Assembly (NCBI GenBank): GCA_016219645.1
Contig: JACRLR010000040.1
Span: forward strand, 62,001 to 126,000
DNA length: 64,000 bases
Reading direction: 5' to 3'
Origin: Nitrospirota bacterium
Lineage (GTDB): Bacteria > Nitrospirota > Nitrospiria > Nitrospirales > Nitrospiraceae
The position numbers and the translations under genes are program-made. This document shows positions 1-64,000 of this stretch, in pieces. The notes under the pieces were generated by a model. It was given only the letters and a program-made list of their open reading frames with translations, was not told the origin of the DNA and ran no database searches. How positions within the stretch are numbered: the first letter of the stretch is position 1; each line of letters opens with the position of its first letter.

Positions 1-136
1 TCGCGCTAAATTCGCGAGACATGCGAGAAGAGCGAGACTGGTCGGAAGTGTCATCTTCGCGAGGCGAGCCTGGCGTGCACGTTTAGCCTGTCTCGCTCAC
101 AACTTACGAACGACGTTCACTTAAGAGAGAGGTCAC
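1..136. other. Upstream region of the tenA-like gene with degenerate repeat
   Basis: No gene is seen. The stretch is built of short GCGAG/CTCGC inverted words and ends with a CTCACAACTTACGAACGACG segment that resembles the CTCACAACTCACGAACGAC stretch near 38350, so it is probably a degenerate dispersed repeat. The GAGAGAGG just before position 134 serves as ribosome binding site for the next gene. No TPP riboswitch signature (CTGAGA, ACCTGATC) is visible. Confidence 0.5.
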
Positions 137-805
137 ATGTCCTTCTCAAATCATTTGAGGCAACTCGACAAGCCGATATGGAACAAACAGCTCACCCATC
201 CGTTCGTCGTGGCCTTGGGCAAGGGAACCTTGCCGGAACGCAAATTCAAGTACTACATTCTGCAGGACGCGCGGTTCCTCGGTGAGCTATCCCGTGTCTT
301 CGCTGCCGGAGCGCTCAGAGCGCCGGACTCCGATTCCGCTCTCCGTTTCGCCAAACTCGCCGAAGAAACCATCACCGTGGAGCGGAGCCTACACGAGAAT
401 TACGGGAAGCGCTGGAGGATGACCGCGAAGGAGATGGCATCCGTGCCCATGGCGCCGATAAACTATGCCTACACCAGGCACATGCTCACCATCGCCCACA
501 CAGGCTCGGCAGCGGAGATCACCGTCGTCGCTCTCCCCTGTGCCTGGATCTACTGTGTTGTTGGGCAGCATCTGTTGAAACAGGGTCCGCCAAGGAACAA
601 TCATCCGTATCGGGACTGGCTCATGCTCTATGCCTCACCGGAGTTTGCCGAGGTACAGCGCTGGATGAGAAAGAAGGTGGACCAGTGGGCCAAGTCGGCG
701 GGCAAGGAAGAAAAGCGGCGGATGGAAGACGCGTTTGTGATCAGTTCACGGTATGAGTGGATGTTTTGGGAGATGGCGTGGAACGAGGAAACCTGGCCTG
801 TGTGA
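137..805 (+). CDS. TenA/thiaminase II family protein
   Basis: This 222-residue protein has the length and pattern of the TenA/PqqC heme-oxygenase-like all-helical family. TenA proteins hydrolyse aminopyrimidine products of thiamine breakdown to the hydroxymethylpyrimidine used for thiamine salvage. Visible signs are the N-terminal FSNHLRQLDKPIWNKQLTHPFV region, the KYYILQDARFL segment, and ALPCAWIY around residue 137, which carries the cysteine expected of the thiaminase nucleophile. The C-terminal SSRYEWMFWEMAW matches the conserved aromatic end of the family. The ATG at 137 follows GAGAGAGG. A thiD-like kinase lies 1.5 kb downstream on the same strand, which fits a role in pyrimidine salvage. 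Family call is firm; the exact substrate is inferred. Confidence 0.9.
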   Translation: MSFSNHLRQLDKPIWNKQLTHPFVVALGKGTLPERKFKYYILQDARFLGELSRVFAAGALRAPDSDSALRFAKLAEETITVERSLHENYGKRWRMTAKEMASVPMAPINYAYTRHMLTIAHTGSAAEITVVALPCAWIYCVVGQHLLKQGPPRNNHPYRDWLMLYASPEFAEVQRWMRKKVDQWAKSAGKEEKRRMEDAFVISSRYEWMFWEMAWNEETWPV

Positions 806-1004
806 ACTGACGGGTCCTGTCGCTGACCAGCCCGTCCGGTCCGGCCGCCTCACCAACTCGGCGGCGCGCACAAACGTGGCGCTCTTTATTCATCACGCCG
901 TGCGCCCTCTTACCCCGCCCGGTGTAGGAAGGAGAGGGTAGCCCGTTAGTCTCCTTTGCTCGCGCAACGCGCGGTCTCGGAAGACCCTCGTTGGACGCGC
1001 GCAG

Positions 1005-1112
1005 TTGGAGACCAATCGGGCCACCCTTGAACAGAAGATGAAAGCTAAGATGGAGGGCGCCCAGGTCAAAGCCACCCGTCAAGTCACGACGGGCCAGATT
1101 GGGGGGAGATAA
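1005..1112 (+). pseudogene. Possible C-terminal remnant of a lost gene
   Basis: A short open frame reads ETNRATLEQKMKAKMEG followed by AQVKATRQVTTGQIGGR and a TAA stop. Its amphipathic, charged composition looks more like real protein than chance, and a strong hairpin follows 14 bases after the stop. The frame is closed upstream at 939, and only a TTG is available as start without a clear ribosome binding site. It may be the tail of a deleted gene or a small helical protein. The call is weak. Confidence 0.25.
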
Positions 1113-1125
1113 AAATCGGAGAGAC

Positions 1126-1179
1126 GTGGGTGGGAGCCCCTGTGCTCGCAGGACGCGCACGATGGGGCACCCCACCCAC
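1126..1179. terminator. Long GC-rich hairpin, possible terminator
   Basis: GTGGGTGGGAGCCCC on the left pairs with GGGGCACCCCACCCAC on the right, giving an arm of about 15 base pairs with one small bulge. There is no T-run after it on the plus strand, so rho-independent termination is not certain. Confidence 0.45.
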
Positions 1180-1329
1180 AGCCCCTAGTGAGTTCATAGC
1201 CACCCGGATGAGAGAAAAATGGGAAGTCCTATGTTGCTAAGCCCGCCTTGCTGGACAGGCTCTGTCCGCTGGGTATAATGTGCGCTAGCGTTGAAGTTGC
1301 CTCTTGTCTCAAAGGATAATTCCCTAGCT

Positions 1330-2307
1330 ATGACTCGCCTCTTAAGCACGATCATACTTGCTATCGCTGCCCTCTGGGCAGTTCCGGTTCATGCGGCGTC
1401 GCAATATGAAGAGAGTTTGAAGCAATTGGCGGAGGGAGTGATCGCCGACACTGTGAAAGCGGGGAAGGGGCAGCTGGCGCTGATGGACTTTACCGACGCC
1501 AAGGGCGCAGTCACGCCGATCGGGAAATTTTTGGCGGAGGAGTTGGGCACGCAGATCTTAGTCACAGGAGAACTCAAGGTCGTCGAGCGCGCTATGGTGG
1601 GGTCGACGTTGAAGAAGTTCCATGTCACCCAGTTCGAACCGGCTCAGGCTAAAGCGGTCAACCAGGCAGCCAAAGCAGTGAATGCCGATGTATTTGCAAC
1701 CGGTTCCTATCTGGAATCACCGGACGGCCTTCGGGTGACGGTCAAGCTACTGAACCCCAGCACGCTGCATTCACTGGGTGCCACGCGCAGCACAATTCCG
1801 AAAGCCGGCCCTCTGGCGGAACTGATCAAGGAGGCGCACAAGCCCCCTGTCGTGAAGGTGGACCTTGCTGCCAAACCGGCGCCACCGCCCGGTCTTGGGT
1901 CTCACAGCAACGAATATTACCAGTTGGTCGTGACGGCCTTGCACAGGCGGGAGAAACAGATCTCGGCCGATCTCACCATTGAGAACAAATCCTCGCGCGA
2001 CATCAAAGCACTCTGTCAGCTGCAAGATACCCTGCTCGAAGATGACCATGGCGGACAGTGGAAGTTGGAGGTTGAGAACAACCGCGAAGGCCTCTGCGTG
2101 CGCGGCATCGAGATCCCTCGACGAGGAAAGGGCCGGGCAGTGCTGACCTTCTCGGCCTCGGCCGACGAACCAGGAGACCAAGTTACCTTTCGTTATCACG
2201 AGAAGTCGCCACGACCGGATGCCCTGTTCTCCATCGAGGGCCTCAAGGCTGAATCAGCCGGAACCCCTCCAGCAACAGTCGACACCTCAGCGCCACCGTC
2301 CAATTGA
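1330..2307 (+). CDS. Exported FlgO/CsgG-like protein
   Basis: A 325-residue protein with a typical signal peptide (MTRLLSTIILAIAALWAVPVHA) starting at the ATG at 1330; an in-frame TTG at 1291 would only add residues before the signal. The next 150 residues resemble the FlgO/CsgG-type fold: an N-terminal helix (EESLKQLAEGVIADTV), then GKGQLALMDFTDAKGAVTPIGKF, then ELGTQILVTGELKVVERAMV, and NADVFATGSYLES. Proteins of this kind are outer-membrane-associated. The C-terminal third (residues about 195-300) is a beta-rich domain, with RGKGRAVLTFSA in its central part. It sits 8 bases before thiD, so the two are probably co-transcribed, although no functional link is evident. Confidence 0.6.
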   Translation: MTRLLSTIILAIAALWAVPVHAASQYEESLKQLAEGVIADTVKAGKGQLALMDFTDAKGAVTPIGKFLAEELGTQILVTGELKVVERAMVGSTLKKFHVTQFEPAQAKAVNQAAKAVNADVFATGSYLESPDGLRVTVKLLNPSTLHSLGATRSTIPKAGPLAELIKEAHKPPVVKVDLAAKPAPPPGLGSHSNEYYQLVVTALHRREKQISADLTIENKSSRDIKALCQLQDTLLEDDHGGQWKLEVENNREGLCVRGIEIPRRGKGRAVLTFSASADEPGDQVTFRYHEKSPRPDALFSIEGLKAESAGTPPATVDTSAPPSN

Positions 2308-2314
2308 TAGGCCT

Positions 2315-3118
2315 ATGAGCACACAGCCGATCAAACAGGTCTTGACGATCGCCGGTTCTGATTCCGGTGGGGGCGCGGGGATTCAAGCCGATATCAAATC
2401 CATGTCGGCAAATGGTGTGTTTGCCATGTCGGTGGTTACCGCTGTCACGGCGCAGAATACGGAAGAAGTGACCGACGTCTTTGAGCTGCCGACCTCGATC
2501 GTCGCAGCGCAAATCGACGCTGTGTTCGACGACTTCGATGTCGCAGCGGTCAAGACCGGTATGTTGTCCTCTGCCGCCATCGTCGAAACCGTGGCCAGAA
2601 TGCTGAAGCCACAGAATGTGACGAACCTTGTCGTCGATCCGGTGATGATCTCGAAGAGCGGCCATCTGTTGCTCAAGCCGGATGCCATCAACGTCATCAA
2701 GGGGCAGCTTTTTCCCTTAGCGCTCCTCGTCACGCCGAACATCCACGAGGCCCAGCAACTATCCGGCATTGAAATCAAGACCCTCGCGGATGCCCGTCGC
2801 GCTGCCAAAATTATTCACGGATTCGGTTGTAAGCATGTGTTGATCAAGGGAGGCCATTTGCCGACAGATCGCGCCACTGATCTGCTCTATGACGGTCGAT
2901 TCTTCAATGTGTTCAAAGGGGAATTCATCGATACCCCCCACACGCATGGCACTGGCTGTACCTTCGCCTCGGCAATCGCGGCCCATCTCGCACAAGGCAA
3001 ATCTGTGAACGATGCAACCCAGGCAGCCAAGACTTATCTTACCGAAGCGATTCGCCATAGCCTGGCGATCGGTCATGGGACCGGTCCAACGAATCATTTC
3101 TACTTTTTGCAAGCCTAG
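2315..3118 (+). CDS. thiD: Hydroxymethylpyrimidine/phosphomethylpyrimidine kinase ThiD
   Basis: A 267-residue ribokinase-fold enzyme. It phosphorylates hydroxymethylpyrimidine and its monophosphate to the pyrophosphate needed for thiamine synthesis. Family marks are VLTIAGSDSGGGAGIQADIK at the N-terminus, the substrate region VKTGMLSS, VVDPVMISKSG, TPNIHEAQ, VLIKGGH, and the anion-hole motif HTHGTGCTFASA near residue 211. The length is usual for stand-alone ThiD. The ATG at 2315 gives the conserved N-terminus; the longer frame from 2219 overlaps the preceding gene and adds no recognisable sequence. The TenA-like gene upstream supplies the same intermediate. No TPP riboswitch is visible. Confidence 0.95.
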   Translation: MSTQPIKQVLTIAGSDSGGGAGIQADIKSMSANGVFAMSVVTAVTAQNTEEVTDVFELPTSIVAAQIDAVFDDFDVAAVKTGMLSSAAIVETVARMLKPQNVTNLVVDPVMISKSGHLLLKPDAINVIKGQLFPLALLVTPNIHEAQQLSGIEIKTLADARRAAKIIHGFGCKHVLIKGGHLPTDRATDLLYDGRFFNVFKGEFIDTPHTHGTGCTFASAIAAHLAQGKSVNDATQAAKTYLTEAIRHSLAIGHGTGPTNHFYFLQA

Positions 3119-3119
3119 C

Positions 3120-3240
3120 GGGACGCTGAAAAATCCTGCCAGCGGCGTTCTCGCATCGCTCAGATCCTCAACGTACCCCAAGGGTACGCCTCGGACCTTC
3201 ACTCGCTGCGGCCTTGCTGGCCGGCTTTTTGAGCATCCCG
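3120..3240. repeat. Dispersed palindromic repeat, core type A, copy 1
   Basis: An imperfect palindrome of about 120 bp starting GGACGCTGAAAAATCC and ending GGCTTTTTGAGCATCCC. It has a central dyad CGTACCC-caa-GGGTACG at 3172-3188. The same ends and dyad recur at 7828, 8858, 11175 and 44969. The interior carries CTCGCTGCGGCCTTGCTGG, which matches the other copies in inverted orientation. It lies directly after the thiD stop codon and may also terminate transcription. Confidence 0.85.
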
Positions 3241-3333
3241 CAAGAGCATTTCGCCTGGAATACCGCATGCGCGGATTATCAAAATTCTCGCATCTCAACA
3301 TCGCTTTCAGTATCCTGCCAGAAAGAGGATTCC

Positions 3334-4692
3334 ATGGTTCGACTCACCTGCCGTCCACTGGCTTTTCTGATTTCTGGATTTAGCTGGCTCCTGCTTTCTT
3401 CCCTTGTGGGATTGGGGATCCTGCTTGGATTGGTCCATGGCACCGCGCTACCCACATGGTTGCGGTTGGTCCATGTACATGCCACCCTCATCGGCGGCAT
3501 CCTGCAACTCGTGATTGGTGGGCTGCTGGCTTCCCTCTCGACCAACCCCCAGATCGGCCGACCCCTCTCACCCTCTCATCCCGGGCTGTTCATCGCTCTG
3601 AATGTCGCCACAGTGGGGCTGCTCGTCGGGTTGGGATTGGGCAATATGATGGTTGTCGGGGCGGCTGGAATGATCGTGATTGGCGCGGTCGCCTCCATCG
3701 CCAGGGTCGCTTGGCAGTATGGGTCGCAAAGTCTCACCCAACCGGCCGATACTCCCTGGTTGTATCGATTCTCTCTCGTCGCGTTACTCGCCGGATTGGT
3801 GATCGGCGTCTCCATGGCCTTTCGACTCATACAGGAATACTACGCCCATGCGAGACTTCTTCACCTCCATGTCACTCTGATGGGTTTCATCGTAATGGCG
3901 ATGATCGGCGCCACGCAACAGTTCTTGCCGATCATCCTCCATACCACGCTCTACAGTCCACGACTTGCCCGTCTTGTGTCGGTAGTCCTCCCAGCCGGCT
4001 TCATCATATTAGTCGGTGGGTTTGTGACCTCCTCCCTCTACCTTGAGCTCGCGATCGGGGGGCTGCTCATCCTCGGCATCGGCCTCTATGCCTACAACCT
4101 GCTGCGTACTTGGATGGATTCGGGCCATCCCGGAAATGCCGCCTCCGACCACCTCCTGATCGCGACGTTCTTTCTGGTTCTTATGATGATCATGGGCGTC
4201 CTCGTCGGAGCTAACTATTCCCATCAATCGCCGACACTGCCCTTTGGATCCTTACAACTTGCAGCCTATACCCATATGGCCTTGATCGGGTTCATCTTAC
4301 AGACTGTCTTTGCAGCCGTTTCCCACGGCATCCCTGAGCTACTGGTGACTGACCGAATCACGAGCCGGAAAGAACAGGGTCCCTATCATGCTCAACTTGT
4401 GGTCATCATGAACCGATGGCGAGCCGTTCAACTGACTGGGTTGAGCTTGGGGACGATGGGCTTCGGCCTGCTCGCCGCAATGGCCTGGAATTTCCCGCTT
4501 GGTTCCCTCTCCCTTCAGATCGCGACTTGGGTCACAGTCGGATTGCTCCTGAGCAGTCTCACCCTCTTTGCTGTCAAACTCACCTGGGCCTTGGGAGTTT
4601 ATCCTTCCGATAGGTCCGCCTCCTCCCTCGCAGAAGAAGAGGCCTTCCATCAACCTTTCAAGCGCGCGGTAGGCATGACCAACAAGCGCTGA
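3334..4692 (+). CDS. Heme-copper-oxidase subunit I-like membrane protein
   Basis: A 452-residue protein with about twelve membrane segments. It carries histidines in transmembrane contexts typical of the oxidase subunit I/NnrS superfamily: RLVHVHATLIGG near residue 47, LLHLHVTLMGF near residue 175, and YTHMALIGF near residue 311. The ATG at 3334 follows GAAAGAGGA at a good distance; the longer frame upstream runs into the palindromic repeat. It lacks visible partner subunits, so it is unlikely to be a complete terminal oxidase. It could be a heme-binding or NO-related membrane protein like those annotated as cbb3-type subunit I family. The function is not certain. Confidence 0.65.
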   Translation: MVRLTCRPLAFLISGFSWLLLSSLVGLGILLGLVHGTALPTWLRLVHVHATLIGGILQLVIGGLLASLSTNPQIGRPLSPSHPGLFIALNVATVGLLVGLGLGNMMVVGAAGMIVIGAVASIARVAWQYGSQSLTQPADTPWLYRFSLVALLAGLVIGVSMAFRLIQEYYAHARLLHLHVTLMGFIVMAMIGATQQFLPIILHTTLYSPRLARLVSVVLPAGFIILVGGFVTSSLYLELAIGGLLILGIGLYAYNLLRTWMDSGHPGNAASDHLLIATFFLVLMMIMGVLVGANYSHQSPTLPFGSLQLAAYTHMALIGFILQTVFAAVSHGIPELLVTDRITSRKEQGPYHAQLVVIMNRWRAVQLTGLSLGTMGFGLLAAMAWNFPLGSLSLQIATWVTVGLLLSSLTLFAVKLTWALGVYPSDRSASSLAEEEAFHQPFKRAVGMTNKR

Positions 4693-4913
4693 TGTCGCGT
4701 AGCACAAATAGTCTTTCCTCCCCTGCCACCAGCCGGTACAGCCCGTATCCTCCCCCCTTCACTTGATCAACACTTTCGACTCCGGCCTCTCTGTGCAAGC
4801 CCCCGTCTTCTTTCATGAAACTCCCGGTCCGATGAGACCAGCCTGTTTCTTGCTTTACTTATTGAGGATGTAAGGTACAGGCCGTTTCGCGAGCCTCAAC
4901 AGGAGGGGAATCC

Positions 4914-6155
4914 ATGAACGACCAGATTTCACAGATGGTTCCGGACCCTTGGCAGAGCCTCTTCCACCTCCTGACCCTTCCGCTCTCGTGGATTCCTGAC
5001 ATGCAACAGGCGTTGATGGGCTTCATACTATCCTCGGCAACCGGCTGGCTAGCCGGCATCTATTACCTCCTGCTCCTGTTCCCGGCACTCCTGTGGATCG
5101 GCGCTGTCTGGTGCACACACCTGACGCTCTATACCTTGCCGTTTCGTTCAGGCCGAATCGAATTACTCAAGACGCTGCTTCTCGCCTGGTGGGACATGGC
5201 GTTTTGCATGTGGATGTATTGGGTCGGACTCGCCCGGTTCGTGATGGTGGTGTTCGGCTGGCTCTTCACACTAGGCCGCCTGGCCCTCAAGCTCTTCGCC
5301 GAAACGATGAAACAGCTCGTCATTCTCCCGTTCAAGATGACGGGCCAGATGACACAGAGTTACTTTCAACCCGGTGTACCCTGGATTGCATTTGTCTTAC
5401 TGATCTTCTGGTGTCTGCTGGAATCAACGATTTTCACCTACACGCTCATGCCGACGATCACTGAAGTCCTGGCAGGCATCACAGGATCGGAGGCTTCGGT
5501 CATGACCGGCACGATTCTCTATCTGTTTTTGTCATTGCTCATCATGGGCAGCTTCGCCTGTATTCAAGTCTTGGCCGACGCAATCAAGAACCATGAGTAT
5601 CGCTACCTTGCGCAGGTACTGCTTGTCGAAGTCTTTGTCATGGTATTCGAAGTGATGTTCCTGTACCGCGAACTGGTCGATGCGATCACACCCTGGATTG
5701 CCCAGCAAACCGGCGAGCAGTTCAGGCTCGGTATCGGATTCACGCTGTCTCTTGCAACATTCAGCTGGGTGGGCGTCCGCGGCATGACCTGGTTTCTCTT
5801 CGGCCAGTACGGCACACCCCCCTTGCTCTCGTTCATCTCACGCCGCCCGATGTATCAAATGACGCCCGAGGACGAAACGAACCAACTCAAGGGCACTGCG
5901 CCGGTGGTGTGGTGGCGCACACCATTGGATGATTTCAAGCGGGAAGTCGGATGGCTGCACGACAAGGCTTCTGAGCTGATGGAGTACCTCATGTTGCCGG
6001 TGCTGCATGTCGTAGCGGCCTTCTTGAACTTCGCCATGATTCTCGTCACCGGCAAGCCGGTCTTTTCCATCCCGTTCAAAAGCCTCAAGGAGGTCGTCGA
6101 AGCGCGTGAACTTCTACCGGCCATCCGGTGGGAGACAAAGAAGGTGCCATCATGA
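4914..6155 (+). CDS. Conserved multi-spanning membrane protein, unknown function
   Basis: A 413-residue protein with seven or eight hydrophobic segments, for example GIYYLLLLFPALLWIGAVW, FVMVVFGWLFTLGRLALKL, PWIAFVLLIFWCLLE and YLFLSLLIMGSFACI. A soluble segment at residues 300-360 contains RRPMYQMTPEDE. I do not recognise the family. The start ATG at 4914 follows AACAGGAGGGG. The stop overlaps the start of the next gene in an ATGA, so the two are translationally coupled. The pairing suggests that this protein and the vWA lipoprotein act together at the cytoplasmic membrane. Confidence 0.75.
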   Translation: MNDQISQMVPDPWQSLFHLLTLPLSWIPDMQQALMGFILSSATGWLAGIYYLLLLFPALLWIGAVWCTHLTLYTLPFRSGRIELLKTLLLAWWDMAFCMWMYWVGLARFVMVVFGWLFTLGRLALKLFAETMKQLVILPFKMTGQMTQSYFQPGVPWIAFVLLIFWCLLESTIFTYTLMPTITEVLAGITGSEASVMTGTILYLFLSLLIMGSFACIQVLADAIKNHEYRYLAQVLLVEVFVMVFEVMFLYRELVDAITPWIAQQTGEQFRLGIGFTLSLATFSWVGVRGMTWFLFGQYGTPPLLSFISRRPMYQMTPEDETNQLKGTAPVVWWRTPLDDFKREVGWLHDKASELMEYLMLPVLHVVAAFLNFAMILVTGKPVFSIPFKSLKEVVEARELLPAIRWETKKVPS

Positions 6156-6934
6156 AGAGGAAGCCCGCTGCAATTATCCTCAGCGCTCTGGCAGCGATCG
6201 TTCTCCTGGGAGCTTTGGCTGGTTGTACCGGAGAACCAGCCGAGCTGCGCAAACCGAAGTCCACCCTCTTCATCGGCGTAGATGCCAGTGGTTCATTCCG
6301 GAGTTCTGGCCATTATGAAAACGCTCTGGCGTTCCTGGCCCATTATATCTATGGGCATATCAACGAGCTCGGCGACCTGGAAAAGCCGCAGGCCATGTTT
6401 GTGGCGAGCATGGGTGGGAAGAGCATGCGTGAGCCGAAAAGCTTTCATCCAATCCATGAATTCGAAGGGAAAGAGATATCTCAAATCGAGGCCGAACTGA
6501 AAAAATGGTTTCCCCCTACCGACATTGTCACGGACTTCAATCCATTCTTTCATGAAGTTGCGCGTATTACGAAGGAACGGAATCTGGTTCTTATGCCGGT
6601 CAACATCGTCATCATTACGGACGGGATCCCTGATTCATCGGCCAGCGGCACCAAAGCCGGCGCGCAGAAACTGTACGAGAGGATCGATCTGAAGCCGTTG
6701 GAGTATCTCTCGCGCAACGTCACGCTGCGCTTGGCCTACGTCAGCCCGAAAGTCGGCGAACAATGGAGGACCCACGTGCCTCGTCAACGAGTCCGGCTCT
6801 GGACGGTGGACGCAGACGTGATGAAAGGCTGGAAGAATCAGTTGCAGCAGGGGGCTGATATCCGTGAGCAAGCGAGGTTCTGGCGCTGGTTGAGGGACAA
6901 CGTGGATTTCCGCATCCGGGCAAACAAGGGCTAG
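6152..6934 (+). CDS. Lipoprotein with von Willebrand factor A domain
   Basis: A 260-residue protein. It begins with a lipoprotein signal (IVLLGALAGC, cysteine near residue 25), followed by a vWA-type domain. The metal-ion-dependent adhesion site is visible as FIGVDASGSF (DxSGS), with VIITDGIPD supplying the later aspartate. Such domains bind partner proteins through a divalent cation. The C-terminal part contains WRWLRDNVDFRIRANKG. The ATG lies inside the stop codon region of the upstream membrane protein gene (ATGA overlap), which indicates coupled expression and probable complex formation. The biological role is unknown. Confidence 0.8.
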   Translation: MKRKPAAIILSALAAIVLLGALAGCTGEPAELRKPKSTLFIGVDASGSFRSSGHYENALAFLAHYIYGHINELGDLEKPQAMFVASMGGKSMREPKSFHPIHEFEGKEISQIEAELKKWFPPTDIVTDFNPFFHEVARITKERNLVLMPVNIVIITDGIPDSSASGTKAGAQKLYERIDLKPLEYLSRNVTLRLAYVSPKVGEQWRTHVPRQRVRLWTVDADVMKGWKNQLQQGADIREQARFWRWLRDNVDFRIRANKG

Positions 6935-6980
6935 GCTCTTCCGCTCCCACCTACTGCCCGACTCTGCTACAATCCCCGCC

Positions 6981-7754
6981 GTGGAAGAACAGATCGTTTT
7001 CAACGACTCGTGTAACTATCGCGTCTCCGCAATTCTGACGGCTCCCGACAGCGGGGCAGACCGTATCGTAGTCCTTTGTCATGGGTTTCTTTCCGGCAAG
7101 AACAGTACGACGAATAAGATCTTGACCCGCATGCTGACAGAACGAGGCATTGCCACGTTCCGCTTCGACTTCTTCGGACATGGGGACAGTGACGGACCCT
7201 TCGAAGAGATCACGACGACTCTGGCCATACAGCAAACCGAAGCAGCTCTGGATCTCGTGACCGCCAGAGGATATGGCAGAATCGGGCTCGTTGGCTCAAG
7301 CTTTGGAGGGCTCGTTGCCATCCTCACAGCGGCCAGGCGTAGCGATATCGCCTGCCTGGCCCTCAAATGTCCCGTGGTGGATTTTGCGGAAGAACTTCGC
7401 CTGACACTCGGATCGGATGAGCTGCCGAGGTGGCAAAGCACAGATACGATTCCCAACATCATGGGAGGACCGGATCGAGTCCGTTTGCGGTATGACTTTT
7501 ACGAAGACTCCCTCCGGCAAATCGCCTACGGGCCGGCTGAGCAAATCACCGTACCGACATTGATCGTTCAAGGCGAGCAGGATGAATGTGTCCCCCTCCA
7601 TCAAAGCCGGCGCTTGCATGAGGCCCTAAAGGGCCCGAAGAGGCTGATTCTCCTGCCGGACGCCGATCATCAATTCACTCGAGGAGAAGACTTTCACCAG
7701 ATGACCACAGCGATCAACGATTGGCTCGTAACCCATCTCACAACAACGGCCTAA
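6981..7754 (+). CDS. Alpha/beta hydrolase
   Basis: A 257-residue serine hydrolase of the alpha/beta fold. The oxyanion region is VLCHGFLSGK, followed by FDFFGHGDSDGPF. The nucleophile elbow is VGSSFGGLVA with serine near residue 102. The acid is the aspartate in IVQGEQDECVPLHQS, and the catalytic histidine is in PDADHQFTRG. The start is a GTG at 6981. The sequence resembles small acyl-hydrolases of the BAAT/dienelactone hydrolase type; the substrate cannot be told. It lies 46 bases after the vWA gene, so it may be in the same transcript. Confidence 0.85.
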   Translation: MEEQIVFNDSCNYRVSAILTAPDSGADRIVVLCHGFLSGKNSTTNKILTRMLTERGIATFRFDFFGHGDSDGPFEEITTTLAIQQTEAALDLVTARGYGRIGLVGSSFGGLVAILTAARRSDIACLALKCPVVDFAEELRLTLGSDELPRWQSTDTIPNIMGGPDRVRLRYDFYEDSLRQIAYGPAEQITVPTLIVQGEQDECVPLHQSRRLHEALKGPKRLILLPDADHQFTRGEDFHQMTTAINDWLVTHLTTTA

Positions 7755-7827
7755 CGGCAGCTGAAACTTCCGCTTTGATGAAGAGAGTTTTGGGGTTCAG
7801 CGTGCAAGAGAGATATGGAATCCCCGT

Positions 7828-7951
7828 AGGCTGATCAAAACGGTCATCCAACGAGGCCGCAGCCGATGGCCACACCGCAGGCGTACCCTCAGGGGTACGT
7901 TGAGGATGTGGCCGAGGTGAGAACGAAGTTGGTGGCCGTTTTCATCAGCCT
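7828..7951. repeat. Dispersed palindromic repeat, core type A, copy 2
   Basis: The ends AGGCTGATCAAAACGG and CCGTTTTCATCAGCCT are near-perfect inverted repeats. The core carries GGCCGCAGCCGATGGCCACA, then GCGTACCCTCAGGGGTACGTTGAGG. This is a sister copy of the element at 8858-8987, with almost identical inner sequence. It lies between two convergent genes. Confidence 0.9.
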
Positions 7952-7952
7952 G

Positions 7953-8771
7953 CTATGATTTGGCGCAGCGGAAGCCCGTATAGCTGTTGCGCGTCTCAGG
8001 TGGGAGCTTGAATCGCCCATAGGTGAGGAGATATTTGGGCAGATCGGACCAAGACCCACCGCGGAGTACTTTGAATTGCCCCTGTTCAGGTCCTTGTGGA
8101 TTTCGCTCAGGCGAGACTTCGTAGTAGTTCACGGCGTACCAATCCTGCACCCACTCCCAGACATTCCCGGCCATGTGCAAGAGTCCGTACGGACTCTTGC
8201 CCTGCTCATAAGATTGCACCGGCATCAAGACCTGGCTGTAACTGAATCGCGCTCCCAAGGCGAAATTCGCCAGGTCCTTGCTGGGGAATTGATCCCCCCA
8301 GGGATACAATCGTCCTTCCGTTCCCCTGGCCGACTTCTCCCATTCCGCTTCTGTCGGAAGCCGTTTCCCCTTCCACTGACAATAGGCATCAGCCTCAGAC
8401 CAGTCTACGCCTATCACCGGACGATCATGAGACTGCGACAGATCGACGCTGTTCCATTGCCATGGCGCGGGACGTTGTGTCGCAAGAAGAAACTCCGCGT
8501 ACTGCGCCGTCGCCACCTCGTAGAGATCCATGGAAAATCGATCCAACCACACCCGATGCACCGGACGTTCATCCTCCAAGGCCCGCACCCCATCCGATCC
8601 CATTGCAAACTGACCGGCTGGAATCTCGACCATCGGAGTCTCAGGTGGCACCGCCTGTTCCACCGGTCTAGTTTTTCTCAGACGTTCAAGCTGGGCTTGG
8701 GCAAAGTCATTACTTATAGATAGGCCGATCAAGAGTGGGATAAGGAAAGAGATTCCGAGCAAGAATCGCAT
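7953..8771 (-). CDS. Formylglycine-generating-enzyme (SUMF1) family protein, exported
   Basis: A 272-residue protein with an N-terminal signal (MRFLLGISFLIPLLIGLSIS) and an FGE-sulfatase/SUMF1 domain. Family marks are MVEIPAGQFAMGSDG, DERPVHRVWLDRFSMDLYEV, RPVIGVDWSEADAYCQWKGKRLPTEAEWEKSARG (shown here in parts), YPWGD, MAGNVWEWVQDWY, VLRGGSW and GFRCAKS. Many bacterial members are not sulfatase activators but carry the fold for other oxidations or binding tasks. The first start that gives a signal peptide is the ATG at 8771. Palindromic repeats flank the gene on both sides. Confidence 0.85.
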   Translation of the reverse strand: MRFLLGISFLIPLLIGLSISNDFAQAQLERLRKTRPVEQAVPPETPMVEIPAGQFAMGSDGVRALEDERPVHRVWLDRFSMDLYEVATAQYAEFLLATQRPAPWQWNSVDLSQSHDRPVIGVDWSEADAYCQWKGKRLPTEAEWEKSARGTEGRLYPWGDQFPSKDLANFALGARFSYSQVLMPVQSYEQGKSPYGLLHMAGNVWEWVQDWYAVNYYEVSPERNPQGPEQGQFKVLRGGSWSDLPKYLLTYGRFKLPPETRNSYTGFRCAKS

Positions 8772-8857
8772 GGTGCAATAGCATACATAAGCAAACACCG
8801 CTCCGCGAGAGCCATGCAAGTCGGTGTTGAGAAACAAGAGGAGCTGCCGTGGAAATG

Positions 8858-8987
8858 GGCCGGATGGTCAAAACGATCATCCAACAAGGCCGCAGCCGAT
8901 GGCCACACCGCAGGCGTACCCTCTGGGGTACGTTGAGGATGTGGCCGAGGTGAGAACGCCGTTGGGGATCGTTTTCACCATCCGGCC
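8858..8987. repeat. Dispersed palindromic repeat, core type A, copy 3
   Basis: The ends GGCCGGATGGTCAAAACGAT and ATCGTTTTCACCATCCGGCC are perfect 20-bp inverted repeats. The core is nearly the same as copy 2, with CGTACCCTCTGGGGTACG at the centre. It lies between the FGE-like gene and the end of a methyltransferase gene. Confidence 0.9.
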
Positions 8988-8991
8988 TTGC

Positions 8992-9651
8992 TCAATGGAT
9001 GATGCCGCTGACAACCCAATGCCGATCATCCACCACATCGATAACCAATCGGCTCAAATTCATCTCTGCCAGCTGCGCTGCTACTTCATCTTGAGTGAAC
9101 GATGCCAACAGGGAATTGTAAAAGTCGCGCCGCAATATCTCTGATTCCTGCGCCGCATAACGTTCCACGATGGCCTGCGCCTCCTCGTGCGAATCCGGCC
9201 TGAGTAGATCCATCACGAGCACGGGAGAGTCTCGCTTCACCAGCTGCCGAAGCCGATACCAGAACTGCAAGGGATTTGGTACATGATGCAAGAGACTGTT
9301 GGAGACTACGGCATCGACCGGTTCGACCAACGAAACGTTCTGAAAGCGTTCGCAGCGGAGGCTTATCCGATCAGCCAGGCCCGCCTGTTTCACCGCCTCG
9401 GTTGCGAGCGCAATCATCGGCCCAGACGCATCGACAGCGATGATGCAACAAGCGGGAAGCGCCCGTGCGAACCGGACGGGGATATCGCCAGGGCCACACC
9501 CAAGGTCGAGGATATGGCCCCCGGTGAACTCCGGAAAATGTTCCCGAAAGCGATCGACGAATCCCTGATTCTCTGTTTCGAAATCCGCCCCTGCATAGGC
9601 GAGCGCCTGGTCAGGGTCATCCATCAGCTCAGGCTCAAGTACTCTCTTCAT
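8992..9651 (-). CDS. Class I SAM-dependent methyltransferase
   Basis: A 219-residue protein with the Rossmann-like methyltransferase core. Motif I is HILDLGCGPGDIPVRFA near residue 46, motif II is IIAVDASGPMI, and the post-motif region includes VDAVVSNSLLHHVPNP. The last part (residues 150-219) is helical, with YNSLLASFTQDEVAAQLAEM. The target is unknown: a small molecule is as likely as a macromolecule. The stop codon lies just after a palindromic repeat. Confidence 0.85.
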   Translation of the reverse strand: MKRVLEPELMDDPDQALAYAGADFETENQGFVDRFREHFPEFTGGHILDLGCGPGDIPVRFARALPACCIIAVDASGPMIALATEAVKQAGLADRISLRCERFQNVSLVEPVDAVVSNSLLHHVPNPLQFWYRLRQLVKRDSPVLVMDLLRPDSHEEAQAIVERYAAQESEILRRDFYNSLLASFTQDEVAAQLAEMNLSRLVIDVVDDRHWVVSGIIH

Positions 9652-9655
9652 TATC

Positions 9656-9720
9656 GTCGTTCGTATCTCGTATCTCGTCGCTCGTGGTTCGCAAGGTTCT
9701 TACGAGATACGCTTCACGTT
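9656..9720. repeat. Degenerate inverted repeat of the TATCTCGT / CTTCACG type
   Basis: The short gap between two minus-strand genes holds TCGTATCTCGTATCTCG and an opposing TACGAGATACGCTTCACG, which form a hairpin. Similar CGTGAAGCGTGA and ACGAGATACG words occur at 30484-30582 and 53690-53720, so this is a dispersed simple repeat. Confidence 0.5.
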
Positions 9721-10199
9721 TCCACCGCCACTGCGTCTCCCGGTCTCACCATGCCCTCACGCAGAACCTTCGCATACAGTCGACTCCATCCCGGATTCTT
9801 CTTTTGAGAGACGCGCTTGTAGTCTCTGTCCAGGAACCACTGGGCATTTTTGTCACAGGGAGAGGTATAACTCATGATCTCGATCTGCACTTCCGGCCCA
9901 ATCTTGAGCTGGTCTCCCGGTTTCAGTTTCTCCCACTCAAGCCCGGCGAGCGTCAGGTTTTCTCCGGAAGAGCCGGCTTCGATCGAGTGGCCCTCGTCCT
10001 GCAGCCGCTCGATCAGCTCTTGAGAATAGAGACAGACCGCGCGATCTGGTCCGCCATGTACCTTCAAATTCTGTTGCCGATCACCCTCGACTCCTGTTTT
10101 AGAAACCATGGCCTCCAGCAACGGACGTTTCGGGACTCCTCCATCAGACACATTGATCTGGTATACGTGGGGATAGGGGGGTCGGCCAGTTTCGGTCAT
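9714..10199 (-). CDS. MOSC domain protein
   Basis: A 161-residue single-domain MOSC (MoCo sulfurase C-terminal) protein. Visible marks are the N-terminal QINVSDGGVPKRP, the GVEGDRQQNLKVHGGPDRAVCLYS block, GSSGENLTLAGLEW, LKPGDQLKIG, and TSPCDKNAQWF, which carries the conserved cysteine. MOSC domains bind or transfer sulfur or molybdenum-cofactor-linked groups; the substrate here is unknown. Its start overlaps the stop of the upstream prmA in an ATGA, so it is translated as part of that operon. Confidence 0.88.
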   Translation of the reverse strand: MTETGRPPYPHVYQINVSDGGVPKRPLLEAMVSKTGVEGDRQQNLKVHGGPDRAVCLYSQELIERLQDEGHSIEAGSSGENLTLAGLEWEKLKPGDQLKIGPEVQIEIMSYTSPCDKNAQWFLDRDYKRVSQKKNPGWSRLYAKVLREGMVRPGDAVAVET

Positions 10200-11083
10200 G
10201 CGTCTATTCCTTCGCAGGGTTCGACCATCAAGAGTTCCAACGCCACCCAGCCTTCCTGTTCACGCCGTCGGGACGTCATAGCGCCGACCCGGGAGAACGC
10301 CCCAATAATCTCATCCTCTTGATCGAGCAAGATGCCGGACAGCAAGAGCCTCGCACCATGACTTACGTACCGCCCCAGTTCATCGCATGACAGCAACAGG
10401 GTCTGGCAATCGAGATTGGCGAGAATCAGGTCCGGTCGCAATGTGCCTTGCGGATCAATTGTTCCCAACGTTCCGCACCGAAAATCGAGACCATCTCCAA
10501 ACACGTTTTGAGCGGCATAGTCTTTTGCACATTCCACGGCGACGGGGTCACAATCCACTCCGAGGGCCGAGTCAGCTCCAAGCCGCAATGCGACCATCGC
10601 CAGAATACCGCTCCCCGCGCCCACATCCAACACGAACTCGCCGCCGTGAATGAGATCCTCGAGCCACTCCAAGAGCATTCTTGTCGTCGCATGGTGTCCT
10701 GTGCCGAACGCCTGCTTCGGATCGAGCACGATCTCGATGTCCTGACCCTGTAACGTTACTGCCTCCCAACTTGGCCTGATCACAATCCGGCGACCGATCC
10801 GAATCGGCCTGACCGATTGAGCCCACTGGCGATTCCAATCTTGATCGGGCAATTCCACAACGCCAATGTCGCGTTCGATCGAGGCATCGGGATCGAGTCC
10901 CCACAAAGTCCTGGTCAGACGAGCCTGTGCCTCCAGGCTCCACTGCAGTTTCGGCCAATAGAGATGGATCACACCGTTCTCCTCCCATCCGCCTTGGACT
11001 CCGGAGTCAGACAGCCTGCTGATCAGCTCCGCCGCATCGACGGCGGTACGAATCTGCACATCGATCCATCCCTCTGATTTCAT
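10196..11083 (-). CDS. prmA: Ribosomal protein L11 methyltransferase PrmA
   Basis: A 295-residue methyltransferase with the PrmA layout: an N-terminal substrate-binding ferredoxin-like domain (about residues 1-120) and a catalytic domain. Diagnostic stretches are LDPKQAFGTGHHATTRMLLE, FVLDVGAGSGILAMVALRLGA and LGVDCDPVAVECA, together with the LILANLDCQTL catalytic motif. PrmA trimethylates ribosomal protein L11 at several positions. The ATG at 11083 gives the usual length. The downstream MOSC gene overlaps by 4 bases. Confidence 0.93.
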   Translation of the reverse strand: MKSEGWIDVQIRTAVDAAELISRLSDSGVQGGWEENGVIHLYWPKLQWSLEAQARLTRTLWGLDPDASIERDIGVVELPDQDWNRQWAQSVRPIRIGRRIVIRPSWEAVTLQGQDIEIVLDPKQAFGTGHHATTRMLLEWLEDLIHGGEFVLDVGAGSGILAMVALRLGADSALGVDCDPVAVECAKDYAAQNVFGDGLDFRCGTLGTIDPQGTLRPDLILANLDCQTLLLSCDELGRYVSHGARLLLSGILLDQEDEIIGAFSRVGAMTSRRREQEGWVALELLMVEPCEGIDA

Positions 11084-11096
11084 GATGGGCTAAGAG

Positions 11097-11142
11097 TCTG
11101 CTGAAAACATTCTAGGTGAACCAAAGTTTCCTTTTTCAGCAC
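11097..11142. repeat. Short TGCTGAAAA / TTTTTCAGCA inverted repeat
   Basis: TCTGCTGAAAACATTC faces CTTTTTCAGCACG across about 20 bases. These words match the ends of the palindromic element family, so this may be a solo or collapsed copy lying next to the full copy at 11175. Confidence 0.45.
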
Positions 11143-11174
11143 GTTTACGATAACAATAGCAATGGGGCGCCACA

Positions 11175-11296
11175 CAGGATGCTCAAAAAGGATGTCCAGC
11201 AAGGCCGCAGCGAGCGAAGAGGCGAGGCGTACGCTTCGGTACGTTGAGCCTCTGAGCGATACGAGAACGCCGCTGGCGGACTTTTTCAGCATCCTG
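11175..11296. repeat. Dispersed palindromic repeat, core type A, copy 4
   Basis: The ends are CAGGATGCTCAAAAAGG and GACTTTTTCAGCATCCTG. The inner arms are GTCCAGCAAGGCCGCAGCGAG and, on the other side, CGAGAACGCCGCTGGCGGAC. The central dyad is CGTACGCTTCGGTACG. This copy is closest to copy 1 in its AAGGCCGCAGCGAG arm. Confidence 0.88.
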
Positions 11297-11339
11297 CCGG
11301 AGTTGACGCACTCTCCCCCTTCCCAGTAAGGTCGGCCCT

Positions 11340-13220
11340 ATGGCCCAGAAACAGCCCCCCACGCTGGTTTCGAAAACCAGCTCCCTGACACGCCTGGTCG
11401 AGAAGCTCGACCGCATGATTGCCCTGGGCACTGCTTCGAGTTCTAAAATCACCCGCTGGCGTCTCATCATCTTCATCGTCGGAGCGATCTGCACGGTCGC
11501 CCTCTATAAAGTGGAATGGTATCAGGCAGGCAATGGAACCCTCGCCGTCTTCGTCGCTCTGTTCATGATCGTAGCCGCTTATCATAACAGGCTCGAAAGT
11601 CGTCTGCACCGGCTTCGGCTCTGGAAACAGATCAAGCTCGCGCACCTCGCACGCCTCAGTCTGGATTGGGATCATATTCCCTCTCGTTCATCTCACGCTC
11701 CTGACCAACATCCCTATGCTAAAGACTTAGACCTGGTTGGCCCCCATTCGCTCCTCCATTTGCTCGACACCACCGTATCCTCCCATGGACAGGGGCGGCT
11801 GGCCTCGTGGCTCCTTGAACAGCCTCCCGGACCTGACCAGTGGCTCCTACGCCGGCGCCTCGTGCAGGAACTTGTTCCAAGATCCCTCTTTCGCGATCGG
11901 CTGGGACTCGAAGCACAGCTCATTGGCGAACAGGAGATCAACGGTCGACGGCTGGAAGCTGTCATGCAACATACCGTGGGATTCCCCCGTCTCACAGCAG
12001 TCTTGGCTATTCAAACGCTGCTCGCTGCCACCACAATCACACTCGGGTTTGGTGCGCTGCTCAATTGGCTACCAGGTTATTGGATGTGGTCTTTCGCGGC
12101 CTACGCCCTCATCTATTTCATGACTGATCAAGGCGAGGAGTTATTGGAACATGCGGTGGGCGTGCACTTTGAATTGGAGAAACTGGGAGCCGTACTCGGG
12201 TTTGTCGAACGACACGTCAGGCATCGCCACACGGCGCTCGCAGACTTGTGGGCACCGTTGCTCGTACCAGGTGTGAATCCTCCCCAGCTTGTCCGTCAAG
12301 CTGCTCGAACCCTGCATGCGATCAGTGTCAAGGCCCATCCGGTGATCCATCTGCTCGTCAACGCTCTCTGCCCCTGGGATCTATGGTTCACCTATCGACT
12401 CCAACAGATTCAAGGTCACGTGGCTGCCCACCTGCCGACCTGGCTGGATCGCCTTGCCGAAGTCGAGGCAGCCTCGGCACTCGCCACGTTTGCAGCACTC
12501 CATCCTTCCTATCGCTGGCCTGACCCACTGACCCCCGATCCCCAGCGTAACGGAAGCCAGGCGAGGATTGTTGCCACAGGTCTCGCTCATCCGCTGATTC
12601 CTGAGAGACAACGAGTCTCGAACGATCTCGCCCTCGAAACGCTGGGAACCATTGTCCTGGTGACCGGATCCAACATGTCTGGCAAGAGCACTTTTTTACG
12701 AACCCTTGGCATCAATCTGTGCCTCGCCCAAGCGGGCGCCCCTGTCTGCGCCGGTCTTTTCGAATGGGGCTGGGTTCGCCTTGCCACCTGTATCCGCGTG
12801 GATGACTCACTCGAAGCGGGTCTGTCTTTCTTTTATGCCGAAGTGAAACGGTTGAAAGGCCTGCTCGACCAGACCACTGATCGATCCAGCACACCGGTAC
12901 TCTTCCTGATCGATGAAATCTTCAAAGGGACCAACAATCGTGAGCGGCTGATCGGGAGCCGTTCCTACATTTCCGCCCTCTCAGAAGGCCATGGATTCGG
13001 GTTGGTAAGCACCCACGATCTGGAATTGACTGATCTCGACAAGACAGTGCCCCGATTGCGAAACGTCCACTTCCAGGAAACAGTGGTGGCAGGAGCGCTC
13101 CACTTCGACTACAAGCTCAGACCTGGCCCCTGTCCCACAACCAACGCCCTGCGGATTATGGAAATGGAGGGTTTGCCGGTGCCCAAAGCAGAGACTGGCG
13201 GGCAGGCTATCGATCCCTGA
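11340..13220 (+). CDS. Membrane-anchored MutS-family ATPase
   Basis: A 626-residue MutS-related protein. Two hydrophobic segments near the N-terminus (RLIIFIVGAICTVALY, LAVFVALFMIVAA) and two more near residues 230-270 (LLAATTITLGFGALL, MWSFAAYALIYFMT) predict a membrane protein. The C-terminal ATPase has the Walker A LVTGSNMSGKSTFLRTLG, Walker B VLFLIDEIFKGTNNRER, and the STHDLEL switch. The mismatch-recognition domains of MutS1 are missing, and no Smr domain is present as in MutS2. Such membrane MutS homologues are known only as annotated families; their role is not established. The ATG at 11340 lies in a normal position after the repeat. Confidence 0.85.
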   Translation: MAQKQPPTLVSKTSSLTRLVEKLDRMIALGTASSSKITRWRLIIFIVGAICTVALYKVEWYQAGNGTLAVFVALFMIVAAYHNRLESRLHRLRLWKQIKLAHLARLSLDWDHIPSRSSHAPDQHPYAKDLDLVGPHSLLHLLDTTVSSHGQGRLASWLLEQPPGPDQWLLRRRLVQELVPRSLFRDRLGLEAQLIGEQEINGRRLEAVMQHTVGFPRLTAVLAIQTLLAATTITLGFGALLNWLPGYWMWSFAAYALIYFMTDQGEELLEHAVGVHFELEKLGAVLGFVERHVRHRHTALADLWAPLLVPGVNPPQLVRQAARTLHAISVKAHPVIHLLVNALCPWDLWFTYRLQQIQGHVAAHLPTWLDRLAEVEAASALATFAALHPSYRWPDPLTPDPQRNGSQARIVATGLAHPLIPERQRVSNDLALETLGTIVLVTGSNMSGKSTFLRTLGINLCLAQAGAPVCAGLFEWGWVRLATCIRVDDSLEAGLSFFYAEVKRLKGLLDQTTDRSSTPVLFLIDEIFKGTNNRERLIGSRSYISALSEGHGFGLVSTHDLELTDLDKTVPRLRNVHFQETVVAGALHFDYKLRPGPCPTTNALRIMEMEGLPVPKAETGGQAIDP

Positions 13221-13839
13221 GCGCGAGCGCGCCCCGATAGAAGAGATACATCCCGCCCATCTGGATCACGTGATAGAGGTCATTGTGATTGAAGTCATGA
13301 TGAAGCGCGATTTCGTTGACCTGAACAGTCGCAGCCAAGAAACTCACCAGCACTCCTCCCACCAGCCAGGGCGCACTCATGGCTCTACTGGTGACCCCCG
13401 CATACAGCTGTAACGCCATGATGCCAAGATTTGTGAAGGCGTAGTCATAGATGGCAAAGCGAAAGTCATCATGAGTCGCCATCCAAATGGCATAGAGAGT
13501 CAGTTGAGCATAGGGACTCAGCATCGCGAACCGACGCATCGATGGCCTGATGCAGGCATTGAGGGTGCCCGTCAGCCAAAAGAAGCTCGCCAACCCGACG
13601 GCATAGACGGTAAGCATCCATAATTCCTGAAGGACAGTTTGACTGAAAAGCATCGCGAAGCCATGATAAGTCCCACCGGCGAGCGAGGCTAATCCAAAGC
13701 AAGCAAACCCGGCAGCCCAAGAACAGATACTCGCCTGCCCAACCTTCTTCCCCGCTCTCCATAGCCGCCATGCGAGGACGCCACACAACGCGACAAGCAC
13801 ATAGTCTGTCGCCATCGTGGTTGGTTCAGTAAGAGACAT
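13207..13839 (-). CDS. Seven-span membrane protein, DUF6962/CREST-like
   Basis: A 210-residue integral membrane protein with about seven spans. It has a conserved-looking histidine in GGTYHGF and a C-terminal HNDLYHVIQMGGMYLFYRGA. The HxDLYHxIQ arrangement is reminiscent of the CREST superfamily (ceramidase/adiponectin-receptor-like membrane hydrolases), where histidines and an aspartate bind zinc. I chose the ATG at 13839, 4 bases after the stop of the upstream gene; the longer frame from 13893 would overlap it by 50 bases. Its 3-prime end overlaps the convergent MutS-like gene by 14 bases. The hydrolase idea is an inference. Confidence 0.65.
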   Translation of the reverse strand: MSLTEPTTMATDYVLVALCGVLAWRLWRAGKKVGQASICSWAAGFACFGLASLAGGTYHGFAMLFSQTVLQELWMLTVYAVGLASFFWLTGTLNACIRPSMRRFAMLSPYAQLTLYAIWMATHDDFRFAIYDYAFTNLGIMALQLYAGVTSRAMSAPWLVGGVLVSFLAATVQVNEIALHHDFNHNDLYHVIQMGGMYLFYRGALALRDR

Positions 13840-13843
13840 GTAG

Positions 13844-14296
13844 TCAGGAAGGCCGAGAAGACTGTGTGCGTCTGCCTCTGTGGTACTGACCAAAGGCGAT
13901 GATGAAGGCCGCCAAGACCCAATGGAAAAGGATCGGAATCGTCCCGCCGAACCAACGGGCTTCTGGATTGAGATTCATATGGATGATATAGCGAAGGACC
14001 ATTCCAGCCAAATAGGCATAGCCGAACCAGAGCACCGTTCGACCGAACAGAGGCTTCGCCTGAACAAAGTAGCCATGCCCTCGCGTAAAGTCCCAACAGA
14101 CCTTTGTAAAGATCGCAATGATGAGCAGCTGCGTCGGAAGCAACAGGGGATAGGCCATTAAGCCGGAATACCACTCTTCCATCGGCGGAAGCCACGTGAC
14201 ATGAAGAAAAGCAACCAAGGCCTGGCCAAGCACGCGGCAGCAGAAGGCGAACAGAAGCATCCACAACAACCAAACCAATCGGCGTGATGGTTTCAT
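13844..14296 (-). CDS. Small four-span membrane protein of unknown function
   Basis: A 150-residue protein with four hydrophobic segments: LVWLLWMLLFAFCCRVLG, AYPLLLPTQLLIIAIFTKV, TVLWFGYAYLAGMVLRYI and PILFHWVLAAFIIAFGQYH. The C-terminus is basic and disordered (RGRRTQSSRPS). I do not recognise the family. The next gene starts 4 bases downstream of the stop, so the two membrane proteins are probably made together. Confidence 0.7.
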   Translation of the reverse strand: MKPSRRLVWLLWMLLFAFCCRVLGQALVAFLHVTWLPPMEEWYSGLMAYPLLLPTQLLIIAIFTKVCWDFTRGHGYFVQAKPLFGRTVLWFGYAYLAGMVLRYIIHMNLNPEARWFGGTIPILFHWVLAAFIIAFGQYHRGRRTQSSRPS

Positions 14297-14377
14297 CCTA
14301 GCAGGCTGCGGAAATACTCAGTTTGTACATAAAACGCGGGTGGAATCGTACCTATGGCGTTGATGTCAAAATAGTCG

Positions 14378-14499
14378 CAGGATGCTCAAGCTGGTTTGTT
14401 TTGTTTATCTGGTTCATTTGGTCTGTCTGATTTGACCAAACAAACGAGACAAACCAAATAACGGTCTTCTTCTGCTGGTGGACTTTTTCAGCATCATGC
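14378..14499. repeat. Dispersed palindromic repeat, core type B, copy 1
   Basis: The outer ends (CAGGATGCTCAAG and GGACTTTTTCAGCATCATG) are those of the type A elements. The interior is different: T/G-rich TTTGTTTTGTTTATCTGGTT on one side and ACCAAACAAACGAGACAAACC on the other, then ACGGTCTTCTTCTGCTGG. The same interior occurs in inverted orientation at 55114-55224. The last few bases overlap the stop region of the next minus-strand gene. Confidence 0.85.
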
Positions 14500-15981
14500 T
14501 AAGGGATCGGCAAACATGGTCCTGTAATGCCGATACCAGTCGCTCTGGAATCGTTCGTGAGGATCGTACTGCCGCTTGAACCGAAGAAACTCTGAAAACT
14601 GCGGATAGCAGGCTTCGACTTGCGCGCGAGTCGCCCACTTGTGATAGGTCAAAAAGTAGCTTCCGCCCCGCTTCCTCGCCAAATCGATCAGCCGGCGAAA
14701 CGATGCCGCTGCCCGCTCGATGCCCTCCGCTGTGTGGGACACGTGAAGATTCAAGACGGTGCAGGCCCATGGTTCTCTCGCCCAGGCGAGAAACGATTCG
14801 TCGTCCCGTTCGATCAGGCGAATCGTGCCGTAGATCGCTTCGACCTTGTGTGTTCGGAAATCCTCCCGCATGTCCGCAAAGAAAGACGCCAGTTCCTTCC
14901 GTGGCACATAGAGCTCCGAAATCATTTCCGACCCAGGGACTCCAGCCTTCATCTTGCTGTCGAGCGATCGGTGATAGCCTTCCGGATAATAACTCGCTTG
15001 ATGCGTATCGGACCAATAGATCTGTCCATTCGTCGTCATATACTCGCTAGAATAGACCTCGAACGCTTTCGTCTTATCCGCATGGGCTAAATAGAGCAGA
15101 CGCAGCCATTGCTCCTCGGAGATTTCCCGCTGCTGACCCGGAATCGGTGTGGCAAGATCGACCGGCTTGTAGCAAGAAAAGATGCCACGCCTGAGGAAGT
15201 CCTCGGAGGCAGGATCGAGGGCAAACTGGCAATCCCCATAGAGAAATCCCTCTGCAATCCGCTGCTCGAACCGTTGCATCACGTCATCCACCTGGACCAA
15301 CTCGACGACGCGTTGAAGTTTCTGCCGTGGCGACAGCCGAAGCGTGACCGATGACACAATCCCGAAAAGACCATACCCGCCGATCGCTAATCTAAACAGA
15401 TCGGGGTTCTGCGACCGGCTGCACGTCAGCAGCTTTCCATCGGCCGAAACGAGCCTGAAAGACTCGATATCTCCAATGAAGGGCTTGAGCCTCAACCCTC
15501 GCCCGTGGATATTGGCCGACAGACTTCCACCGATGCTCAGCCGATCTGCGCCAGTCTGCTTCTGGACAATGCCCCACTGCTTGGAGGCGCCCGCCTGCAT
15601 GGTAAGAGAGGCTTGAATCAACTCAGGCCATTGCATGCCAGCTTCGACCTCGACCAAGCCGGAGCCAGAATCGAAATTCAGCACTCGGTTGAACAGCCGC
15701 ATATCCAGATGGAGCGTATCCGTACCGAACTGTTGGGCTCCCATCGCATGGCGGCCACCGGCCACCGACAGGCCACGCCCCTCTCGCACCCCACGTTCTA
15801 TCGTCCTCTGAATGTCCTGAACCGATCGGACAGAAATCACCTCGCGGACAGTCGTCGGATTCAATCCCGAGTGCACATCGTTGAGAAGAGTGCCGGACGG
15901 ACGCGCGCCCAACTGAGCGCAACCCCATGGCATTAGCGCCGCTGCGCCTGCTAGTTTGAGGAAGGTTCTTCTGTTGATCAT
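14494..15981 (-). CDS. Tat-exported FAD-linked oxidoreductase
   Basis: A 495-residue protein. It begins with a twin-arginine signal (INRRTFLKLAGAAALMPWGC, which could also be a lipobox). It then shows an FAD_binding_4 domain with RSVQDIQRTIERGV, LSVAGGRHAMGAQQF, the VEVEAGMQWPELIQAS region, GGSLSANIHGRGL, and IGGYGLFGIVSSVTLRL. The C-terminal part includes LTYHKWATRAQVEACYPQF, as in D-arabinono-1,4-lactone oxidase-like enzymes. The ATG at 15981 has an AGGA 8 bases upstream and gives the signal; the longer frame adds 39 residues with no export features. The substrate is unknown, probably a sugar lactone or alcohol. Confidence 0.85.
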   Translation of the reverse strand: MINRRTFLKLAGAAALMPWGCAQLGARPSGTLLNDVHSGLNPTTVREVISVRSVQDIQRTIERGVREGRGLSVAGGRHAMGAQQFGTDTLHLDMRLFNRVLNFDSGSGLVEVEAGMQWPELIQASLTMQAGASKQWGIVQKQTGADRLSIGGSLSANIHGRGLRLKPFIGDIESFRLVSADGKLLTCSRSQNPDLFRLAIGGYGLFGIVSSVTLRLSPRQKLQRVVELVQVDDVMQRFEQRIAEGFLYGDCQFALDPASEDFLRRGIFSCYKPVDLATPIPGQQREISEEQWLRLLYLAHADKTKAFEVYSSEYMTTNGQIYWSDTHQASYYPEGYHRSLDSKMKAGVPGSEMISELYVPRKELASFFADMREDFRTHKVEAIYGTIRLIERDDESFLAWAREPWACTVLNLHVSHTAEGIERAAASFRRLIDLARKRGGSYFLTYHKWATRAQVEACYPQFSEFLRFKRQYDPHERFQSDWYRHYRTMFADPLA

Positions 15982-16220
15982 CGTGATCCTCGTATGAGAG
16001 ACATGAGACCAGCCTATCAACTCCCAAGTCGCTGTCAACTCTGAAGCTATTTTTGTTTGGGTGCTCGCGGCCTCCAACTCCTCCTTGGCTTCGGTCAAGC
16101 TTCGGAAGATCCATCGGTCCTTCCTAGTGAGGCCTGACCTTTCCCATCTTTTTATTCCGTTCCCGCTATGCTAAGACTCTGCGCAGGATTCGGGCGCATT
16201 CACCTTGCTTGAGAGGCGCC

Positions 16221-18422
16221 ATGACCATCCAACCTTGGATTACCTGCCTGCAAAGCGGAATTCTCATCCGCCATCTCGAAGCTCGCTACCCTGAACAGGC
16301 GTCGAAAGTCGATCTCAAACGGGTGATGGGGGCAGCCGATTCGTTCCAGGAAATTCAGGATGCCCGTGCGTTCTTGACCGATGCAAGCAATTGGATCCCC
16401 ACTTCAGTCTTTCGCGAATTGATCAAGGCCTGTGAGGTGGCGTCAGGCAAGAAAGACTTCACCTATCAAGCCGCTCTGGCCTACTACGAAACTGTCAAGA
16501 CACAGACCCCGACACTGATCGAAACGATTGCGATCCTCCTCAACGACGTGGAATCGGTCTTTCGGTCTGTCGGCAACTGGGCCTCGGCCTATACGAACTA
16601 TCTCCAACTTCAATCATTCGTCTGTCCTGATGAAACACAGACCTTGCACATTCTGTCTCGCAACTTGCCGCCGGTCGATCCCGGACTTGGAAACATGCGT
16701 CTCGTGCAGGGCAATCTCGAAGGCACTGCGAAACTGGATCCCTCTGTCGACACTGCCACCTGCGAAGAAGCTTACTCACAACTCCGATTAGAAACCCTGG
16801 TCAATGAGTTCGGCGACGCTTATGACATGACCACGAAGAACGATCGGTTCACTGTGGCCCGCAGATCGACGGGCGATGTCGTGATCACGGGGCGAACGAT
16901 TCGTCTCGTTCATACACTGATCCCCATCAAAACCGATGGTATTCCGGCTCCGCATGGTTCCGACGAACAACTTGTCGCCACACTTGAGGGGCCGAACCAC
17001 CTCTCGGTCTGGACGTTTGAAGAGCCGGCCAGAAAATCCACGACACACATTTCCACGCAGGCCGATCACTGCACCGCGATCCTCATCGAACGCGGCGGTA
17101 TCCTCTCGAGAGGATCACTGAATACCACGATCAAGGCCGGCTCGATCTACAACGCGCCTTATACCCATTATCGCCTGCGTTGGACGAATCACCCTCCACA
17201 CGCAAACAACACCGCTGCTGCAGGCCGCTCGCAATTCTTGACGGATCGGCGTGCCTTCGCGCATCAGCTCTTTACGCATTTGAAAAACCTACAGGCCACG
17301 CATCGACATATGCTCACCATGTTCCTCCGCAATGTGGAACTGGCGCAGGAAAACATCCAACTGAAGCAGGAGCTGTCTGCGCAACAAGAAACCGGCGGTA
17401 TCATCGGCAAGAGCGCTCTACTTCTAGATCTTCTTTCTCTGATCAGAACCATTGCCCCCTCGGATACAACGGTGCTGGTGACTGGAGAAACAGGAACAGG
17501 GAAGGAACTCGCCGCCCGTTTGATCCATCAACTCAGCCGACGCAAGGACCGTCGCTTTGTCGCCGTAAATTGTGGCGCACTGCCGGAAACGCTCTTGGAA
17601 AGCGAGCTGTTCGGTCACGAGAAAGGTTCGTTCACCGGCGCGATAGCCCAGAAGAAAGGGAAATTCGAGCTCGCGGAGGGGGGCACACTGTTCCTAGACG
17701 AAATCGGGGATATATCGCCCGCGGTGCAGGTGAAATTGTTGAGAGTGCTTCAAGAACGTGAATTTCAGCGCGTCGGAGGAACCAGCGATCTACGAGCGAA
17801 CATTAGGCTGATCGCCGCCACCAATCGGGACCTCCTGGCGATGATGGAGCAGAACCAGTTTCGGCAGGACCTGTTCTATCGATTGAATGTCATTCAGCTC
17901 TATGTCCCGGCCTTACGGGAACGTCCGGAGGATATTGCCGAACTCGTCCAGCATTTCGCCCAGCAATTTGCCGAGAAAACCGGAAAATCCATCGCAGGCT
18001 TGACCCCGGATGCACTGAAGCTCTGCCTGGCCTACAAATGGCCCGGCAACATCCGTGAGTTGGAAAATGTCATGGAGCGCGCCGTGACGTTGGCGCAGGA
18101 AGGCAAGAAATGGATTACTCCCGACCTGCTCCCGAACAATCTACGTTCGGCAACGGAATCAGCACCTTCGCTCGATCTTGCTGAGTTGGTGGACCGTGTT
18201 GACTGGAGTGCGCTGCTTCAAACACTGGAAACGCGAGGATCGCTTACCGGGCTCTTGAACTACCTCGAATGGACCATCACGCGCCGCGCCGTCGCCGAAT
18301 ACGGCGGCAACAAGAGCCGCGCCGCGAAGGTCCTCGGACGCACCTACCGCTGGTTGCGCAAGCTCGAAAGCGAGATGACCGACCGCAAGCCGCCGACTAC
18401 ACGGTCGACGCCAGGCTCCTGA
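16221..18422 (+). CDS. Sigma-54-dependent transcriptional activator
   Basis: A 733-residue enhancer-binding protein. The first 380 residues form an unrecognised sensory region with helical N-terminus and a central beta-rich part ([15 protein letters not shown]-like). Around residue 385 a coiled-coil linker ([14 protein letters not shown]) leads into the AAA+ domain, with Walker [19 protein letters not shown] and [19 protein letters not shown]. Walker B is [11 protein letters not shown], and R-finger regions include [11 protein letters not shown]. The GAFTGA loop is GSFTGA, a variant seen in some activators. A Fis-type helix-turn-helix ends the protein ([23 protein letters not shown]). The ATG at 16221 follows GAGAGG. 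It may control the lipoprotein cluster that follows; this is inference from position. Confidence 0.92.
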
Positions 18423-18601
18423 CGGATCCTGATCTCGAGAAACCTTGTTCATCAAGTGCTCCTGTTACGCCGCTGCCTCCAAGACACATCCCACGAATCA
18501 TTCTCTGCTCGCGCGTGCAAAGATTCTATTTCCACATCGCACGTTCGTGAGAGGGGTTTGGAAGTCGATTCGCCTTCATTGCGCACGACCGTTCAGGCCC
18601 T

Positions 18602-18620
18602 ATGAATCGCTGTTCATAGT
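18602..18620. promoter_or_regulatory. Candidate operator, ATGAAtCGCtGTTCATAGT
   Basis: A 19-base inverted repeat (ATGAA, six bases, TTCAT) that recurs at 23710-23728 with 17 of 19 bases the same. Both copies lie 190-250 bases upstream of exported-protein genes. The symmetry and conserved spacing suggest a dimeric regulator. The identity of the binder is unknown. Confidence 0.5.
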
Positions 18621-18676
18621 CCGGGCGTGATATTTCTCCGCTACTCCTCTCGCCCCTGATCCTTTCCCTTAAATTT

Positions 18677-18691
18677 CTCAGAAATTCTGAG
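18677..18691. promoter_or_regulatory. Perfect 15-base palindrome
   Basis: CTCAGAA-A-TTCTGAG is fully symmetric around one central base and lies in a non-coding AT-richer stretch 160 bases before the lipoprotein gene. It could be an operator. No second copy was noticed in the window. Confidence 0.35.
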
Positions 18692-18853
18692 GTCGGTGAG
18701 TTTCCGCCACAGGGCATGATTTATGCCCATGATGGTTGGTGTGCGATCAATCAATTGGGGAATTTGGATGTGGAGAGATTAATTACCAACGCAACGCTCG
18801 AGACAGCACAACCGGATACCCAAGGAGTTGTGCTGATCAAGAGCAGGAGGTGA

Positions 18854-19273
18854 ATGATGAGACTGCTCATGGCACTGCTACTCATGGCAACTGCAGCACA
18901 AGGGTGTTCGATTTATAAGGCCGCGACTGCCCCACCGTCAGTTCCGGTGGACCGTGTAAAGGCAGGCAGTACGCGCTTCGAGGTGATGTCAGTATTTGGT
19001 ACGCCAAAGATCAGCGACGTGGCTCAGTCGAATGAGCGAACCGATGTGTACGAATTCATCGATGGGAATCCCGATGCCGCAAAGTTAAGAATCATTCCGT
19101 ATATCGGCGCAGATTTGGTCACGGCAGGCCTTGCTGAATTGCTCTTGTGGCCGCTGGAGCTTGCCACAATGCAAGGAGCAGAGGGCAGGGCAGTCGTGAC
19201 ATATGACCAGGAGAATAGAGCGAAGACGGTGCTGGTTACAAAAAAAGACGGGTCACCTTGGCGATCTAAGTAG
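18854..19273 (+). CDS. Small lipoprotein, BamE/SmpA-like
   Basis: A 139-residue protein with a lipoprotein signal (MALLLMATAAQGC). After the cysteine the sequence has RVKAGSTRFEVMSVFGTP, which matches the beginning of SmpA/OmlA (BamE)-type domains, where the conserved helix is followed by a beta hairpin. A hydrophobic stretch near residues 85-100 (ADLVTAGLAELLLWPLEL) is unusual for BamE. Two ATGs lie in tandem after AGGAGGTGA. It starts a run of exported proteins. The family link is tentative. Confidence 0.65.
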   Translation: MMRLLMALLLMATAAQGCSIYKAATAPPSVPVDRVKAGSTRFEVMSVFGTPKISDVAQSNERTDVYEFIDGNPDAAKLRIIPYIGADLVTAGLAELLLWPLELATMQGAEGRAVVTYDQENRAKTVLVTKKDGSPWRSK

Positions 19274-19378
19274 AAGGCAGCGAGAGAGACCTCGGCAGGG
19301 TTCGATATTTCTAGGGTTGATGAGCCGGCGGCGGTTATTGGGTCAGCTCACTGTTCGTATCAATCGGAGTGTAGCGGC

Positions 19379-20749
19379 GTGAACATGAAGATCCACAACC
19401 TGATCATTCTGGGTCTCTCCTTCCTGCTCCTCATCGGAGAATGGGGTTGCGCACACCACGCCATCGCTCCATCTCCACTACCAGAATCCATGCAACAGCA
19501 GCTTGGCAAGATTGGGGTGGTGGTCAGATCGACGGGGGGGCAAAAGACTCTTAGTACTCCTGAAGCTGGACGACTGAGTAATATTAGGAGAGGTGCTGGT
19601 GTTGGCGCTGCGATGGAGGCAGGGGTCGGTGCTCAGGGCGGCGTGATTGCCCTTCCCGCATTCGCTGTCCTTGGTCTCCTAGGAGGGACTATCTATGGCG
19701 CGATGGCCTCAGAGCCTTGGGAAGAGCAGGATGCTAGCTTCCGAACCATTGTCACCGAACTGAATCTGAATCGAACACTCCCTGAGCGCGTCGCGGCTTT
19801 TTCTCGATTGCATGGCTACGAGATCGCGCACCTGAGCACAGGTACGCCGGAGCAGCCTCAGGAACCGTCTCGCTATGCCGCAGCCAGGAGAGACGGTATC
19901 GATACGGTGCTGGAGATTCAGGACCTGACGATCAGTCTGAATCCCGCTGAGTATCTGGTGAATCCGGCACGTAGGCTGATTCTCTCGGTACGCGCGCAAC
20001 TCATCCGAACGGCAGATGCGACAGTCCTAGATGATCGTATTGTGACAGACAAACTCGGACCGGCGCTGGGGCTCAACGAATGGACTGCGGACCATGCCGT
20101 ACGGTTTCGCCAGGAAGCGAAGCAGGCTTCAGACCGCCTAGCCGAGCAACTCGTCACGGAGTATTTCATGGTGTACCCATTTTACGAACGAGTGACTTCC
20201 GAGTTTTTCATGGCAGTACATCTGAAAGGACTTCGCCCGCTGTATCCTGGAGAGAGACCAGAATTTCCGGCCAGTCAAGTAATCAACGAGAAGGACATTT
20301 CCCGGCCCATTCCGAATGAATTTCGCATCATGGCGCAAAGGGCCGACGCACTCCAGCCGGTCCTGAGTTGGGAACCGTTCTCCGGCCCCCGCGTCACCTA
20401 TGAGCTGAAGGTTTGGCGGTCTGGAAGATTGGGCCCTGATGTTCTTGTCTACAGCCGAACCAACATAGAAAAAGCCTCCCACAAGCTAGAGATAACGCTT
20501 GAACCATCTTCGCTGTATTACTGGTCTGTGCGCGCGCATTTTGTAGAGCAGGGAAAAGATCGGATCACGGAATGGAGCAGACGCTCGGTGAAGCCCAGCC
20601 TTATGGCTAAAATCATGACTTCAGGAATAGCGGCTCTTATGCCAGATCCGGTAGACGAAGGCTTTTATGTGTTCATCACTCCGCCACCGCGTTCCCAAAA
20701 TCCTAAGCCGGCTGCTTCCCAATCACGATGGTTCCCCTGGGAAAACTAG
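19379..20749 (+). CDS. Large lipoprotein of unknown function
   Basis: A 456-residue protein with lipoprotein signal (LGLSFLLLIGEWGC). The region after it, QLGKIGVVVRSTGG, then a glycine-rich hydrophobic stretch (GAGVGAAMEAGVGAQGG, FAVLGLLGGTIYGAM), resembles the layout of the shorter lipoprotein at 21968. The C-terminal half (about residues 310-400) has beta-rich FNIII-like features such as PVLSWEPFSGPRVTYELKVW and SLYYWSVRAHF. The GTG at 19379 lies 9 bases after GGAG; the ATG at 19385 is also possible. Not recognised as a named family. Confidence 0.7.
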   Translation: MNMKIHNLIILGLSFLLLIGEWGCAHHAIAPSPLPESMQQQLGKIGVVVRSTGGQKTLSTPEAGRLSNIRRGAGVGAAMEAGVGAQGGVIALPAFAVLGLLGGTIYGAMASEPWEEQDASFRTIVTELNLNRTLPERVAAFSRLHGYEIAHLSTGTPEQPQEPSRYAAARRDGIDTVLEIQDLTISLNPAEYLVNPARRLILSVRAQLIRTADATVLDDRIVTDKLGPALGLNEWTADHAVRFRQEAKQASDRLAEQLVTEYFMVYPFYERVTSEFFMAVHLKGLRPLYPGERPEFPASQVINEKDISRPIPNEFRIMAQRADALQPVLSWEPFSGPRVTYELKVWRSGRLGPDVLVYSRTNIEKASHKLEITLEPSSLYYWSVRAHFVEQGKDRITEWSRRSVKPSLMAKIMTSGIAALMPDPVDEGFYVFITPPPRSQNPKPAASQSRWFPWEN

Positions 20750-21458
20750 CCGTTGTCATCACCAGATAGCGAGCAACAGGAGCAATCCACGAGATGAGGG
20801 GAGAAAACAGTTCCAGCAACCGTCCCTGTTATGGGCGCGAACAGCGTGTCACCTTCAACGGTGCGTGTCCTGTCGTTGTTTCATTCCTGTTGGAGTCTTC
20901 GTATGGATGGCACGGGTTATGCTGTCATCTGGTTAAAGGAACTGCGGAGCCGCGAGAAATGGATGCGAGGCGAGCACAACATCAGGCTGAAGCACTGCAT
21001 ACCAGACCTACGCACCGCCAGCGATAGAGCAGTTGACGTCGTTCCACGATACAGAAACCAGGAGGGTATTGCGGCCCCCCCTCGTTTCGAGGACAGGCCA
21101 CACACAGAGAAGAAATCACCATGAGACTCAATGGTGCATCGAGGGTGGATCGAATCGCATTCAGTACGTATTGGATTCGAGCCACCTCTTACCGCATGAA
21201 AGAGAACAACCGTTCCTGTTTTTTAGGTCCGTGAGCGAATATGCCTCACGCGGAGCAAACGTAGGGAGCAGAGGGAGCTAGTGCAACTAGTGCCCAAAGA
21301 ATTTCAGTGTGATGTTGCTGGCATCCCTAAGAGGTCATAGCAGCCCCAGGGGGTAGGCCCCATCAGTAGAATCATGCCCCGATGGAGAGCCAGCAGTTCT
21401 CGGTGAAGAACAATGATCAGGGAATTCGAGACTGAATATTTCAATACAGGAGGTAGCT
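20750..21458. other. 700-base stretch without a supported gene
   Basis: Several overlapping short ORFs exist on both strands (for example 20831-21124), but none has a good ribosome binding site or a recognisable product. The composition is mixed and includes GGGCGCGAACAGCGTG and a CTAGTGC direct repeat near 21279. It may be the remains of degraded genes. An AGGAGG at about 21449 belongs to the next gene. Confidence 0.4.
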
Positions 21459-21821
21459 ATGAATCGATCACTATGGGTTATCGCCGCCTTGGCCATTTTT
21501 ATAGGTGGGTGCAGTTCATCTGGCACGCTAGGTATCGTGACAAAGAGCACTGCTGACCCCGCTTCCTTGCTAAGAACGGGGCGGGCTTTCACAGAGCTTG
21601 GCCCGGTTAAAGCAGAAGTTTGCCGTCACTTTGTTCTTGCGATCATTCCCTGGGGAAAATCTGATTTTGGTGCTGCAGTCGATAAGGCCTTGGTAGAAAG
21701 AGGTGGGGATGCGCTCCTAAATGTGACCGTGGAAACTAGCCTCTACGGCTTTATTCCCGTTTACAATGTCTACTCATTCACCTGTACCACCGTACAAGGG
21801 ATCGCGGTCAAGTTTGAGTGA
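21459..21821 (+). CDS. Small TRL-like lipoprotein
   Basis: A 120-residue lipoprotein (signal WVIAALAIFIGGC). The body contains GRAFTELGPVKAEVCRH, WGKSDFGAAVDKALVERGGDALLNVTVETS, and the end NVYSFTCTTVQGIAVKF. This layout, with a helix that ends in GGDALLNV followed by two strands, is typical of the small TRL/YceB-like periplasmic lipoproteins. Two cysteines (CRH and FTC) could form a disulfide. The start follows AGGAGG. Function unknown. Confidence 0.7.
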   Translation: MNRSLWVIAALAIFIGGCSSSGTLGIVTKSTADPASLLRTGRAFTELGPVKAEVCRHFVLAIIPWGKSDFGAAVDKALVERGGDALLNVTVETSLYGFIPVYNVYSFTCTTVQGIAVKFE

Positions 21822-21967
21822 TCGCAAAAGACTCGAACCAAACGTGGGAAGCCCAGGAAATGTCCATGAACTGTGCTCGAAGAAGCGAAGGAACGGGGTT
21901 AGGCATGAGTATTGACTTAATAGCACTAATTTGATGAACACAACTTGGCAACCATGAGACTTGAATC

Positions 21968-22666
21968 ATGTATGGACGTGCTCCGCTTTTCTCCAGATAC
22001 CTGAAGCGTGTAGCCTGTGTCGCAATTGCGGCGACCCTCGTATCATGCGCCTCAACGACCGGGACAAAAACCACTCTTACATCCGCTGACCTTTCGAAGA
22101 TCACAAAAGCGGGTATCCTCGTCGAATCCAAACACCCCTTCTCGGTTCGTGTTGCCCGAGAGCAGATGACAAATACGGGGGCTGTTCTCTTTGGCTTGAT
22201 TGGCGCTGCTGTGGAGGCGGGATATAAGTTTTCAAAAGACTCCGGTTATGAGGAAGAGATTGGTCGCGTTCTTGGCGACTTCGATTCGGTGAAAGACAGC
22301 GCTGCAGCGTTTCGCGAAAAGTTTCTAGCAGGAAAAGTATTCCCTATTGTCGAGGTCGTTCAGACGGATAATGCCCGTGGCCTGAGAGAGCAGGGATTCG
22401 ACGCCGTGTTCAAAGAAACGATCGAAGAATGGGGATTACGACTGTGCTCGGGAGAGGAAAACGTGCAAGTGGGGTTTGACATACATGCGCAGCTTGTCTC
22501 GCTCCAGAATGATAGGACAATTTGGGAACGTGATGAGTTGTTTGTCGAAGGCCCCTGTCGTCCCTTGAGCGATTTTCGGAGCGATCGAGAATTGCTTCGT
22601 TCGAGCCTTAAGCGAGCAACCGAGACCTTAGCGGGAAGAATCGCGAACGAAATTTCTTTTCCATAA
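21968..22666 (+). CDS. Lipoprotein of unknown function
   Basis: A 232-residue protein with an N-terminal basic patch and lipobox LVSC (cysteine near residue 28). Then come ITKAGILVESKHPFSVRV, a hydrophobic glycine-containing segment (TGAVLFGLIGAAVEAGYKF), a helical stretch (DSVKDSAAAFREKF) and a beta-rich domain. The order of elements is like the N-terminal half of the lipoprotein at 19379. The next gene follows 17 bases after the stop, with a good ribosome binding site, so they are probably co-transcribed. Not recognised as a named family. Confidence 0.7.
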   Translation: MYGRAPLFSRYLKRVACVAIAATLVSCASTTGTKTTLTSADLSKITKAGILVESKHPFSVRVAREQMTNTGAVLFGLIGAAVEAGYKFSKDSGYEEEIGRVLGDFDSVKDSAAAFREKFLAGKVFPIVEVVQTDNARGLREQGFDAVFKETIEEWGLRLCSGEENVQVGFDIHAQLVSLQNDRTIWERDELFVEGPCRPLSDFRSDRELLRSSLKRATETLAGRIANEISFP

Positions 22667-22683
22667 ATACAGAGGAGGATCTC

Positions 22684-23322
22684 ATGAATACACACTGGCA
22701 TAAGCTTGTAATCCTAGCACTTTTCTTGTCTATCGCTGTGTCTGGATGCGCGCTAACGGACGCTCACGTGAATCCTGGGTTTACGCCGGAGTCTGGGAAG
22801 AGAAGTCCATTAAGTACAATACACTCGCTCGCAATCTCAATTCAGGTCGAGGATCACCGGAACCCAGGCGAGCAGGACAGAGTCGGTGATAAGAAAAATG
22901 GCTTCGGTACAGTGACAGCAAAAGTGCTATCGGACAAGGTACCGACAACCATTCTTTACGACGCTCTGAAGGCTGAGTTTGAGAACAATGCGCACAAGAT
23001 TGTTCAGACAGAAGATCGTAAGGCTGATGCACTGATCAAGATCGGGCTTAAGAGGTATTGGAGTGACCTCGCCATCCACTTCTTCGATATTGAGATGACA
23101 GGGAAGTTGGATGCCGATATTACGATCTTGAACGGGATCGATCAAAACCAGTTGGCGTCCAAGCCGCTCAACAGTACATTTCGTGAGAGTCGACAGATTG
23201 CTCTCGAGGGGGCCTTCGAAAGCGTCTTAAATGGAGCTCTTTTCGAGTTTATACGAAGCTTTTCTCGTGATCCCAACGTCTTGGATGCCCTAAGAACAGT
23301 CGCTTTCCAGAAAGAAAAATGA
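22684..23322 (+). CDS. YajG-like lipoprotein
   Basis: A 212-residue lipoprotein (signal LFLSIAVSGC). The domain shows IHSLAISIQVEDHR, then VPTTILYDALKAEFENNAHK, ALIKIGLKRYWSD, and helices ending with FEFIRSFSRDPNVLDAL. This order is like YajG and other periplasmic lipoproteins that carry an asymmetric beta-alpha fold. Start ATG follows AGAGGAGGATCTC. It is the last of the lipoprotein series before the long repeat protein. The family link is moderate and no function is known. Confidence 0.7.
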   Translation: MNTHWHKLVILALFLSIAVSGCALTDAHVNPGFTPESGKRSPLSTIHSLAISIQVEDHRNPGEQDRVGDKKNGFGTVTAKVLSDKVPTTILYDALKAEFENNAHKIVQTEDRKADALIKIGLKRYWSDLAIHFFDIEMTGKLDADITILNGIDQNQLASKPLNSTFRESRQIALEGAFESVLNGALFEFIRSFSRDPNVLDALRTVAFQKEK

Positions 23323-23894
23323 TGACAGTTGCCAGTTCGTTGCCCTCCAAGGTTCAATAGCTTGGGGAGAAAAACGGGGAGAAAAGAGCCGGCCCGTGAT
23401 GCGCCGCTCACCCGCTCCTCTTCCGCCACTCCCTCGGCGGCACCGGAGTTGCTGCCGGAAGTCTATGCCGCCGGGCAGTATGTGGATGAAGTTCGCACAC
23501 ATCGCGTCGCCCACTAAGGGGTCGCCGCCTGATTCCATTTACACACCTATTGACCAGCCCTCAAAAAACTGACTTAAATCCTCCCAACGGTCTCGCATTT
23601 CTCAGTCAACTATGCACCGGCTCTCTATACGTGAAGATACAAGCGTTCAGATGAAATCTCCTCTGTGCGATCTTTCAGTCAAGCACCCCGTGAACAAGTC
23701 TGCTCTACCATGAACCGCCGTTCATAGTTTCTCATCCTTCCGTGTGCCGCTGATCTGCGTCGAAAATATGGCGCGCATTCCAGACTGTCATATTTCCTCG
23801 AAAATCTCATATTGACGTCGTCGCATGCCCGTCCCGCACCTGCGGCACTCTCTTTGCTGATCATCAGAGCATCACTAGTCAGGAGGTGGCTTAT
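23323..23894. other. Gene-free stretch upstream of the FPLY repeat protein
   Basis: No supported gene. An ORF at 23329-23517 reads through a proline/serine-rich stretch (SSSATPSAAPELLPEVYAAG) without a good ribosome binding site; it may be a gene remnant. The operator-like inverted repeat at 23710-23728 lies here. An AT-rich segment (GTCATATTTCCTCGAAAATC) at about 23788-23807 may hold a promoter. AGGAGG at 23881 serves the next gene. Confidence 0.45.
23710..23728. promoter_or_regulatory. Candidate operator, ATGAAcCGCcGTTCATAGT
   Basis: Second copy of the inverted repeat seen at 18602-18620, differing at two of 19 bases, both in the spacer. It lies 167 bases before the start of the repeat-protein gene. 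The two sites suggest that the lipoprotein series and this gene answer to one regulator. Confidence 0.5.
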
Positions 23895-26800
23895 ATGAAT
23901 ACATGTCTTACTCAGCGGATCGCGCTATTGGCTGCTTCATTGTTGTTCTCAGCACAAACAGCCATCGCCACCATTGTCGACCAGTCGGAGCCGCCCAGTG
24001 ACATTCAACGTCATTGCATCGGACTCTTGTGGTGTACAGAACGGTCTGTAGAGGGAACGTCGGTCGATGGCCTGTTATGGCTCTATTCGGCTGAGGAGCG
24101 AGGCAGTTACTCCCGACTGGCTGTACGGCCGCTATATTCCATGGAAGAAGATCCGACGCGCAATCTGCTGCGACGGAGTATTCTCTGGCCATTGGGGACC
24201 TATGAACGTCGAGGAGACCAGGCCTGGGCCCATGTCTTTCCTCTCTATTGGCATTCTGAAGAGCCAGGCCAGGAATGGAGCTTCACTGTTCCGTTCTATC
24301 TGAAATCGGTCCAGGGAGACAGCGCATGGCATCACCTCTTTCCCTTGTTCAGTCGCCATGTCATCGGCGACTACTACACAAGCAACTTTGTGCTTGGTCC
24401 ATTCTTGATCACGACAAGCGACAGCCGCACTGACTTAACTCAATGGGATCTGATCTTCCCCTTGTTCCACTATCGGCGGGATCTCAATTCGTCAAACAGC
24501 TGGCTGTTCCCGCTCTATTGGTCAGGCGAGGACCCGTCGAAGGGTGAAGCCTATCGCTATATCCTGCCGCTCTACGGCTCTTCTGATGATCCATCCCAAC
24601 ACTACCATTTCCTTTTCCCGTTCTATGGCTATGCCGACAACACCTCGGCCCAGGTCAAGCGGCTCGCCATACTCGGCTTGCCTCCAGCGAAAGGATTTTC
24701 CACAATACCTTCCGTAGCGCTCTTCGAACACGTGACGACGGCCGACGAGACGAGTCATCGGATATTTCCGCTTTACAGCTACGTCTCAGGTACGGATGGC
24801 AGCAGCACTTTCGACGCGCTCCTCCTCTACCGTCATCAGGCTGCGTCATTCAACACCATCGATCGTTTCTTTCCCTTGTATCGATACGAAGGCAATGCTG
24901 ATAGCCAATCCCATGAATTTAATTTGTTGGGTTATCGCGAAGCCTCATGGTTTCACTATCAGGACGACCCGGACGGGACTCAACACCGGCTCCTAGGCAC
25001 ATACAACTACGACGACAGCCGGGATGGATCTGTTCAGCTCTCCGCGCTCGGCTATCGACGCTTATCCCTCTATCTCCACCGGAGCCAGGACGATCTGACC
25101 GAAGATCGGCTCGTTCCCTTGTACGACTACTTCCGGGACGGGAACAACGGAACTCTCTCTCTCATCGGCATGTCCGACATCGCTTTGTATCGGCAGGAAT
25201 CGAGCCCGTCTCTGTTCCAACATCGCCTGTTTCCGCTTTATCGATACCGGCACGATCTCGTGAAGGACGAGACCCAGTTTGACGCCCTGCTCCTGTATCG
25301 CCATCTCACGACTCCGCTCCAAGTGGCCGACCGGCTGCTCCCCTTCTGGGACTACACTGGAACAACTGCCAAGACAGACTGGCAGTTCAGTTTCCTGGGA
25401 ACAGGGGCCGTGGCGCTGTATCGCCACGACGGCAACGACGCGCGCACGTTGGATCACCTGTTCCCTCTCTATGGTTATCGCAGGGAGCAAGACGGCGGAA
25501 CTCGACTCAGCTTGTTGGGGCTACCGCCATTCGGCCCGCTGGCTGGCTGGTCTCTCTATGAACATAACGACTCTTCATCCCAAGTGAGCGACCGCTTCTT
25601 CCCTCTCTACCATTACCGAAAGGACACAATACAGCAGGCATCAGCATTCGACATACTGGGAATAGGGTCCGCTTCCCTCATTCACCACGAGACAACTCCG
25701 ACTAGCGTAACGAATCGACTCTTCCCGCTTTATCGATATGCTTACGATGAACAGGCCGAGCAGACCACGATCAATCTACTTGGAATCGAACCGGTAAGCC
25801 TCTTCCGATCTCAAAGCGGACATTCACAGAGCGCTAACCATATCTTCCCACTCTACGATTACGAACGAACAGGCGAGACTCGCCGCCTTTCGGCCATCGG
25901 ACTCCCTAGGATCGGCGGCATACCTGCCTTGTCTATCTATGCACACGAGACGACCCCAAACGCGGTGCATGATCGGCTGTTTCCGCTCTACAGCTACCGG
26001 GCCGACGACGTAACCGACAGCACCTCATTTTCCGCACTCTGGATGTTCTGGCGCACAACGTCACCGACCATAAGCCAAACCAGTCTCTTTCCCATCGCGA
26101 GCATGGCGACGGATAAGACCACGGGTGAAACTACGTGGTCGTTTATCGGCCTCGAACCGGCTATTCCGATAAGTTGGGTTCGCCATACCTGGACATCCGA
26201 GGGCAGTAGTGGGTTCTTCTTCCCGCTCTATGACTACCGGAGCAATGAAAGCCAATCAGTCCTGTCGATCGGAGGAGTCTCGCAACTGGCTATCTATCGT
26301 CAAGAAGAGACTCCTAGTTACCGCAGCCATCGACTCTTTCCCATCTATAGCTACCAACATGACCTCGCCGAAGACGTGGCACAAACGAGAATCCTACTGG
26401 TTTACGAACATGAGCAGTCCCCCATTCACTCCGCTGATCGCCTGTTCCCGCTGTGGCAATACGAGCGCCGGGATGACCAGAGCGAGACGAGGCTGACTGC
26501 GTTAGGTTTCGGGAGCTTGTCCCTCTATGAACATCACACTACACCAACCGGCACCACCGACCGGTTCTTCCCGCTCTACGAATACGTGTCGAACCGCGAC
26601 AGGGACGAAACGGAATTTTCGCTACTCTGGCCGCTCGCGGATTACAAGAGCCGGCAGGGCACGGTCACGTCTGCAAGCCTGTTGTGGTGGTTGGCGTCCT
26701 ACGAGCACCCCGATGCCGACCATTCCAGCTTTCACCTGTTCGGCGGGTCTAAAATGGCCATGGTTCGCCGCACGAGAACGCCGCAGGAGTCAGTCTTTGA

Positions 26801-26939
26801 GCTCAACCCGGTAATTCCTCTGTACCGGTACCGGCACGCAACAGACGGGAACTCGTCATGGGACATCTTTGGCGGGGTCTTGGGAATGGACACAACACCG
26901 AAAGGAACAAGAGTGAAGGTCCTCTTCGTCTCACTCTGA
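23895..26939 (+). CDS. Giant exported FPLY-repeat protein
   Basis: A 1014-residue protein with a signal peptide (RIALLAASLLFSAQTAIA). Nearly all the rest is about 23-24 imperfect repeats with a period near 40-45 residues. Each repeat has a strand of the type DRLFPLYRYRHD, a short acidic loop, and a second strand like LLGxxSLYRHE followed by a TTPxx turn. Clear examples include HRIFPLYSY, DRFFPLYRY, DHLFPLYGY, DRFFPLYHY, NRLFPLYRY, NHIFPLYDY and DRLFPLYSY. The alternating aromatic/basic strands suggest a beta-hairpin repeat, perhaps a beta-barrel or solenoid at the cell surface. I do not recognise the family. The ATG at 23895 is 8 bases after AGGAGG; an in-frame GTG at 23886 overlaps the ribosome binding site. 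Confidence 0.85.
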   Translation: MNTCLTQRIALLAASLLFSAQTAIATIVDQSEPPSDIQRHCIGLLWCTERSVEGTSVDGLLWLYSAEERGSYSRLAVRPLYSMEEDPTRNLLRRSILWPLGTYERRGDQAWAHVFPLYWHSEEPGQEWSFTVPFYLKSVQGDSAWHHLFPLFSRHVIGDYYTSNFVLGPFLITTSDSRTDLTQWDLIFPLFHYRRDLNSSNSWLFPLYWSGEDPSKGEAYRYILPLYGSSDDPSQHYHFLFPFYGYADNTSAQVKRLAILGLPPAKGFSTIPSVALFEHVTTADETSHRIFPLYSYVSGTDGSSTFDALLLYRHQAASFNTIDRFFPLYRYEGNADSQSHEFNLLGYREASWFHYQDDPDGTQHRLLGTYNYDDSRDGSVQLSALGYRRLSLYLHRSQDDLTEDRLVPLYDYFRDGNNGTLSLIGMSDIALYRQESSPSLFQHRLFPLYRYRHDLVKDETQFDALLLYRHLTTPLQVADRLLPFWDYTGTTAKTDWQFSFLGTGAVALYRHDGNDARTLDHLFPLYGYRREQDGGTRLSLLGLPPFGPLAGWSLYEHNDSSSQVSDRFFPLYHYRKDTIQQASAFDILGIGSASLIHHETTPTSVTNRLFPLYRYAYDEQAEQTTINLLGIEPVSLFRSQSGHSQSANHIFPLYDYERTGETRRLSAIGLPRIGGIPALSIYAHETTPNAVHDRLFPLYSYRADDVTDSTSFSALWMFWRTTSPTISQTSLFPIASMATDKTTGETTWSFIGLEPAIPISWVRHTWTSEGSSGFFFPLYDYRSNESQSVLSIGGVSQLAIYRQEETPSYRSHRLFPIYSYQHDLAEDVAQTRILLVYEHEQSPIHSADRLFPLWQYERRDDQSETRLTALGFGSLSLYEHHTTPTGTTDRFFPLYEYVSNRDRDETEFSLLWPLADYKSRQGTVTSASLLWWLASYEHPDADHSSFHLFGGSKMAMVRRTRTPQESVFELNPVIPLYRYRHATDGNSSWDIFGGVLGMDTTPKGTRVKVLFVSL

Positions 26940-27032
26940 CCATTCTTCATTGATTGTTTCTTGTTCAGTGTGGCAAGAGGAAGTATTTGCCTGGCATCTC
27001 AAACACTGGCACACTGCACCCTCATCACCTCT

Positions 27033-30000
27033 ATGCAGGGGGACCCTATTCAGCAGGAGACATCCGTCAGCACCGCCTCGTCACCCCACCCGCTCCGCGG
27101 ACTCTTGATCGCCCAGTTCTTCGGCGCGTTCAACGACAACGCCTGGAAGCTCATGGTGGCCTTGCTGGCCATCCGGCAAGCAACCGCGCACATGGCGCCG
27201 GGCCCTGAGCTGGAAGCGGTAACCCAGGCGCAAACCACTCTTGCCTTCGTCGTCTTTACCTTGCCGCTAGTCTTACTGTCGTTGATCGGCGGCACCTTGG
27301 CCGATCGATTGAGCAAACGCACAGTCATCATCTCGATGAAAATCCTCGAGGTAGTCCTCATGGGCGCCGGTACGGTTGCGCTTTGGCTGAATACCGCCGG
27401 CGGCATGCTGCCGTTGATCGTCTTATGCGGGATGGGTGTGCACAGCGCGCTGTTCAGTCCGTCGAAGTACGGCATTCTCCCCGAGTTGATCCCGCATGAA
27501 CGTCTGGCCGCCGCGAATGGCCTGCTGGAAGTGTGGACATTCGCCGCTATTCTGACCGGCACAGCAGCCGGAGGATTTCTCTTGCAGAGCGCCGGAGACC
27601 AGACCTGGATAGCACCCCTCGCCTTGGCCGTCCTGTCGATAGCAGGCCTGGTTGCAGCCTTTGGCGTCCCCCACGTCTCGCCCGCCCGTACATCCGGCGG
27701 TGTCGGTTCGACGGTCCGCGGCGCCTGGTCCGCCATTCGCTCAGAGCCTCTGCTCCGATTTGCCATCGCAGGAGGAATCTTCTTCTGGATGATCGCAAGC
27801 CTCTTTGCCCAGAACGTGCTGGTCTATGCCAAAGCCGTCCTGCAGCTCTCGGATGCGATGTCGGGGCTCCCGCTCACATTGTTGTCCGTCGGCATCGGCG
27901 TGGGGGCCATGCTGGTCGGTCGGCTGTCTCAAAACAGAATCGAGTACGGACTGATTCCATTGGGGGCCGTCGGTGTGTTCATCGCCCTGTCCTTGATCAG
28001 CGCGATAACACCACCATTGATCGGAACGTTTCTGTTGATGGGACTTCTCGGCGTCTCCAGCGCCTTCATCTTCGTGCCGCTGAATGCCATTCTTCAATGG
28101 CGATCCCCGCCCGATCGGTGCGGCGCCGTCATCTCGTTCTTCAATACCTGTGTCTTCATCGGAATTCTCTTGGGCTCGCTTGCCGGAGGCTCGCTCGCCA
28201 ATATCGGTCTCTCGACGAGCAGCATTTTTCTCGCCACTGCGGGAATCACCATCGGAGGCACCCTGTGGGCCCTCTGGATCTTGCCCGATGCGTTCCTCCG
28301 TCTGCTGCTCGTCATCTTGACGAACACGCTCTATCGCATCCGCATTGTCGGCCAGCAGCACGTTCCCCAGTCCGGGGGAGCACTGCTCGTCCCAAACCAT
28401 ATGTCGTTCGTCGATGGCTTCTTACTTATGGCCAGCGTCGATCGGCCCATTCGGTTCGTGGTGGATGCCGCTTATGCGACACACCCCCTGTTCAAATGGG
28501 TGATGACCATCATGAAAGTCATCCCGATTACTTCCGCAGGCGACACCCGCATGATCCTCCGGGCGCTACGCAGCGCAGGGCAGGCTCTCGATGACGGTGA
28601 GATCGTCTGCATCTTCCCCGAAGGACAGATCACCCGTACCGGCACGTTGTTGCCGTTCCGTCGTGGCTTCGAACGGATTGTAAAGGGGCGGCAGGTACCG
28701 ATCATCCCCGTGCACTTGGATCGTCTGTGGGGCAGCATCTTCAGTTTCGAGGGCGGGCGTTTTTTTACGAAATGGCCCGATCGCATTCCCTATCCATTGA
28801 CGGTTTCCTTCGGCGCGCCGCTGCCAGCGGATACGCCGGCACACAAGCTCCGCGACGCGGTCTGCGCACTCGGAGAGGCGGCCTGGCTCCTTCGAAAATC
28901 CCATCGCCGCCCCCTGCACCGGGAGTTCATCCATGCCATGAGGCGGCATCCCTTCCACTTCGCGATGGCCGACCAGAACCGCCCCCATGTGTCGTCGCTC
29001 CAAGCCCTTGTTGGTTCCGTCGTACTTGCAAGAGTGCTTCGGCCTCATTGGGAAAACCAGCGTCATGTCGGCATCCTGCTTCCGCCGACCGTCGCCGGCG
29101 CATTAGTCAACGTGGCTGCGCCTCTCTGCGGAAAAGCCAGCGTGAATCTCAACTACACAGTCGGTAAGTCCGGCCTCGAAGCAGCCGTGCAGATAGCCGG
29201 CCTTCGCACGATCGTCACCAGCCGCCTCTTTGTCGAAAAAGCCAAGTTAGAGTTGCCGGAAGGACCGTCGATTATTTGGCTGGAGGACATTGCCCGTACC
29301 ATCGGCACAGGACAGAAACTCCTCGCAAGCCTCTTCGCCCTCTGCGCCCCTGCGCGACTGATCGAACTGGCGTGTGGACAGGACACCCCACTGACAATGG
29401 ACGACCTGGCCACCATTATCTTCAGCAGCGGCAGTACGGGTGAACCAAAGGGCGTGATGCTCTCTCACTTCAACATCGACGCCAATGCGCAGGGGGCCAA
29501 CCAGACCCTCCATCTCTACAGAAACGAGCGAGTGCTTGGTATCCTTCCATTTTTCCACTCATTCGGTTATCTCGTCTTCTGGTTGGCCATGTACAAGAAC
29601 GTGGGCATGGTCTTTCATCCCTCTCCCCTCGACGTCGCCGCCATCGGAGAACTTGTCCGCCGCTACCGCGTCACGTTCCTCGTGACAACACCGACGTTTC
29701 TTCAACTCTATTTGCGGCGCTGTACCCCGGAACAATTCAGCTCGCTGCGGGTGGTCCTTACCGGCGCTGAGAAGCTGCAGCCGAGGCTCGCGCAGGCCTT
29801 TGAAGATCGGTTCGGCGTCGGACCGATTGAGGGTTATGGTGTCACAGAATGTGCTCCCGTCATCGCCGTTAATTGTCCGGACTTCCGTGCCGCCGGTTAC
29901 TTCCAGCCTGCCTCGCGGAGGGGGACTGTCGGTCAACCCCTGCCCGGTGTTTCTGTACAAATCGTCGACCCGGACAGTTTCACCCCATTGCCGCCCGACA

Positions 30001-30491
30001 CACCTGGGATGTTACTGGTCAGAGGTCCCAACGTGATGAAGGGATACCTGGGCCGTGAGGATCTGACGACCAACGTCATGCGCGACGGTTGGTATATGAC
30101 AGGCGATATCGCGAAGTTGGATGAAGACGGGTTCCTGACGATCACCGACCGGCTCTCGCGCTTCTCGAAGATCGGCGGTGAAATGGTCCCACACGGTCGC
30201 GTGGAAGAGGCATTGCATCAGGCTGCCGCTAGCGAGCTACAAGTCTTCGCCGTCACCGGCCTTCCGGACGAGAAGAAAGGCGAGCGCCTGGCGGTATTAC
30301 ATACGCTGGATGAAAACCGTATCCCTGACATCCTTGATCAACTCGCCGTTAATGGACTCCCCAACCTCTTCATTCCGTCCCGCGCCAACTTCGTCAAGGT
30401 CGAGGCCTTACCGGTACTGGGAACCGGCAAGATGGACCTGCGTGGCCTTAAACGAATTGCGATGGAGCGACTGCGTTCGCGTGAAGCGTGA
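27033..30491 (+). CDS. LplT-PlsC-Aas fusion: lysophospholipid transporter, acyltransferase and acyl-ACP synthetase
   Basis: A 1152-residue three-domain protein. Residues 20-430 are a twelve-span MFS transporter of the LplT type (LLIAQFFGAFNDNAWKLMV, GGTLADRLSKR). Residues about 440-640 are a PlsC acyltransferase with the HxxxxD motif NHMSFVDG and the FPEGQITRTG block. Residues 660-1150 are an AMP-forming acyl-ACP/CoA synthetase with IIFSSGSTGEPKGVMLSH, GYGVTECAPV and YMTGDIAKLDEDGF. In enteric bacteria the transporter and the Aas enzyme are separate and take up and re-acylate lysophospholipids at the inner membrane; here they are one chain. The ATG at 27033 is preferred; the frame is open further up to 26961. 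Confidence 0.93.
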   Translation: MQGDPIQQETSVSTASSPHPLRGLLIAQFFGAFNDNAWKLMVALLAIRQATAHMAPGPELEAVTQAQTTLAFVVFTLPLVLLSLIGGTLADRLSKRTVIISMKILEVVLMGAGTVALWLNTAGGMLPLIVLCGMGVHSALFSPSKYGILPELIPHERLAAANGLLEVWTFAAILTGTAAGGFLLQSAGDQTWIAPLALAVLSIAGLVAAFGVPHVSPARTSGGVGSTVRGAWSAIRSEPLLRFAIAGGIFFWMIASLFAQNVLVYAKAVLQLSDAMSGLPLTLLSVGIGVGAMLVGRLSQNRIEYGLIPLGAVGVFIALSLISAITPPLIGTFLLMGLLGVSSAFIFVPLNAILQWRSPPDRCGAVISFFNTCVFIGILLGSLAGGSLANIGLSTSSIFLATAGITIGGTLWALWILPDAFLRLLLVILTNTLYRIRIVGQQHVPQSGGALLVPNHMSFVDGFLLMASVDRPIRFVVDAAYATHPLFKWVMTIMKVIPITSAGDTRMILRALRSAGQALDDGEIVCIFPEGQITRTGTLLPFRRGFERIVKGRQVPIIPVHLDRLWGSIFSFEGGRFFTKWPDRIPYPLTVSFGAPLPADTPAHKLRDAVCALGEAAWLLRKSHRRPLHREFIHAMRRHPFHFAMADQNRPHVSSLQALVGSVVLARVLRPHWENQRHVGILLPPTVAGALVNVAAPLCGKASVNLNYTVGKSGLEAAVQIAGLRTIVTSRLFVEKAKLELPEGPSIIWLEDIARTIGTGQKLLASLFALCAPARLIELACGQDTPLTMDDLATIIFSSGSTGEPKGVMLSHFNIDANAQGANQTLHLYRNERVLGILPFFHSFGYLVFWLAMYKNVGMVFHPSPLDVAAIGELVRRYRVTFLVTTPTFLQLYLRRCTPEQFSSLRVVLTGAEKLQPRLAQAFEDRFGVGPIEGYGVTECAPVIAVNCPDFRAAGYFQPASRRGTVGQPLPGVSVQIVDPDSFTPLPPDTPGMLLVRGPNVMKGYLGREDLTTNVMRDGWYMTGDIAKLDEDGFLTITDRLSRFSKIGGEMVPHGRVEEALHQAAASELQVFAVTGLPDEKKGERLAVLHTLDENRIPDILDQLAVNGLPNLFIPSRANFVKVEALPVLGTGKMDLRGLKRIAMERLRSREA

Positions 30492-30582
30492 AGCGTATCT
30501 CGTGAAGCGCGACGCGATGAATGGACAAATGGATTCTGAGCCATCACGCTTCACGAATGACGCTTCACGAGCTACGGCTGAG
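30484..30582. repeat. GTGAAGCGTGAAGCG inverted simple repeat across a gene start
   Basis: Repeated CGTGAAGCG words on the left (TGAAGCGTGAAGCGTATCTC) face TCACGCTTCACGAATGACGC on the right, forming an imperfect palindrome. The repeat covers the last codons of the fusion gene and the first 20 or so codons assigned to the amidohydrolase, so that N-terminal segment is repeat-derived. Confidence 0.6.
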
Positions 30583-31545
30583 AAAACCCTGATCGACTGC
30601 CATGTCCACCTTGCTGCACTGCCTGATGGCGACAATGGCTGCTACATCTCACCGAAGATGCTCAAGAATCCGCTGTTTCGTTTCTTGCTGTGGAAACACC
30701 AGCTCGCTCCGGACAAGCCGCGCGAGGCCAACCAGAAATACCTCGATGACCTGCTCGGAGAACTCCGGGCTTCTCGCCATGTCCAGAAAGCCGTACTGCT
30801 CGGTATGGATGGCGTCTACGACCAGAACGGGGAACTCAATCAGGTACACACCGATTTCCTGATCAGCAATGACTACGTGCTGAAAACCGCAAGGGCCTAC
30901 CCCGATGAATTCCTTGCTGGTGTCTCGATCAATCCGCAGCGACGGGACGCGGTCGAGGAAGTCCATCGTTGCGCCGATGCCGGAGCCACCTTGGTGAAGG
31001 TCCTCCCAAACGCGCAACAGTTCAACCCAGCCGATAGACGCTACAAAATGTTCTACCGAGCGCTCGCCGAACGGAAACTGCCGTTCCTGAGTCACGTCGG
31101 CTACGAGTTCAGCCTGATTGGAAAAGATCAGTCCGTCGGCGATCCAGATCGGCTCAAGCTGGCGCTCGAGGAAGGCACCACTGTCATTGCCGCGCATGCC
31201 TGCAGCTACGGCCTGATGCTCTATGAAAAATTCATCCCAACATTTCACGAGTTCGCCAAGCGCTACCCCAACTTCTACGCCGATATTTCCGCACTGACGC
31301 TGCCCAATCGTATGCGCATGCTGCTCCACCTCCGCCGCTATCCGGAAATTCATGAGCGCCTCCTCTTCGGTACCGACTATCCCTTGTCTGTCTTTCACCT
31401 GGCTGCCTGGGGTCGCGTCGCGCTCAGCACACTCCGCGACATCCTTCAAACCAAGAATCGTTTTGACAGGCAAGTGTCGATTTGTCGAGAGTTGGGACTC
31501 AGCTTTCGATCGTTGGACGACATTATGGTCCGGCCCAAGCTTTAA
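30517..31545 (+). CDS. Amidohydrolase family protein (TIM barrel)
   Basis: A 342-residue amidohydrolase-2-like protein. Metal-binding elements are LIDCHVHLAAL near residue 27, LPFLSHVGYEFS, IAAHACSYGLM and FGTDYPLS. The KVLPNAQQFNP stretch near residue 165 follows beta-strand 4. The best start is uncertain: ATG at 30517 or 30529, both in a repeat-derived segment, or a later non-ATG start just before TLIDCHVHL. The open frame extends upstream to 30178 inside the preceding gene, but that part is a shadow. It lies 25 bases after the phospholipid-repair fusion, so it may be co-transcribed. Substrate unknown. Confidence 0.82.
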   Translation: MNGQMDSEPSRFTNDASRATAEKTLIDCHVHLAALPDGDNGCYISPKMLKNPLFRFLLWKHQLAPDKPREANQKYLDDLLGELRASRHVQKAVLLGMDGVYDQNGELNQVHTDFLISNDYVLKTARAYPDEFLAGVSINPQRRDAVEEVHRCADAGATLVKVLPNAQQFNPADRRYKMFYRALAERKLPFLSHVGYEFSLIGKDQSVGDPDRLKLALEEGTTVIAAHACSYGLMLYEKFIPTFHEFAKRYPNFYADISALTLPNRMRMLLHLRRYPEIHERLLFGTDYPLSVFHLAAWGRVALSTLRDILQTKNRFDRQVSICRELGLSFRSLDDIMVRPKL

Positions 31546-31560
31546 TGTTCCTGTGACACT

Positions 31561-32058
31561 ATGGACAGAGACCAGACACTCGCAAGCCTCAGAGAAAGGA
31601 TTCTCGCCTTTGCGACATTACGTGTATCGAAGACACAAGCCGAAGATCTGGCTCAAGAGGTGCTGGTGGTCCTCTATGAGAAGTATGGGCGCGTGACAGA
31701 GATGAGCGAGCTAGTTCCCCTGGCCTTCCAAGTCCTGCGGTTCAAGATGCTGGACGCCCATCGCAAGTCGCTCAGACGGGGCGAGTATAACCAGGAGTCG
31801 GTTGAGAATCTCCCGCTCGCCGATCCCGGCGATGACCCAGCAACGCAACTCGACCAAAAACAGCGAGTAGACCGGTTGCTGGCCGCCATGGCTCAGCTCG
31901 GCGAACGTTGCCGCGAGCTGTTCAAGTGGAAGTTGGAAGGGAACAGCTTTCCGGAAATCCAGAAGCTGATGGGGCAAACTTCGATCAATACGATCTACAC
32001 GTGGGACCTGCGCTGTCGGAAACAGTTACTCAGCCTCATGGGTGGTTCATGGGAATGA
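31561..32058 (+). CDS. RNA polymerase sigma-70 family (ECF-type) factor
   Basis: A 165-residue sigma factor. Region 2 shows VSKTQAEDLAQEVLVVLYEKYG near residues 22-45 and LAFQVLRFKMLDAHRK. Region 4 contains ERCRELFKWKLEGNSFPEIQKLMGQTSINTIYTW (given here only as its type: a helix-turn-helix). The ATG at 31561 lies 16 bases after the amidohydrolase stop. The gene downstream encodes a membrane protein with an acidic N-terminus, which is the usual partner position of an anti-sigma factor. The regulon is unknown. Confidence 0.85.
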   Translation: MDRDQTLASLRERILAFATLRVSKTQAEDLAQEVLVVLYEKYGRVTEMSELVPLAFQVLRFKMLDAHRKSLRRGEYNQESVENLPLADPGDDPATQLDQKQRVDRLLAAMAQLGERCRELFKWKLEGNSFPEIQKLMGQTSINTIYTWDLRCRKQLLSLMGGSWE

Positions 32059-32082
32059 CCTGGCAGTATCTGAATCCTATCG

Positions 32083-32110
32083 CCTCACCCCTTACCCCTT
32101 ACCCCTTACG
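32083..32110. repeat. CCTCACCCCTTACCCC simple repeat
   Basis: CCTCACCCC followed by three CTTACCCC-like units lies in the short gap between the sigma factor gene and its partner. The same words occur inside the Lhr helicase gene at about 39551, 39820 and 42011. Confidence 0.65.
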
Positions 32111-32121
32111 GGGCGGCGAAC

Positions 32122-33489
32122 ATGTCTGAACACGACCTAGAAAAACTGCTAGGTGGGTTCGCAGCCGATACGCTGACACCGGAAGAGAAGCAGACGCTCT
32201 ATCGCGCCGCACTGCAAGACCAACAGCTGTTCAATGCGCTGGCCGATGAGCAGGCCTTGAAAGAGTTGCTCTCGAATCCGGACGTACGTCGCAGGCTCCT
32301 CGCGTCATTAGAGCAGCAGAGGGTTTCAGCCGCTGGTAGTTCACTTTCATGGCTGGATTGGCTGCGGCGTCCAGCAGGCCTCGCCTTCGCCGGCGGCCTC
32401 ACGGCGGCTGCCATCGCAGTGGTGTTGGGAGTCAGAATTTATCAGGACAGTCTTCAGCAAGCCGCGCAATCGGTCGAAACCGAAGTAGCCAAGCCGGCGG
32501 CCCCCCTACTTCCAGCGCCTCCAGTCTCTCAACCTCCATCACCTCAACATGCTGAACCGGAGATAAAAACCAAGGAGGCAGCGGGACCATCAAAGGACAT
32601 GGGAAAGAAGGACGGACTGCTCGATAGGACGACCAAGCGAGAACAGCTTGTACCTCCGGCACAGCAAGAACAGAGGGTGTCAGATGGCCCCCACGACCGT
32701 ATCGCACAGCAGACCGGGCAAGAGGGACTCGATAAGAAAGCCAACGCGCCCGTGTCTGTGCTCAGCAAGTCCGCAGAGGAAGTGACCTCGACGGCAGGTC
32801 AAAAACTCGCAGCACGTTCTACCCAACCAGCAACGATGGCAGAGTCTCTACGGATGGAGGCGCCGGCAATCAGTGCCCGTGCGCTGTTCTATACAGCACA
32901 GGCGGTACGGCGGAATACGGGCAGGATGGCTCAAGAAAGTGAACGAGCCATGAAACCCCTGGCCGAGTCGGCACAGCAAGCGAACCGACTTGAACGAAAA
33001 CCGGAAGGCCTTTCCAGGCCTCTAGGGCTCCGCTACGGTTTTGTTGTTCGTGAAGCAGATGGGCAGGAGCGAGAGGTGGACATCGTCACCACGTCAAAAG
33101 TGATAGAGCCGATATTCCTCACCCTGGAGGCCAACCAAGACGCCTATCTGCAAATCTGGAGGACGGTCGGTTCCTCAACGATGCAATTGGAATGGCCCGA
33201 GAAAGAAACCGGCGAGACCTCTCTGAAGTTACCTGTCGGTCAACGACAATACATTGCGCTACCTACAGAGATTGGATCCTACACCCTCATGGTCCGTCTT
33301 TCTCGAGTCCCGTTCGGCCCCACCACGAGGCAAGAAGCCTCCTCGTTCGATCGGCCCTCTCCCACTCAACTCCAAGAGGCAATCACCTTAAGTAACCAAA
33401 CCGGCTCACAGGAACGCGCCACCTACGTCGTCAATCAGAATCCATCCACAGGCGCTCACGTCACGGTCGAAATCACCTTCAGCCGATAG
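32122..33489 (+). CDS. Membrane-anchored probable anti-sigma factor with DUF4384-like domain
   Basis: A 455-residue protein. The N-terminal 60 residues are helical and acidic (SEHDLEKLLGGFAADTLTPEE), as in the cytoplasmic part of anti-sigma factors. One transmembrane segment lies at about residues 83-105 (AGLAFAGGLTAAAIAVVLG). Next comes a long Pro/Gln/Lys-rich disordered linker. The C-terminal 150 residues (YGFVVREADGQEREVDI, FLTLEANQDAYLQIWR, LPVGQRQYIALP) look like the DUF4384 fold. It follows the ECF-type sigma gene by 63 bases, which supports the anti-sigma role. A further guess is that the outer domain senses an envelope signal. Confidence 0.7.
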   Translation: MSEHDLEKLLGGFAADTLTPEEKQTLYRAALQDQQLFNALADEQALKELLSNPDVRRRLLASLEQQRVSAAGSSLSWLDWLRRPAGLAFAGGLTAAAIAVVLGVRIYQDSLQQAAQSVETEVAKPAAPLLPAPPVSQPPSPQHAEPEIKTKEAAGPSKDMGKKDGLLDRTTKREQLVPPAQQEQRVSDGPHDRIAQQTGQEGLDKKANAPVSVLSKSAEEVTSTAGQKLAARSTQPATMAESLRMEAPAISARALFYTAQAVRRNTGRMAQESERAMKPLAESAQQANRLERKPEGLSRPLGLRYGFVVREADGQEREVDIVTTSKVIEPIFLTLEANQDAYLQIWRTVGSSTMQLEWPEKETGETSLKLPVGQRQYIALPTEIGSYTLMVRLSRVPFGPTTRQEASSFDRPSPTQLQEAITLSNQTGSQERATYVVNQNPSTGAHVTVEITFSR

Positions 33490-33540
33490 ATGCAGCGCCT
33501 GAAGATAAGGCTGAGGTCAGGTCAACCCTAACCTCTTCAG

Positions 33541-33777
33541 TTACTCTCCACAGGCCTTATCCTTCCGCTCCTCTAACGCGGCGATGGTTTGTTTTCGAGC
33601 GGCCATCGACTCCGCTTTCTCGTCTGCAGGGGCGCGACTGTTTTGGTCTAGTGCCTCTGCATAGAGACGCGCGGCCTCGACGCAATCAGCCGAGGGCGGT
33701 TTGGTCGAATCGCAGGCCGCAACCAGGAATGTGCAAGCAAGAGCAGCGGTCATTAGTCCGACAAAACGTGTGGTCAT
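33541..33777 (-). CDS. Small lipoprotein
   Basis: A 78-residue lipoprotein with lipobox LVAAC (cysteine near residue 21). The mature part, DSTKPPSADCVEAARLYAEAL and then AESMAARKQTIAALEERKDKACGE, is helical with two further cysteines that may pair. The ATG at 33777 has GGAGG about 9 bases upstream; the ATG at 33786 touches the GGAGG and is unlikely. Not recognised. Confidence 0.7.
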   Translation of the reverse strand: MTTRFVGLMTAALACTFLVAACDSTKPPSADCVEAARLYAEALDQNSRAPADEKAESMAARKQTIAALEERKDKACGE

Positions 33778-34054
33778 TGTGCACATCCTCCAATGTTAGA
33801 CACCCATCTCTATTGAGCACCCCGACCGGCATATTACGCAAAACTGGCCGGCAAATTCCACTGTGATTGTCTTGTCGGCGCCACGCTGTGACACAATATC
33901 CACAGTTCCTGATAGGCATGGCTCCCTTGAGGGTCGCGATCTGCTTACCCCTTGGGAGTCCCACAACCGCGCAGATCTCTGTCGACATTCTACTGAATCA
34001 GCAGCGATAATCTTTCATGTTCGTGAACCGCATGATGAGAACCCTCACGTACCG

Positions 34055-35230
34055 ATGTCGTTAGAACAACCCAGCTTTCAGGAGCCTGCGTTCCTGTCGT
34101 ACGGATTTCGCCCGTTCTTTCTCTGCACGGCACTGTTCGCCGGCCTAGTAATCCCCATCTGGGCACTCATTCTGACGGGAACAGGCGAGGTCAAATTCCT
34201 CTATGCCGCACGCGATTGGCATGCGCATGAGATGCTGTTCGGTTTTCTACCAGCTGCGATCACTGGCTTCCTTCTGACGGCTATTCCGAATTGGACCGAA
34301 CAGCCTCCATTGCGAGGAGTACCCCTGTTATTGTTGGTGGTTCTGTGGTTGTCAGGACGCCTGGCGATCACCATACCCTGGCCTGCCCCTCTCATCGCCG
34401 CCGTCATAGATGCCACATTTCTGGTCGTACTCGCGGCCTTTGTCTGGCGAGAAATTTCAGCCGGGAAAGCCTGGGATCGTACGCCGATCGGTGTCATCAT
34501 CAGTCTCTATGCAGGCGCAAACATTCTATTTCACCTGCTGGCCCTACGCGGCGCAGAGACGGATCTTCCCGAACGGATGCCGCTTGCACTGATGATGATG
34601 TTGCTGGCGCTCATCGGCGGGCGCATCATCCCTACCTTCACCAACGACCACCTGGCCCGGCAGGGTCTACCGGAACAGGCTGCATCCTTTTCCCGTTTCG
34701 ATGGCCTGTCGCTGGTGCTTCAGGCCATAGGCGCTATTGCCTGGACCGCTCAGCCACAGGCCATGGAAACCGCCTGGATATTGGTGGCAGCAGGTCTTCT
34801 CCACGCAATTCGTCTCTCGCGCTGGCGCGCCTGGACAGCGTGGCGTGAGCCTCTCGTGCTGATCCTGCACCTGGGTTATGGATGGCTCGCACTGTCGCTC
34901 GTGCTATTGGGGGGATCGATTCTCGGGTGGGGGTTGCAGCCCGCCGATGCCGTTCACGCCCTCACGACCGGCGCAATGGGAGCGATGACCTTAGCAGTTA
35001 TGACTCGCGCCAGTTTAGGCCACACAGGACGTCCTCTGCACGCTGGCCCTATGACAGCCGTGATATACGTCCTGGTCAACCTGGGTGCCCTTCTTCGAGT
35101 GTTTGGGCCGGCCATAGGACTCCCGACGAATCTCATGCTTGGCATGGCGGCAACAGCTTGGGGCGGTGCCTATCTTCTGTTTGCCGCCCTATACGGCCCA
35201 CTCCTTATTCGCCCCAGCATCGATGAATGA
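34055..35230 (+). CDS. NnrS family heme-copper membrane protein
   Basis: A 391-residue protein with about eleven or twelve membrane spans. The N-terminal YGFRPFFLCTALFAGLVIP is the hallmark of the NnrS family. Further histidines lie in DWHAHEMLFGFLPAAITGF and in HAIRLSRWRAW, and TRASLGHTGRPL is close to the C-terminus. NnrS proteins bind heme and copper and help cells deal with nitric oxide and nitrosative stress. The ATG at 34055 sets the N-terminus just before SLEQPSFQEPAFLSYGF. The ribosome binding site is weak. A NO-responsive operator was looked for upstream but not found with confidence. Confidence 0.9.
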   Translation: MSLEQPSFQEPAFLSYGFRPFFLCTALFAGLVIPIWALILTGTGEVKFLYAARDWHAHEMLFGFLPAAITGFLLTAIPNWTEQPPLRGVPLLLLVVLWLSGRLAITIPWPAPLIAAVIDATFLVVLAAFVWREISAGKAWDRTPIGVIISLYAGANILFHLLALRGAETDLPERMPLALMMMLLALIGGRIIPTFTNDHLARQGLPEQAASFSRFDGLSLVLQAIGAIAWTAQPQAMETAWILVAAGLLHAIRLSRWRAWTAWREPLVLILHLGYGWLALSLVLLGGSILGWGLQPADAVHALTTGAMGAMTLAVMTRASLGHTGRPLHAGPMTAVIYVLVNLGALLRVFGPAIGLPTNLMLGMAATAWGGAYLLFAALYGPLLIRPSIDE

Positions 35231-35269
35231 TTCCCTGACCTACAGCGTTCGCCGCGGGACCCCCGTCGG

Positions 35270-36538
35270 CTAGAACAATATCAGCTGGGCCTGCGCCCAT
35301 ACATTCCCTTTGGCTGCGGCTTTCTCGTACCAGACTCGCGCCATCCTCTGGTCCTGCGGGACACCCAGCCCGTTTGCATACAGCTGCCCCAACTGAGCTT
35401 GCGCCCACGAGTTGCCTTGGCCGGCAGCTTTCTCGTACCAGCTCCGAGCCGTCGTATAATCTTGCGGGACACCCCGCCCGTTGGCATACAGTTGCCCAAG
35501 GTTGTACTGCGCCTGTGCAATACCCTGGCCTGCAGCCTTCTCCCACCACTGCCTCGCCTTCTGATAGTCCTGTGGCATACCCCGCCCGTCAGAGGACATC
35601 TGCCCGAGTCGGTTCTGCGCCCATCCGTTGCCCTGGGCAGCGGCCTTCTCGTACCAGCCCAGTGCGATCGCGTAATCTTGCGGGACGCCCCGCCGCCCCT
35701 GGTCATATAGCTGTCCAAGCTGATTCTGTGCCGACGCGTTGCCCTGGGCGCCCCGCATCTTCAGTTGTTCCAGATCTACGGATGAAATATTGTCCTCTGA
35801 GGAAGCAGGGGAATGCCCGGGGGCCTGGGCCATCAGTCGTTGCATAGTTTCAAGACGGCCTGAGCGCTCCTGTTGAGTCTCTGCCTTGGGCAGAGAACTG
35901 GGCACTGCCTCTTTTACATGCGGCTGGACAGGTCTGCTGGAAGGACCATCCTGCACGATTGCAGCCTGGCGAATTTGTTCTTCTACCTCGGATGGGAACG
36001 GTTCATTCTGCGGCAATGTCGCAGCTTCAACCGGTTGAGCCGGTTTGTACGAGACAATCACCTTGGAGGATTTCGTAAAGGTGAATACGATGATCCCGGC
36101 AAATAGCAGGGCTATTGCCAATATGCCCATCCGAACGGGAGTGAAGAACTCATTTCCGTCAAATATCGCACCGGCAGGGCTCTGGGAATCTTTTTTCGCT
36201 CGACGTCGATTCGCATGGAATTCCCGTTTCTCATGTCGCTCGGGATTGGAAAAAAAGGATGTCTCGCAGGACGGGCAGGTCACAGCCCCGCCAGACTGCA
36301 CGCCCCAGTTACGGTTGGCCTGCAGCCATGCATCATACTGTTGTTTCAATTCAGGGGTGCCGAGCGTCTCGAAGGCCTTGTTGATTTCCCCGCTTTTTTT
36401 CTCCGCCTTTGCGAGAAGCTTGGGCTTATGGTGAAAGCGGTCCGGATGCCACACTTCCAACAGAAGTCGATAGGCCTGCTTGATCTCTTCAGGAGTCGCT
36501 GACTCCTCAATTTCCAGAATGTCGTAATAGGTCTCCAT
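35270..36538 (-). CDS. J-domain protein with Sel1 repeats
   Basis: A 422-residue protein. The first 70 residues are a J domain (YYDILEIEESATPEEIKQAYR with HPD in LLLEVWHPDRF). A short zinc-like CPSC motif (VTCPSCETSFF, one pair only) comes next. A transmembrane segment lies at about residues 137-155 (MGILAIALLFAGIIVFTF). After a linker there are five Sel1-type tetratricopeptide-like repeats, such as AQNQLGQLYDQGRRGVPQDY and AQYNLGQLYANGRGVPQDY. The J domain is therefore on the cytoplasmic side and the Sel1 repeats outside, if the topology is N-in. It would link Hsp70 recruitment and protein-protein contact across the membrane. Confidence 0.88.
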   Translation of the reverse strand: METYYDILEIEESATPEEIKQAYRLLLEVWHPDRFHHKPKLLAKAEKKSGEINKAFETLGTPELKQQYDAWLQANRNWGVQSGGAVTCPSCETSFFSNPERHEKREFHANRRRAKKDSQSPAGAIFDGNEFFTPVRMGILAIALLFAGIIVFTFTKSSKVIVSYKPAQPVEAATLPQNEPFPSEVEEQIRQAAIVQDGPSSRPVQPHVKEAVPSSLPKAETQQERSGRLETMQRLMAQAPGHSPASSEDNISSVDLEQLKMRGAQGNASAQNQLGQLYDQGRRGVPQDYAIALGWYEKAAAQGNGWAQNRLGQMSSDGRGMPQDYQKARQWWEKAAGQGIAQAQYNLGQLYANGRGVPQDYTTARSWYEKAAGQGNSWAQAQLGQLYANGLGVPQDQRMARVWYEKAAAKGNVWAQAQLILF

Positions 36539-36727
36539 CGGAGACGTTCCTTACAATAGACAGGGCTACACCCACGAGGCCCAGCCGAAGAGGGACGGAA
36601 TCAAGGATTCATTGATCTGGATATATTAACCTATGATCTACTCAAACTGGAAGGATATCGATGGCAAGAAGTATAACCCACACAGCCCTTTCGAAGGCCC
36701 CCTTCCCCTCTGCCGCTGAAACGACAA

Positions 36728-36758
36728 CGACGAGGTGTGGAATACCCACGCCTCGTCG
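36728..36758 (-). terminator. Hairpin terminator of the 36796 gene
   Basis: GACGAGGTGTGG and CCCACGCCTCGTC form a stem of about twelve pairs with one G-T and a small loop. It lies 38 bases after the stop of the minus-strand gene. The sequence after it on the minus strand is TTGTCGTTT, a poor T-run. Confidence 0.6.
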
Positions 36759-36795
36759 TACACTTGACGCCAGCCCGAAAGCTGACGCGGTTGCT

Positions 36796-37788
36796 CTAAC
36801 TATGAATGGAAAGTGAGAATGACGTCTGACTCACTGCCTGATACGCAAAAGCAACACTGCTGCTCGGGGGAGCCGAGGCCCGCACCTCGTTTGCAGGCCG
36901 ATTATGATCCTGCTCCCTCTCGCCTCGCAGTTCCTTCACCAAATCCTCGCGCAGCTTCGTGAAGAAGTCCGGCAGATACTTGTGGACTTTGTGGGACTCG
37001 ACTCTCGTGTCTTTCAGCGCATCCAAGACCTGCTCCACGAGAGACTTCGTTCGCGACGCATCCTGCGCCGGCGCGACGAGACGGGTCGCCGCGCCTGATG
37101 CCGGAGCCGCTGCGTCAGTCGATTGTTGGGTGGGCGCCGTGGTACCGGTAGACGGTTGCGGGATCACCGCAGCCGTCGAAGGCGCTCCACCCGGGGTAGC
37201 TGGGTTAGACGTAGTGGCAGGTGTCTGGGATTGTTGGCCAGCCGGCAGCGTTGGTTGACCGGTCACCTCCGAGACAATCCTCGCGGCGAGAGCCGTTACG
37301 GACCGTTCCACATCTACATTGAGGTCCAAACCTGAGAGAGAAGACAATCTTCCGAACCGCTCGGCCAGCTTCGCCGTCTTGGCGAGGGCCGCGTCATCCT
37401 GCCCATTCAAATATTTTTCGAAGATGTTCGCGACCCTTCTGAACAACTTCGTCAGATCCTTAACCTCTTGTTCGTTCAGATCACCTTGCACCGCCACGCC
37501 AAACTCCTGTTTCAACGATAACTCGGCATACTTTGCTTGAACATCTACCCTCTTGCCATCGCCTTCGATGTGGGACTTGTAGTTCACCGCGCGGAAGTCT
37601 GATTCAAGATCCGCGGAGAGGGTAATCGTGTCCCCTTCTGTCGTCGTCACACTCAGACGGCCTGTGAAGTCGTTGGAAACCGCGACTCCGCTAACCTTGG
37701 TATCCAGTCGCTGGGTCCCCGCCCCGGTTGCAGAAGAAAGGTTAAAAAACTGCTGCGGGTCGATTTTGGTCAGAGCTTGGACTGGCAT
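36796..37788 (-). CDS. Hypothetical cytoplasmic protein
   Basis: A 330-residue protein with no signal peptide or membrane segment. The N-terminal 90 residues are beta-rich (GRLSVTTTEGDTITLSADLESDF), then a helical stretch follows (LNEQEVKDLTKLFRRVANIFEKYL). A low-complexity Pro/Thr/Ala/Gln linker spans about residues 180-235. The C-terminal helical segment includes ESHKVHKYLPDFFTKLREDL. Not recognised. A hairpin terminator lies downstream, so it is probably expressed alone. Confidence 0.65.
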   Translation of the reverse strand: MPVQALTKIDPQQFFNLSSATGAGTQRLDTKVSGVAVSNDFTGRLSVTTTEGDTITLSADLESDFRAVNYKSHIEGDGKRVDVQAKYAELSLKQEFGVAVQGDLNEQEVKDLTKLFRRVANIFEKYLNGQDDAALAKTAKLAERFGRLSSLSGLDLNVDVERSVTALAARIVSEVTGQPTLPAGQQSQTPATTSNPATPGGAPSTAAVIPQPSTGTTAPTQQSTDAAAPASGAATRLVAPAQDASRTKSLVEQVLDALKDTRVESHKVHKYLPDFFTKLREDLVKELRGEREQDHNRPANEVRASAPPSSSVAFAYQAVSQTSFSLSIHS

Positions 37789-37932
37789 GGGGCATCTCCC
37801 GGTTATTTCAGGCCTATCCAGACAGCTTCCCTATCGGCACAGATCCGACTGAACTTTAGTTGGCTTGTGATATAGTGGAGTTCGTCAACGATGAAGAGAG
37901 CCGTTCCCTTCCACACCAAAGGAGGCACCTAC

Positions 37933-38313
37933 ATGAAACAGGTCGCTGTTTGGGCCATCGTGCCGCTGCTCATGCTGGTCGGGTCAGGCTGCACGCTCAA
38001 AAGCACGGTCAAACAGACCACGGATACTACCTCCAACGTCACTGGCACGACCTCCGGTCGCACCTGGTTCAATGAAGACGGCATGTTGAATCCAGAACAT
38101 AAACTCACTGCCTTTGCCACTTTCAATCAGGAGAATGTGGAACAAGACCTGGCGCGTGGACAGGGGGAATATGTGACATCGCTCGGTACCCTCATGGGAC
38201 TGCCGAATGACCGGCAACCAGCCTTTCGCGCGAAAGCGCAGGGAGCATTCCTGACTCTCATGACGTCCGATCAACAAGCTCGACTTCAACAGTTGAGAAT
38301 GCTGGCTCACTAG
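37933..38313 (+). CDS. DUF3015-like lipoprotein
   Basis: A 126-residue lipoprotein (signal VAVWAIVPLLMLVGSGC). The mature protein contains QENVEQDLARGQGEYVTSL, LGTLMGLPNDRQPAF and FLTLMTSDQQARLQQLRML, which resembles the DUF3015 pattern in which a GEYL..L..L(M)G segment is diagnostic. The ATG at 37933 follows GGAGGCACCTAC; the frame start at 37891 has no signal. Function unknown. Confidence 0.7.
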   Translation: MKQVAVWAIVPLLMLVGSGCTLKSTVKQTTDTTSNVTGTTSGRTWFNEDGMLNPEHKLTAFATFNQENVEQDLARGQGEYVTSLGTLMGLPNDRQPAFRAKAQGAFLTLMTSDQQARLQQLRMLAH

Positions 38314-38355
38314 CCCGGACTATTCATAGCGGTTCGTGGTGGAGTCGCACCTTGC

Positions 38356-41300
38356 TCACAACTCACGAACGACAAACGACACCTGTTTGTCTACTCTGTC
38401 CGCAGCCTCTCGTCCCAAAACGGTTCGCACCACAGCTCCGTCACGAATAACCACGAAGTTCGATGGCACCGCCGGCACACGCGGGCCCGGCAAGATGATC
38501 CCCACGAGATTTAACGGATCGCAGGCGGACAGTTTGATGTCGTGAGAGGCTGGGCCTAACTCGCTTCGCTTTCTCACCGCCCGCAGCGATTCAACCGCTT
38601 CCGGCAATGCAAACTGCTCCCCGGTAAAGCTACCGACAAACCGCCCCCCTCGGACCTCGCCTTGCAGCTCCATTCTTCGATACTGCACCAGCAGGTCGCG
38701 CCACGAAGCCACCAGCGTCTCACGGACGAGGAGATCACGGAACGCGACGCCATAGCGGCGCAGCAGTTGGCGGGCAATGCGCTCATTCAAGCTGATAGCC
38801 GACAGCTGACAGCCATGAGCGTGCCGGAGCAGCGACCACCGCCCTGTTGCATGACGTGGTCGGCGTGCACGTTCTCGTCCTTCCGCCCGCCGACGATGTG
38901 GATCCATGAGCGCGCGCAAGTTGTCAAAACCATCTGACGTGGCCAATCCTGCCGCCACCAGTTCCCACAGTCCCTCTTCTACTTCAGTCGCAAGATGGTT
39001 GGTCATCCGTGCCAGGTCAGCGAAGAAGCTGGCGCCTTGCTCGGCGAGCACGCGGCGGAGATCCTGTGCTACCCCACTCAGGCCAGCAAAAGGTTCCGGC
39101 CCGATGCGCGCATTCTTATCCCGCGTCACCTCGAGCAACCATTCGCTCTCTTCCCGCGGGAAAACACTGATTGGTGCGATGCTGGTCGGCACGATACGCT
39201 TGACTCGGTGTTCTTCGGGCTGACCGAGCCGTGGGTGCGGCGCCAACCGGCCCCAGCTCACAGCTCCACTGAGACAGAGATGATCCAACAACTCCGGTTC
39301 ATACTTGGCCATTCTGGCTCGCAACAGTTGCGAGTCCCAGCTCGACGCCGCTGCCTCAAATCCGGCCAGCAACCTAATCACTTCGAGCAAGCCTGCTTCT
39401 CCATGTTGACGCGATCCGGACGACACATGTTGCCACTGACATAAGTACCTCATGAACTCGGCTGCGGTCACCGGCTCGACTTCTTTTCGTAGCCTGCCGA
39501 TGGTCAAGCGATGAATGCGCGCCAGCAGCCGACGGTGGCAAAACTCAAGCCCGTGAGGCGCGAGGGGTAAGGGGTGAGGGGGCGATGACCGAAACTTGCC
39601 GCGGAGAACTTGCCCTGAAGCTTCGAGGCGGACCATAGCGCTGTTCACCTCATCGGCTGAAAGATGAAGCCGTTGGGCCAACTCAGCTACCGTGGTTGGA
39701 CCGATGCTTTCCATCCAGCCAAGCACGATGGCATCGGTGACGGCTTCATCACCTGATACAAACATCGATTCCACCTTGGACTGATACTCCGCCGCAACCC
39801 ACCCTCTTACTTCCTGCGCCTCACCCCTTACCCCTAACCCCTTACCGCCACCCCCCTCACCCCTCACGGTGAGTTCTACAGCGCGTCCCTCTTCCATCAA
39901 GCACGACAAATGAATCGCCCAGTCCTTGACCTCCTCGACCGGCAACCACCACAACGTCAGCAAGGCGTCGTGCAATTCATCCGGATCGCGCACGACGGGC
40001 CAGGACTCCCGTTGGACCTCCTCGATCGCTGCTTGATCCAACGCTCCAACCTCGCCTGCCAGCTGAGTCGGAAGCGTGCGCCGCATCTCTACCGCACGCG
40101 CCCGCCGTTCTTCCAGTGGCGCATCGTCGAGAAACGCATAGGGGTTGGCGTTCAAGATCTCGTGCGAGAATGGAGATGGCAGCGGTGTATCGACTGCCAC
40201 GCAGCTGATGGCCCCCGCTTCAATCCGCTTGAGAAGCTCGGTCAATCCATCGAGATCCATCGCCTCGGTGAAACAATCCCGCAAGGTCTCGTTCACGAGC
40301 GGATGATCCGGGATCTGGCGAGTCCGTTCGCCGACTATATTGTCCTGACAGGCCATCGCGTCAGGGAAGACTGCGCCAAGAAGATCCTCCGCCTTCATCC
40401 GTTGAATCTGCGGGGGAACCTTTTTCCCATGAGAGAACCGCAGCAACAGCAGGGCGCGACTGATATTCCAGCGCCAGCGTGTCATAAACATCGGCGCCTG
40501 AAGCACGGCGGGAAGCAAGACCTCCCGAAGCGTCCGGCTATTCAGGAACCCGAACACCGCCTCGAGCGGGAAGCTGTGCTTCTCGCCGAGCGAGATCACG
40601 ATCCCGTTGTCGGTCGCTGCCGCTTGTAATTCGAAATCGAAGGTCACGCAGAACCGCTTCCGCAAGGCAAGGCCCCAGGCCCGGTTGATCCTGCTCCCGA
40701 AGGGCGTATGCAAGACCAGCTGCATCCCGCCACTTTCATCGAAAAACCGCTCCGCGATGATCGTCTCTTGCGTCGGCACGGTTCCTAAGACCGCCGTTCC
40801 CGCGGCGATGTAGGCGGCAGCTTGTTCCGCACCACGTTGATCCAACCCGCAGCTGTTCTTCAGCCAGCTGATCGCTGAGAGCTGATGGCTGATGGCCGAA
40901 TCGGAGGAAGCGAGTCTGTTTGCGATCTCCTGTCGCAACGATGAGACTTCCCCCGACAGTTCAGCCGTTCGCGACGGCGCTTCGCCACGCCAGAAGGGTA
41001 TGTTGGGTGGCGCTCCATACGCGTCTTCCACCCGCACCTTGCCCATCTCGACGCCCTTGATCCGCCAGGAGGTATTCCCCAGCAACATGATGTCGCCTGC
41101 CAAACTCTCTACCGCAAAGTCTTCGTCGACCGATCCCACGACCGTCCCATCAGGTTCCGCGACCACGGCATAGTTTGCCGTTTCCGGGATGGCCCCGCCG
41201 GATGTGATCGCCGCCAGCCGCGCCCCTCGTCGGCCTTTGATACGGTGATTGATCCGATCATGAAACAGATGGGCGAGACCTCGCCCGCGATTAGTCGCGA

Positions 41301-42729
41301 TGCCATCCGCCAACATCCGCAGCACCTGATCGAACTCCGAACGTGCCAATGCCCTGTAGGGATCAGCCCGCCGGCAGAGATCGAACAGGTCGTCTTCCTG
41401 CCAGGTCTGTGTCGACGCTGCCGCCACCAGCTGCTGTGCCAGAATATCGAGCGGAGCCAGCGGCACGGCAATGCGATCCAACACTCCCGCCCGAATCGCT
41501 CGCATCAGCGCCGCACATTCGAGCAAGTCATCCCTCGTCATCGCAAAGAGACGGCCCTTGGGAATGGCCCTGATCCAGTGACCGGCCCGGCCGACCCGTT
41601 GCAGACAGGTCGCAATCGCACGCGGCGAACCGATCTGACAGACGAGATCCACCGTGCCGATATCGATGCCGAGTTCCAGCGAGGCTGTCGCAACCACAAC
41701 ACGCGTCTTGCCGCTCTTGAGCCGTTCTTCAGCCGACAGGCGAATCTGACGAGAGAGGCTGCCATGATGCGCCGCCACGACATCGGCGCCTAAGTCTTGT
41801 AGCCGTTCCTCCAGAGAGTGCGACACTCGCTCTGCCAGGCGCCTCGTGTTGACGAACACCAGGGTCGAGCGGTGTTGCCGGACCAGATCGGCGACACGAT
41901 CGTAGACATCGGCCCAAATCGCGTTCGTGGCCACGGCACTCAGTTCATCCTTCGGGACCTCCACGGCAAGATCCATCTCACGCCTGTGGCCTATGTCGAT
42001 AATCTGACAAGGACTCGTGAGGCGTGAGGGGTCAGGGGTCAGGGGTGTGACCAGGGACGTCTGAGCCTGCTGTCGATTTCCTACTAGAAACCGTGCGACG
42101 GCTTCGATTGGCCGTTGCGTTGCGGAGAGCCCAATGCGTTGAGGTTTGATGAGTGTGAATGCCTCCAGTCGCTCCAACGAGAGGGCTAGATGGGCGCCAC
42201 GTTTGTTCGACACAACAGCGTGAATTTCATCGACGATAACGGTCCGGACTGTCTGCAGCAAGCGACGGCTTTTCTCTGCCGTCAATAAAATGAATAGCGA
42301 TTCTGGCGTCGTGACCAGGATATGGGGTGGCCGCTTGAGCATCTGCTGGCGCTCCGCCATCGGCGTGTCGCCGGTACGGACCAGCACACGGAGTTCCGGC
42401 ATCAAGAGCCCGGCAGATAAGGCTGCGTGACCGATTTCAGCTAGTGGTTGCTGCAGGTTTTTCTGTATGTCGTTGCTGAGCGCTTTCAGTGGCGAGACGT
42501 AGAGCACTTGCGTCTGGTCATCAAGCTCACGCGCGAGGGCTTGCTTGAAGAGGTGATCGATGCAGGAGAGAAAGGCCGCGAAGGTCTTGCCGGAACCAGT
42601 CGGTGCAGCAATCAGAACATCGGCGCCAGACTGAATGGCCGGCCAAGCCCGGGTCTGGACATCGGTCGGGTGGCCAATATGTGATTCGAACCACTCGGAG
42701 ATCAGAGGGTGGAAATGGGAGAGAGGCAT
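38356..42729 (-). CDS. lhr: Lhr-type ATP-dependent DEAD/DEAH helicase
   Basis: A 1457-residue superfamily 2 helicase. Motifs in order are VLIAAPTGSGKTFAAFL (Walker A, near residue 39), LYVSPLKALSNDI, the DEIH box in TVIVDEIHAVV, GLSATQRPIEAVA, LVFVNTRRLAERV, VVVATASLELGIDIG and QRVGRAGHW. A large C-terminal region follows. Lhr is a DNA-repair-related helicase. The chain contains unusual in-frame segments (TVRGEGGGGKGLGVRGEAQ, SSPPHPLPLAPHG, SAISHQLSAISW) that match dispersed DNA repeats in the window and break the usual sequence. The most likely start is the ATG at 42729, which gives MPLSHFHPLISEWF. Confidence 0.9.
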   Translation of the reverse strand: MPLSHFHPLISEWFESHIGHPTDVQTRAWPAIQSGADVLIAAPTGSGKTFAAFLSCIDHLFKQALARELDDQTQVLYVSPLKALSNDIQKNLQQPLAEIGHAALSAGLLMPELRVLVRTGDTPMAERQQMLKRPPHILVTTPESLFILLTAEKSRRLLQTVRTVIVDEIHAVVSNKRGAHLALSLERLEAFTLIKPQRIGLSATQRPIEAVARFLVGNRQQAQTSLVTPLTPDPSRLTSPCQIIDIGHRREMDLAVEVPKDELSAVATNAIWADVYDRVADLVRQHRSTLVFVNTRRLAERVSHSLEERLQDLGADVVAAHHGSLSRQIRLSAEERLKSGKTRVVVATASLELGIDIGTVDLVCQIGSPRAIATCLQRVGRAGHWIRAIPKGRLFAMTRDDLLECAALMRAIRAGVLDRIAVPLAPLDILAQQLVAAASTQTWQEDDLFDLCRRADPYRALARSEFDQVLRMLADGIATNRGRGLAHLFHDRINHRIKGRRGARLAAITSGGAIPETANYAVVAEPDGTVVGSVDEDFAVESLAGDIMLLGNTSWRIKGVEMGKVRVEDAYGAPPNIPFWRGEAPSRTAELSGEVSSLRQEIANRLASSDSAISHQLSAISWLKNSCGLDQRGAEQAAAYIAAGTAVLGTVPTQETIIAERFFDESGGMQLVLHTPFGSRINRAWGLALRKRFCVTFDFELQAAATDNGIVISLGEKHSFPLEAVFGFLNSRTLREVLLPAVLQAPMFMTRWRWNISRALLLLRFSHGKKVPPQIQRMKAEDLLGAVFPDAMACQDNIVGERTRQIPDHPLVNETLRDCFTEAMDLDGLTELLKRIEAGAISCVAVDTPLPSPFSHEILNANPYAFLDDAPLEERRARAVEMRRTLPTQLAGEVGALDQAAIEEVQRESWPVVRDPDELHDALLTLWWLPVEEVKDWAIHLSCLMEEGRAVELTVRGEGGGGKGLGVRGEAQEVRGWVAAEYQSKVESMFVSGDEAVTDAIVLGWMESIGPTTVAELAQRLHLSADEVNSAMVRLEASGQVLRGKFRSSPPHPLPLAPHGLEFCHRRLLARIHRLTIGRLRKEVEPVTAAEFMRYLCQWQHVSSGSRQHGEAGLLEVIRLLAGFEAAASSWDSQLLRARMAKYEPELLDHLCLSGAVSWGRLAPHPRLGQPEEHRVKRIVPTSIAPISVFPREESEWLLEVTRDKNARIGPEPFAGLSGVAQDLRRVLAEQGASFFADLARMTNHLATEVEEGLWELVAAGLATSDGFDNLRALMDPHRRRAEGRERARRPRHATGRWSLLRHAHGCQLSAISLNERIARQLLRRYGVAFRDLLVRETLVASWRDLLVQYRRMELQGEVRGGRFVGSFTGEQFALPEAVESLRAVRKRSELGPASHDIKLSACDPLNLVGIILPGPRVPAVPSNFVVIRDGAVVRTVLGREAADRVDKQVSFVVREL
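38788..38818. repeat. GCTGATAGCCGACAGCTGACAGCC simple repeat inside lhr
   Basis: A run of GCTGA(C/T)AGCC-like units in the C-terminal part of the helicase gene, encoding HGCQLSAISL. A sister run, GCTGATCGCTGAGAGCTGATGG, lies at 40868-40899 and encodes SAISHQLSAIS. Confidence 0.6.
39551..39583. repeat. GTGAGG / GGGGTAAGGGGTGAG repeat inside lhr
   Basis: GAGGCGCGAGGGGTAAGGGG and the following GTGAGGGGGCG are the reverse complement of the CCTCACCCCTTACCCC words. They encode PPHPLPLAPHG in the helicase, a segment with no place in the usual Lhr sequence. Confidence 0.65.
39820..39862. repeat. CCTCACCCCTTACCCCTAACCCC repeat inside lhr
   Basis: A longer array of CTCACCCCTTACCCC units that encodes the glycine-rich EGGGGKGLGVRGEAQ. 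It keeps the reading frame open on the helicase strand. Confidence 0.7.
42011..42052. repeat. GTGAGGGGTCAGGGGTCAGGGG repeat inside lhr
   Basis: Reverse-complement array of the same family, encoding LVTPLTPDPSRLTSP in the N-terminal half of the helicase, between the GNRQQAQTS stretch and the IIDIGHRREM stretch. Confidence 0.65.
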
Positions 42730-42770
42730 GGCACGTGATCGTACCACGCCGCCGGGGGAAGCTCTACGGG

Positions 42771-44027
42771 CTAGGGAAGTGCGCGGACGTAGATATGAGC
42801 CCCCGATCCACTAACTAGATTGGTTGCCTGAGAGAAGAAGGCGACAAATCTACCGTCGCTGTTCATCGACGGCGTATCACTTATTCCGCCAGCTCCCTCG
42901 ATATTCGTATTAGTGTTGTCTTGTGACGCTAAGGAACTCAGTCCAAGCTGACGATCACGGACGTAGATCTGTTGCCCACCTAGCACCACCGGATCAGGAG
43001 CCAACAGGTTCGTCGCAACCGATACAAAGGCCACGTACCGCCCGTCCCCACTGATCGACGGACCACTGCTGATACCATCGCCAGGAATGGACGCCCCCGT
43101 ATTATCCACCGACACCAGACTTGTCACACCTGTCTGCCGATCCCGCACATAGATCTGCTGCCCGGCTGGCACTGCTGGAGCAGGAGCCAACAAATTCGTC
43201 GCCTGAGACACAAACGCAACATACCGCCCGTCCCCACTGATCGACGGACCACTGCTGATACCATCGCCAGGAATGGACGCCCCCGTATTATCCACCGATA
43301 CCAGACTTGTCACACCTGTCTGCCGATCCCGCACATAGATCTGCTGCCCGGCTGGCACTGCTGGAGCAGGCGCCAACAAATTCGTCGCCTGGGACACAAA
43401 CGCAACATACCGCCTATCGGCACTGATGGCTGGATCGCTACTGGCTGCGCCCCCTTCGTTCACTACTGCGGTATCGTTGTCACGCGAGATCACTTCGATT
43501 TGATTTGTTTGTCGATTATGCACATAGATTTGCGTGCCACCGACGCCTGGCACGAAGTTAGACGATGACGAAGCGAAAGCGACCAGGCTTCCATCTCCGC
43601 TGATGGATGGGCTCGAACTGGCACCGCTCCCAGCCACGCCGTTGCTGTTGACCGACGCACGATCCGTCCTCGGATGGACAGCAAACAACACTGAACCATT
43701 CGCAGTTTGACCCGTGCTGTCCGTCACTATGAAATCCGCAGTTGAATTTCCGGCTACCGTGGGGGTGCCGCTCACGACACCCGTGGTTGCATTGAGGGAC
43801 AAGCCGACCGGCAATGCGCCGCCAAACAGAGTCCAGCTGAACGGAGCCGTTCCACCTGTAGTCGCGAGTGTCGAAGTGTAGGCATTGTCGACCACACCGA
43901 AATCCGCTGAGGTCGTCGACACCGCAAAGGCTGAAGAACTGCCCCCGCCTCCGCCCCCACCGCCTGGGCAGCCTGCGAGTCCGAATCCGAGGGCAATGAT
44001 CAACAACATAGACGCAATGGATTTCAT
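42771..44027 (-). CDS. Putative Ig-fold plus TolB-like beta-propeller lipoprotein
   Basis: A 418-residue lipoprotein (signal LLIIALGFGLAGC, then a polyglycine run of eight). Residues about 40-120 form a putative-Ig (He_PIG) domain with LPVGLSLNATTGVVSGTPT. The remaining 300 residues are five TolB/PD40-like blades, each with PSISGDGRYVAFVS followed by QQIYVRDRQTGVTSLVS. Two adjacent blades are nearly identical (see the DNA repeat at 43041-43412). The ATG at 44027 starts the signal; the ORF opens 12 codons upstream. Presumably a surface or periplasmic binding protein. Confidence 0.85.
   Translation of the reverse strand: MKSIASMLLIIALGFGLAGCPGGGGGGGGSSSAFAVSTTSADFGVVDNAYTSTLATTGGTAPFSWTLFGGALPVGLSLNATTGVVSGTPTVAGNSTADFIVTDSTGQTANGSVLFAVHPRTDRASVNSNGVAGSGASSSPSISGDGSLVAFASSSSNFVPGVGGTQIYVHNRQTNQIEVISRDNDTAVVNEGGAASSDPAISADRRYVAFVSQATNLLAPAPAVPAGQQIYVRDRQTGVTSLVSVDNTGASIPGDGISSGPSISGDGRYVAFVSQATNLLAPAPAVPAGQQIYVRDRQTGVTSLVSVDNTGASIPGDGISSGPSISGDGRYVAFVSVATNLLAPDPVVLGGQQIYVRDRQLGLSSLASQDNTNTNIEGAGGISDTPSMNSDGRFVAFFSQATNLVSGSGAHIYVRALP
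43041..43412. repeat. Tandem duplication of 186 bp inside the propeller gene
   Basis: Two copies (43041-43226 and 43227-43412) are nearly identical at DNA level; only a few substitutions were seen, such as GAGCC/CGCC and GAC/GAT changes. Each encodes one 62-residue beta-propeller blade. This indicates a recent duplication or gene conversion. Confidence 0.9.
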
Positions 44028-44155
44028 GCAGATCACTCTCTTACGAATTCCTCTGTGAAGCATTCCTCACCCGACTTGTGTCATTATGATAACCTCGCAT
44101 GAAATAATTGCATATAAGTAGTTGATTTTATGCTGCAACGGGACCTCACCCAACA

Positions 44156-45043
44156 ATGACCTCCAACACGATGAATCCGATCATCATTCTCGGTTCCGGC
44201 TATACAGGGAGACACCTCGCCAGTGCGTTGGTCACTACATCACACCCCTTTTTCGCCACAAGCCGCAATCCGGACAAGAACCTGCCTCATGTACCGGCTG
44301 ACAGTCGCATGAGATTCGATTTGGGAGACCCTTCGACCTGGCCGAACATTCCTGTCGGCGCTGATCTCATCTGGTGTTTTCCAGCCGCCGTGCTCAAACA
44401 GGTGCAGGACCTCGCGCGCAAGCTCGACGGGCCACCTCGACGCATCGTGGTACTAGGGAGCACGTCCTCCTATGACGTTGGTCACTCACAAGAGTACCCG
44501 CCGCCCTGGATCGACGAGACAGCCCCCATCGATCTGAGCAAACCGCGTGTGCAGGGAGAAGAGTTCCTACGGAAGGACTTCGGAGCGATTGTGCTGCGCG
44601 TGGCAGGCATCTACGGCCCAGGTCGCAACCCAGTTGATTGGGTCAGACAAGGTCGAGTCGGTCCATCGCGGAAGTATGTCAATCTGATCCATGTCGAAGA
44701 CTTGGCCGCCATCTGTCTGCTTGCGCTGGAGAAAGGGAAACCCGGCGAGACCTATAACGTCAGCGACGGCCAACCCCATACCTGGAATGACATCTGCGCA
44801 ACCGCGCAGCAGCGCTGGGATGTAACTACCACGGCAGTCAACCAAGATCCCTCACCAGGAAAACGAATCAGCAACGCTAAACTTCGCTCAGAGCTAGGTT
44901 ACGTTCTAAGATATCCAGACTTATACGAGACTGTAGCATTGATCGAATCAACGGACAGAGTGGAGGCACAGGATGGTCAAAATGGCTTTCAGCAAGGCCC
45001 GAGGCGAGAGGGAACCGGAGGCGTACCCTCAGGGGTACGTTGA
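44156..45043 (+). CDS. NAD(P)-dependent epimerase/reductase, SDR family
   Basis: A 295-residue protein with an N-terminal Rossmann nucleotide-binding motif (IIILGSGYTGRHLASAL) and features of the extended SDR family: LGSTSSYDVG, VLRVAGIYGPGRNPVDWV and NLIHVEDLAAICLLAL. The YxxxK catalytic pair is not obvious, so the protein may be an atypical member of the YeeZ type. The last 25 residues (QDGQNGFQQGPRREGTGGV) are encoded by a palindromic repeat, which has replaced or extended the natural C-terminus. The ATG at 44156 or 44171 may be the start. Confidence 0.8.
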   Translation: MTSNTMNPIIILGSGYTGRHLASALVTTSHPFFATSRNPDKNLPHVPADSRMRFDLGDPSTWPNIPVGADLIWCFPAAVLKQVQDLARKLDGPPRRIVVLGSTSSYDVGHSQEYPPPWIDETAPIDLSKPRVQGEEFLRKDFGAIVLRVAGIYGPGRNPVDWVRQGRVGPSRKYVNLIHVEDLAAICLLALEKGKPGETYNVSDGQPHTWNDICATAQQRWDVTTTAVNQDPSPGKRISNAKLRSELGYVLRYPDLYETVALIESTDRVEAQDGQNGFQQGPRREGTGGVPSGVR

Positions 45044-45092
45044 GGATTCCCTTGAGCGGAGAACGAAGCTGAAAGACATTTTCACCATCCTG
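44969..45092. repeat. Dispersed palindromic repeat, core type A, copy 5
   Basis: The ends are CAGGATGGTCAAAATG and CATTTTCACCATCCTG. The inner core is GCGTACCCTCAGGGGTACGTTGAGG, flanked by GGAACCGGAG and TCCCTTGAGCGG. The left half is read as the C-terminus of the epimerase gene, and the right end abuts the stop of the protease gene. Confidence 0.88.
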
Positions 45093-46595
45093 TTAGCGGA
45101 GGATGGCCATGACGGCCAGACACACCAGTAAGTTGTTGATTGCGTGGGCCAGAATCCCCGGCAGAAGGCTTCCGGTCTTTTCGTAGATCCATGCCCAAAG
45201 CAGGCCACTCCAACAGACACTCAGTAATCCTACCAATCCATAGCCATGGGCTACGCCGAAAATGACGGCGCTGATCAGCGCCGCAGGCAGAAAACTGAAC
45301 TTGCGGCGGAGAATGGCAAACAGCAATCCACGAAATGCCAGCTCTTCGAATAGCGGCGCAAAGACCACGTATTCGATTAAACTTATGGCCGTCATGGAGG
45401 GCGAAGCCCAGACGAGGTCTGCGTCAAACCATTCGGCCCAGTGACTCGTCAGGTGGAAAGGCTCCAACAACCGTTCCATCACCCATCCCCCCCACAACCC
45501 GGCCGCCACCACTGCCGACACAGCAGCAACCAGACGGCCGGCATTGGCCCATCCGATTTCCAGCCCGAATCCATCGTCGAAGGTCATACCGGATGGCCGG
45601 AGGAGATAACGATAGGCCAAGAAGAGCAGCGGCGCATTCGTAAGCGGAATGGCCAACGCCCGGAATGGAACATTGTCGGGGGGCGCAACGATCGTAAACA
45701 GTCCCGTGAGCACCACACCGATTGCCCCTCCGCGCAACAGGACTGCCGCTCCGATACGGCCAGGCCACGGAGGCGGCACGCCCGGTTCATGCAACCGGAT
45801 GAAACTGGAAGGCTCATTCCTCCGGATCCAGAGCAGCAGACACACGACCGTGCCGGTCGCCATCGCGACGAGATCAACGAGCGTCAAGCGATGTGACCAG
45901 AGGAACTGGCGGTCGACACGTTCAGCCGCCTGTTCCTGAATCCTGGTTGCAAGCTCGGTGTCATTGGCACGATGTGCCAGGCGTTCGGCCAGACGATCAT
46001 AGAACCAGCCGGCAGGCAACGTCTCTGCCACCTCTGCTTGCAGCAAGACATATTGCTCCGGATCCTGAACCGGCCCTTCGCCGTAGGCTGCCATCACCAG
46101 ATTGGCAAACTGGGGAAGCGGGTCTTCCGCCTTGGCCCACTCATGGGCTGAGAGGATCGCCTGCGAGACATGACCGGCTTCGGCTTGGAGAATCGCCAAC
46201 TGTAGAGGCACCAAGGGGTCCTCAGAAATCTCTGACAGTTCTCGATACCATTCAATCTCATGTGCCAGTTCCGTGTCACTGTCGTCTGAGGTCCAAGAAA
46301 AAAGCAGCTGTTCCCACCGGGGCGCACGCTTGAGCCCTTCCTGCATATCCATGGTTCGACTGACCATCAGATTGAGCGCTTGCTCAGGTGACTCAACCTG
46401 ATCCAGCTTGGACGCCGATGCCGACAGCCAGAGGATCGATGCCAGAGCGACCACGAGGAAAAGAGCGGACATTAGTGTGATTGTGGGCGAGAAGCGCACG
46501 GAATAGACCCCGACCGCAGGCGGCACGTTTGCCGCTTGCCACCAGGACTTGGACTGCGGCGGCTCGTTGAGAGGCACAGAGGCCGATTCCATCAT
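45093..46595 (-). CDS. CPBP-family intramembrane metalloprotease
   Basis: A 500-residue protein. Residues about 30-60 form a first transmembrane segment (ITLMSALFLVVALASILWL), followed by a soluble helical region (TPR-like, residues 60-240). The C-terminal 260 residues hold several spans and the CPBP/Abi motifs: EELAFRGLLFAIL (EExxxR), FGVAHGYG, and HAINNLLV. These proteases process prenylated or membrane proteins. The start is one of the tandem ATGs at 46595/46592. The ribosome binding site is weak. The helical soluble part is larger than in simple CPBP proteins and may bind the substrate. Confidence 0.85.
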   Translation of the reverse strand: MMESASVPLNEPPQSKSWWQAANVPPAVGVYSVRFSPTITLMSALFLVVALASILWLSASASKLDQVESPEQALNLMVSRTMDMQEGLKRAPRWEQLLFSWTSDDSDTELAHEIEWYRELSEISEDPLVPLQLAILQAEAGHVSQAILSAHEWAKAEDPLPQFANLVMAAYGEGPVQDPEQYVLLQAEVAETLPAGWFYDRLAERLAHRANDTELATRIQEQAAERVDRQFLWSHRLTLVDLVAMATGTVVCLLLWIRRNEPSSFIRLHEPGVPPPWPGRIGAAVLLRGGAIGVVLTGLFTIVAPPDNVPFRALAIPLTNAPLLFLAYRYLLRPSGMTFDDGFGLEIGWANAGRLVAAVSAVVAAGLWGGWVMERLLEPFHLTSHWAEWFDADLVWASPSMTAISLIEYVVFAPLFEELAFRGLLFAILRRKFSFLPAALISAVIFGVAHGYGLVGLLSVCWSGLLWAWIYEKTGSLLPGILAHAINNLLVCLAVMAILR

Positions 46596-46714
46596 CGATT
46601 GGACTATAACACGCTGTTTTTCCACCTCGAAACCCCTCGGAGTGTGAGGCAACGAAAGAGTGTGGTTGTAATACACGTGGCTGAAAGTCCCCACACTCCG
46701 CTATACTAATCCCT

Positions 46715-46822
46715 CGTTCGTGAGGCATGAGCAAGCCAGGCCTACGCAATAGGCGCGAGGCGCGAACATCAAATTTTCCAGCCTGTCGCGCTTGGCTCGC
46801 AAGTCACGCGCGTCTCGCATTC
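46715..46822. repeat. Degenerate CGTGAGG / GCGCGAGGCGCG repeat
   Basis: The gap before the aminotransferase gene contains TCGTGAGGCATGAGCAAG, then GGCGCGAGGCGCGAAC facing GCTTGGCTCGCAAGTCACGCG. It forms an imperfect hairpin like the one at the start of the window. Confidence 0.45.
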
Positions 46823-46832
46823 TTGGAGTATT

Positions 46833-48017
46833 ATGGCCGGCAAAAACTTTATTCCTCCGCACAGACTACTCCTTGGCCCCGGGCCAAGCATGGTGCATGC
46901 GCGAGTCCTGCGCGCGCTCTCAACTCCCCTGCTCGGCCATTTAGACCCGGCCTTTCTTGCAATCATGGACGAGATCCAAGCCCTGTTGCGCTTCGTCTTT
47001 CAGACGAAAAACCGTTTCACCATCGCAGTCTCCGGCACCGGCTCAGCCGGCATGGAAGCCTCGATCGTGAATATCGTTGAGCCGGGCGATGCGGTCATCG
47101 TCGGGGTCAACGGCGTATTCGGGACGAGGTGGGCCTCCATCGTCGAACGGTGCGGCGGAAAAGCGATTCGGGTGGAAGCCCCGTGGGGACAGACCATAGA
47201 GCCGGAGGCCATTGAACTGGCGTTGCGCCAATCAGGCCCGGTGAAGGCCGTGGCAATCGTGCAAGCCGAGACTTCGACCGGCGTCTGGCAACCGCTCGAG
47301 CCGATCTCCCAACTCTGCCGTAAACATGGCGCTCTCTTCCTCGTCGATGCCGTCACTTCTCTTGGAGGCATACCGGTCGACATCGATCACCACAACATCG
47401 ATGTTTGCTACAGCGCCACGCAAAAATGTCTCAGCTGCCCGCCCGGTTTGTCTCCCTTCACCCTGAGCGATCGTGCGTTGGCTGCCATTAAAGCTCGACG
47501 GACCCCCTGCCAGAGTTGGTACCTGGATATGGCCTTGCTCGCGGACTACTGGGCTGAGGGAACCAGGGCCTATCACCACACAGCGCCGATCTCCATGCTC
47601 TACGCTCTACGGGAAGCCTTGCGAATCGTTGAAGAAGAGGGTTTGCCTGGCCGCTTCGTTCGCCATCAGCGCAACAGTGAAGCTTTGATCGCCGGCTTGA
47701 CCGAACTCGGGCTTCCTCCCCTTCCCCCGATAGGACATCGGCTGCCAACCCTGACCTGTGTCACGATTCCTCCTCATATTCCTGAATCTGAATTGCGGGC
47801 GAATCTGCTCTCAACCTATGGCATTGAAATAGGCGGCGGGCTCGGCCCACTCAAGGGTAAGGTCTGGCGCATCGGCTTGATGGGTGAATCATCGACCGAG
47901 GCTCACGTCTTGACCTTGCTCAATGCGTTGGAAACATTGTTTATACGCGGCGGCTGGCTTTCCACTCCGGGTATTGCGCTCCAGGCTGCCTCACGGATCT
48001 ATAGCAGCGGGATATGA
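46833..48017 (+). CDS. PLP-dependent aminotransferase, alanine-glyoxylate/serine-pyruvate type
   Basis: A 394-residue class V aminotransferase. The N-terminus (LLLGPGPSMVHARVLRAL) and FTIAVSGTGSAGMEASIVN are typical of the AGT family. VVDAVTSLGGIPVDIDHHNIDV is the cofactor-binding region (written here in fragments), with the internal aldimine lysine in YSATQKCLSCPPG near residue 197. Members transfer the amino group of alanine or serine to glyoxylate or pyruvate. The start ATG is at 46833. It ends in an overlap (ATGATGA) with the next amidohydrolase gene, so both are translated together. Confidence 0.9.
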   Translation: MAGKNFIPPHRLLLGPGPSMVHARVLRALSTPLLGHLDPAFLAIMDEIQALLRFVFQTKNRFTIAVSGTGSAGMEASIVNIVEPGDAVIVGVNGVFGTRWASIVERCGGKAIRVEAPWGQTIEPEAIELALRQSGPVKAVAIVQAETSTGVWQPLEPISQLCRKHGALFLVDAVTSLGGIPVDIDHHNIDVCYSATQKCLSCPPGLSPFTLSDRALAAIKARRTPCQSWYLDMALLADYWAEGTRAYHHTAPISMLYALREALRIVEEEGLPGRFVRHQRNSEALIAGLTELGLPPLPPIGHRLPTLTCVTIPPHIPESELRANLLSTYGIEIGGGLGPLKGKVWRIGLMGESSTEAHVLTLLNALETLFIRGGWLSTPGIALQAASRIYSSGI

Positions 48018-49228
48018 TGAAGTCCTTGACCATTCGCTCAGTTCGCGTCGTCGACGGGACCGGTCGGACGATCGACCGGGCCACGGTCGTCATTCGCGGC
48101 GACAGGATTGCCGCGGTCGGACCGGATCGAGACCTTTCTCTCCCACGGGGAACGACCAAGATCGATGGCCGAGGACTCACCCTCTTACCGGGCTTGATCG
48201 ACTGTCACGTGCATCTCTGCCTGGGAGCCGAACCGGATGTCGTCGACGCAATCACCAAAGAAACGTCCTCTTTCACCTTGCTCAAGTCGAGCAGGGCTGC
48301 GCGACAGACCTTGGAGGCAGGCTTCACGACGGTGCGCGACGTAGGATCCCGAGACCACTCGATTTTTACGTTGCAAGAGGCGATCGGCAGGGGTCTCGTT
48401 CCCGGACCTCGTATTGTTGCGGCAGGCTTGGCGATTTGCATGGTCGGCGGCCACGCGCGATTTATCGGCCAAGAAGTGGAAGGAGTCCAACAAGTACGAG
48501 CTGTCGTGCGAGCGCAGATCGCCGCCGGGGCTTCTGTCATCAAAGTAATTGCATCTGGTGGCGTCCTGACACCAGGCACCTCGCCGGATCAGGCGCAAAT
48601 GACGGTGGAAGAACTTCAGGCTGCTGTGGAAGAAGCACAACGAGCCGGACGAAAAGTTGCCGCCCATGCCCATGGATCCTCGGGGATGAAAAATGCTGTC
48701 CGTGCAGGAGTGCACTCGATCGAGCATGCCACCCTTATGGACCAGGAGGCCGCGGCCATGATGAAAGAGCAGGGTGTCTTCATGGTGCCGACCCTCTCTG
48801 CTCTCGCCACCACCGCCGCCTGCCGACCAGGGTGCGGTGTGCCGGAAAGCGCTTTGGACAAGGCCAAGGCGATGACGAAACGTCATACCGTGAGCTTTAA
48901 GAACGCCCTGCGGGATGGTATCCAGATTGCGATGGGGACGGACGCCGGAACGCCCTTTAATTTTCACGGTGAGAACGCTCAGGAACTCGAGCGGATGGTC
49001 GCCTTCGGGATGAGCCCGATGCAGGCAATTCTCGCATCAACCTCAGCTGCCGCACGTTTGATCGGGATTCAGGACCAGGTGGGAACCATCGAGAAGGGGA
49101 AACTGGCAGACCTACTGTTGTTCGAAGGCAATCCGCTCCGGAGTATCGCGCAGCTCCGTGATCGCAGCAGGATCGTCGGGGTCATGCAGGCGGGAGAGTT
49201 TGTCGCGGGGCCGCTTTCAAGAACGTGA
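48014..49228 (+). CDS. Amidohydrolase, imidazolonepropionase-like
   Basis: A 404-residue metal-dependent hydrolase. The N-terminal strand SLTIRSVRVVDGTGRTIDRA is followed by the metal site PGLIDCHVHLCLG, then AGFTTVRDVGSRD, VIKVIASGGVLTPG, VAAHAHGSSGMKNAVRAGVHSIEH, and IAMGTDAGTPFNFHGENAQ. The end GTIEKGKLADLLLFEGNPL is standard for the family. Activity may be on prolidase-like dipeptides or cyclic amides; this cannot be settled from sequence. It is translationally coupled to the aminotransferase gene, which suggests that both act in one amine/amino-acid degradation step. Confidence 0.9.
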   Translation: MMKSLTIRSVRVVDGTGRTIDRATVVIRGDRIAAVGPDRDLSLPRGTTKIDGRGLTLLPGLIDCHVHLCLGAEPDVVDAITKETSSFTLLKSSRAARQTLEAGFTTVRDVGSRDHSIFTLQEAIGRGLVPGPRIVAAGLAICMVGGHARFIGQEVEGVQQVRAVVRAQIAAGASVIKVIASGGVLTPGTSPDQAQMTVEELQAAVEEAQRAGRKVAAHAHGSSGMKNAVRAGVHSIEHATLMDQEAAAMMKEQGVFMVPTLSALATTAACRPGCGVPESALDKAKAMTKRHTVSFKNALRDGIQIAMGTDAGTPFNFHGENAQELERMVAFGMSPMQAILASTSAAARLIGIQDQVGTIEKGKLADLLLFEGNPLRSIAQLRDRSRIVGVMQAGEFVAGPLSRT

Positions 49229-49640
49229 AACGTTACATCTATTCATCGGTACTTAACCCACATTATTCATGAAGCTTCTGCTGCAAGCGCGGATACGCGG
49301 CTGCGACAAGCAGTCTCGCCGTTCAGCCCTTCGACATACTGCACGAGTATGCCTCAGGGCTTCACGACTCCGAGTGCCCGTCTCGCTTCGCGTCTGCGCG
49401 CTTTCGCGACGAACCTTCATGAATAATGTGGGTTTATCGGACAGACAAGGCCAGATGAATTCGGGCCTCGAAGGGCCGCTCCCGGCCAGCAGGCGCCAAG
49501 CGGATTCAGCCGAGATGGCCAAGAGGATCAACGGACTGTCGGCGCAATAGAGTAGCAGCATGAAAAATAGGGTAGACCGTACCGGCTAAATCGTATGAAC
49601 GAAGCGCTTGTTCACAGGCCATTGCCTCGCGAGGGTCCTT
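49229..49640. other. Intergenic region dominated by a 180-bp palindrome
   Basis: Between the amidohydrolase and the convergent MFS transporter gene no gene is supported. The palindromic element at 49255-49434 fills the left part. The right part, 49435-49640, shows no clear signal apart from a CTCGCGAGGGTCC word near 49627. Confidence 0.5.
49255..49434. repeat. Large palindromic element with perfect 20-bp ends
   Basis: AACCCACATTATTCATGAAG at 49255-49274 is the exact reverse complement of CTTCATGAATAATGTGGGTT at 49415-49434. The inner part is also palindromic: GCAGTCTCGCC and its mirror arm, GGCGAGACTGC-like, with a central CATACTGCACGAGTATG dyad. At about 180 bp, without coding capacity, it looks like a MITE or a REP-type element. 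The overall plan (outer arms, inner arms, small dyad) resembles that of the type A elements. Confidence 0.85.
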
Positions 49641-50849
49641 TCAGAAAGCGGAACCTAAAGCACGCGAAGATTTTTTGCCCCACGCCAGACCCACGAGCGA
49701 AACCGCGCAAAAAGCGGCGCCGACATAGAAGGTGAACGATGCCCCAAGGTGATCCCAGAGCAAGCCAGCCAACACGCTCGCCAGTAGCATCGCCAGTCCA
49801 CTGACCAGGTTAAAAAATCCATATGCCGTGCCGCGCAGATCGGGCGGTGCGGTATTGGCAATCATGGCTGCGAACAAACCCTGCGTCATGCCCATGTGGA
49901 TGCCCCATAGCGCGACGCCTGCCAATACGACACCCCAATGCCCGCTTGTCGCCAACACTAGATCGGCCGCGATCAACACGATGAAGCCAAGCGCCAACAG
50001 CTTGGTATGGCTCATTCGGTCGGAGAGCTTGCCAAAGGGATACGCCGATAGCGCATAGACCAAGTTCATGGCGACCATCACCAGCGGCACTAAGGCAAGT
50101 GATATGCCGCTCTGCTGAGCACGCAGCACCAGAAACGCCTCGCTGAACCGAGCCAGGGTGAACACCGCACCGACGCCTACCACCCACCAATACGAGCGGC
50201 CAAGGCGTTTGATGTTTTCCCGCCGAAGCGGATTGACGCGCTGACCCCCCTGATGATGTTCTGGCTCACGTAGGCCGAACACCAACAGCGCGACTGCCAT
50301 CAAGCCGGGAATCACCGCCACCCAGAACACCGCGCGGAAATCGTTGGCCCAGAGCAGCATGACGCCAACGGCCAACAGTGGTCCGATAAAGGCCCCAACG
50401 GTATCGAGGGACTGGCGCAAGCCGAACGCGGCACCGCGCAAGTGTGCCGGCACAATGTCCGCGACCAAGGCATCGCGCGGCGCACCTCTTATCCCTTTGC
50501 CAATCCGATCCAGCACTCGAGCGGTCAGCACGACGCCCGTCATGGAGGCTGCGGCGAAGAGCGGTTTGCTGAGCGCGCCGATGGTATAGCCAAGTACGGC
50601 CAAGCCCTTGCGCTTGCCCAGATAATCGCTGATGGTGCCTGAAAACACCTTGACGATTAGAGCCGTGGATTCACCCAGCCCTTCCACCAAGCCGACTGCT
50701 AAAGCGCTAGCGCCAAGGATGGTGACCATGAACAGCGGCAGCAGGCTGTGAATCATCTCCGAAGAAATGTCCATGAGCATACTGACAAAGCCGAGTACCC
50801 ATACTCCTGCCGGAATTTGTCGAAGAGTGCTCCTTGGAGATGTGGTCAT
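49641..50849 (-). CDS. MFS transporter
   Basis: A 402-residue twelve-span major facilitator. Typical motifs are EMIHSLLPLFMVTILGASALAVGLVEG near the N-terminus, GTISDYLGKRKGLAVLGY (motif A, loop 2-3), LDRIGKGIRGAPRDALVAD and AFGLRQSLDTVGAFIGPLLAVG. The second half has AYPFGKLSDRMSHTKLLALG. The pattern GIRGAPRDALVAD is typical of a clade of uncharacterised drug/metabolite exporters. The true start is the ATG at 50849 (MTTSPRSTLRQIPAG); the open frame upstream to 51053 runs into the cassette-like region. Confidence 0.85.
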   Translation of the reverse strand: MTTSPRSTLRQIPAGVWVLGFVSMLMDISSEMIHSLLPLFMVTILGASALAVGLVEGLGESTALIVKVFSGTISDYLGKRKGLAVLGYTIGALSKPLFAAASMTGVVLTARVLDRIGKGIRGAPRDALVADIVPAHLRGAAFGLRQSLDTVGAFIGPLLAVGVMLLWANDFRAVFWVAVIPGLMAVALLVFGLREPEHHQGGQRVNPLRRENIKRLGRSYWWVVGVGAVFTLARFSEAFLVLRAQQSGISLALVPLVMVAMNLVYALSAYPFGKLSDRMSHTKLLALGFIVLIAADLVLATSGHWGVVLAGVALWGIHMGMTQGLFAAMIANTAPPDLRGTAYGFFNLVSGLAMLLASVLAGLLWDHLGASFTFYVGAAFCAVSLVGLAWGKKSSRALGSAF

Positions 50850-50992
50850 TGTCGATTGGATTTCTGGTAAATCACATAGCGCGGAATTCACATTGTAGTA
50901 ATCGGCCCCGTCAATAGGCGCGATTGAGGTACGCACGCGATAATTCGCTCGATTATGCACCACCGCAGCGGACAGTTGTGGACTGCCGCAAG

Positions 50993-51088
50993 GGGTCGGA
51001 TTCCGATGGGCGAAGAACGACCAAGTCCGGAAGTTCAGCGCCCAGAATCGCACCGCCGTAAAGCGGTCCTCAGCCCTGTCGCATTAAC
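50993..51088. repeat. Conserved cassette-end segment, copy 1
   Basis: A stretch of about 96 bases from GGGTCGGATTCCGATGGGCG to the CGCATTAAC of the attC-like site. It matches 51940-52034 at most positions (GAAGAACGACCAAGTCCGGAAG versus GAAGAACGGCCAAGTGCGGAAG, shown in part). It follows the attC-like site in the reading direction of the cassette genes. Confidence 0.8.
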
Positions 51089-51153
51089 ACTGGAGTTACG
51101 CTGCGAAGCTCCGAAGTTTGCCAGGCTTCGGCAGTTTCAACTCCTTGTTCGCC
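51082..51153 (-). other. attC-like recombination site downstream of the pRiA4b-like gene
   Basis: On the minus strand the site reads GGCGAACAAGGAGTTGAAACTG, then a loop, then a mirror arm that ends CTCCAGTGTTAATG. The arms pair over most of their length with a few unpaired bases on one side, as in integron attC sites, and the outer ends are of the AAC...GTT type. It begins 22 bases after the stop of the upstream gene. No integrase gene is in the window. Confidence 0.55.
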
Positions 51154-51175
51154 AGCACCGTCGCCTCGCGAGCCA

Positions 51176-51778
51176 TCATGGCCCGAATGCGCGCTTCCAG
51201 CGAGCGGTAGGGTTCGAGAACCTGACCGTAGACGTCCTGAATCGCTCGGGATCGAAACCACTGCCGACCCAGGTTCGCGTGCGCTCGAACTCCTCATGCT
51301 GCGGGTCGAACAGAATCTCCAGCAACTCTGAATAGCCATGAGGACCGCCGCAATCCTCAGGTGGGCACGCTCGCTCTCCGCCGGTGCAACGAGGATACTT
51401 GACGCCCTTCGTCCGCGGAACAATTGCCTCAAGTCGGACGTCGTGCTCCCAGCCGTCGCCGAAATCGTACTCGTACATGCCGGTAGCGCCTGCCTCGGGA
51501 AAGAACTCCAAGATGGTGTGCTCCCAGTCCGGCAGCACCGAATCCTCACCAACGGGCAAGTCGGGGTCAGGGATCCCGAGCTCGACAGCCCTCGCCTGCG
51601 ATCGCGGGAAACGAAAGACGTGGAGATGGCGGTCGTCCCACCCCATGGCGTCCTGAATAGCTACATGCAGATCCCAGAGACTGTAGCTGGCAGGGACCTC
51701 GACTTCACGCCACACCTGGGGCGCGATGTCGTGTAGCGTAATGCGGAAGCGGAACACCTGCCTGCCGCTCACCACCAT
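51176..51778 (-). CDS. Plasmid pRiA4b ORF-3-like family protein
   Basis: A 200-residue soluble protein. The N-terminal half is the pRiA4b ORF-3 domain: VFRFRITLHDIAPQVWREVEV, LWDLHVAIQDAMGW and HLHVFRFP. Further on it has EFFPEAGATGMYEYDFGDGWEHDV and CTGGERACPPEDCGGPHGY, where two cysteines may bind metal. This domain is common on plasmids and in cassette-like settings; function unknown. The ATG at 51778 or GTG at 51781 is the start. The gene is followed by the attC-like site and preceded by a conserved hairpin segment, which fits a mobile gene cassette. Confidence 0.85.
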   Translation of the reverse strand: MVVSGRQVFRFRITLHDIAPQVWREVEVPASYSLWDLHVAIQDAMGWDDRHLHVFRFPRSQARAVELGIPDPDLPVGEDSVLPDWEHTILEFFPEAGATGMYEYDFGDGWEHDVRLEAIVPRTKGVKYPRCTGGERACPPEDCGGPHGYSELLEILFDPQHEEFERTRTWVGSGFDPERFRTSTVRFSNPTARWKRAFGP

Positions 51779-51798
51779 CACTCACCCCACAGTCTGGC

Positions 51799-51888
51799 GA
51801 ACAATGTTTAGGCGGATCCATAGAAGAACCGGATCTGCCATGTTCTATCCGCGTAACACACCTTCAATGATCGTGAACAATATCCCAC
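51799..51888. promoter_or_regulatory. Conserved upstream segment of cassette, copy 1
   Basis: On the minus strand this region contains ATATTGTTCACGATCATTG, GTGTTACGCGGATAGAAC and GGATCCGCCTAAACATTGTTC. It forms an inverted repeat of TGTTTAGGCGGATCCATAGAA with TTCTATCCGCGTAACAC. A related copy lies at 52611-52699, also just before a gene. It may carry a cassette promoter or be a second type of recombination site. Confidence 0.5.
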
Positions 51889-51939
51889 ACTCGACAGTGG
51901 TGCAAATGGCGGCTTTTCAATTCGGTGATCGACCGGTTT

Positions 51940-52034
51940 GGGTCGGATACCGATGGTCGAAGAACGGCCAAGTGCGGAAGTTCGGCGCCGAGATCGTGCC
52001 GCCATAAAGCGGTCCTCAGCCCTGTCGCATTAAC
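51940..52034. repeat. Conserved cassette-end segment, copy 2
   Basis: Sister of 50993-51088, ending at the CGCATTAAC arm of the attC-like site at 52028. In the reading direction of the genes it comes right after the site. Confidence 0.8.
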
Positions 52035-52085
52035 GTTCCAGTTCACGCGGCGACGAAGCCAGTCGCGTGGAACCGGTTGTTGGCT
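52028..52085 (-). other. attC-like recombination site downstream of the 52095 gene
   Basis: On the minus strand AGCCAACAACCGGTTCCACG is followed by a short loop and by CGTGAACTGGAACGTTAATG. The arms GGTTCCACGCG and CGCGTGAACTGG pair with an unpaired base, and the outer ends are AAC and GTT. This 58-base hairpin starts 10 bases after the stop codon of the gene, as attC sites of integron cassettes do. Confidence 0.6.
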
Positions 52086-52094
52086 GGCAGCTCG

Positions 52095-52592
52095 TCATAC
52101 AGGGTACCTCCAAAGAACCGATGGGCGATGCCGCTCGTAAATCCAGACACGACGAAACCTATGCGGGGTCTCGTTAATTAGCGGGAGCATAACGTGATCA
52201 GCATGCCATCCGAAATCATCGCCAAACACCGGCACGTCCCCCACCAACCAGTTCTCGTTGTCGTAGTACAGCAATAGCTCAATTGGAGTTCCTGCCGTCT
52301 CATAGTGTTTGGCGAGCTTGGTGCGGAGCATTTCACGTTCAGGGAGCTTCACATCGTAGTCGCACATCGAAACTTGCTGAGGGGCAATGCGCATAGCCTT
52401 TAGCTTGAGCCTTTGCATCCCTTGGTCAAGTAGACGACCAAGCTCGAAGTAGAGCGGCTCGTCGTTCAAGAGGCATCGAATGTCCGGCTCCCCCTGCGGC
52501 CGCGACTCTACAGATGCCAGATCAATGGGAAGCGATGCAGTTCGTACGAACTCCAGGAACACTGCCCGTTCGTGCTCACTCTTTGATGTCAC
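52095..52592 (-). CDS. Cassette-borne hypothetical protein, possible nuclease-like fold
   Basis: A 165-residue soluble protein, unrecognised. It has RPQGEPDIRCLLNDEPLYFEL, a PD-x(n)-E-x-E-like arrangement that is reminiscent of PD-(D/E)XK nucleases, and a later segment IELLLYYDNENWLVGD. The end RRVWIYERHRPSVLW resembles a final beta strand. The GTG at 52592 is a plausible start; an upstream TTG at 52616 lies in the conserved hairpin region. An attC-like site follows the stop by 10 bases. The nuclease idea rests only on the motif pattern. Confidence 0.6.
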   Translation of the reverse strand: MTSKSEHERAVFLEFVRTASLPIDLASVESRPQGEPDIRCLLNDEPLYFELGRLLDQGMQRLKLKAMRIAPQQVSMCDYDVKLPEREMLRTKLAKHYETAGTPIELLLYYDNENWLVGDVPVFGDDFGWHADHVMLPLINETPHRFRRVWIYERHRPSVLWRYPV

Positions 52593-52610
52593 CGTTCGGA
52601 TCCCGCCAGC

Positions 52611-52699
52611 CAACAATGTTTAGACGGATCCGCGTAAGAGCTGGACCCGACCATTTCTGTCCGTATAACACGCCCCTACTGTTCGTGAAGAATATGCCA
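52611..52699. promoter_or_regulatory. Conserved upstream segment of cassette, copy 2
   Basis: On the minus strand it reads ATATTCTTCACGAACAGTAG, GTGTTATACGGACAGAAATG and GGATCCGTCTAAACATTG. It matches 51799-51888 in order and spacing. TTCACG, 16 bases and TATACG could serve as a promoter for the gene at 52592. The GGATCCG-containing arm forms an inverted repeat with CCGTATAACAC. Confidence 0.5.
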
Positions 52700-52752
52700 T
52701 GCTCGTTGCCGTTTCAATGAGTTGCGACGGTAGGACCATTTATCACGGATTC

Positions 52753-52891
52753 TTATGCGGATCGGCGTAAGCCCCCCTTCTGATAGCGGTCGGTCGTGTA
52801 CTTCTGCTCTGGGTCGAAAGCGGCCATCGCCTCGGTGACCGGCACGGAAACGGATGGTTCCGCAGGGCTATTCGCGGCAGGTGAAAACACG
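52753..52891 (-). CDS. Possible 45-residue protein
   Basis: A minus-strand frame with GTG start reads FSPAANSPAEPSVSVPVTEA then MAAFDPEQKYTTDRYQKGG and ends LRRSA before TAA. The composition looks protein-like, but the start lies within the terminator of the upstream gene, so it may be a remnant. It is too short to judge. Confidence 0.3.
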
Positions 52892-52912
52892 CCGGCGTTG
52901 CGCCACCGGCGT
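52884..52912 (-). terminator. Rho-independent terminator of the 52913 gene
   Basis: On the minus strand ACGCCGG and CCGGCGT form a stem of seven pairs around a ten-base loop, followed by TTTTC. It starts directly after the stop codon. Confidence 0.7.
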
Positions 52913-53635
52913 TCAGTCTTCCACGCCCACGCCGATCACGATGAGCACCGCATAGTCCTGCTTCGTGCAGCCCGCGACCGGAGGCATCGCTCCACCTGGC
53001 GCAACTGGAAACGCCGTCTTCTGCGCGTTGGCCGGTGAGCACGACCCACCAACCGCCGCCGGTGTATAGCGCGCGGAGCGGCAGGCCAGATGCGTCACGT
53101 CATAGAGCGTCGCGCCTTTATCGAGCTCCCAGCGCCTGTCGCCATTCCTGTCGGCGGGATGAATGGTCAACACAGCCGTCACGTCGCGGTTACCCGTGAC
53201 CATGTATTTGCCGGGAGGGAGCGGAAAGGTCGGCTGCTCCATAATCAAGCCGTGTTCTTCCAGCCACCAGTCCGTGCCATCAAATTTCCAGCGCGCCGGG
53301 GCGACGCCACCAGCATCCTTCAACCGTTTATAGCTGTTCAGCTCGACGCCCCGAGGACCCGGGTCCAGAGGCCACAGACCCCAGGATTGCGCGCCGCTTC
53401 CGGAGGTCGCACCTGGATCGCCCAACGCCGCGATGAACTGCGTCGATATGCGCTGGAACTTCGTCTGACCTCCGCCTGCGGCGTGAACCGGTTGAGCCAC
53501 GGCGGCTATCGTCACCAGCAACGCCGTCGCAAGGCATGCGCGGCGAATGAGGCCCTGCGTTCTCCTCGTGAGCGCCAACAGGGCCCCTCGCGGTACATGG
53601 GTTCGCACCCCGATCGTTCTGAGTTCTGAAATCAT
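52913..53635 (-). CDS. Exported protein of unknown function
   Basis: A 240-residue protein with an extended N-terminus and a signal peptide (LIRRACLATALLVTIAAVAQPVHA, cleaved near residue 52). The mature part has TKFQRISTQFIAALGDPGA, SWGLWPLDPGPRGVELNSY, WKFDGTDWWLEEHGLIMEQP and PPGKYMVTGNRDVTAVLTI. Three cysteines lie in the last third. Not recognised. The ATG at 53635 is preceded by GAGAG; an in-frame later start is possible. A terminator follows at once. Confidence 0.7.
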   Translation of the reverse strand: MISELRTIGVRTHVPRGALLALTRRTQGLIRRACLATALLVTIAAVAQPVHAAGGGQTKFQRISTQFIAALGDPGATSGSGAQSWGLWPLDPGPRGVELNSYKRLKDAGGVAPARWKFDGTDWWLEEHGLIMEQPTFPLPPGKYMVTGNRDVTAVLTIHPADRNGDRRWELDKGATLYDVTHLACRSARYTPAAVGGSCSPANAQKTAFPVAPGGAMPPVAGCTKQDYAVLIVIGVGVED

Positions 53636-53704
53636 CTCTCGACGTTCCTTTCAGAACTGGTCAGCAACAACTCGATCACCGCCGTGTCCTTATACGTTTC
53701 ACGT

Positions 53705-54346
53705 TTAACGTCTTTCATAGAACAACTCCAGCGCGGCCGAGAAGCCCTTCATCCGTCCCTGGCGAAACACCTCTTCCAGCCGACCTCGTATAAACCTCAC
53801 GCCACTCTCATCGCCCCGTTTCGCCACGCCTTGGGACAGCAGCATCTCCGTCGCCACTTCAAGGAGCCGCTCCTTGCGTCCCTCCATCTCAGCGGTCGCC
53901 AGCTCCTCCATCACCTCCGATGCCCGCTCCCGAATGATCTCTTCTTTAAATGTATCGTACCCTTGATCCGCCACGGTTCGCTCGCGAATCACGGCGAGTT
54001 CTGCCTTGACCCGCTTCACATCTTTCATCAAGACTGCGAACACTTCCTTGCGCCCCTCATCGAACAGTTTCTGCTCCATCTCGTCGACAATGACGGCTGG
54101 ATCGGCTGCTTCATCCCGCTCAGTTTCATCTCCCCAAGTGAGCCGGTCATAGGTCCGCCGTTTGTCCGGATCGCCGACGACCTCGTAAGCTGCATTCAGT
54201 TCACGGATTTTCGCTTCGGCCTGAGCGCTATCGGGGTTACGGTCAGGATGGTGCTGAAAGACCAGCTTCCGGTAGGCCTTCTTGATTGCGTCGTCGGACG
54301 CATCGCGCGAGACCCCCAGCACCCGGTAGAAATCGATACGTCCCAT
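53705..54346 (-). CDS. J-domain co-chaperone-like protein
   Basis: A 213-residue protein. The N-terminal 70 residues are a J domain ([24 protein letters not shown] in [11 protein letters not shown]). The rest is helical and highly charged ([34 protein letters not shown]), without a zinc finger or the DnaJ C-terminal fold. It is thus a truncated DnaJ-type protein that would deliver unknown clients to Hsp70. The region just before its end carries a CGTTTCACGTTTAACG simple repeat. Confidence 0.88.
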
Positions 54347-54442
54347 GGCGAGGAACTATAGCATGGGGCTTCGAAGGGCTTCACCTTGACTCCTCATTCG
54401 AACAACTCTCGCCTGACGCTGCCACGGAACGGTCCACGACCC

Positions 54443-54474
54443 TTGACATCCCGGCAAAAGGGCTTATCTATATA
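54443..54474 (+). promoter_or_regulatory. Sigma-70-type promoter, possibly for a leaderless mRNA
   Basis: TTGACA at 54443-54448 is followed at 16-18 bases by TATCTATATA. The expected transcription start is 5-8 bases after that, which coincides with the ATG at 54478. No ribosome binding site is seen between the box and the start codon. A leaderless transcript is therefore possible. Confidence 0.5.
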
Positions 54475-54477
54475 GCT

Positions 54478-55113
54478 ATGACAAACACACCATCGCCCAA
54501 AGTTCTGACCCATGACGAGAAGAAAGCCGCGGACGCGGCCTTTAGCGGCCGCCCGTTCGATGAGGCCTGGTCTGCCGCAGCCAGAACGGTCTACGACGGT
54601 ATAGTAATGGCCTTGCCTCAGAGGGACGCCACGATTTCCACGCCAAGCGAGCCTCTCCAACCTCAAGAACCTCTCGCCCAGGAGCACGTCGCTGAGCAAG
54701 AGGTGGCAGTAGAGGGGACTGTAATGCCTTCAACCATTCACGACCGGGAAATGGCGATTCAGGCCGGAATCTTGATCGACGTGACGCCGACCGCCTTGCA
54801 ACTCGGTATCACATTCCCTGTCACGATTACGCGGCCGCTCTGGGAGATGGGAATTGCCACAACTCAACCACTCCCGGAAGAAGATCAAACCGGACGGTTG
54901 CGCGACATTCTGATGGCGTTTCGTCTGCGCCTGGCCAGCCTGACAACTGTGTCTCCGCTTCTCGACTTTCCGGTTCTGCTGGCCTTGCCGCCAAACAGGG
55001 TTCCACAGCCGGTGCCTTTGTTTGCCCTCATTCAACCGGACCCCGCACACCAGGCGAATGTGACGCTCTTGTTGCCACAGGAAGTGTCGCTATCCATCAG
55101 TTCGCTGAATTAG
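54478..55113 (+). CDS. Hypothetical protein
   Basis: A 211-residue soluble protein. The first 50 residues (LTHDEKKAADAAFSGRPFDEAWSAAARTVYDGIVMAL, in part) are helical. A Pro/Glu/Gln-rich linker follows, and the C-terminal 120 residues are beta-rich with LGITFPVTITRPLWEMGI, FRLRLASLTTVSPLLDFPVLLAL and ANVTLLLPQEVSLSISSL. Not recognised. The start at 54478 is chosen because the conserved-looking promoter ends just before it. The open frame goes on upstream to 54286 but overlaps the dnaJ-like gene in the opposite direction. Confidence 0.65.
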   Translation: MTNTPSPKVLTHDEKKAADAAFSGRPFDEAWSAAARTVYDGIVMALPQRDATISTPSEPLQPQEPLAQEHVAEQEVAVEGTVMPSTIHDREMAIQAGILIDVTPTALQLGITFPVTITRPLWEMGIATTQPLPEEDQTGRLRDILMAFRLRLASLTTVSPLLDFPVLLALPPNRVPQPVPLFALIQPDPAHQANVTLLLPQEVSLSISSLN

Positions 55114-55224
55114 GCAGGATTCTGAAAAAGTCCGCCAGAAGAAGACCGTTGTTTAGTTTATTTGGTTTGTCTCGTTTGTTTGGTTGAACTAGATAGGCCA
55201 GACAGACTGGCCTTGTCCCTGCCT
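55114..55224. repeat. Dispersed palindromic repeat, core type B, copy 2
   Basis: Begins GGCAGGATTCTGAAAAAGTC and CGCCAGAAGAAGACCGTTG, then a T/G-rich core (TTTATTTGGTTTGTCTCG). This is the reverse complement of the core seen at 14378-14499. The right end (CCTTGTCCCTGCCTGC) is less conserved. Confidence 0.8.
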
Positions 55225-55225
55225 G

Positions 55226-56530
55226 CTAACCGAACCGTTTCTTAACAAAAGCGCGCTCCTCCGCCTCGGTTGTGATCACGCCATCGATGCGCGCGCCCAA
55301 TAATTTCCCCAAGATGGTTTTGTACTGCGGTCCTGGTTTCAACCCCATAGACTGAAGATCCCGCCCCGTCAGTGATGACTTGACCGTTCTGCTCTTCGTG
55401 TATGCAACAAGATGTCGTTTCAGCAGAGTTAGCCGCACGTCGTGTCGCATCGCGACTTGCCTTGCGAGAAGCAGCACGAGGGCCTCGTCCGAGAATTCTG
55501 CCAAGAGGCGATACACCTGCGATGGTCGTATCGCCCTTGCATCGGTAAGTCTCTTCCTTGCGCGATCGATCCGCCTTCCTCCGACCGTCACGTTCCTGGC
55601 CTGTTCTCGTGACAGCGCAAGCCGCCGGATCATCGTGGCGACCACGAGTGGGCTGGACTCACCCGACAAGCCCATCAGATACAGGATCGGCCTGTCGATC
55701 GCAGAGTCCTGGAATCGGCTCACCCACCAGGCGAGTGCCTTTGGAACGGCAGTGACCGTTCGCTTCACCTTCGTCGTGTAGCGCAGACGGCGATGGAGGA
55801 AGCGAAGCAATTTCAGCTGCTCTAGTCGCGCAATCGCGCGTACAGGATCTCCCTCGGCGAACAACAACAGGATTTCGTTCCGCAATCGAGGGCCGGAGAG
55901 TCGCTGGATCAAATTTGTAGAGACCGCTTGAGCGAGTAGGCGCGCTGTGGTGCGCTCAAGGTGGAAGCCGAACCGTTGTTCGAACCGGATCGCTCTGAAG
56001 ATGCGCGTGGGATCGTCCAGGAAACTGCCTGCGTGCAGTACACGAATGGTGCGAGCCCGCAGATCGCGTTGCCCTTCGTAGGGATCGAGCACCAGACCGA
56101 ACTGCCGCTGGTTGAGTTGCACCGCGATGGCATTGATCGTGAAATCCCGCCGAGAGAGATCCTCTTTAATCGACGAATGCTGAACCGTCGGCAGGAGGGC
56201 TGGCTGCGCGTAGGACTCTCGCCTAGTCGTCGCGATATCCATCTTGAGGCCATTTGGAAACGTAAGCCGCGCCGTTGCAAACCGCTCAAATACCGCCAGC
56301 CCGGCCCCGTACCGGCTTGCCACCAGCCTCGCGAAGGCGATTCCATCTCCCTCCACAGTAAGATCAAGATCCCAATTCCCCCGCTTCAGCAAGAGATCGC
56401 GCACCACTCCGCCGACAAGATAGACGGACAGGCTTCGCTCGTCTGCGAGCCAGCCGATTTGCCTCAATAGCCGGAGATGGCCCGCAGGCAATCGGTTGAG
56501 TGAAATGACCTGCTTGCTCCGGCTCCTCAT
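55226..56530 (-). CDS. CCA tRNA nucleotidyltransferase/poly(A) polymerase family protein
   Basis: A 434-residue class II nucleotidyltransferase. Motifs are VYLVGGVVRDLLL, NWDLDLTVEG (metal-binding DxD), SRRDFTINAIAV, YEGQRDLRARTIRVLH, and DDPTRIFRAIRFEQRFGF. The C-terminal part is helical. Whether it is the CCA-adding enzyme or poly(A) polymerase cannot be settled from sequence alone. The length of about 430 is within the range of CCA-type enzymes. The start is an ATG at 56530. Confidence 0.88.
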   Translation of the reverse strand: MRSRSKQVISLNRLPAGHLRLLRQIGWLADERSLSVYLVGGVVRDLLLKRGNWDLDLTVEGDGIAFARLVASRYGAGLAVFERFATARLTFPNGLKMDIATTRRESYAQPALLPTVQHSSIKEDLSRRDFTINAIAVQLNQRQFGLVLDPYEGQRDLRARTIRVLHAGSFLDDPTRIFRAIRFEQRFGFHLERTTARLLAQAVSTNLIQRLSGPRLRNEILLLFAEGDPVRAIARLEQLKLLRFLHRRLRYTTKVKRTVTAVPKALAWWVSRFQDSAIDRPILYLMGLSGESSPLVVATMIRRLALSREQARNVTVGGRRIDRARKRLTDARAIRPSQVYRLLAEFSDEALVLLLARQVAMRHDVRLTLLKRHLVAYTKSRTVKSSLTGRDLQSMGLKPGPQYKTILGKLLGARIDGVITTEAEERAFVKKRFG

Positions 56531-56594
56531 GGCGCCATTGTAGCAAGCTCCCCGGAAGTCTGTCTGGTCGGGATGGTCTGACTGAACGAAACGA

Positions 56595-56622
56595 GGGGCT
56601 CACGATTCGGATCGTGAGCCCC
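56595..56622 (-). terminator. Strong bidirectional-looking terminator hairpin
   Basis: GGGGCTCACGAT and ATCGTGAGCCCC form a perfect stem of 12 pairs with loop TCGG. On the minus strand it lies 29 bases after the end of the operon that starts at the sigma factor gene. It is followed there by TCGTTTCGTTC; the plus-strand side is CCTTCTTATC. It separates the operon from the CCA-type gene. Confidence 0.75.
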
Positions 56623-56651
56623 CCTTCTTATCTCCACCGATACGCTTCTCG

Positions 56652-56978
56652 TTACTGATGCCGCTTCCCTTGAACATCGTGCTTCTCTCGGGCAATTTGG
56701 TGCGAGGCGCGATTCTGCGCCTTGTTAATCCTGGCCCGCTCTTTTTTCGTCACGACGCCATCGGCTTTTGCTTTGCCTTCCACCTTGTTGATGTGTCGCT
56801 GCTGCCTGTTTAGCCGGTTGGCTTCCCGCTTATTCAGCTGCCCACTGACAACTCCCTGATCGACCCGCTGTTCCTGATTCGCCTGTCTCTGGTCGATCAC
56901 CGGCGTTTCAGCCTCCGCATAGGCCATTCCGGTCATCAGCAACGCCATTGCAGTGACTGTGAACAATACTCTTTTCAT
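56652..56978 (-). CDS. Small exported basic helical protein
   Basis: A 108-residue protein with signal peptide (LFTVTAMALLMTGMAYA). The mature part is highly charged and helical: IDQRQANQEQRVDQGVVSG, then LNKREANRLNRQQRHINKVE, and VTKKERARINKAQNRASHQI. The two LNKREA and VTKKERARI stretches form an internal two-fold repeat. Similar small secreted proteins occur in many proteobacteria and have no known function. The ATG at 56978 follows CAGGAGG. It is the last gene of the likely operon from 59768. Confidence 0.75.
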   Translation of the reverse strand: MKRVLFTVTAMALLMTGMAYAEAETPVIDQRQANQEQRVDQGVVSGQLNKREANRLNRQQRHINKVEGKAKADGVVTKKERARINKAQNRASHQIAREKHDVQGKRHQ

Positions 56979-57146
56979 CGCGACCTCCTGGTGTGTGATT
57001 ATGATGTCTCCTTGCATCGAGTCACCTGCGATCTCCCAAGACGTGACTAGACGAAGAGCGGCCTGACCCACAGGCTTTCTAGACGACACCAGTACTGTAC
57101 GGGGTTTTTAAGGAAATGAAAGAAAAGAGAAGAATGCGGGTATTAA

Positions 57147-58040
57147 TTAGTGGTCGCGCCCGCCGCCACCACCACCCCCACCACCGTCCGATCGCCCGCC
57201 TCGGTCGTCGCGGGCATCACCACGGTCAGGACGTTCACCGCGATCATCCCGCCCACCGCGATCCGAATCTCTGCCCCGATCTATCCGCTCCCCGCCCCGA
57301 TCCCCGCCGCCGGACCCGCTGTGACCCTGGTCGCGGAACAGCCGATCGCTCCGCTCACCTCTGGAAATCTGATCGCGAACAGACTCCGTGGTGATACGAC
57401 CCTCGCGGAATTCTTGCCCATGCCGTTTCATTTCGCGCGCAAGGTCCGCCAACTCAGACGGACGAAAGCCCTGGCGCATGCCCTCCGCCACAACCGCCGC
57501 GCCGTCTTTCGAAGGGATATGTGCTTCCTTGATCACCGCTAAACTTTTGGCGCCCATCGCCAGCGTGTCTTCGCTCATCCTTTGTCCCTGGTGCTGTCCC
57601 ATTCTCGCCAATTCGCGCACTTCATCGACTGTAGCTCCGCGACCGAGTGCTTCCGCCAACGATTCCATGGCTCGCTGACGGTTACCTTGATCCTGATCGA
57701 CCATCCCCTTCGCCACCGATTCTTGCAACACCTCTTTGGCCGACTCGAAGTTCCCCACCATCTGTTTCAACACCGGATCGATTCGCCTCGGCTCCACACC
57801 CTTCGCCAATCCTTCCTTCAGCTTATTCGCCAACGGCTCGGTCGGAAGGCCTCTATCGCCGGCCTTATTCACCTGTTCCAGCAACCGATTGACCTCTTCC
57901 GCCGAATGCCCCCTTGCCGCACGCAGCCGATCGATCGCCTCACGATCCTGCATCGAAAGCGGTTCTGCCAGGGCCGGAATGGCGGGCAGGCTCAAGGCCA
58001 GGCAGAGAAGCCACACGTGTATGTCGACTCGCTTGCTCAT
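57147..58040 (-). CDS. Exported protein with helical repeats and glycine/arginine/aspartate-rich tail
   Basis: A 297-residue protein. After the signal peptide (VWLLCLALSLPAIPALA) there are helical segments: EAIDRLRAARGHSAEEVNRLLEQV, ANKLKEGLAKGVEPRRIDPVL, MESLAEALGRGATVDEVRELAR, AAVVAEGMRQGFRPSELADLAR (each below in fragment form). These have the regular 35- to 40-residue spacing of alpha-alpha repeats with a GxxP/E pattern. The last 60 residues are almost only G, R and D (ERIDRGRDSDRGGRDDRG), presumably disordered and surface-exposed. It belongs to the sigma/anti-sigma operon. Confidence 0.72.
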   Translation of the reverse strand: MSKRVDIHVWLLCLALSLPAIPALAEPLSMQDREAIDRLRAARGHSAEEVNRLLEQVNKAGDRGLPTEPLANKLKEGLAKGVEPRRIDPVLKQMVGNFESAKEVLQESVAKGMVDQDQGNRQRAMESLAEALGRGATVDEVRELARMGQHQGQRMSEDTLAMGAKSLAVIKEAHIPSKDGAAVVAEGMRQGFRPSELADLAREMKRHGQEFREGRITTESVRDQISRGERSDRLFRDQGHSGSGGGDRGGERIDRGRDSDRGGRDDRGERPDRGDARDDRGGRSDGGGGGGGGGRDH

Positions 58041-58044
58041 AGCC

Positions 58045-58428
58045 TTAGTGGACGATCACAACTCCGTTCGTTTGTCCGAATCCGTCCGTCACAAAATCTT
58101 CAGCCGCGGGAGGCGTCACCCACCTTGTCCCATCAACCAGATACATGAAGGTATATTCTCCAACTTTCAACGGCACATCCACCGACCAGAAACCTGTTCC
58201 ATCCCTCATCTTCATCTTGATTGCCTCTTCGGCCCACCCGTTAAAGGAACCCACCAGCGCCACCTTCTTGGCTTCCGGCGCCAACAGCACGAATCGCACA
58301 CCACCGGCAACAGGCTTCGGCAACTCCGGCTTTTGTATCGTCTTCGCGCAGGCCGACAGACCGACGATCATGTATGCGGCCGTGACGACGCACATGAAGC
58401 GGCTGAAGCATGCGGACAGTGTCACCAT
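58045..58428 (-). CDS. CBM48-like glycogen-binding-domain lipoprotein
   Basis: A 127-residue protein. The N-terminus is FSRFMCVVTAAYMIVGLSAC, a lipobox. The rest is one early-set/CBM48 domain: VRFVLLAPEAKKVALVGSFNGW, FWSVDVPLKVGEYTFMYLVDG, and RWVTPPAAEDFVTDGFG. This domain binds alpha-glucans such as glycogen or starch in other proteins. It is clearly a paralogue of the C-terminal domain of the upstream gene. The start is uncertain (ATG at 58428 or 58395, TTG at 58464). Confidence 0.8.
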   Translation of the reverse strand: MVTLSACFSRFMCVVTAAYMIVGLSACAKTIQKPELPKPVAGGVRFVLLAPEAKKVALVGSFNGWAEEAIKMKMRDGTGFWSVDVPLKVGEYTFMYLVDGTRWVTPPAAEDFVTDGFGQTNGVVIVH

Positions 58429-58481
58429 GCACGAAAGAGTACCCAACAGCCCGATCCGTTGCAAGGGACCGGCTCGGAGGC

Positions 58482-59162
58482 TCAGATGGCGACATCGAGC
58501 ACCGCATTCTGTGCTCCAAATCCATCACCTGCTCCTTCCTCCGCCAAGGGATCGGCGATCCACTGTTTACCGTCAATCACGAACATGTACTGATACCGGC
58601 CCGGCTTCAGGGCGATCGTCGCAGTCCACATACCGCCTTCGGATCGCTCCAACTTGGTCTGGGCAGGATTCCAGCCATTGAAATCTCCGGCGACCGAGAC
58701 AGAACGAGCCTCAGGCTGTAAGAGCACCAGACGCACGTATACCTTCGTCTCTTGCCCACTGCCGAGCGAGACTGTCTGCGCAGGCGTTGCAGCCACCGGT
58801 ACTTCGACGATACGCTCCGGCCTTATCTGCACCAAGGCCCAGACAGCCACGAGGGCGACACAGGCAGTCGCCAGCGCTCCGGTCAAGTTCCATTCCAACG
58901 TGCGGGGTACAGTAAAGAGTTCCGCCATCCGGTCGAAGAACCCCTTCGGCATCTTATCGAGCTTGGCCAGCACCCCTGCGGTAAATTGGCTCGACGGTGC
59001 GATCTTGGGAAGCCGTGCTGCCTCCGACAGGACCATTTCAAGATTCAACCACTGTCGGCGCAACCGGGGATCAGCATCGACGGTTTCGAGGAACCGTACT
59101 CGCTCCTCGGGCGCCAAATCCTGATCGAGAAACCGTTGTATCAAGAGATCCTGGTCATCCAT
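58482..59162 (-). CDS. Anti-sigma-like membrane protein with CBM48-type domain
   Basis: A 226-residue protein in three parts. Residues 1-85 form an acidic helical region (MDDQDLLIQRFLDQDLAPEER), as in anti-sigma factors. A transmembrane segment lies at about 95-112 (LTGALATACVALVAVWALV). The periplasmic part (residues 140-226) is a CBM48 early-set domain: VYVRLVLLQPEARSVSVAGDF, NGWNPAQTKLERSEG, TATIALKPGRYQYMFVIDGKQW. It begins 3 bases after the stop of the sigma factor gene, the usual arrangement for a sigma/anti-sigma pair. The outer domain may bind a glucan as a signal. Confidence 0.82.
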   Translation of the reverse strand: MDDQDLLIQRFLDQDLAPEERVRFLETVDADPRLRRQWLNLEMVLSEAARLPKIAPSSQFTAGVLAKLDKMPKGFFDRMAELFTVPRTLEWNLTGALATACVALVAVWALVQIRPERIVEVPVAATPAQTVSLGSGQETKVYVRLVLLQPEARSVSVAGDFNGWNPAQTKLERSEGGMWTATIALKPGRYQYMFVIDGKQWIADPLAEEGAGDGFGAQNAVLDVAI

Positions 59163-59165
59163 AGA

Positions 59166-59768
59166 TCACCTCGCCACAGGAGGCCGACTGTCGTTGAACT
59201 CCGCCAACTCGCGGCTCAATTGCACCCGCCCCTTGTAGACCCGCATCTTCAATGTATCCCCGTTTACCCCAAGAATCTCTTCCATCTCTTCGTAACTGAG
59301 TCCTTCGACGTGCTTTAAGATAAATGCCTCCCGGTAGAGGGGCGGCAACCGCTGGATTGCCCGGTCCAGATGATCAGCCACCTGCTGCTGCGAAAGAATC
59401 CGCTCCGGGGTCCTGGCCTCCACTACCTGCTTATCCGCCACCGTGTCCACCTCGACATCGAGCTGCTCAGGCCGTTTGGCACGGAGCCAATCTTTACACT
59501 TGTTCGCCGCAATCCGATAGAGCCAGGTCGAAAACTTCGCATCGGCTCGAAATGTCGGAAGGGCCTTGAATGCCGCGATGAAAGTCTCTTGCGCAAGATC
59601 CTCCGCATCGGTCCGATTCCCCACCATCCGATAGGCCAGATTAATCGTCACAGTGGCATAACGATCGACCAGCTGCCCAAAGGCTTCGTGATCCTGTTTC
59701 AGGCTGCGGGCGATGAGTCTGGCCTCATCAACCCCTCCCTGTGGCTCAAGCGGCATACCCACCATCAT
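59166..59768 (-). CDS. ECF RNA polymerase sigma factor
   Basis: A 200-residue sigma factor. Region 2 shows HEAFGQLVDRYATVTINLAYRMVG, AEDLAQETFIAAFKALPTFR and FSTWLYRIAANKCKDWLR (in part). Region 4 has LPPLYREAFILKHVEGLSYEEM and LGVNGDTLKMRVYKGRVQL. The first of two tandem ATGs at 59768/59765 is chosen; an ATG at 59756 has GGTGGG near it. The anti-sigma gene follows with a 3-base gap. The promoters it reads are unknown. Confidence 0.92.
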   Translation of the reverse strand: MMVGMPLEPQGGVDEARLIARSLKQDHEAFGQLVDRYATVTINLAYRMVGNRTDAEDLAQETFIAAFKALPTFRADAKFSTWLYRIAANKCKDWLRAKRPEQLDVEVDTVADKQVVEARTPERILSQQQVADHLDRAIQRLPPLYREAFILKHVEGLSYEEMEEILGVNGDTLKMRVYKGRVQLSRELAEFNDSRPPVAR

Positions 59769-59968
59769 ATATAGACCAGGCCGCTCAGAACCCTTCAACA
59801 CTTCTACTGAATATGACGAGCGACCGGCCGATTCGTAAACAGGCGGCTTCTACTGACCTATCAAGGCGTCAGATGTCGCCAAAACATCAATGCTTTCAAC
59901 TACAAAGATTTTTTCGAGGAGCGCCATTCTATATTGCGCGCAAGACTGGCGGGATGCTTTGTGTCTAC

Positions 59969-60931
59969 TTAGAAGCGATAGCTGGTTCCCAATGTGAACG
60001 CATAATCCGGCGCTCCGTTGGACACCCCGACTGTCACCCCGGCATTGTACCGCCAGGCATCAGAGGCCTTGTAGTTGCCGGCAAAATAGAAGTCGCGGAT
60101 GTTCTGCCGTCCGGACACGAGCGACCGGTACTCTTCGAAGTAGACGCTGGTGAGCAGGTTTTTCGTCCAATAGTACCCAGCCCCCACGTCATACCACCAC
60201 TGGTTCCGCAGCTCCAGCCCCTCGGGCCGTCCAATAACGTTAAAGCCTCCGTCGAGAAACGTGAGCCATTTCTCACCCAACAACTTGGACACTTCCGCTC
60301 CGACCCCTTCGTCCATTTTTCCGGTGCCCAATCCCTGACTCGCACTCGCTGTAGGAATTTTCAGGCGACCGGTAAGGGCGACTAACGGGAGATAGTCTCT
60401 CTCTTCAAGAACGTAGTAGCGCCCCCTGATGATGATGTCTCCGATTCCGGAAGTCGTCACATCATTGCCTTGCACACGAGTCGTCAGCCCTCCAGTGCAT
60501 GCAGGATTATTGTTATTATTTCCAGGGCCACTATTAGAACATGTGTTGTTATTTTGATTTCCCGGTCCGCTATTACTACCGCTACCTTGGATCTGAACTG
60601 GGTTCCCTCCAACGAACGTGGTTTGCCCATCGGTCGTCGCTGTCACAAACGGAATCACCACCGCCACATCGCCATCGCGAAAGAACCTCCGCACAGAAAT
60701 AGGTGCATACAAAAATGTGCTCGTTGTATCCGTTCCAAAGTTTCCACTTGAGTAACTCGGGGAAAAGCCAATTTGCCAATTCCGAATGGCGGCCGGTTGA
60801 ACCTCAGAAGCCGATTGCGTCTCGGAGGCCGGTCGAGTCCCTTGGTCTATCCTATCTGCTGCCAATCCAGCGCTCGCCGTCACGACGAGACTTAGAATCC
60901 CCCCAATGACCCTGCTGCTCCACCTATCCAT
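59969..60931 (-). CDS. Outer-membrane beta-barrel protein with Asn/Ser-rich loop
   Basis: A 320-residue protein with signal peptide (IGGILSLVVTASAGLAA) and a C-terminal aromatic (FTLGTSYRF) as in outer-membrane barrels. Alternating strands include WQIGFSPSYSSGNF, FVTATTDG, DIIIRGRYYVLEE, YLPLVALTGRLKIP, WWYDVGAGYYW and YTKNLLTSVYFEEY-like segments. A long extra loop near residues 115-145 is low complexity (NSGPGNQNNNTCSNSGPGNN). The fold resembles MetA-pathway/transporter-like barrels. The NSGPG motif is shared with the exported protein at 61057-61677, which may point to recombination or a common binding property. Confidence 0.75.
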   Translation of the reverse strand: MDRWSSRVIGGILSLVVTASAGLAADRIDQGTRPASETQSASEVQPAAIRNWQIGFSPSYSSGNFGTDTTSTFLYAPISVRRFFRDGDVAVVIPFVTATTDGQTTFVGGNPVQIQGSGSNSGPGNQNNNTCSNSGPGNNNNNPACTGGLTTRVQGNDVTTSGIGDIIIRGRYYVLEERDYLPLVALTGRLKIPTASASQGLGTGKMDEGVGAEVSKLLGEKWLTFLDGGFNVIGRPEGLELRNQWWYDVGAGYYWTKNLLTSVYFEEYRSLVSGRQNIRDFYFAGNYKASDAWRYNAGVTVGVSNGAPDYAFTLGTSYRF

Positions 60932-60994
60932 TCCGGTTTTCCCTAATACGGTACGGCACTAGTATTGAACCTGCTGCGAGGCCCCGGAAACAGA

Positions 60995-61028
60995 CCGAGC
61001 GATGCCACCGGATGGTGGCATCGCTCGG
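60995..61028 (-). terminator. Hairpin terminator of the 61057 gene
   Basis: CCGAGCGATGCCACC and GGTGGCATCGCTCGG form a perfect stem of 15 pairs around the loop GGAT. It lies 28 bases after the stop codon of the minus-strand gene. The following minus-strand sequence is TCTGTTTCC. Confidence 0.75.
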
Positions 61029-61056
61029 TGCACGTCACATTGTGCAACTGTTCAGT

Positions 61057-61677
61057 TCAGTGCCGCCCCTGTCGTCCCTCTCGCTCCGGCCTCTCCAGTT
61101 GATCCGGCCTCTGGTGGAGTTCAACCCGGTCCGGTCGATTGGGCTGATCCATCTGAGCCGTCCTGGCATTATCGCGCCCTTCCCTCCCATGATCACCGGC
61201 CACGTGATCGGCACGGTCTAGGCCGCGTAGTTCCCCACCGCTGTTGGAGCGACGGTCTTCACGCCGGTCCTCTCGGCGATCCATTTGCCGGTCTTCCTGC
61301 CTGACATCACCGCTCTGTGAGACTCGATTATCATCCTGACCGCCTCGACCACTATTCTCCTCACTGTGCCCAGAGCCACTATTGGCAGAACCGTGCCCGC
61401 TGTTTGCCGAGCCAGGTCCACTGTTCTCCGACCCGGACCCGCTATTGACCGACCCCGGTCCGCTGTTTTCGCTCCCGCCACGACCGCCCCGGTTATCAAC
61501 TCGACGGCCATCACGATTGTTTGCACTTTCGAGCCTGACACCGCTCGTCGTCTTCTGCGACGCCCCGGGGGTATCCACCTGACCACTCTGGATCGAAGGA
61601 GCTGTCTGGGCCAACACCGGGGTTGCCACGATTGCCAGAGTACTCGCAACCAGGACCAACCTCGTAAAACGTATCAT
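61057..61677 (-). CDS. Exported SGPG-repeat, disordered protein
   Basis: A 206-residue protein with signal peptide (LVLVASTLAIVATPVLA). The middle is a run of SENSGPGSVNSGSGSENSGP-type units with SGPG, SGSG and SGHG variants, followed by charged DRREDRREDRR segments. The composition predicts disorder. The ATG at 61677 is 8 bases after AGGAGGAG. It is co-oriented with the upstream DUF5666 gene with a 19-base gap and may be secreted or surface-exposed. No named family. Confidence 0.72.
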   Translation of the reverse strand: MIRFTRLVLVASTLAIVATPVLAQTAPSIQSGQVDTPGASQKTTSGVRLESANNRDGRRVDNRGGRGGSENSGPGSVNSGSGSENSGPGSANSGHGSANSGSGHSEENSGRGGQDDNRVSQSGDVRQEDRQMDRREDRREDRRSNSGGELRGLDRADHVAGDHGREGRDNARTAQMDQPNRPDRVELHQRPDQLERPEREGRQGRH

Positions 61678-61695
61678 GTTTCTCCTCCTTTTCAA

Positions 61696-63102
61696 TTAAT
61701 CTTCCAGTTCCGCTTCACGCCACGTCACCACGCCGTTGGCCAGCCGGCCCTTCACCTTGACCAGTGTCCCCTCCTTCACGACATTGAAGAAGGCTGCGCG
61801 GCCGATGATTTGATCATTCAGCCCTTCAAAGTTGTCGTTGCTGATCGTCGAAGTATCGACCGCCACTTCCAGGATCGTCAGGACCTGACCGGAGACTGAC
61901 TGCACCGGTCCCTGGAGATCCACATCATCGTCCTGCGACCTCTGTTCGACTCGTGTCGCGATCACGGAGTTGCTGCTCCCCAGGCGGCCACGGACTCTCA
62001 CGTGGTTCCCGCCCGACAAATTATTTCCACCCTCCGTCTGACTATTCACAGTGACCGTGATACCTGGAAGTCCGTCGATCGTGAAGGTATTCCCGTTGAT
62101 CGTGGCAATGTTCCCCTCCAGCTTCACCGCCGCATGGAACTTCACATGCTTGGCCGTCAAAATCCCGTCAGCCAACCGGCCTTCGGCAGACAGTTTCGCT
62201 CCCACGACGATCTCGTCGATCGTGCCGCCTCGAAACTCCGTGCTTGGAGTCGTTTGCACATGGGTTGTCCCGATAAAGAAGTCCCCAACACCTACAACCT
62301 GGGTCACGAATCCTTCCACTTCGAATTCGTCCATATTATTGCCGAAGCCCTGATTTTCCCGCTCGACCTTTGTGGCAACGAGAGTCGTCGTCACAGAATT
62401 GAAGTTCGTTCCTTTTATTTCCACGAAGAGCCCATTCCAGTTGCTCCCACTCGGAGTCGGCATGTTGTCGATCAGCGATGTCGAGTAATCCACAGTTAAA
62501 TTCCCGATTTTGAAGGTCTTCGCGGTCGCGTCATGCAGGCTCACAAACCCACGCACTTCAGGCGTCACTCCGACCAATTTCTTTTCGATGAACGTCGCCT
62601 GGATCACTCCGTCCGGCCTGATATGCCCATTCACCTCCACAAAGTCTCCAGCGGCGAGATTGCCAATGTTCCCGTTAAGACCATTGCTGTCATCGATCAG
62701 GGTCGTACTATCGACCAACACAGTTTGCCCCATAACCACCAGGCTCAGCCTGTCCGCCGCGATCGACTGCACCAAACCCTCTACCGCATCCTTCTGCTGA
62801 ACTGTGCTGGCTGACCGTTGGTCTCCGTTGAACGAGCCGGTAACCGTTACTGTCATGCCAAGTTTGAGGTCACCCTGGCTGCCAGACTGGCCGTCGACTG
62901 TGAATGACGACCCGCTCGTGTCGAATCTTTTGCCGTTCACAAATACACTGCCGAAACCGGTAACGGTACCGGACGAGGCAGCTGATCCGCTGGCGCTGCC
63001 GGTTGCCGGACTGGACGACCCCCCGCCACCGCCGCAGGCACTGAGCAATCCCACCAAGCCAACTGCGCCGAGAAGATTGAATAAGAAAGATGACCGTCTC
63101 AT
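61696..63102 (-). CDS. DUF5666-like lipoprotein
   Basis: A 468-residue lipoprotein (signal FLFNLLGAVGLVGLLSAC, then a glycine/serine linker). The rest is a series of OB-like DUF5666 units, each 60-80 residues long: VTGFGSVFVNGKRFDTSGSSF, GDLKLGMTVTVTGSFNGDQ, AAGDFVEVNGHIRPDGVIQATFIE, IVVGAKLSAEGRLADGILTAKHVKF. The GxVxxVxG pattern with LxxGxxVxVxG strands repeats at least five times. The ATG at 63102 gives the signal; upstream codons are an artefact. It stands between a PilZ gene and the SGPG gene, so the three form a likely operon. Confidence 0.85.
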   Translation of the reverse strand: MRRSSFLFNLLGAVGLVGLLSACGGGGGSSSPATGSASGSAASSGTVTGFGSVFVNGKRFDTSGSSFTVDGQSGSQGDLKLGMTVTVTGSFNGDQRSASTVQQKDAVEGLVQSIAADRLSLVVMGQTVLVDSTTLIDDSNGLNGNIGNLAAGDFVEVNGHIRPDGVIQATFIEKKLVGVTPEVRGFVSLHDATAKTFKIGNLTVDYSTSLIDNMPTPSGSNWNGLFVEIKGTNFNSVTTTLVATKVERENQGFGNNMDEFEVEGFVTQVVGVGDFFIGTTHVQTTPSTEFRGGTIDEIVVGAKLSAEGRLADGILTAKHVKFHAAVKLEGNIATINGNTFTIDGLPGITVTVNSQTEGGNNLSGGNHVRVRGRLGSSNSVIATRVEQRSQDDDVDLQGPVQSVSGQVLTILEVAVDTSTISNDNFEGLNDQIIGRAAFFNVVKEGTLVKVKGRLANGVVTWREAELED

Positions 63103-63139
63103 GAAATGATCCCCCTGTGTTAGAAATTTGACTTCCAAT

Positions 63140-63487
63140 CTAAAATATGAACTTGAGCCCGACAAAAACCGCGCCCTCGCCATCGGATTTGCCGAACGGT
63201 AACGGTTTTGTCCAACACACTTCAGCGAGGGTCGGAACTTCTGCCATGTTGATGGGCGTCGGCATATGGACCTTCATCACTTGTTCGATCGCCGGGGCCT
63301 GATCCATCAAGACCAGCATTCCTCCATTGCTGATGTTCAGAGAGAGCAATTCCCCTCTGTGGGTCGACGCAGCCGGGGTTTCTCCCTGTATCGTCATCTC
63401 GTATGGTATCGGCCTCAACAACGTCGCCCGCGCGCTGTGACTTCTCTGACTATCTGTGATCGGCCAGTCCCAGCCTGTCTGTGTCAT
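63140..63487 (-). CDS. PilZ domain protein
   Basis: A 115-residue single-domain PilZ protein. RSHSARATLLRPIPYEMTIQ holds a shifted RxxxR-like region; LSLNISNGGMLVLMD is the D/NxSxxG motif, and VCWTKPLPFGKSDGEGAVFVGLKF the final strands. The classic Arg pair is not clear, so c-di-GMP binding is uncertain. The ATG at 63487 follows AGGAG; the frame upstream is not part of the domain. The next gene starts 37 bases after it. Confidence 0.78.
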   Translation of the reverse strand: MTQTGWDWPITDSQRSHSARATLLRPIPYEMTIQGETPAASTHRGELLSLNISNGGMLVLMDQAPAIEQVMKVHMPTPINMAEVPTLAEVCWTKPLPFGKSDGEGAVFVGLKFIF

Positions 63488-64000
63488 CTCGCGTCTCCTT
63501 TGTAAAAAACTTTCTACGACCTCAATCTCATGACGGTTCACATTTTCTAAGGCGAGAGCCGGCGGGATCGCACTCTCTCTCCAACCTCATCTGATGGGTT
63601 AGACGGAGCAGGGGGGGAAAGGTAAACAGGGAATGCGGGCGTCTTACAGGATGTCTTGAAAGAAGGCCCATGGCCGCGTCGGCGGAGTGGTAGGTCAGTC
63701 ACGTTCCGCTGTAATTTGGTAATTACTGGCCATCCCGGCCCTCTCCGATTAGGGGGGAGAATCTATATCAAGGGGAATCTATATAAAATGGTTAATGGCT
63801 TTCAATCGTTTCCTGGAGCCATTTTGAGACTTTAGCTAGCTTTTAACCGGCTCAGGAAACCATACCCCTCTTATAGTGGGTTGTAAGGTGATTTATGTAG
63901 ACATGTCTAGCTGTCCTCTTAAGCAAAATATCCCTGACACCTGCGAGATGATTGACTAGTCCATTTCCCATATCGTAAGCGCCAAACCTCCCTCAGTATT
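63488..64000. other. Gene-free stretch at the window end
   Basis: No gene is supported. It contains a short tandem direct repeat (GAGAATCTATATCA / GGGGAATCTATATA, 63757-63785) and a promoter-like AT-rich run (CTATATAAAATGG). The promoter of the PilZ gene is expected near 63500-63600. Confidence 0.45.

What the first reader, a model, noticed from the sequence alone, without database searches (positions are those of the whole stretch)
23895..26939. Giant secreted protein of about two dozen FPLY-type hairpin repeats
The protein consists of a signal peptide and imperfect repeats in which DRLFPLYRYRHD-like strands alternate with LLGxxSLYRHE-like strands. This is a highly regular and aromatic-rich design that I do not recognise from any named repeat family. 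It could form a giant barrel or solenoid on the cell surface. The sequence supports the periodicity; the structure is inference.
Basis: partly seen in the sequence, partly recalled or inferred. Interest (0 to 1): 0.7.

Follow-up and report, generated by a model that had tools for sequence, protein, structure and literature searches.

The report
Long one-greasy-edge beta ribbon protein
A soil bacterium that oxidises ammonia all the way to nitrate carries an exported protein of about 50 repeated beta-hairpins that is predicted to fold into one very long, open ribbon with one oily and one watery edge, a design seen only in short form elsewhere and of unknown job.

Summary
Window 23895-26939 (+) encodes a 1014-aa protein with a signal peptide, in an amoA-bearing (comammox) Nitrospira genome. 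It has about 50 beta-hairpins of 17-22 aa (about two dozen two-hairpin units of ~40 aa). It is under strong purifying selection (dN/dS 0.18) and belongs to a family in 17 of 396 sampled Nitrospirota genomes (~600 to ~1,300 aa, ~30 to ~60 hairpins). No Pfam or PDB relative was found; the distant named relative is NCBIfam LA_1737_Cterm, below cut-off for the window protein. AlphaFold of a complete 603-aa relative (24-row alignment) gives mean pLDDT 85: not a barrel or solenoid, but a free-standing antiparallel meander of 59 short strands, nearest in solved structures to CPAP G-box, MORN1 and engineered OspA. The 29 turns on one edge are hydrophobic and conserved (FPL, LGxxxSL); the 29 on the other are polar. 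So the chain makes a ribbon with one greasy rim. Best explanation: an exported envelope protein whose rim is buried along a membrane leaflet or against a second ribbon. Fold is predicted, rim chemistry is shown, location and partner are inferred. The gene is accessory: 8 of 32 congeners match, and it decays in two relatives.

The parts
23881..23886 (+). Shine-Dalgarno AGGAGG, 8 nt before ATG
   Evidence: sequence
23895..26939 (+). CDS of the ribbon protein, 1014 aa plus stop
   Evidence: orthologues; dN/dS 0.18
23895..23972 (+). signal peptide (residues 1-26, probable cleavage after AIA; no lipobox)
   Evidence: by inspection of the sequence; the relative L069 shows helix 2-19 then a low-confidence linker in the model; no dedicated predictor run
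24003..24056 (+). first hairpin QRHCI-GLL-WCTERS with the only two cysteines of the mature protein (C41, C47), cross-strand neighbours next to the rim; probable disulfide N-cap
   Evidence: both Cys kept in 19 of the 21 members of A4 that reach this region; absent in L072/L073
24003..26939 (+). repeat array: about 50 hairpins = about 100 strands of ~6 residues; A strand, hydrophobic turn (FPL, LLL, LGxxxSL), B strand (YxYRHD), polar turn
   Evidence: fold from relative L069
24003..24746 (+). conserved N-terminal hairpins (residues 37-284), shared by short and long family members
26550..26936 (+). conserved C-terminal hairpins (residues 886-1014) ending in a hydrophobic strand (KVLFVSL)

Best explanation
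It is an exported envelope protein that folds as one long free-standing antiparallel beta-meander: about 50 hairpins, about 100 short strands, roughly 48 nm if flat (100 x 0.48 nm; inference). Because every second turn lies on the same edge, the conserved FPL/LGxxxSL turns build one continuous hydrophobic rim, while the other edge and most of the two faces are polar and charged. A rim of about 50 such turns is unlikely to stay in water, so it is buried. Most likely it lies in one leaflet of the outer membrane, so that the ribbon stands or leans on the membrane like a belt, and adding or losing hairpins sets its length. The N-terminal edge is capped by a disulfide-linked hairpin. Shown: repeat pattern, rim/polar alternation, conservation, export signal (by inspection). 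Predicted: meander fold. Inferred: membrane burial, location, disulfide, belt or scaffold role.
For: AlphaFold of the complete 603-aa relative L069: pLDDT 85.3, 59 strands mostly of 5-7 residues. Solved structures closest by VIA-align are free-standing meanders: CPAP G-box Z 12.6, Plasmodium MORN1 Z 11.8, engineered OspA Z 10.2; ApoB middle region aligns over 413 residues at Z 8.6 but rmsd 38. Turns on the two edges separate almost completely: mean octanol hydrophobicity +0.48 against -1.31, P = 4e-11, n = 29 each. The rim is the most conserved class (pairwise identity 0.62; polar turns 0.38; P = 9e-11) and hydrophobic across the family (0.62 against 0.15). The window protein parsed by itself gives +0.48 and -1.17 (parser trained on the family). 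Two conserved Cys in an otherwise Cys-free mature protein and a Sec-like signal fit an extracytoplasmic site. Purifying selection.
Against: pTM is only 0.43, so overall curvature and any closure are not fixed; no coordinates or PAE were available. The model is of a relative (~60% identical over the shared parts), and the window protein itself folded with only 9 rows gave pLDDT 36. AlphaFold can over-regularise repeats. Cross-strand covariation within hairpins was weakly in the expected register but not convincing. No direct evidence of membrane contact or of location. The neighbouring acyltransferase gene is conserved in most congeners without the ribbon gene, so it does not support a lipid role.
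Confidence: 0.42

Rival explanations
1. The rim is buried by self-association: two or more ribbons pack rim to rim into a fibre or sheet on the cell surface or in the periplasm (structural or adhesive filament).
For: A hydrophobic edge suits a zipper; MORN1 proteins dimerise and CPAP G-box forms supramolecular assemblies (PMC7725318). Patchy, length-variable, decaying gene is typical of accessory surface proteins.
Against: No multimer prediction could be run; nothing in the sequence marks a fixed interface.
Confidence: 0.25
2. It is a giant outer-membrane beta-barrel: A strand + FPL + B strand are one long transmembrane strand, giving about 50 strands.
For: Hydrophobic residues would form a central belt; VDAC and LptD appear among VIA matches (Z 6-8, rmsd 16-29); many members end in a hydrophobic/aromatic strand.
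Against: The confident model breaks every strand at the FPL turn. Rim segments vary from 3 to 13 residues and are 28% Pro+Gly, unlike strand centres. In the window protein R/H at -3 and S/D/R at +3 leave only 5 hydrophobic residues. Hairpin counts vary about twofold among relatives. Barrels in one survey have 8-26 strands (PMC6340704).
Confidence: 0.1
3. It is a protein-interaction scaffold like MORN or CPAP: the Tyr/Leu ladder beside the rim forms a groove that grips partner proteins.
For: Positions 1 and 3 from the rim on one face are L/Y rich; MORN grooves lined with aromatic side chains bind a partner, and the CPAP domain binds a proline-rich motif (PMC7725318, PMC3776556).
Against: No partner gene is conserved beside it.
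Confidence: 0.13
4. It is a lipid-handling groove (bridge-like lipid transfer or lysophospholipid carrier) working with the LplT-Aas type acyltransferase next door.
For: Short-type genes lie directly upstream of acyl-[ACP]-phospholipid O-acyltransferase; long-type loci lie near a GDSL lipase (L095 by Pfam, L063 and L065 by likeness of the sequence).
Against: The acyltransferase gene is present in 27 of 32 congeners, but the ribbon gene in only 8; no transmembrane anchor; strands show charged faces, not a greasy groove.
Confidence: 0.07

Closest known systems
NCBIfam NF047486 LA_1737_Cterm (LA_1737 family protein; a Leptospira locus name, from own knowledge)
   Same: Repeat segments of the family match it: window 9.7e-9, other members 1e-3 to 7e-18, one member above cut-off
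   Different: Window protein is below cut-off and matches only 40 of 158 positions in its best stretch; the match is to repeats, not one C-terminal domain; no function or paper found
CPAP/SAS-4 G-box (TCP10) domain
   Same: Free-standing single-layer antiparallel meander; best structural match Z 12.6
   Different: About 20 strands, intracellular, eukaryotic (PMC3776556); no sequence match
MORN repeat proteins (MORN1)
   Same: Elongated twisted sheet of hairpin repeats, Z up to 11.8
   Different: 23-aa repeat (PMC7725318); no MORN match in 24 members
Borrelia OspA single-layer sheet (engineered long forms)
   Same: Exported bacterial single-layer sheet, Z 9-10
   Different: OspA is a lipoprotein with globular ends and few sheet strands (own knowledge); here the sheet is the whole protein
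Apolipoprotein B-100 beta-belt
   Same: Very long chain of antiparallel strands on lipid; aligns over 413 residues, Z 8.6
   Different: rmsd 38, so only local likeness; ApoB contacts lipid through a face (own knowledge), here hydrophobicity is on an edge

Membership tests
NCBIfam LA_1737_Cterm (NF047486) | whole-protein score at or above the curated 60 bits | tested here: not met
   window 35.4 bits; relative L062 65.1 bits, so the wider family touches it
NCBIfam LA_1737_Cterm (NF047486) | one full-length match to the 158-position C-terminal domain | tested here: not met
   best stretch covers profile 15-55 at residues 308-347
MORN repeats | sequence profile match | tested here: not met
   no MORN hit at E<=1 in 24 members
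MORN repeats | single-layer sheet of antiparallel hairpins | tested here: met
   predicted model of relative, Z 11.8 to 6t4d, rmsd 6.2 over 166; predicted, not solved
CPAP G-box / TCP10 | free-standing beta-meander without hydrophobic core | tested here: met
   Z 12.6 to 4ld3, rmsd 7.8 over 150, in a predicted model; but this family has a hydrophobic edge
CPAP G-box / TCP10 | sequence homology | tested here: not met
   no Pfam or PDB sequence hit
Outer-membrane beta-barrel | long alternating strands with polar turns at both ends | tested here: not met
   6-residue strands, hydrophobic Pro/Gly-rich turns on one edge, in the predicted model
Outer-membrane beta-barrel | C-terminal aromatic beta-signal | tested here: inconclusive
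   some members end in F, window ends in L, others carry polar tails
Teneurin/Rhs YD repeats | YD repeat profile and shell fold | tested here: inconclusive
   no RHS_repeat Pfam hit; teneurins appear in Foldseek with TM-score about 0.1
Exported protein | Sec signal peptide in orthologues | tested here: met
   hydrophobic N-terminus in full-length members by inspection; no dedicated predictor was run

The most novel reading that the evidence does not exclude
A bacterial family of very long free-standing beta-meanders (about 60 to 120 strands) that lie edge-down along the outer membrane as one-rim-hydrophobic belts, whose length is set by hairpin copy number: a way of membrane attachment by a sheet edge not known to me from any described protein.
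Probability: 0.28. Interest if true: 0.78.

Novelty: new variant of a known kind. Interest (0 to 1): 0.58.

Why it matters
The authors of the CPAP structure thought a free-standing meander without a core unique among natural proteins (PMC3776556). Here is a bacterial family predicted to make that fold several times longer, with an added all-along hydrophobic edge and graded copy number. That would be a natural series for asking how a single-layer sheet is stabilised, exported without aggregating, and attached to a membrane. It also marks an uncharacterised accessory envelope protein of comammox and other Nitrospira.

Tried and rejected
Window protein folded with 9 close rows: pLDDT 36, not used. 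Sequence search in PDB, plasmids, phages and viral contigs: nothing related. Literature on LA_1737: none found. Search of 198 Nitrospirota genomes with the LA_1737 family itself rang nowhere, controls included, so it shows nothing. Lipoprotein_15 (PF03640) matches weakly in 10 of 24 members (best 4e-6; E 2.6 and 8.1 against 24.4 bits in the window): set aside as a likely chance likeness of LYxYxxD strings, not tested further. Foldseek hits to WD40 proteins, teneurin and others have TM-scores of about 0.1 and are local hairpin likeness only. Covariation between the two strands of a hairpin: right direction, too weak. Lipid role from gene neighbours: weakened by the conserved acyltransferase without ribbon gene. 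Global barrel: argued against, not excluded.

Full report
What was claimed.

The frame at 23895-26939 (+) opens with ATG, has AGGAGG 8 nt upstream, and codes for 1014 residues. Self-similarity peaks at lags 17, 36, 19 and 41 (z 9.1, 6.7, 6.2, 6.2; no shuffle exceeded 4.4). The smallest unit is a hairpin of 17-22 residues. Parsing gives 48 hits, one of them the signal peptide, plus two or three divergent ones that it skipped, so about 50 hairpins.

Host. The window's genome (3.65 Mb, 71 contigs) carries an AMO-family (amoA) gene (E 1.7e-92), and the closest named relatives are Nitrospira MAGs such as palsa_1310 and the Rifle clade B genome. It is therefore a comammox Nitrospira, probably clade B (the clade is inferred from relatives, not tested by a tree).

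Family. In the genus 8 of 32 genomes have a match; in the family 23 of 175; in an even sample of the phylum 17 of 396, reaching other classes. A reciprocal search from a distant subgroup (alignment A3) finds the window protein again (E 4e-32). Complete members run from about 600 to about 1,300 residues (open frames up to 1,460) and about 30 to 60 hairpins; N- and C-terminal hairpins are conserved and copy number changes in the middle. The G013 orthologue lacks stretches of hairpins present in its sisters. The gene is under purifying selection (dN/dS 0.18).

Known families. No Pfam model reaches its cut-off in the window protein and no PDB sequence matches. The one named relative is NCBIfam LA_1737_Cterm: 35.4 bits for the window protein (cut-off 60), 19-46 bits for most members and 65.1 for one, L062. 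The matches are to short runs of repeats. This points to a wider repeat superfamily that probably includes Leptospira proteins (the name is a Leptospira locus tag, own knowledge); no described function could be found.

Fold. With 9 close rows the window protein could not be folded (pLDDT 36). The shortest complete relative, L069 (603 aa, 59% identical to the window protein over aligned parts), folded with 24 diverse rows gave mean pLDDT 85.3, pTM 0.43: 59 strands, mostly of 5-7 residues, joined by short turns. VIA-align ranks solved free-standing meanders first: CPAP G-box Z 12.6, MORN1 11.8, OspA 10.2; LptD and VDAC barrels come lower, Z 6-8 with rmsd 16-29. Z values near 8 are common for any model, so only the first group is taken as informative. 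The low pTM means that twist, coiling and closure of the whole ribbon are unknown.

The one-edge rim. Reading the turns off the model, the 29 turns after odd strands are hydrophobic (FPL, LPL, LWPL, LGPL, LLL, LGIGRFSL and so on) and the 29 after even strands are polar (GD, LVAD, SPT, TPT and so on): mean octanol-scale hydrophobicity +0.48 against -1.31, P = 4e-11, with almost no overlap. In a meander, odd and even turns lie on opposite edges, so one edge is greasy and the other is charged. The rim is also the most conserved part (0.62 mean pairwise identity; polar turns 0.38; P = 9e-11). On one face L and Y sit at positions 1 and 3 from the rim; the other face is charged. Rim segments are 3 to 13 residues long and 28% Pro+Gly, as expected of loops and not of transmembrane strand centres. 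The mature window protein has two cysteines, C41 and C47, facing each other across the first hairpin; they are kept in 19 of 21 members that reach this region, all but L072 and L073. A disulfide cap is inferred.

Mechanism. Shown: repeat pattern, rim chemistry, conservation, accessory distribution; export signal by inspection. Predicted: meander fold. Inferred: a rim of about 50 hydrophobic turns must be buried. A membrane leaflet is the simplest place for an exported protein without other anchors, giving a belt or fence along the outer membrane; burial against another ribbon is the main rival. Which leaflet, and what the ribbon is for, is not known.

Surroundings. In the short-type orthologues the gene lies between a sigma-54 regulator gene (with small lipoprotein-like genes in the window) and a fused MFS/acyltransferase/AMP-ligase gene named acyl-[ACP]-phospholipid O-acyltransferase by NCBIfam. 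That gene is found in 27 of 32 congeners, mostly with nothing of the ribbon gene in the 1.5 kb upstream, so adjacency looks like an insertion or loss site and not a pathway. Remnants of the ribbon gene stand at the same site in G016 (last ~94 codons) and G160 (with stops). Long-type genes sit elsewhere, some of them near DUF1614 and GDSL-lipase genes.

Verdict. The fold class is known in short form; the length and the continuous hydrophobic edge are the new part.

Noticed in passing
window 19379-23322: Four small genes upstream (19379-20749, 21459-21821, 21968-22666, 22684-23322) look like lipoproteins by their N-termini and match no Pfam or NCBIfam model.
   Followed up: partly
window 26961-30491: Fused MFS-acyltransferase-AMP ligase (PRK08633); orthologue alignments begin near residue 35-40, so the true start is probably ATG 27033, not the TTG at 26961.
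   Followed up: partly
L022 632-1522: A rhombotarget lipoprotein (TIGR04179, 196 bits) and a small lipoprotein stand directly upstream of the decayed ribbon-gene remnant in G016.
   Followed up: no
L062 5772-10099 and L063: G273 has two short-type copies in tandem (the second shortened, 345 codons) plus a long-type copy elsewhere with masked stretches.
   Followed up: no
L135 (G014): The acyltransferase match in G014 holds one TAA in frame, and its ribbon gene lies on another contig.
   Followed up: no
L074 4076-7966: A 1297-aa relative from another class stands next to a DUF4153 membrane protein.
   Followed up: no
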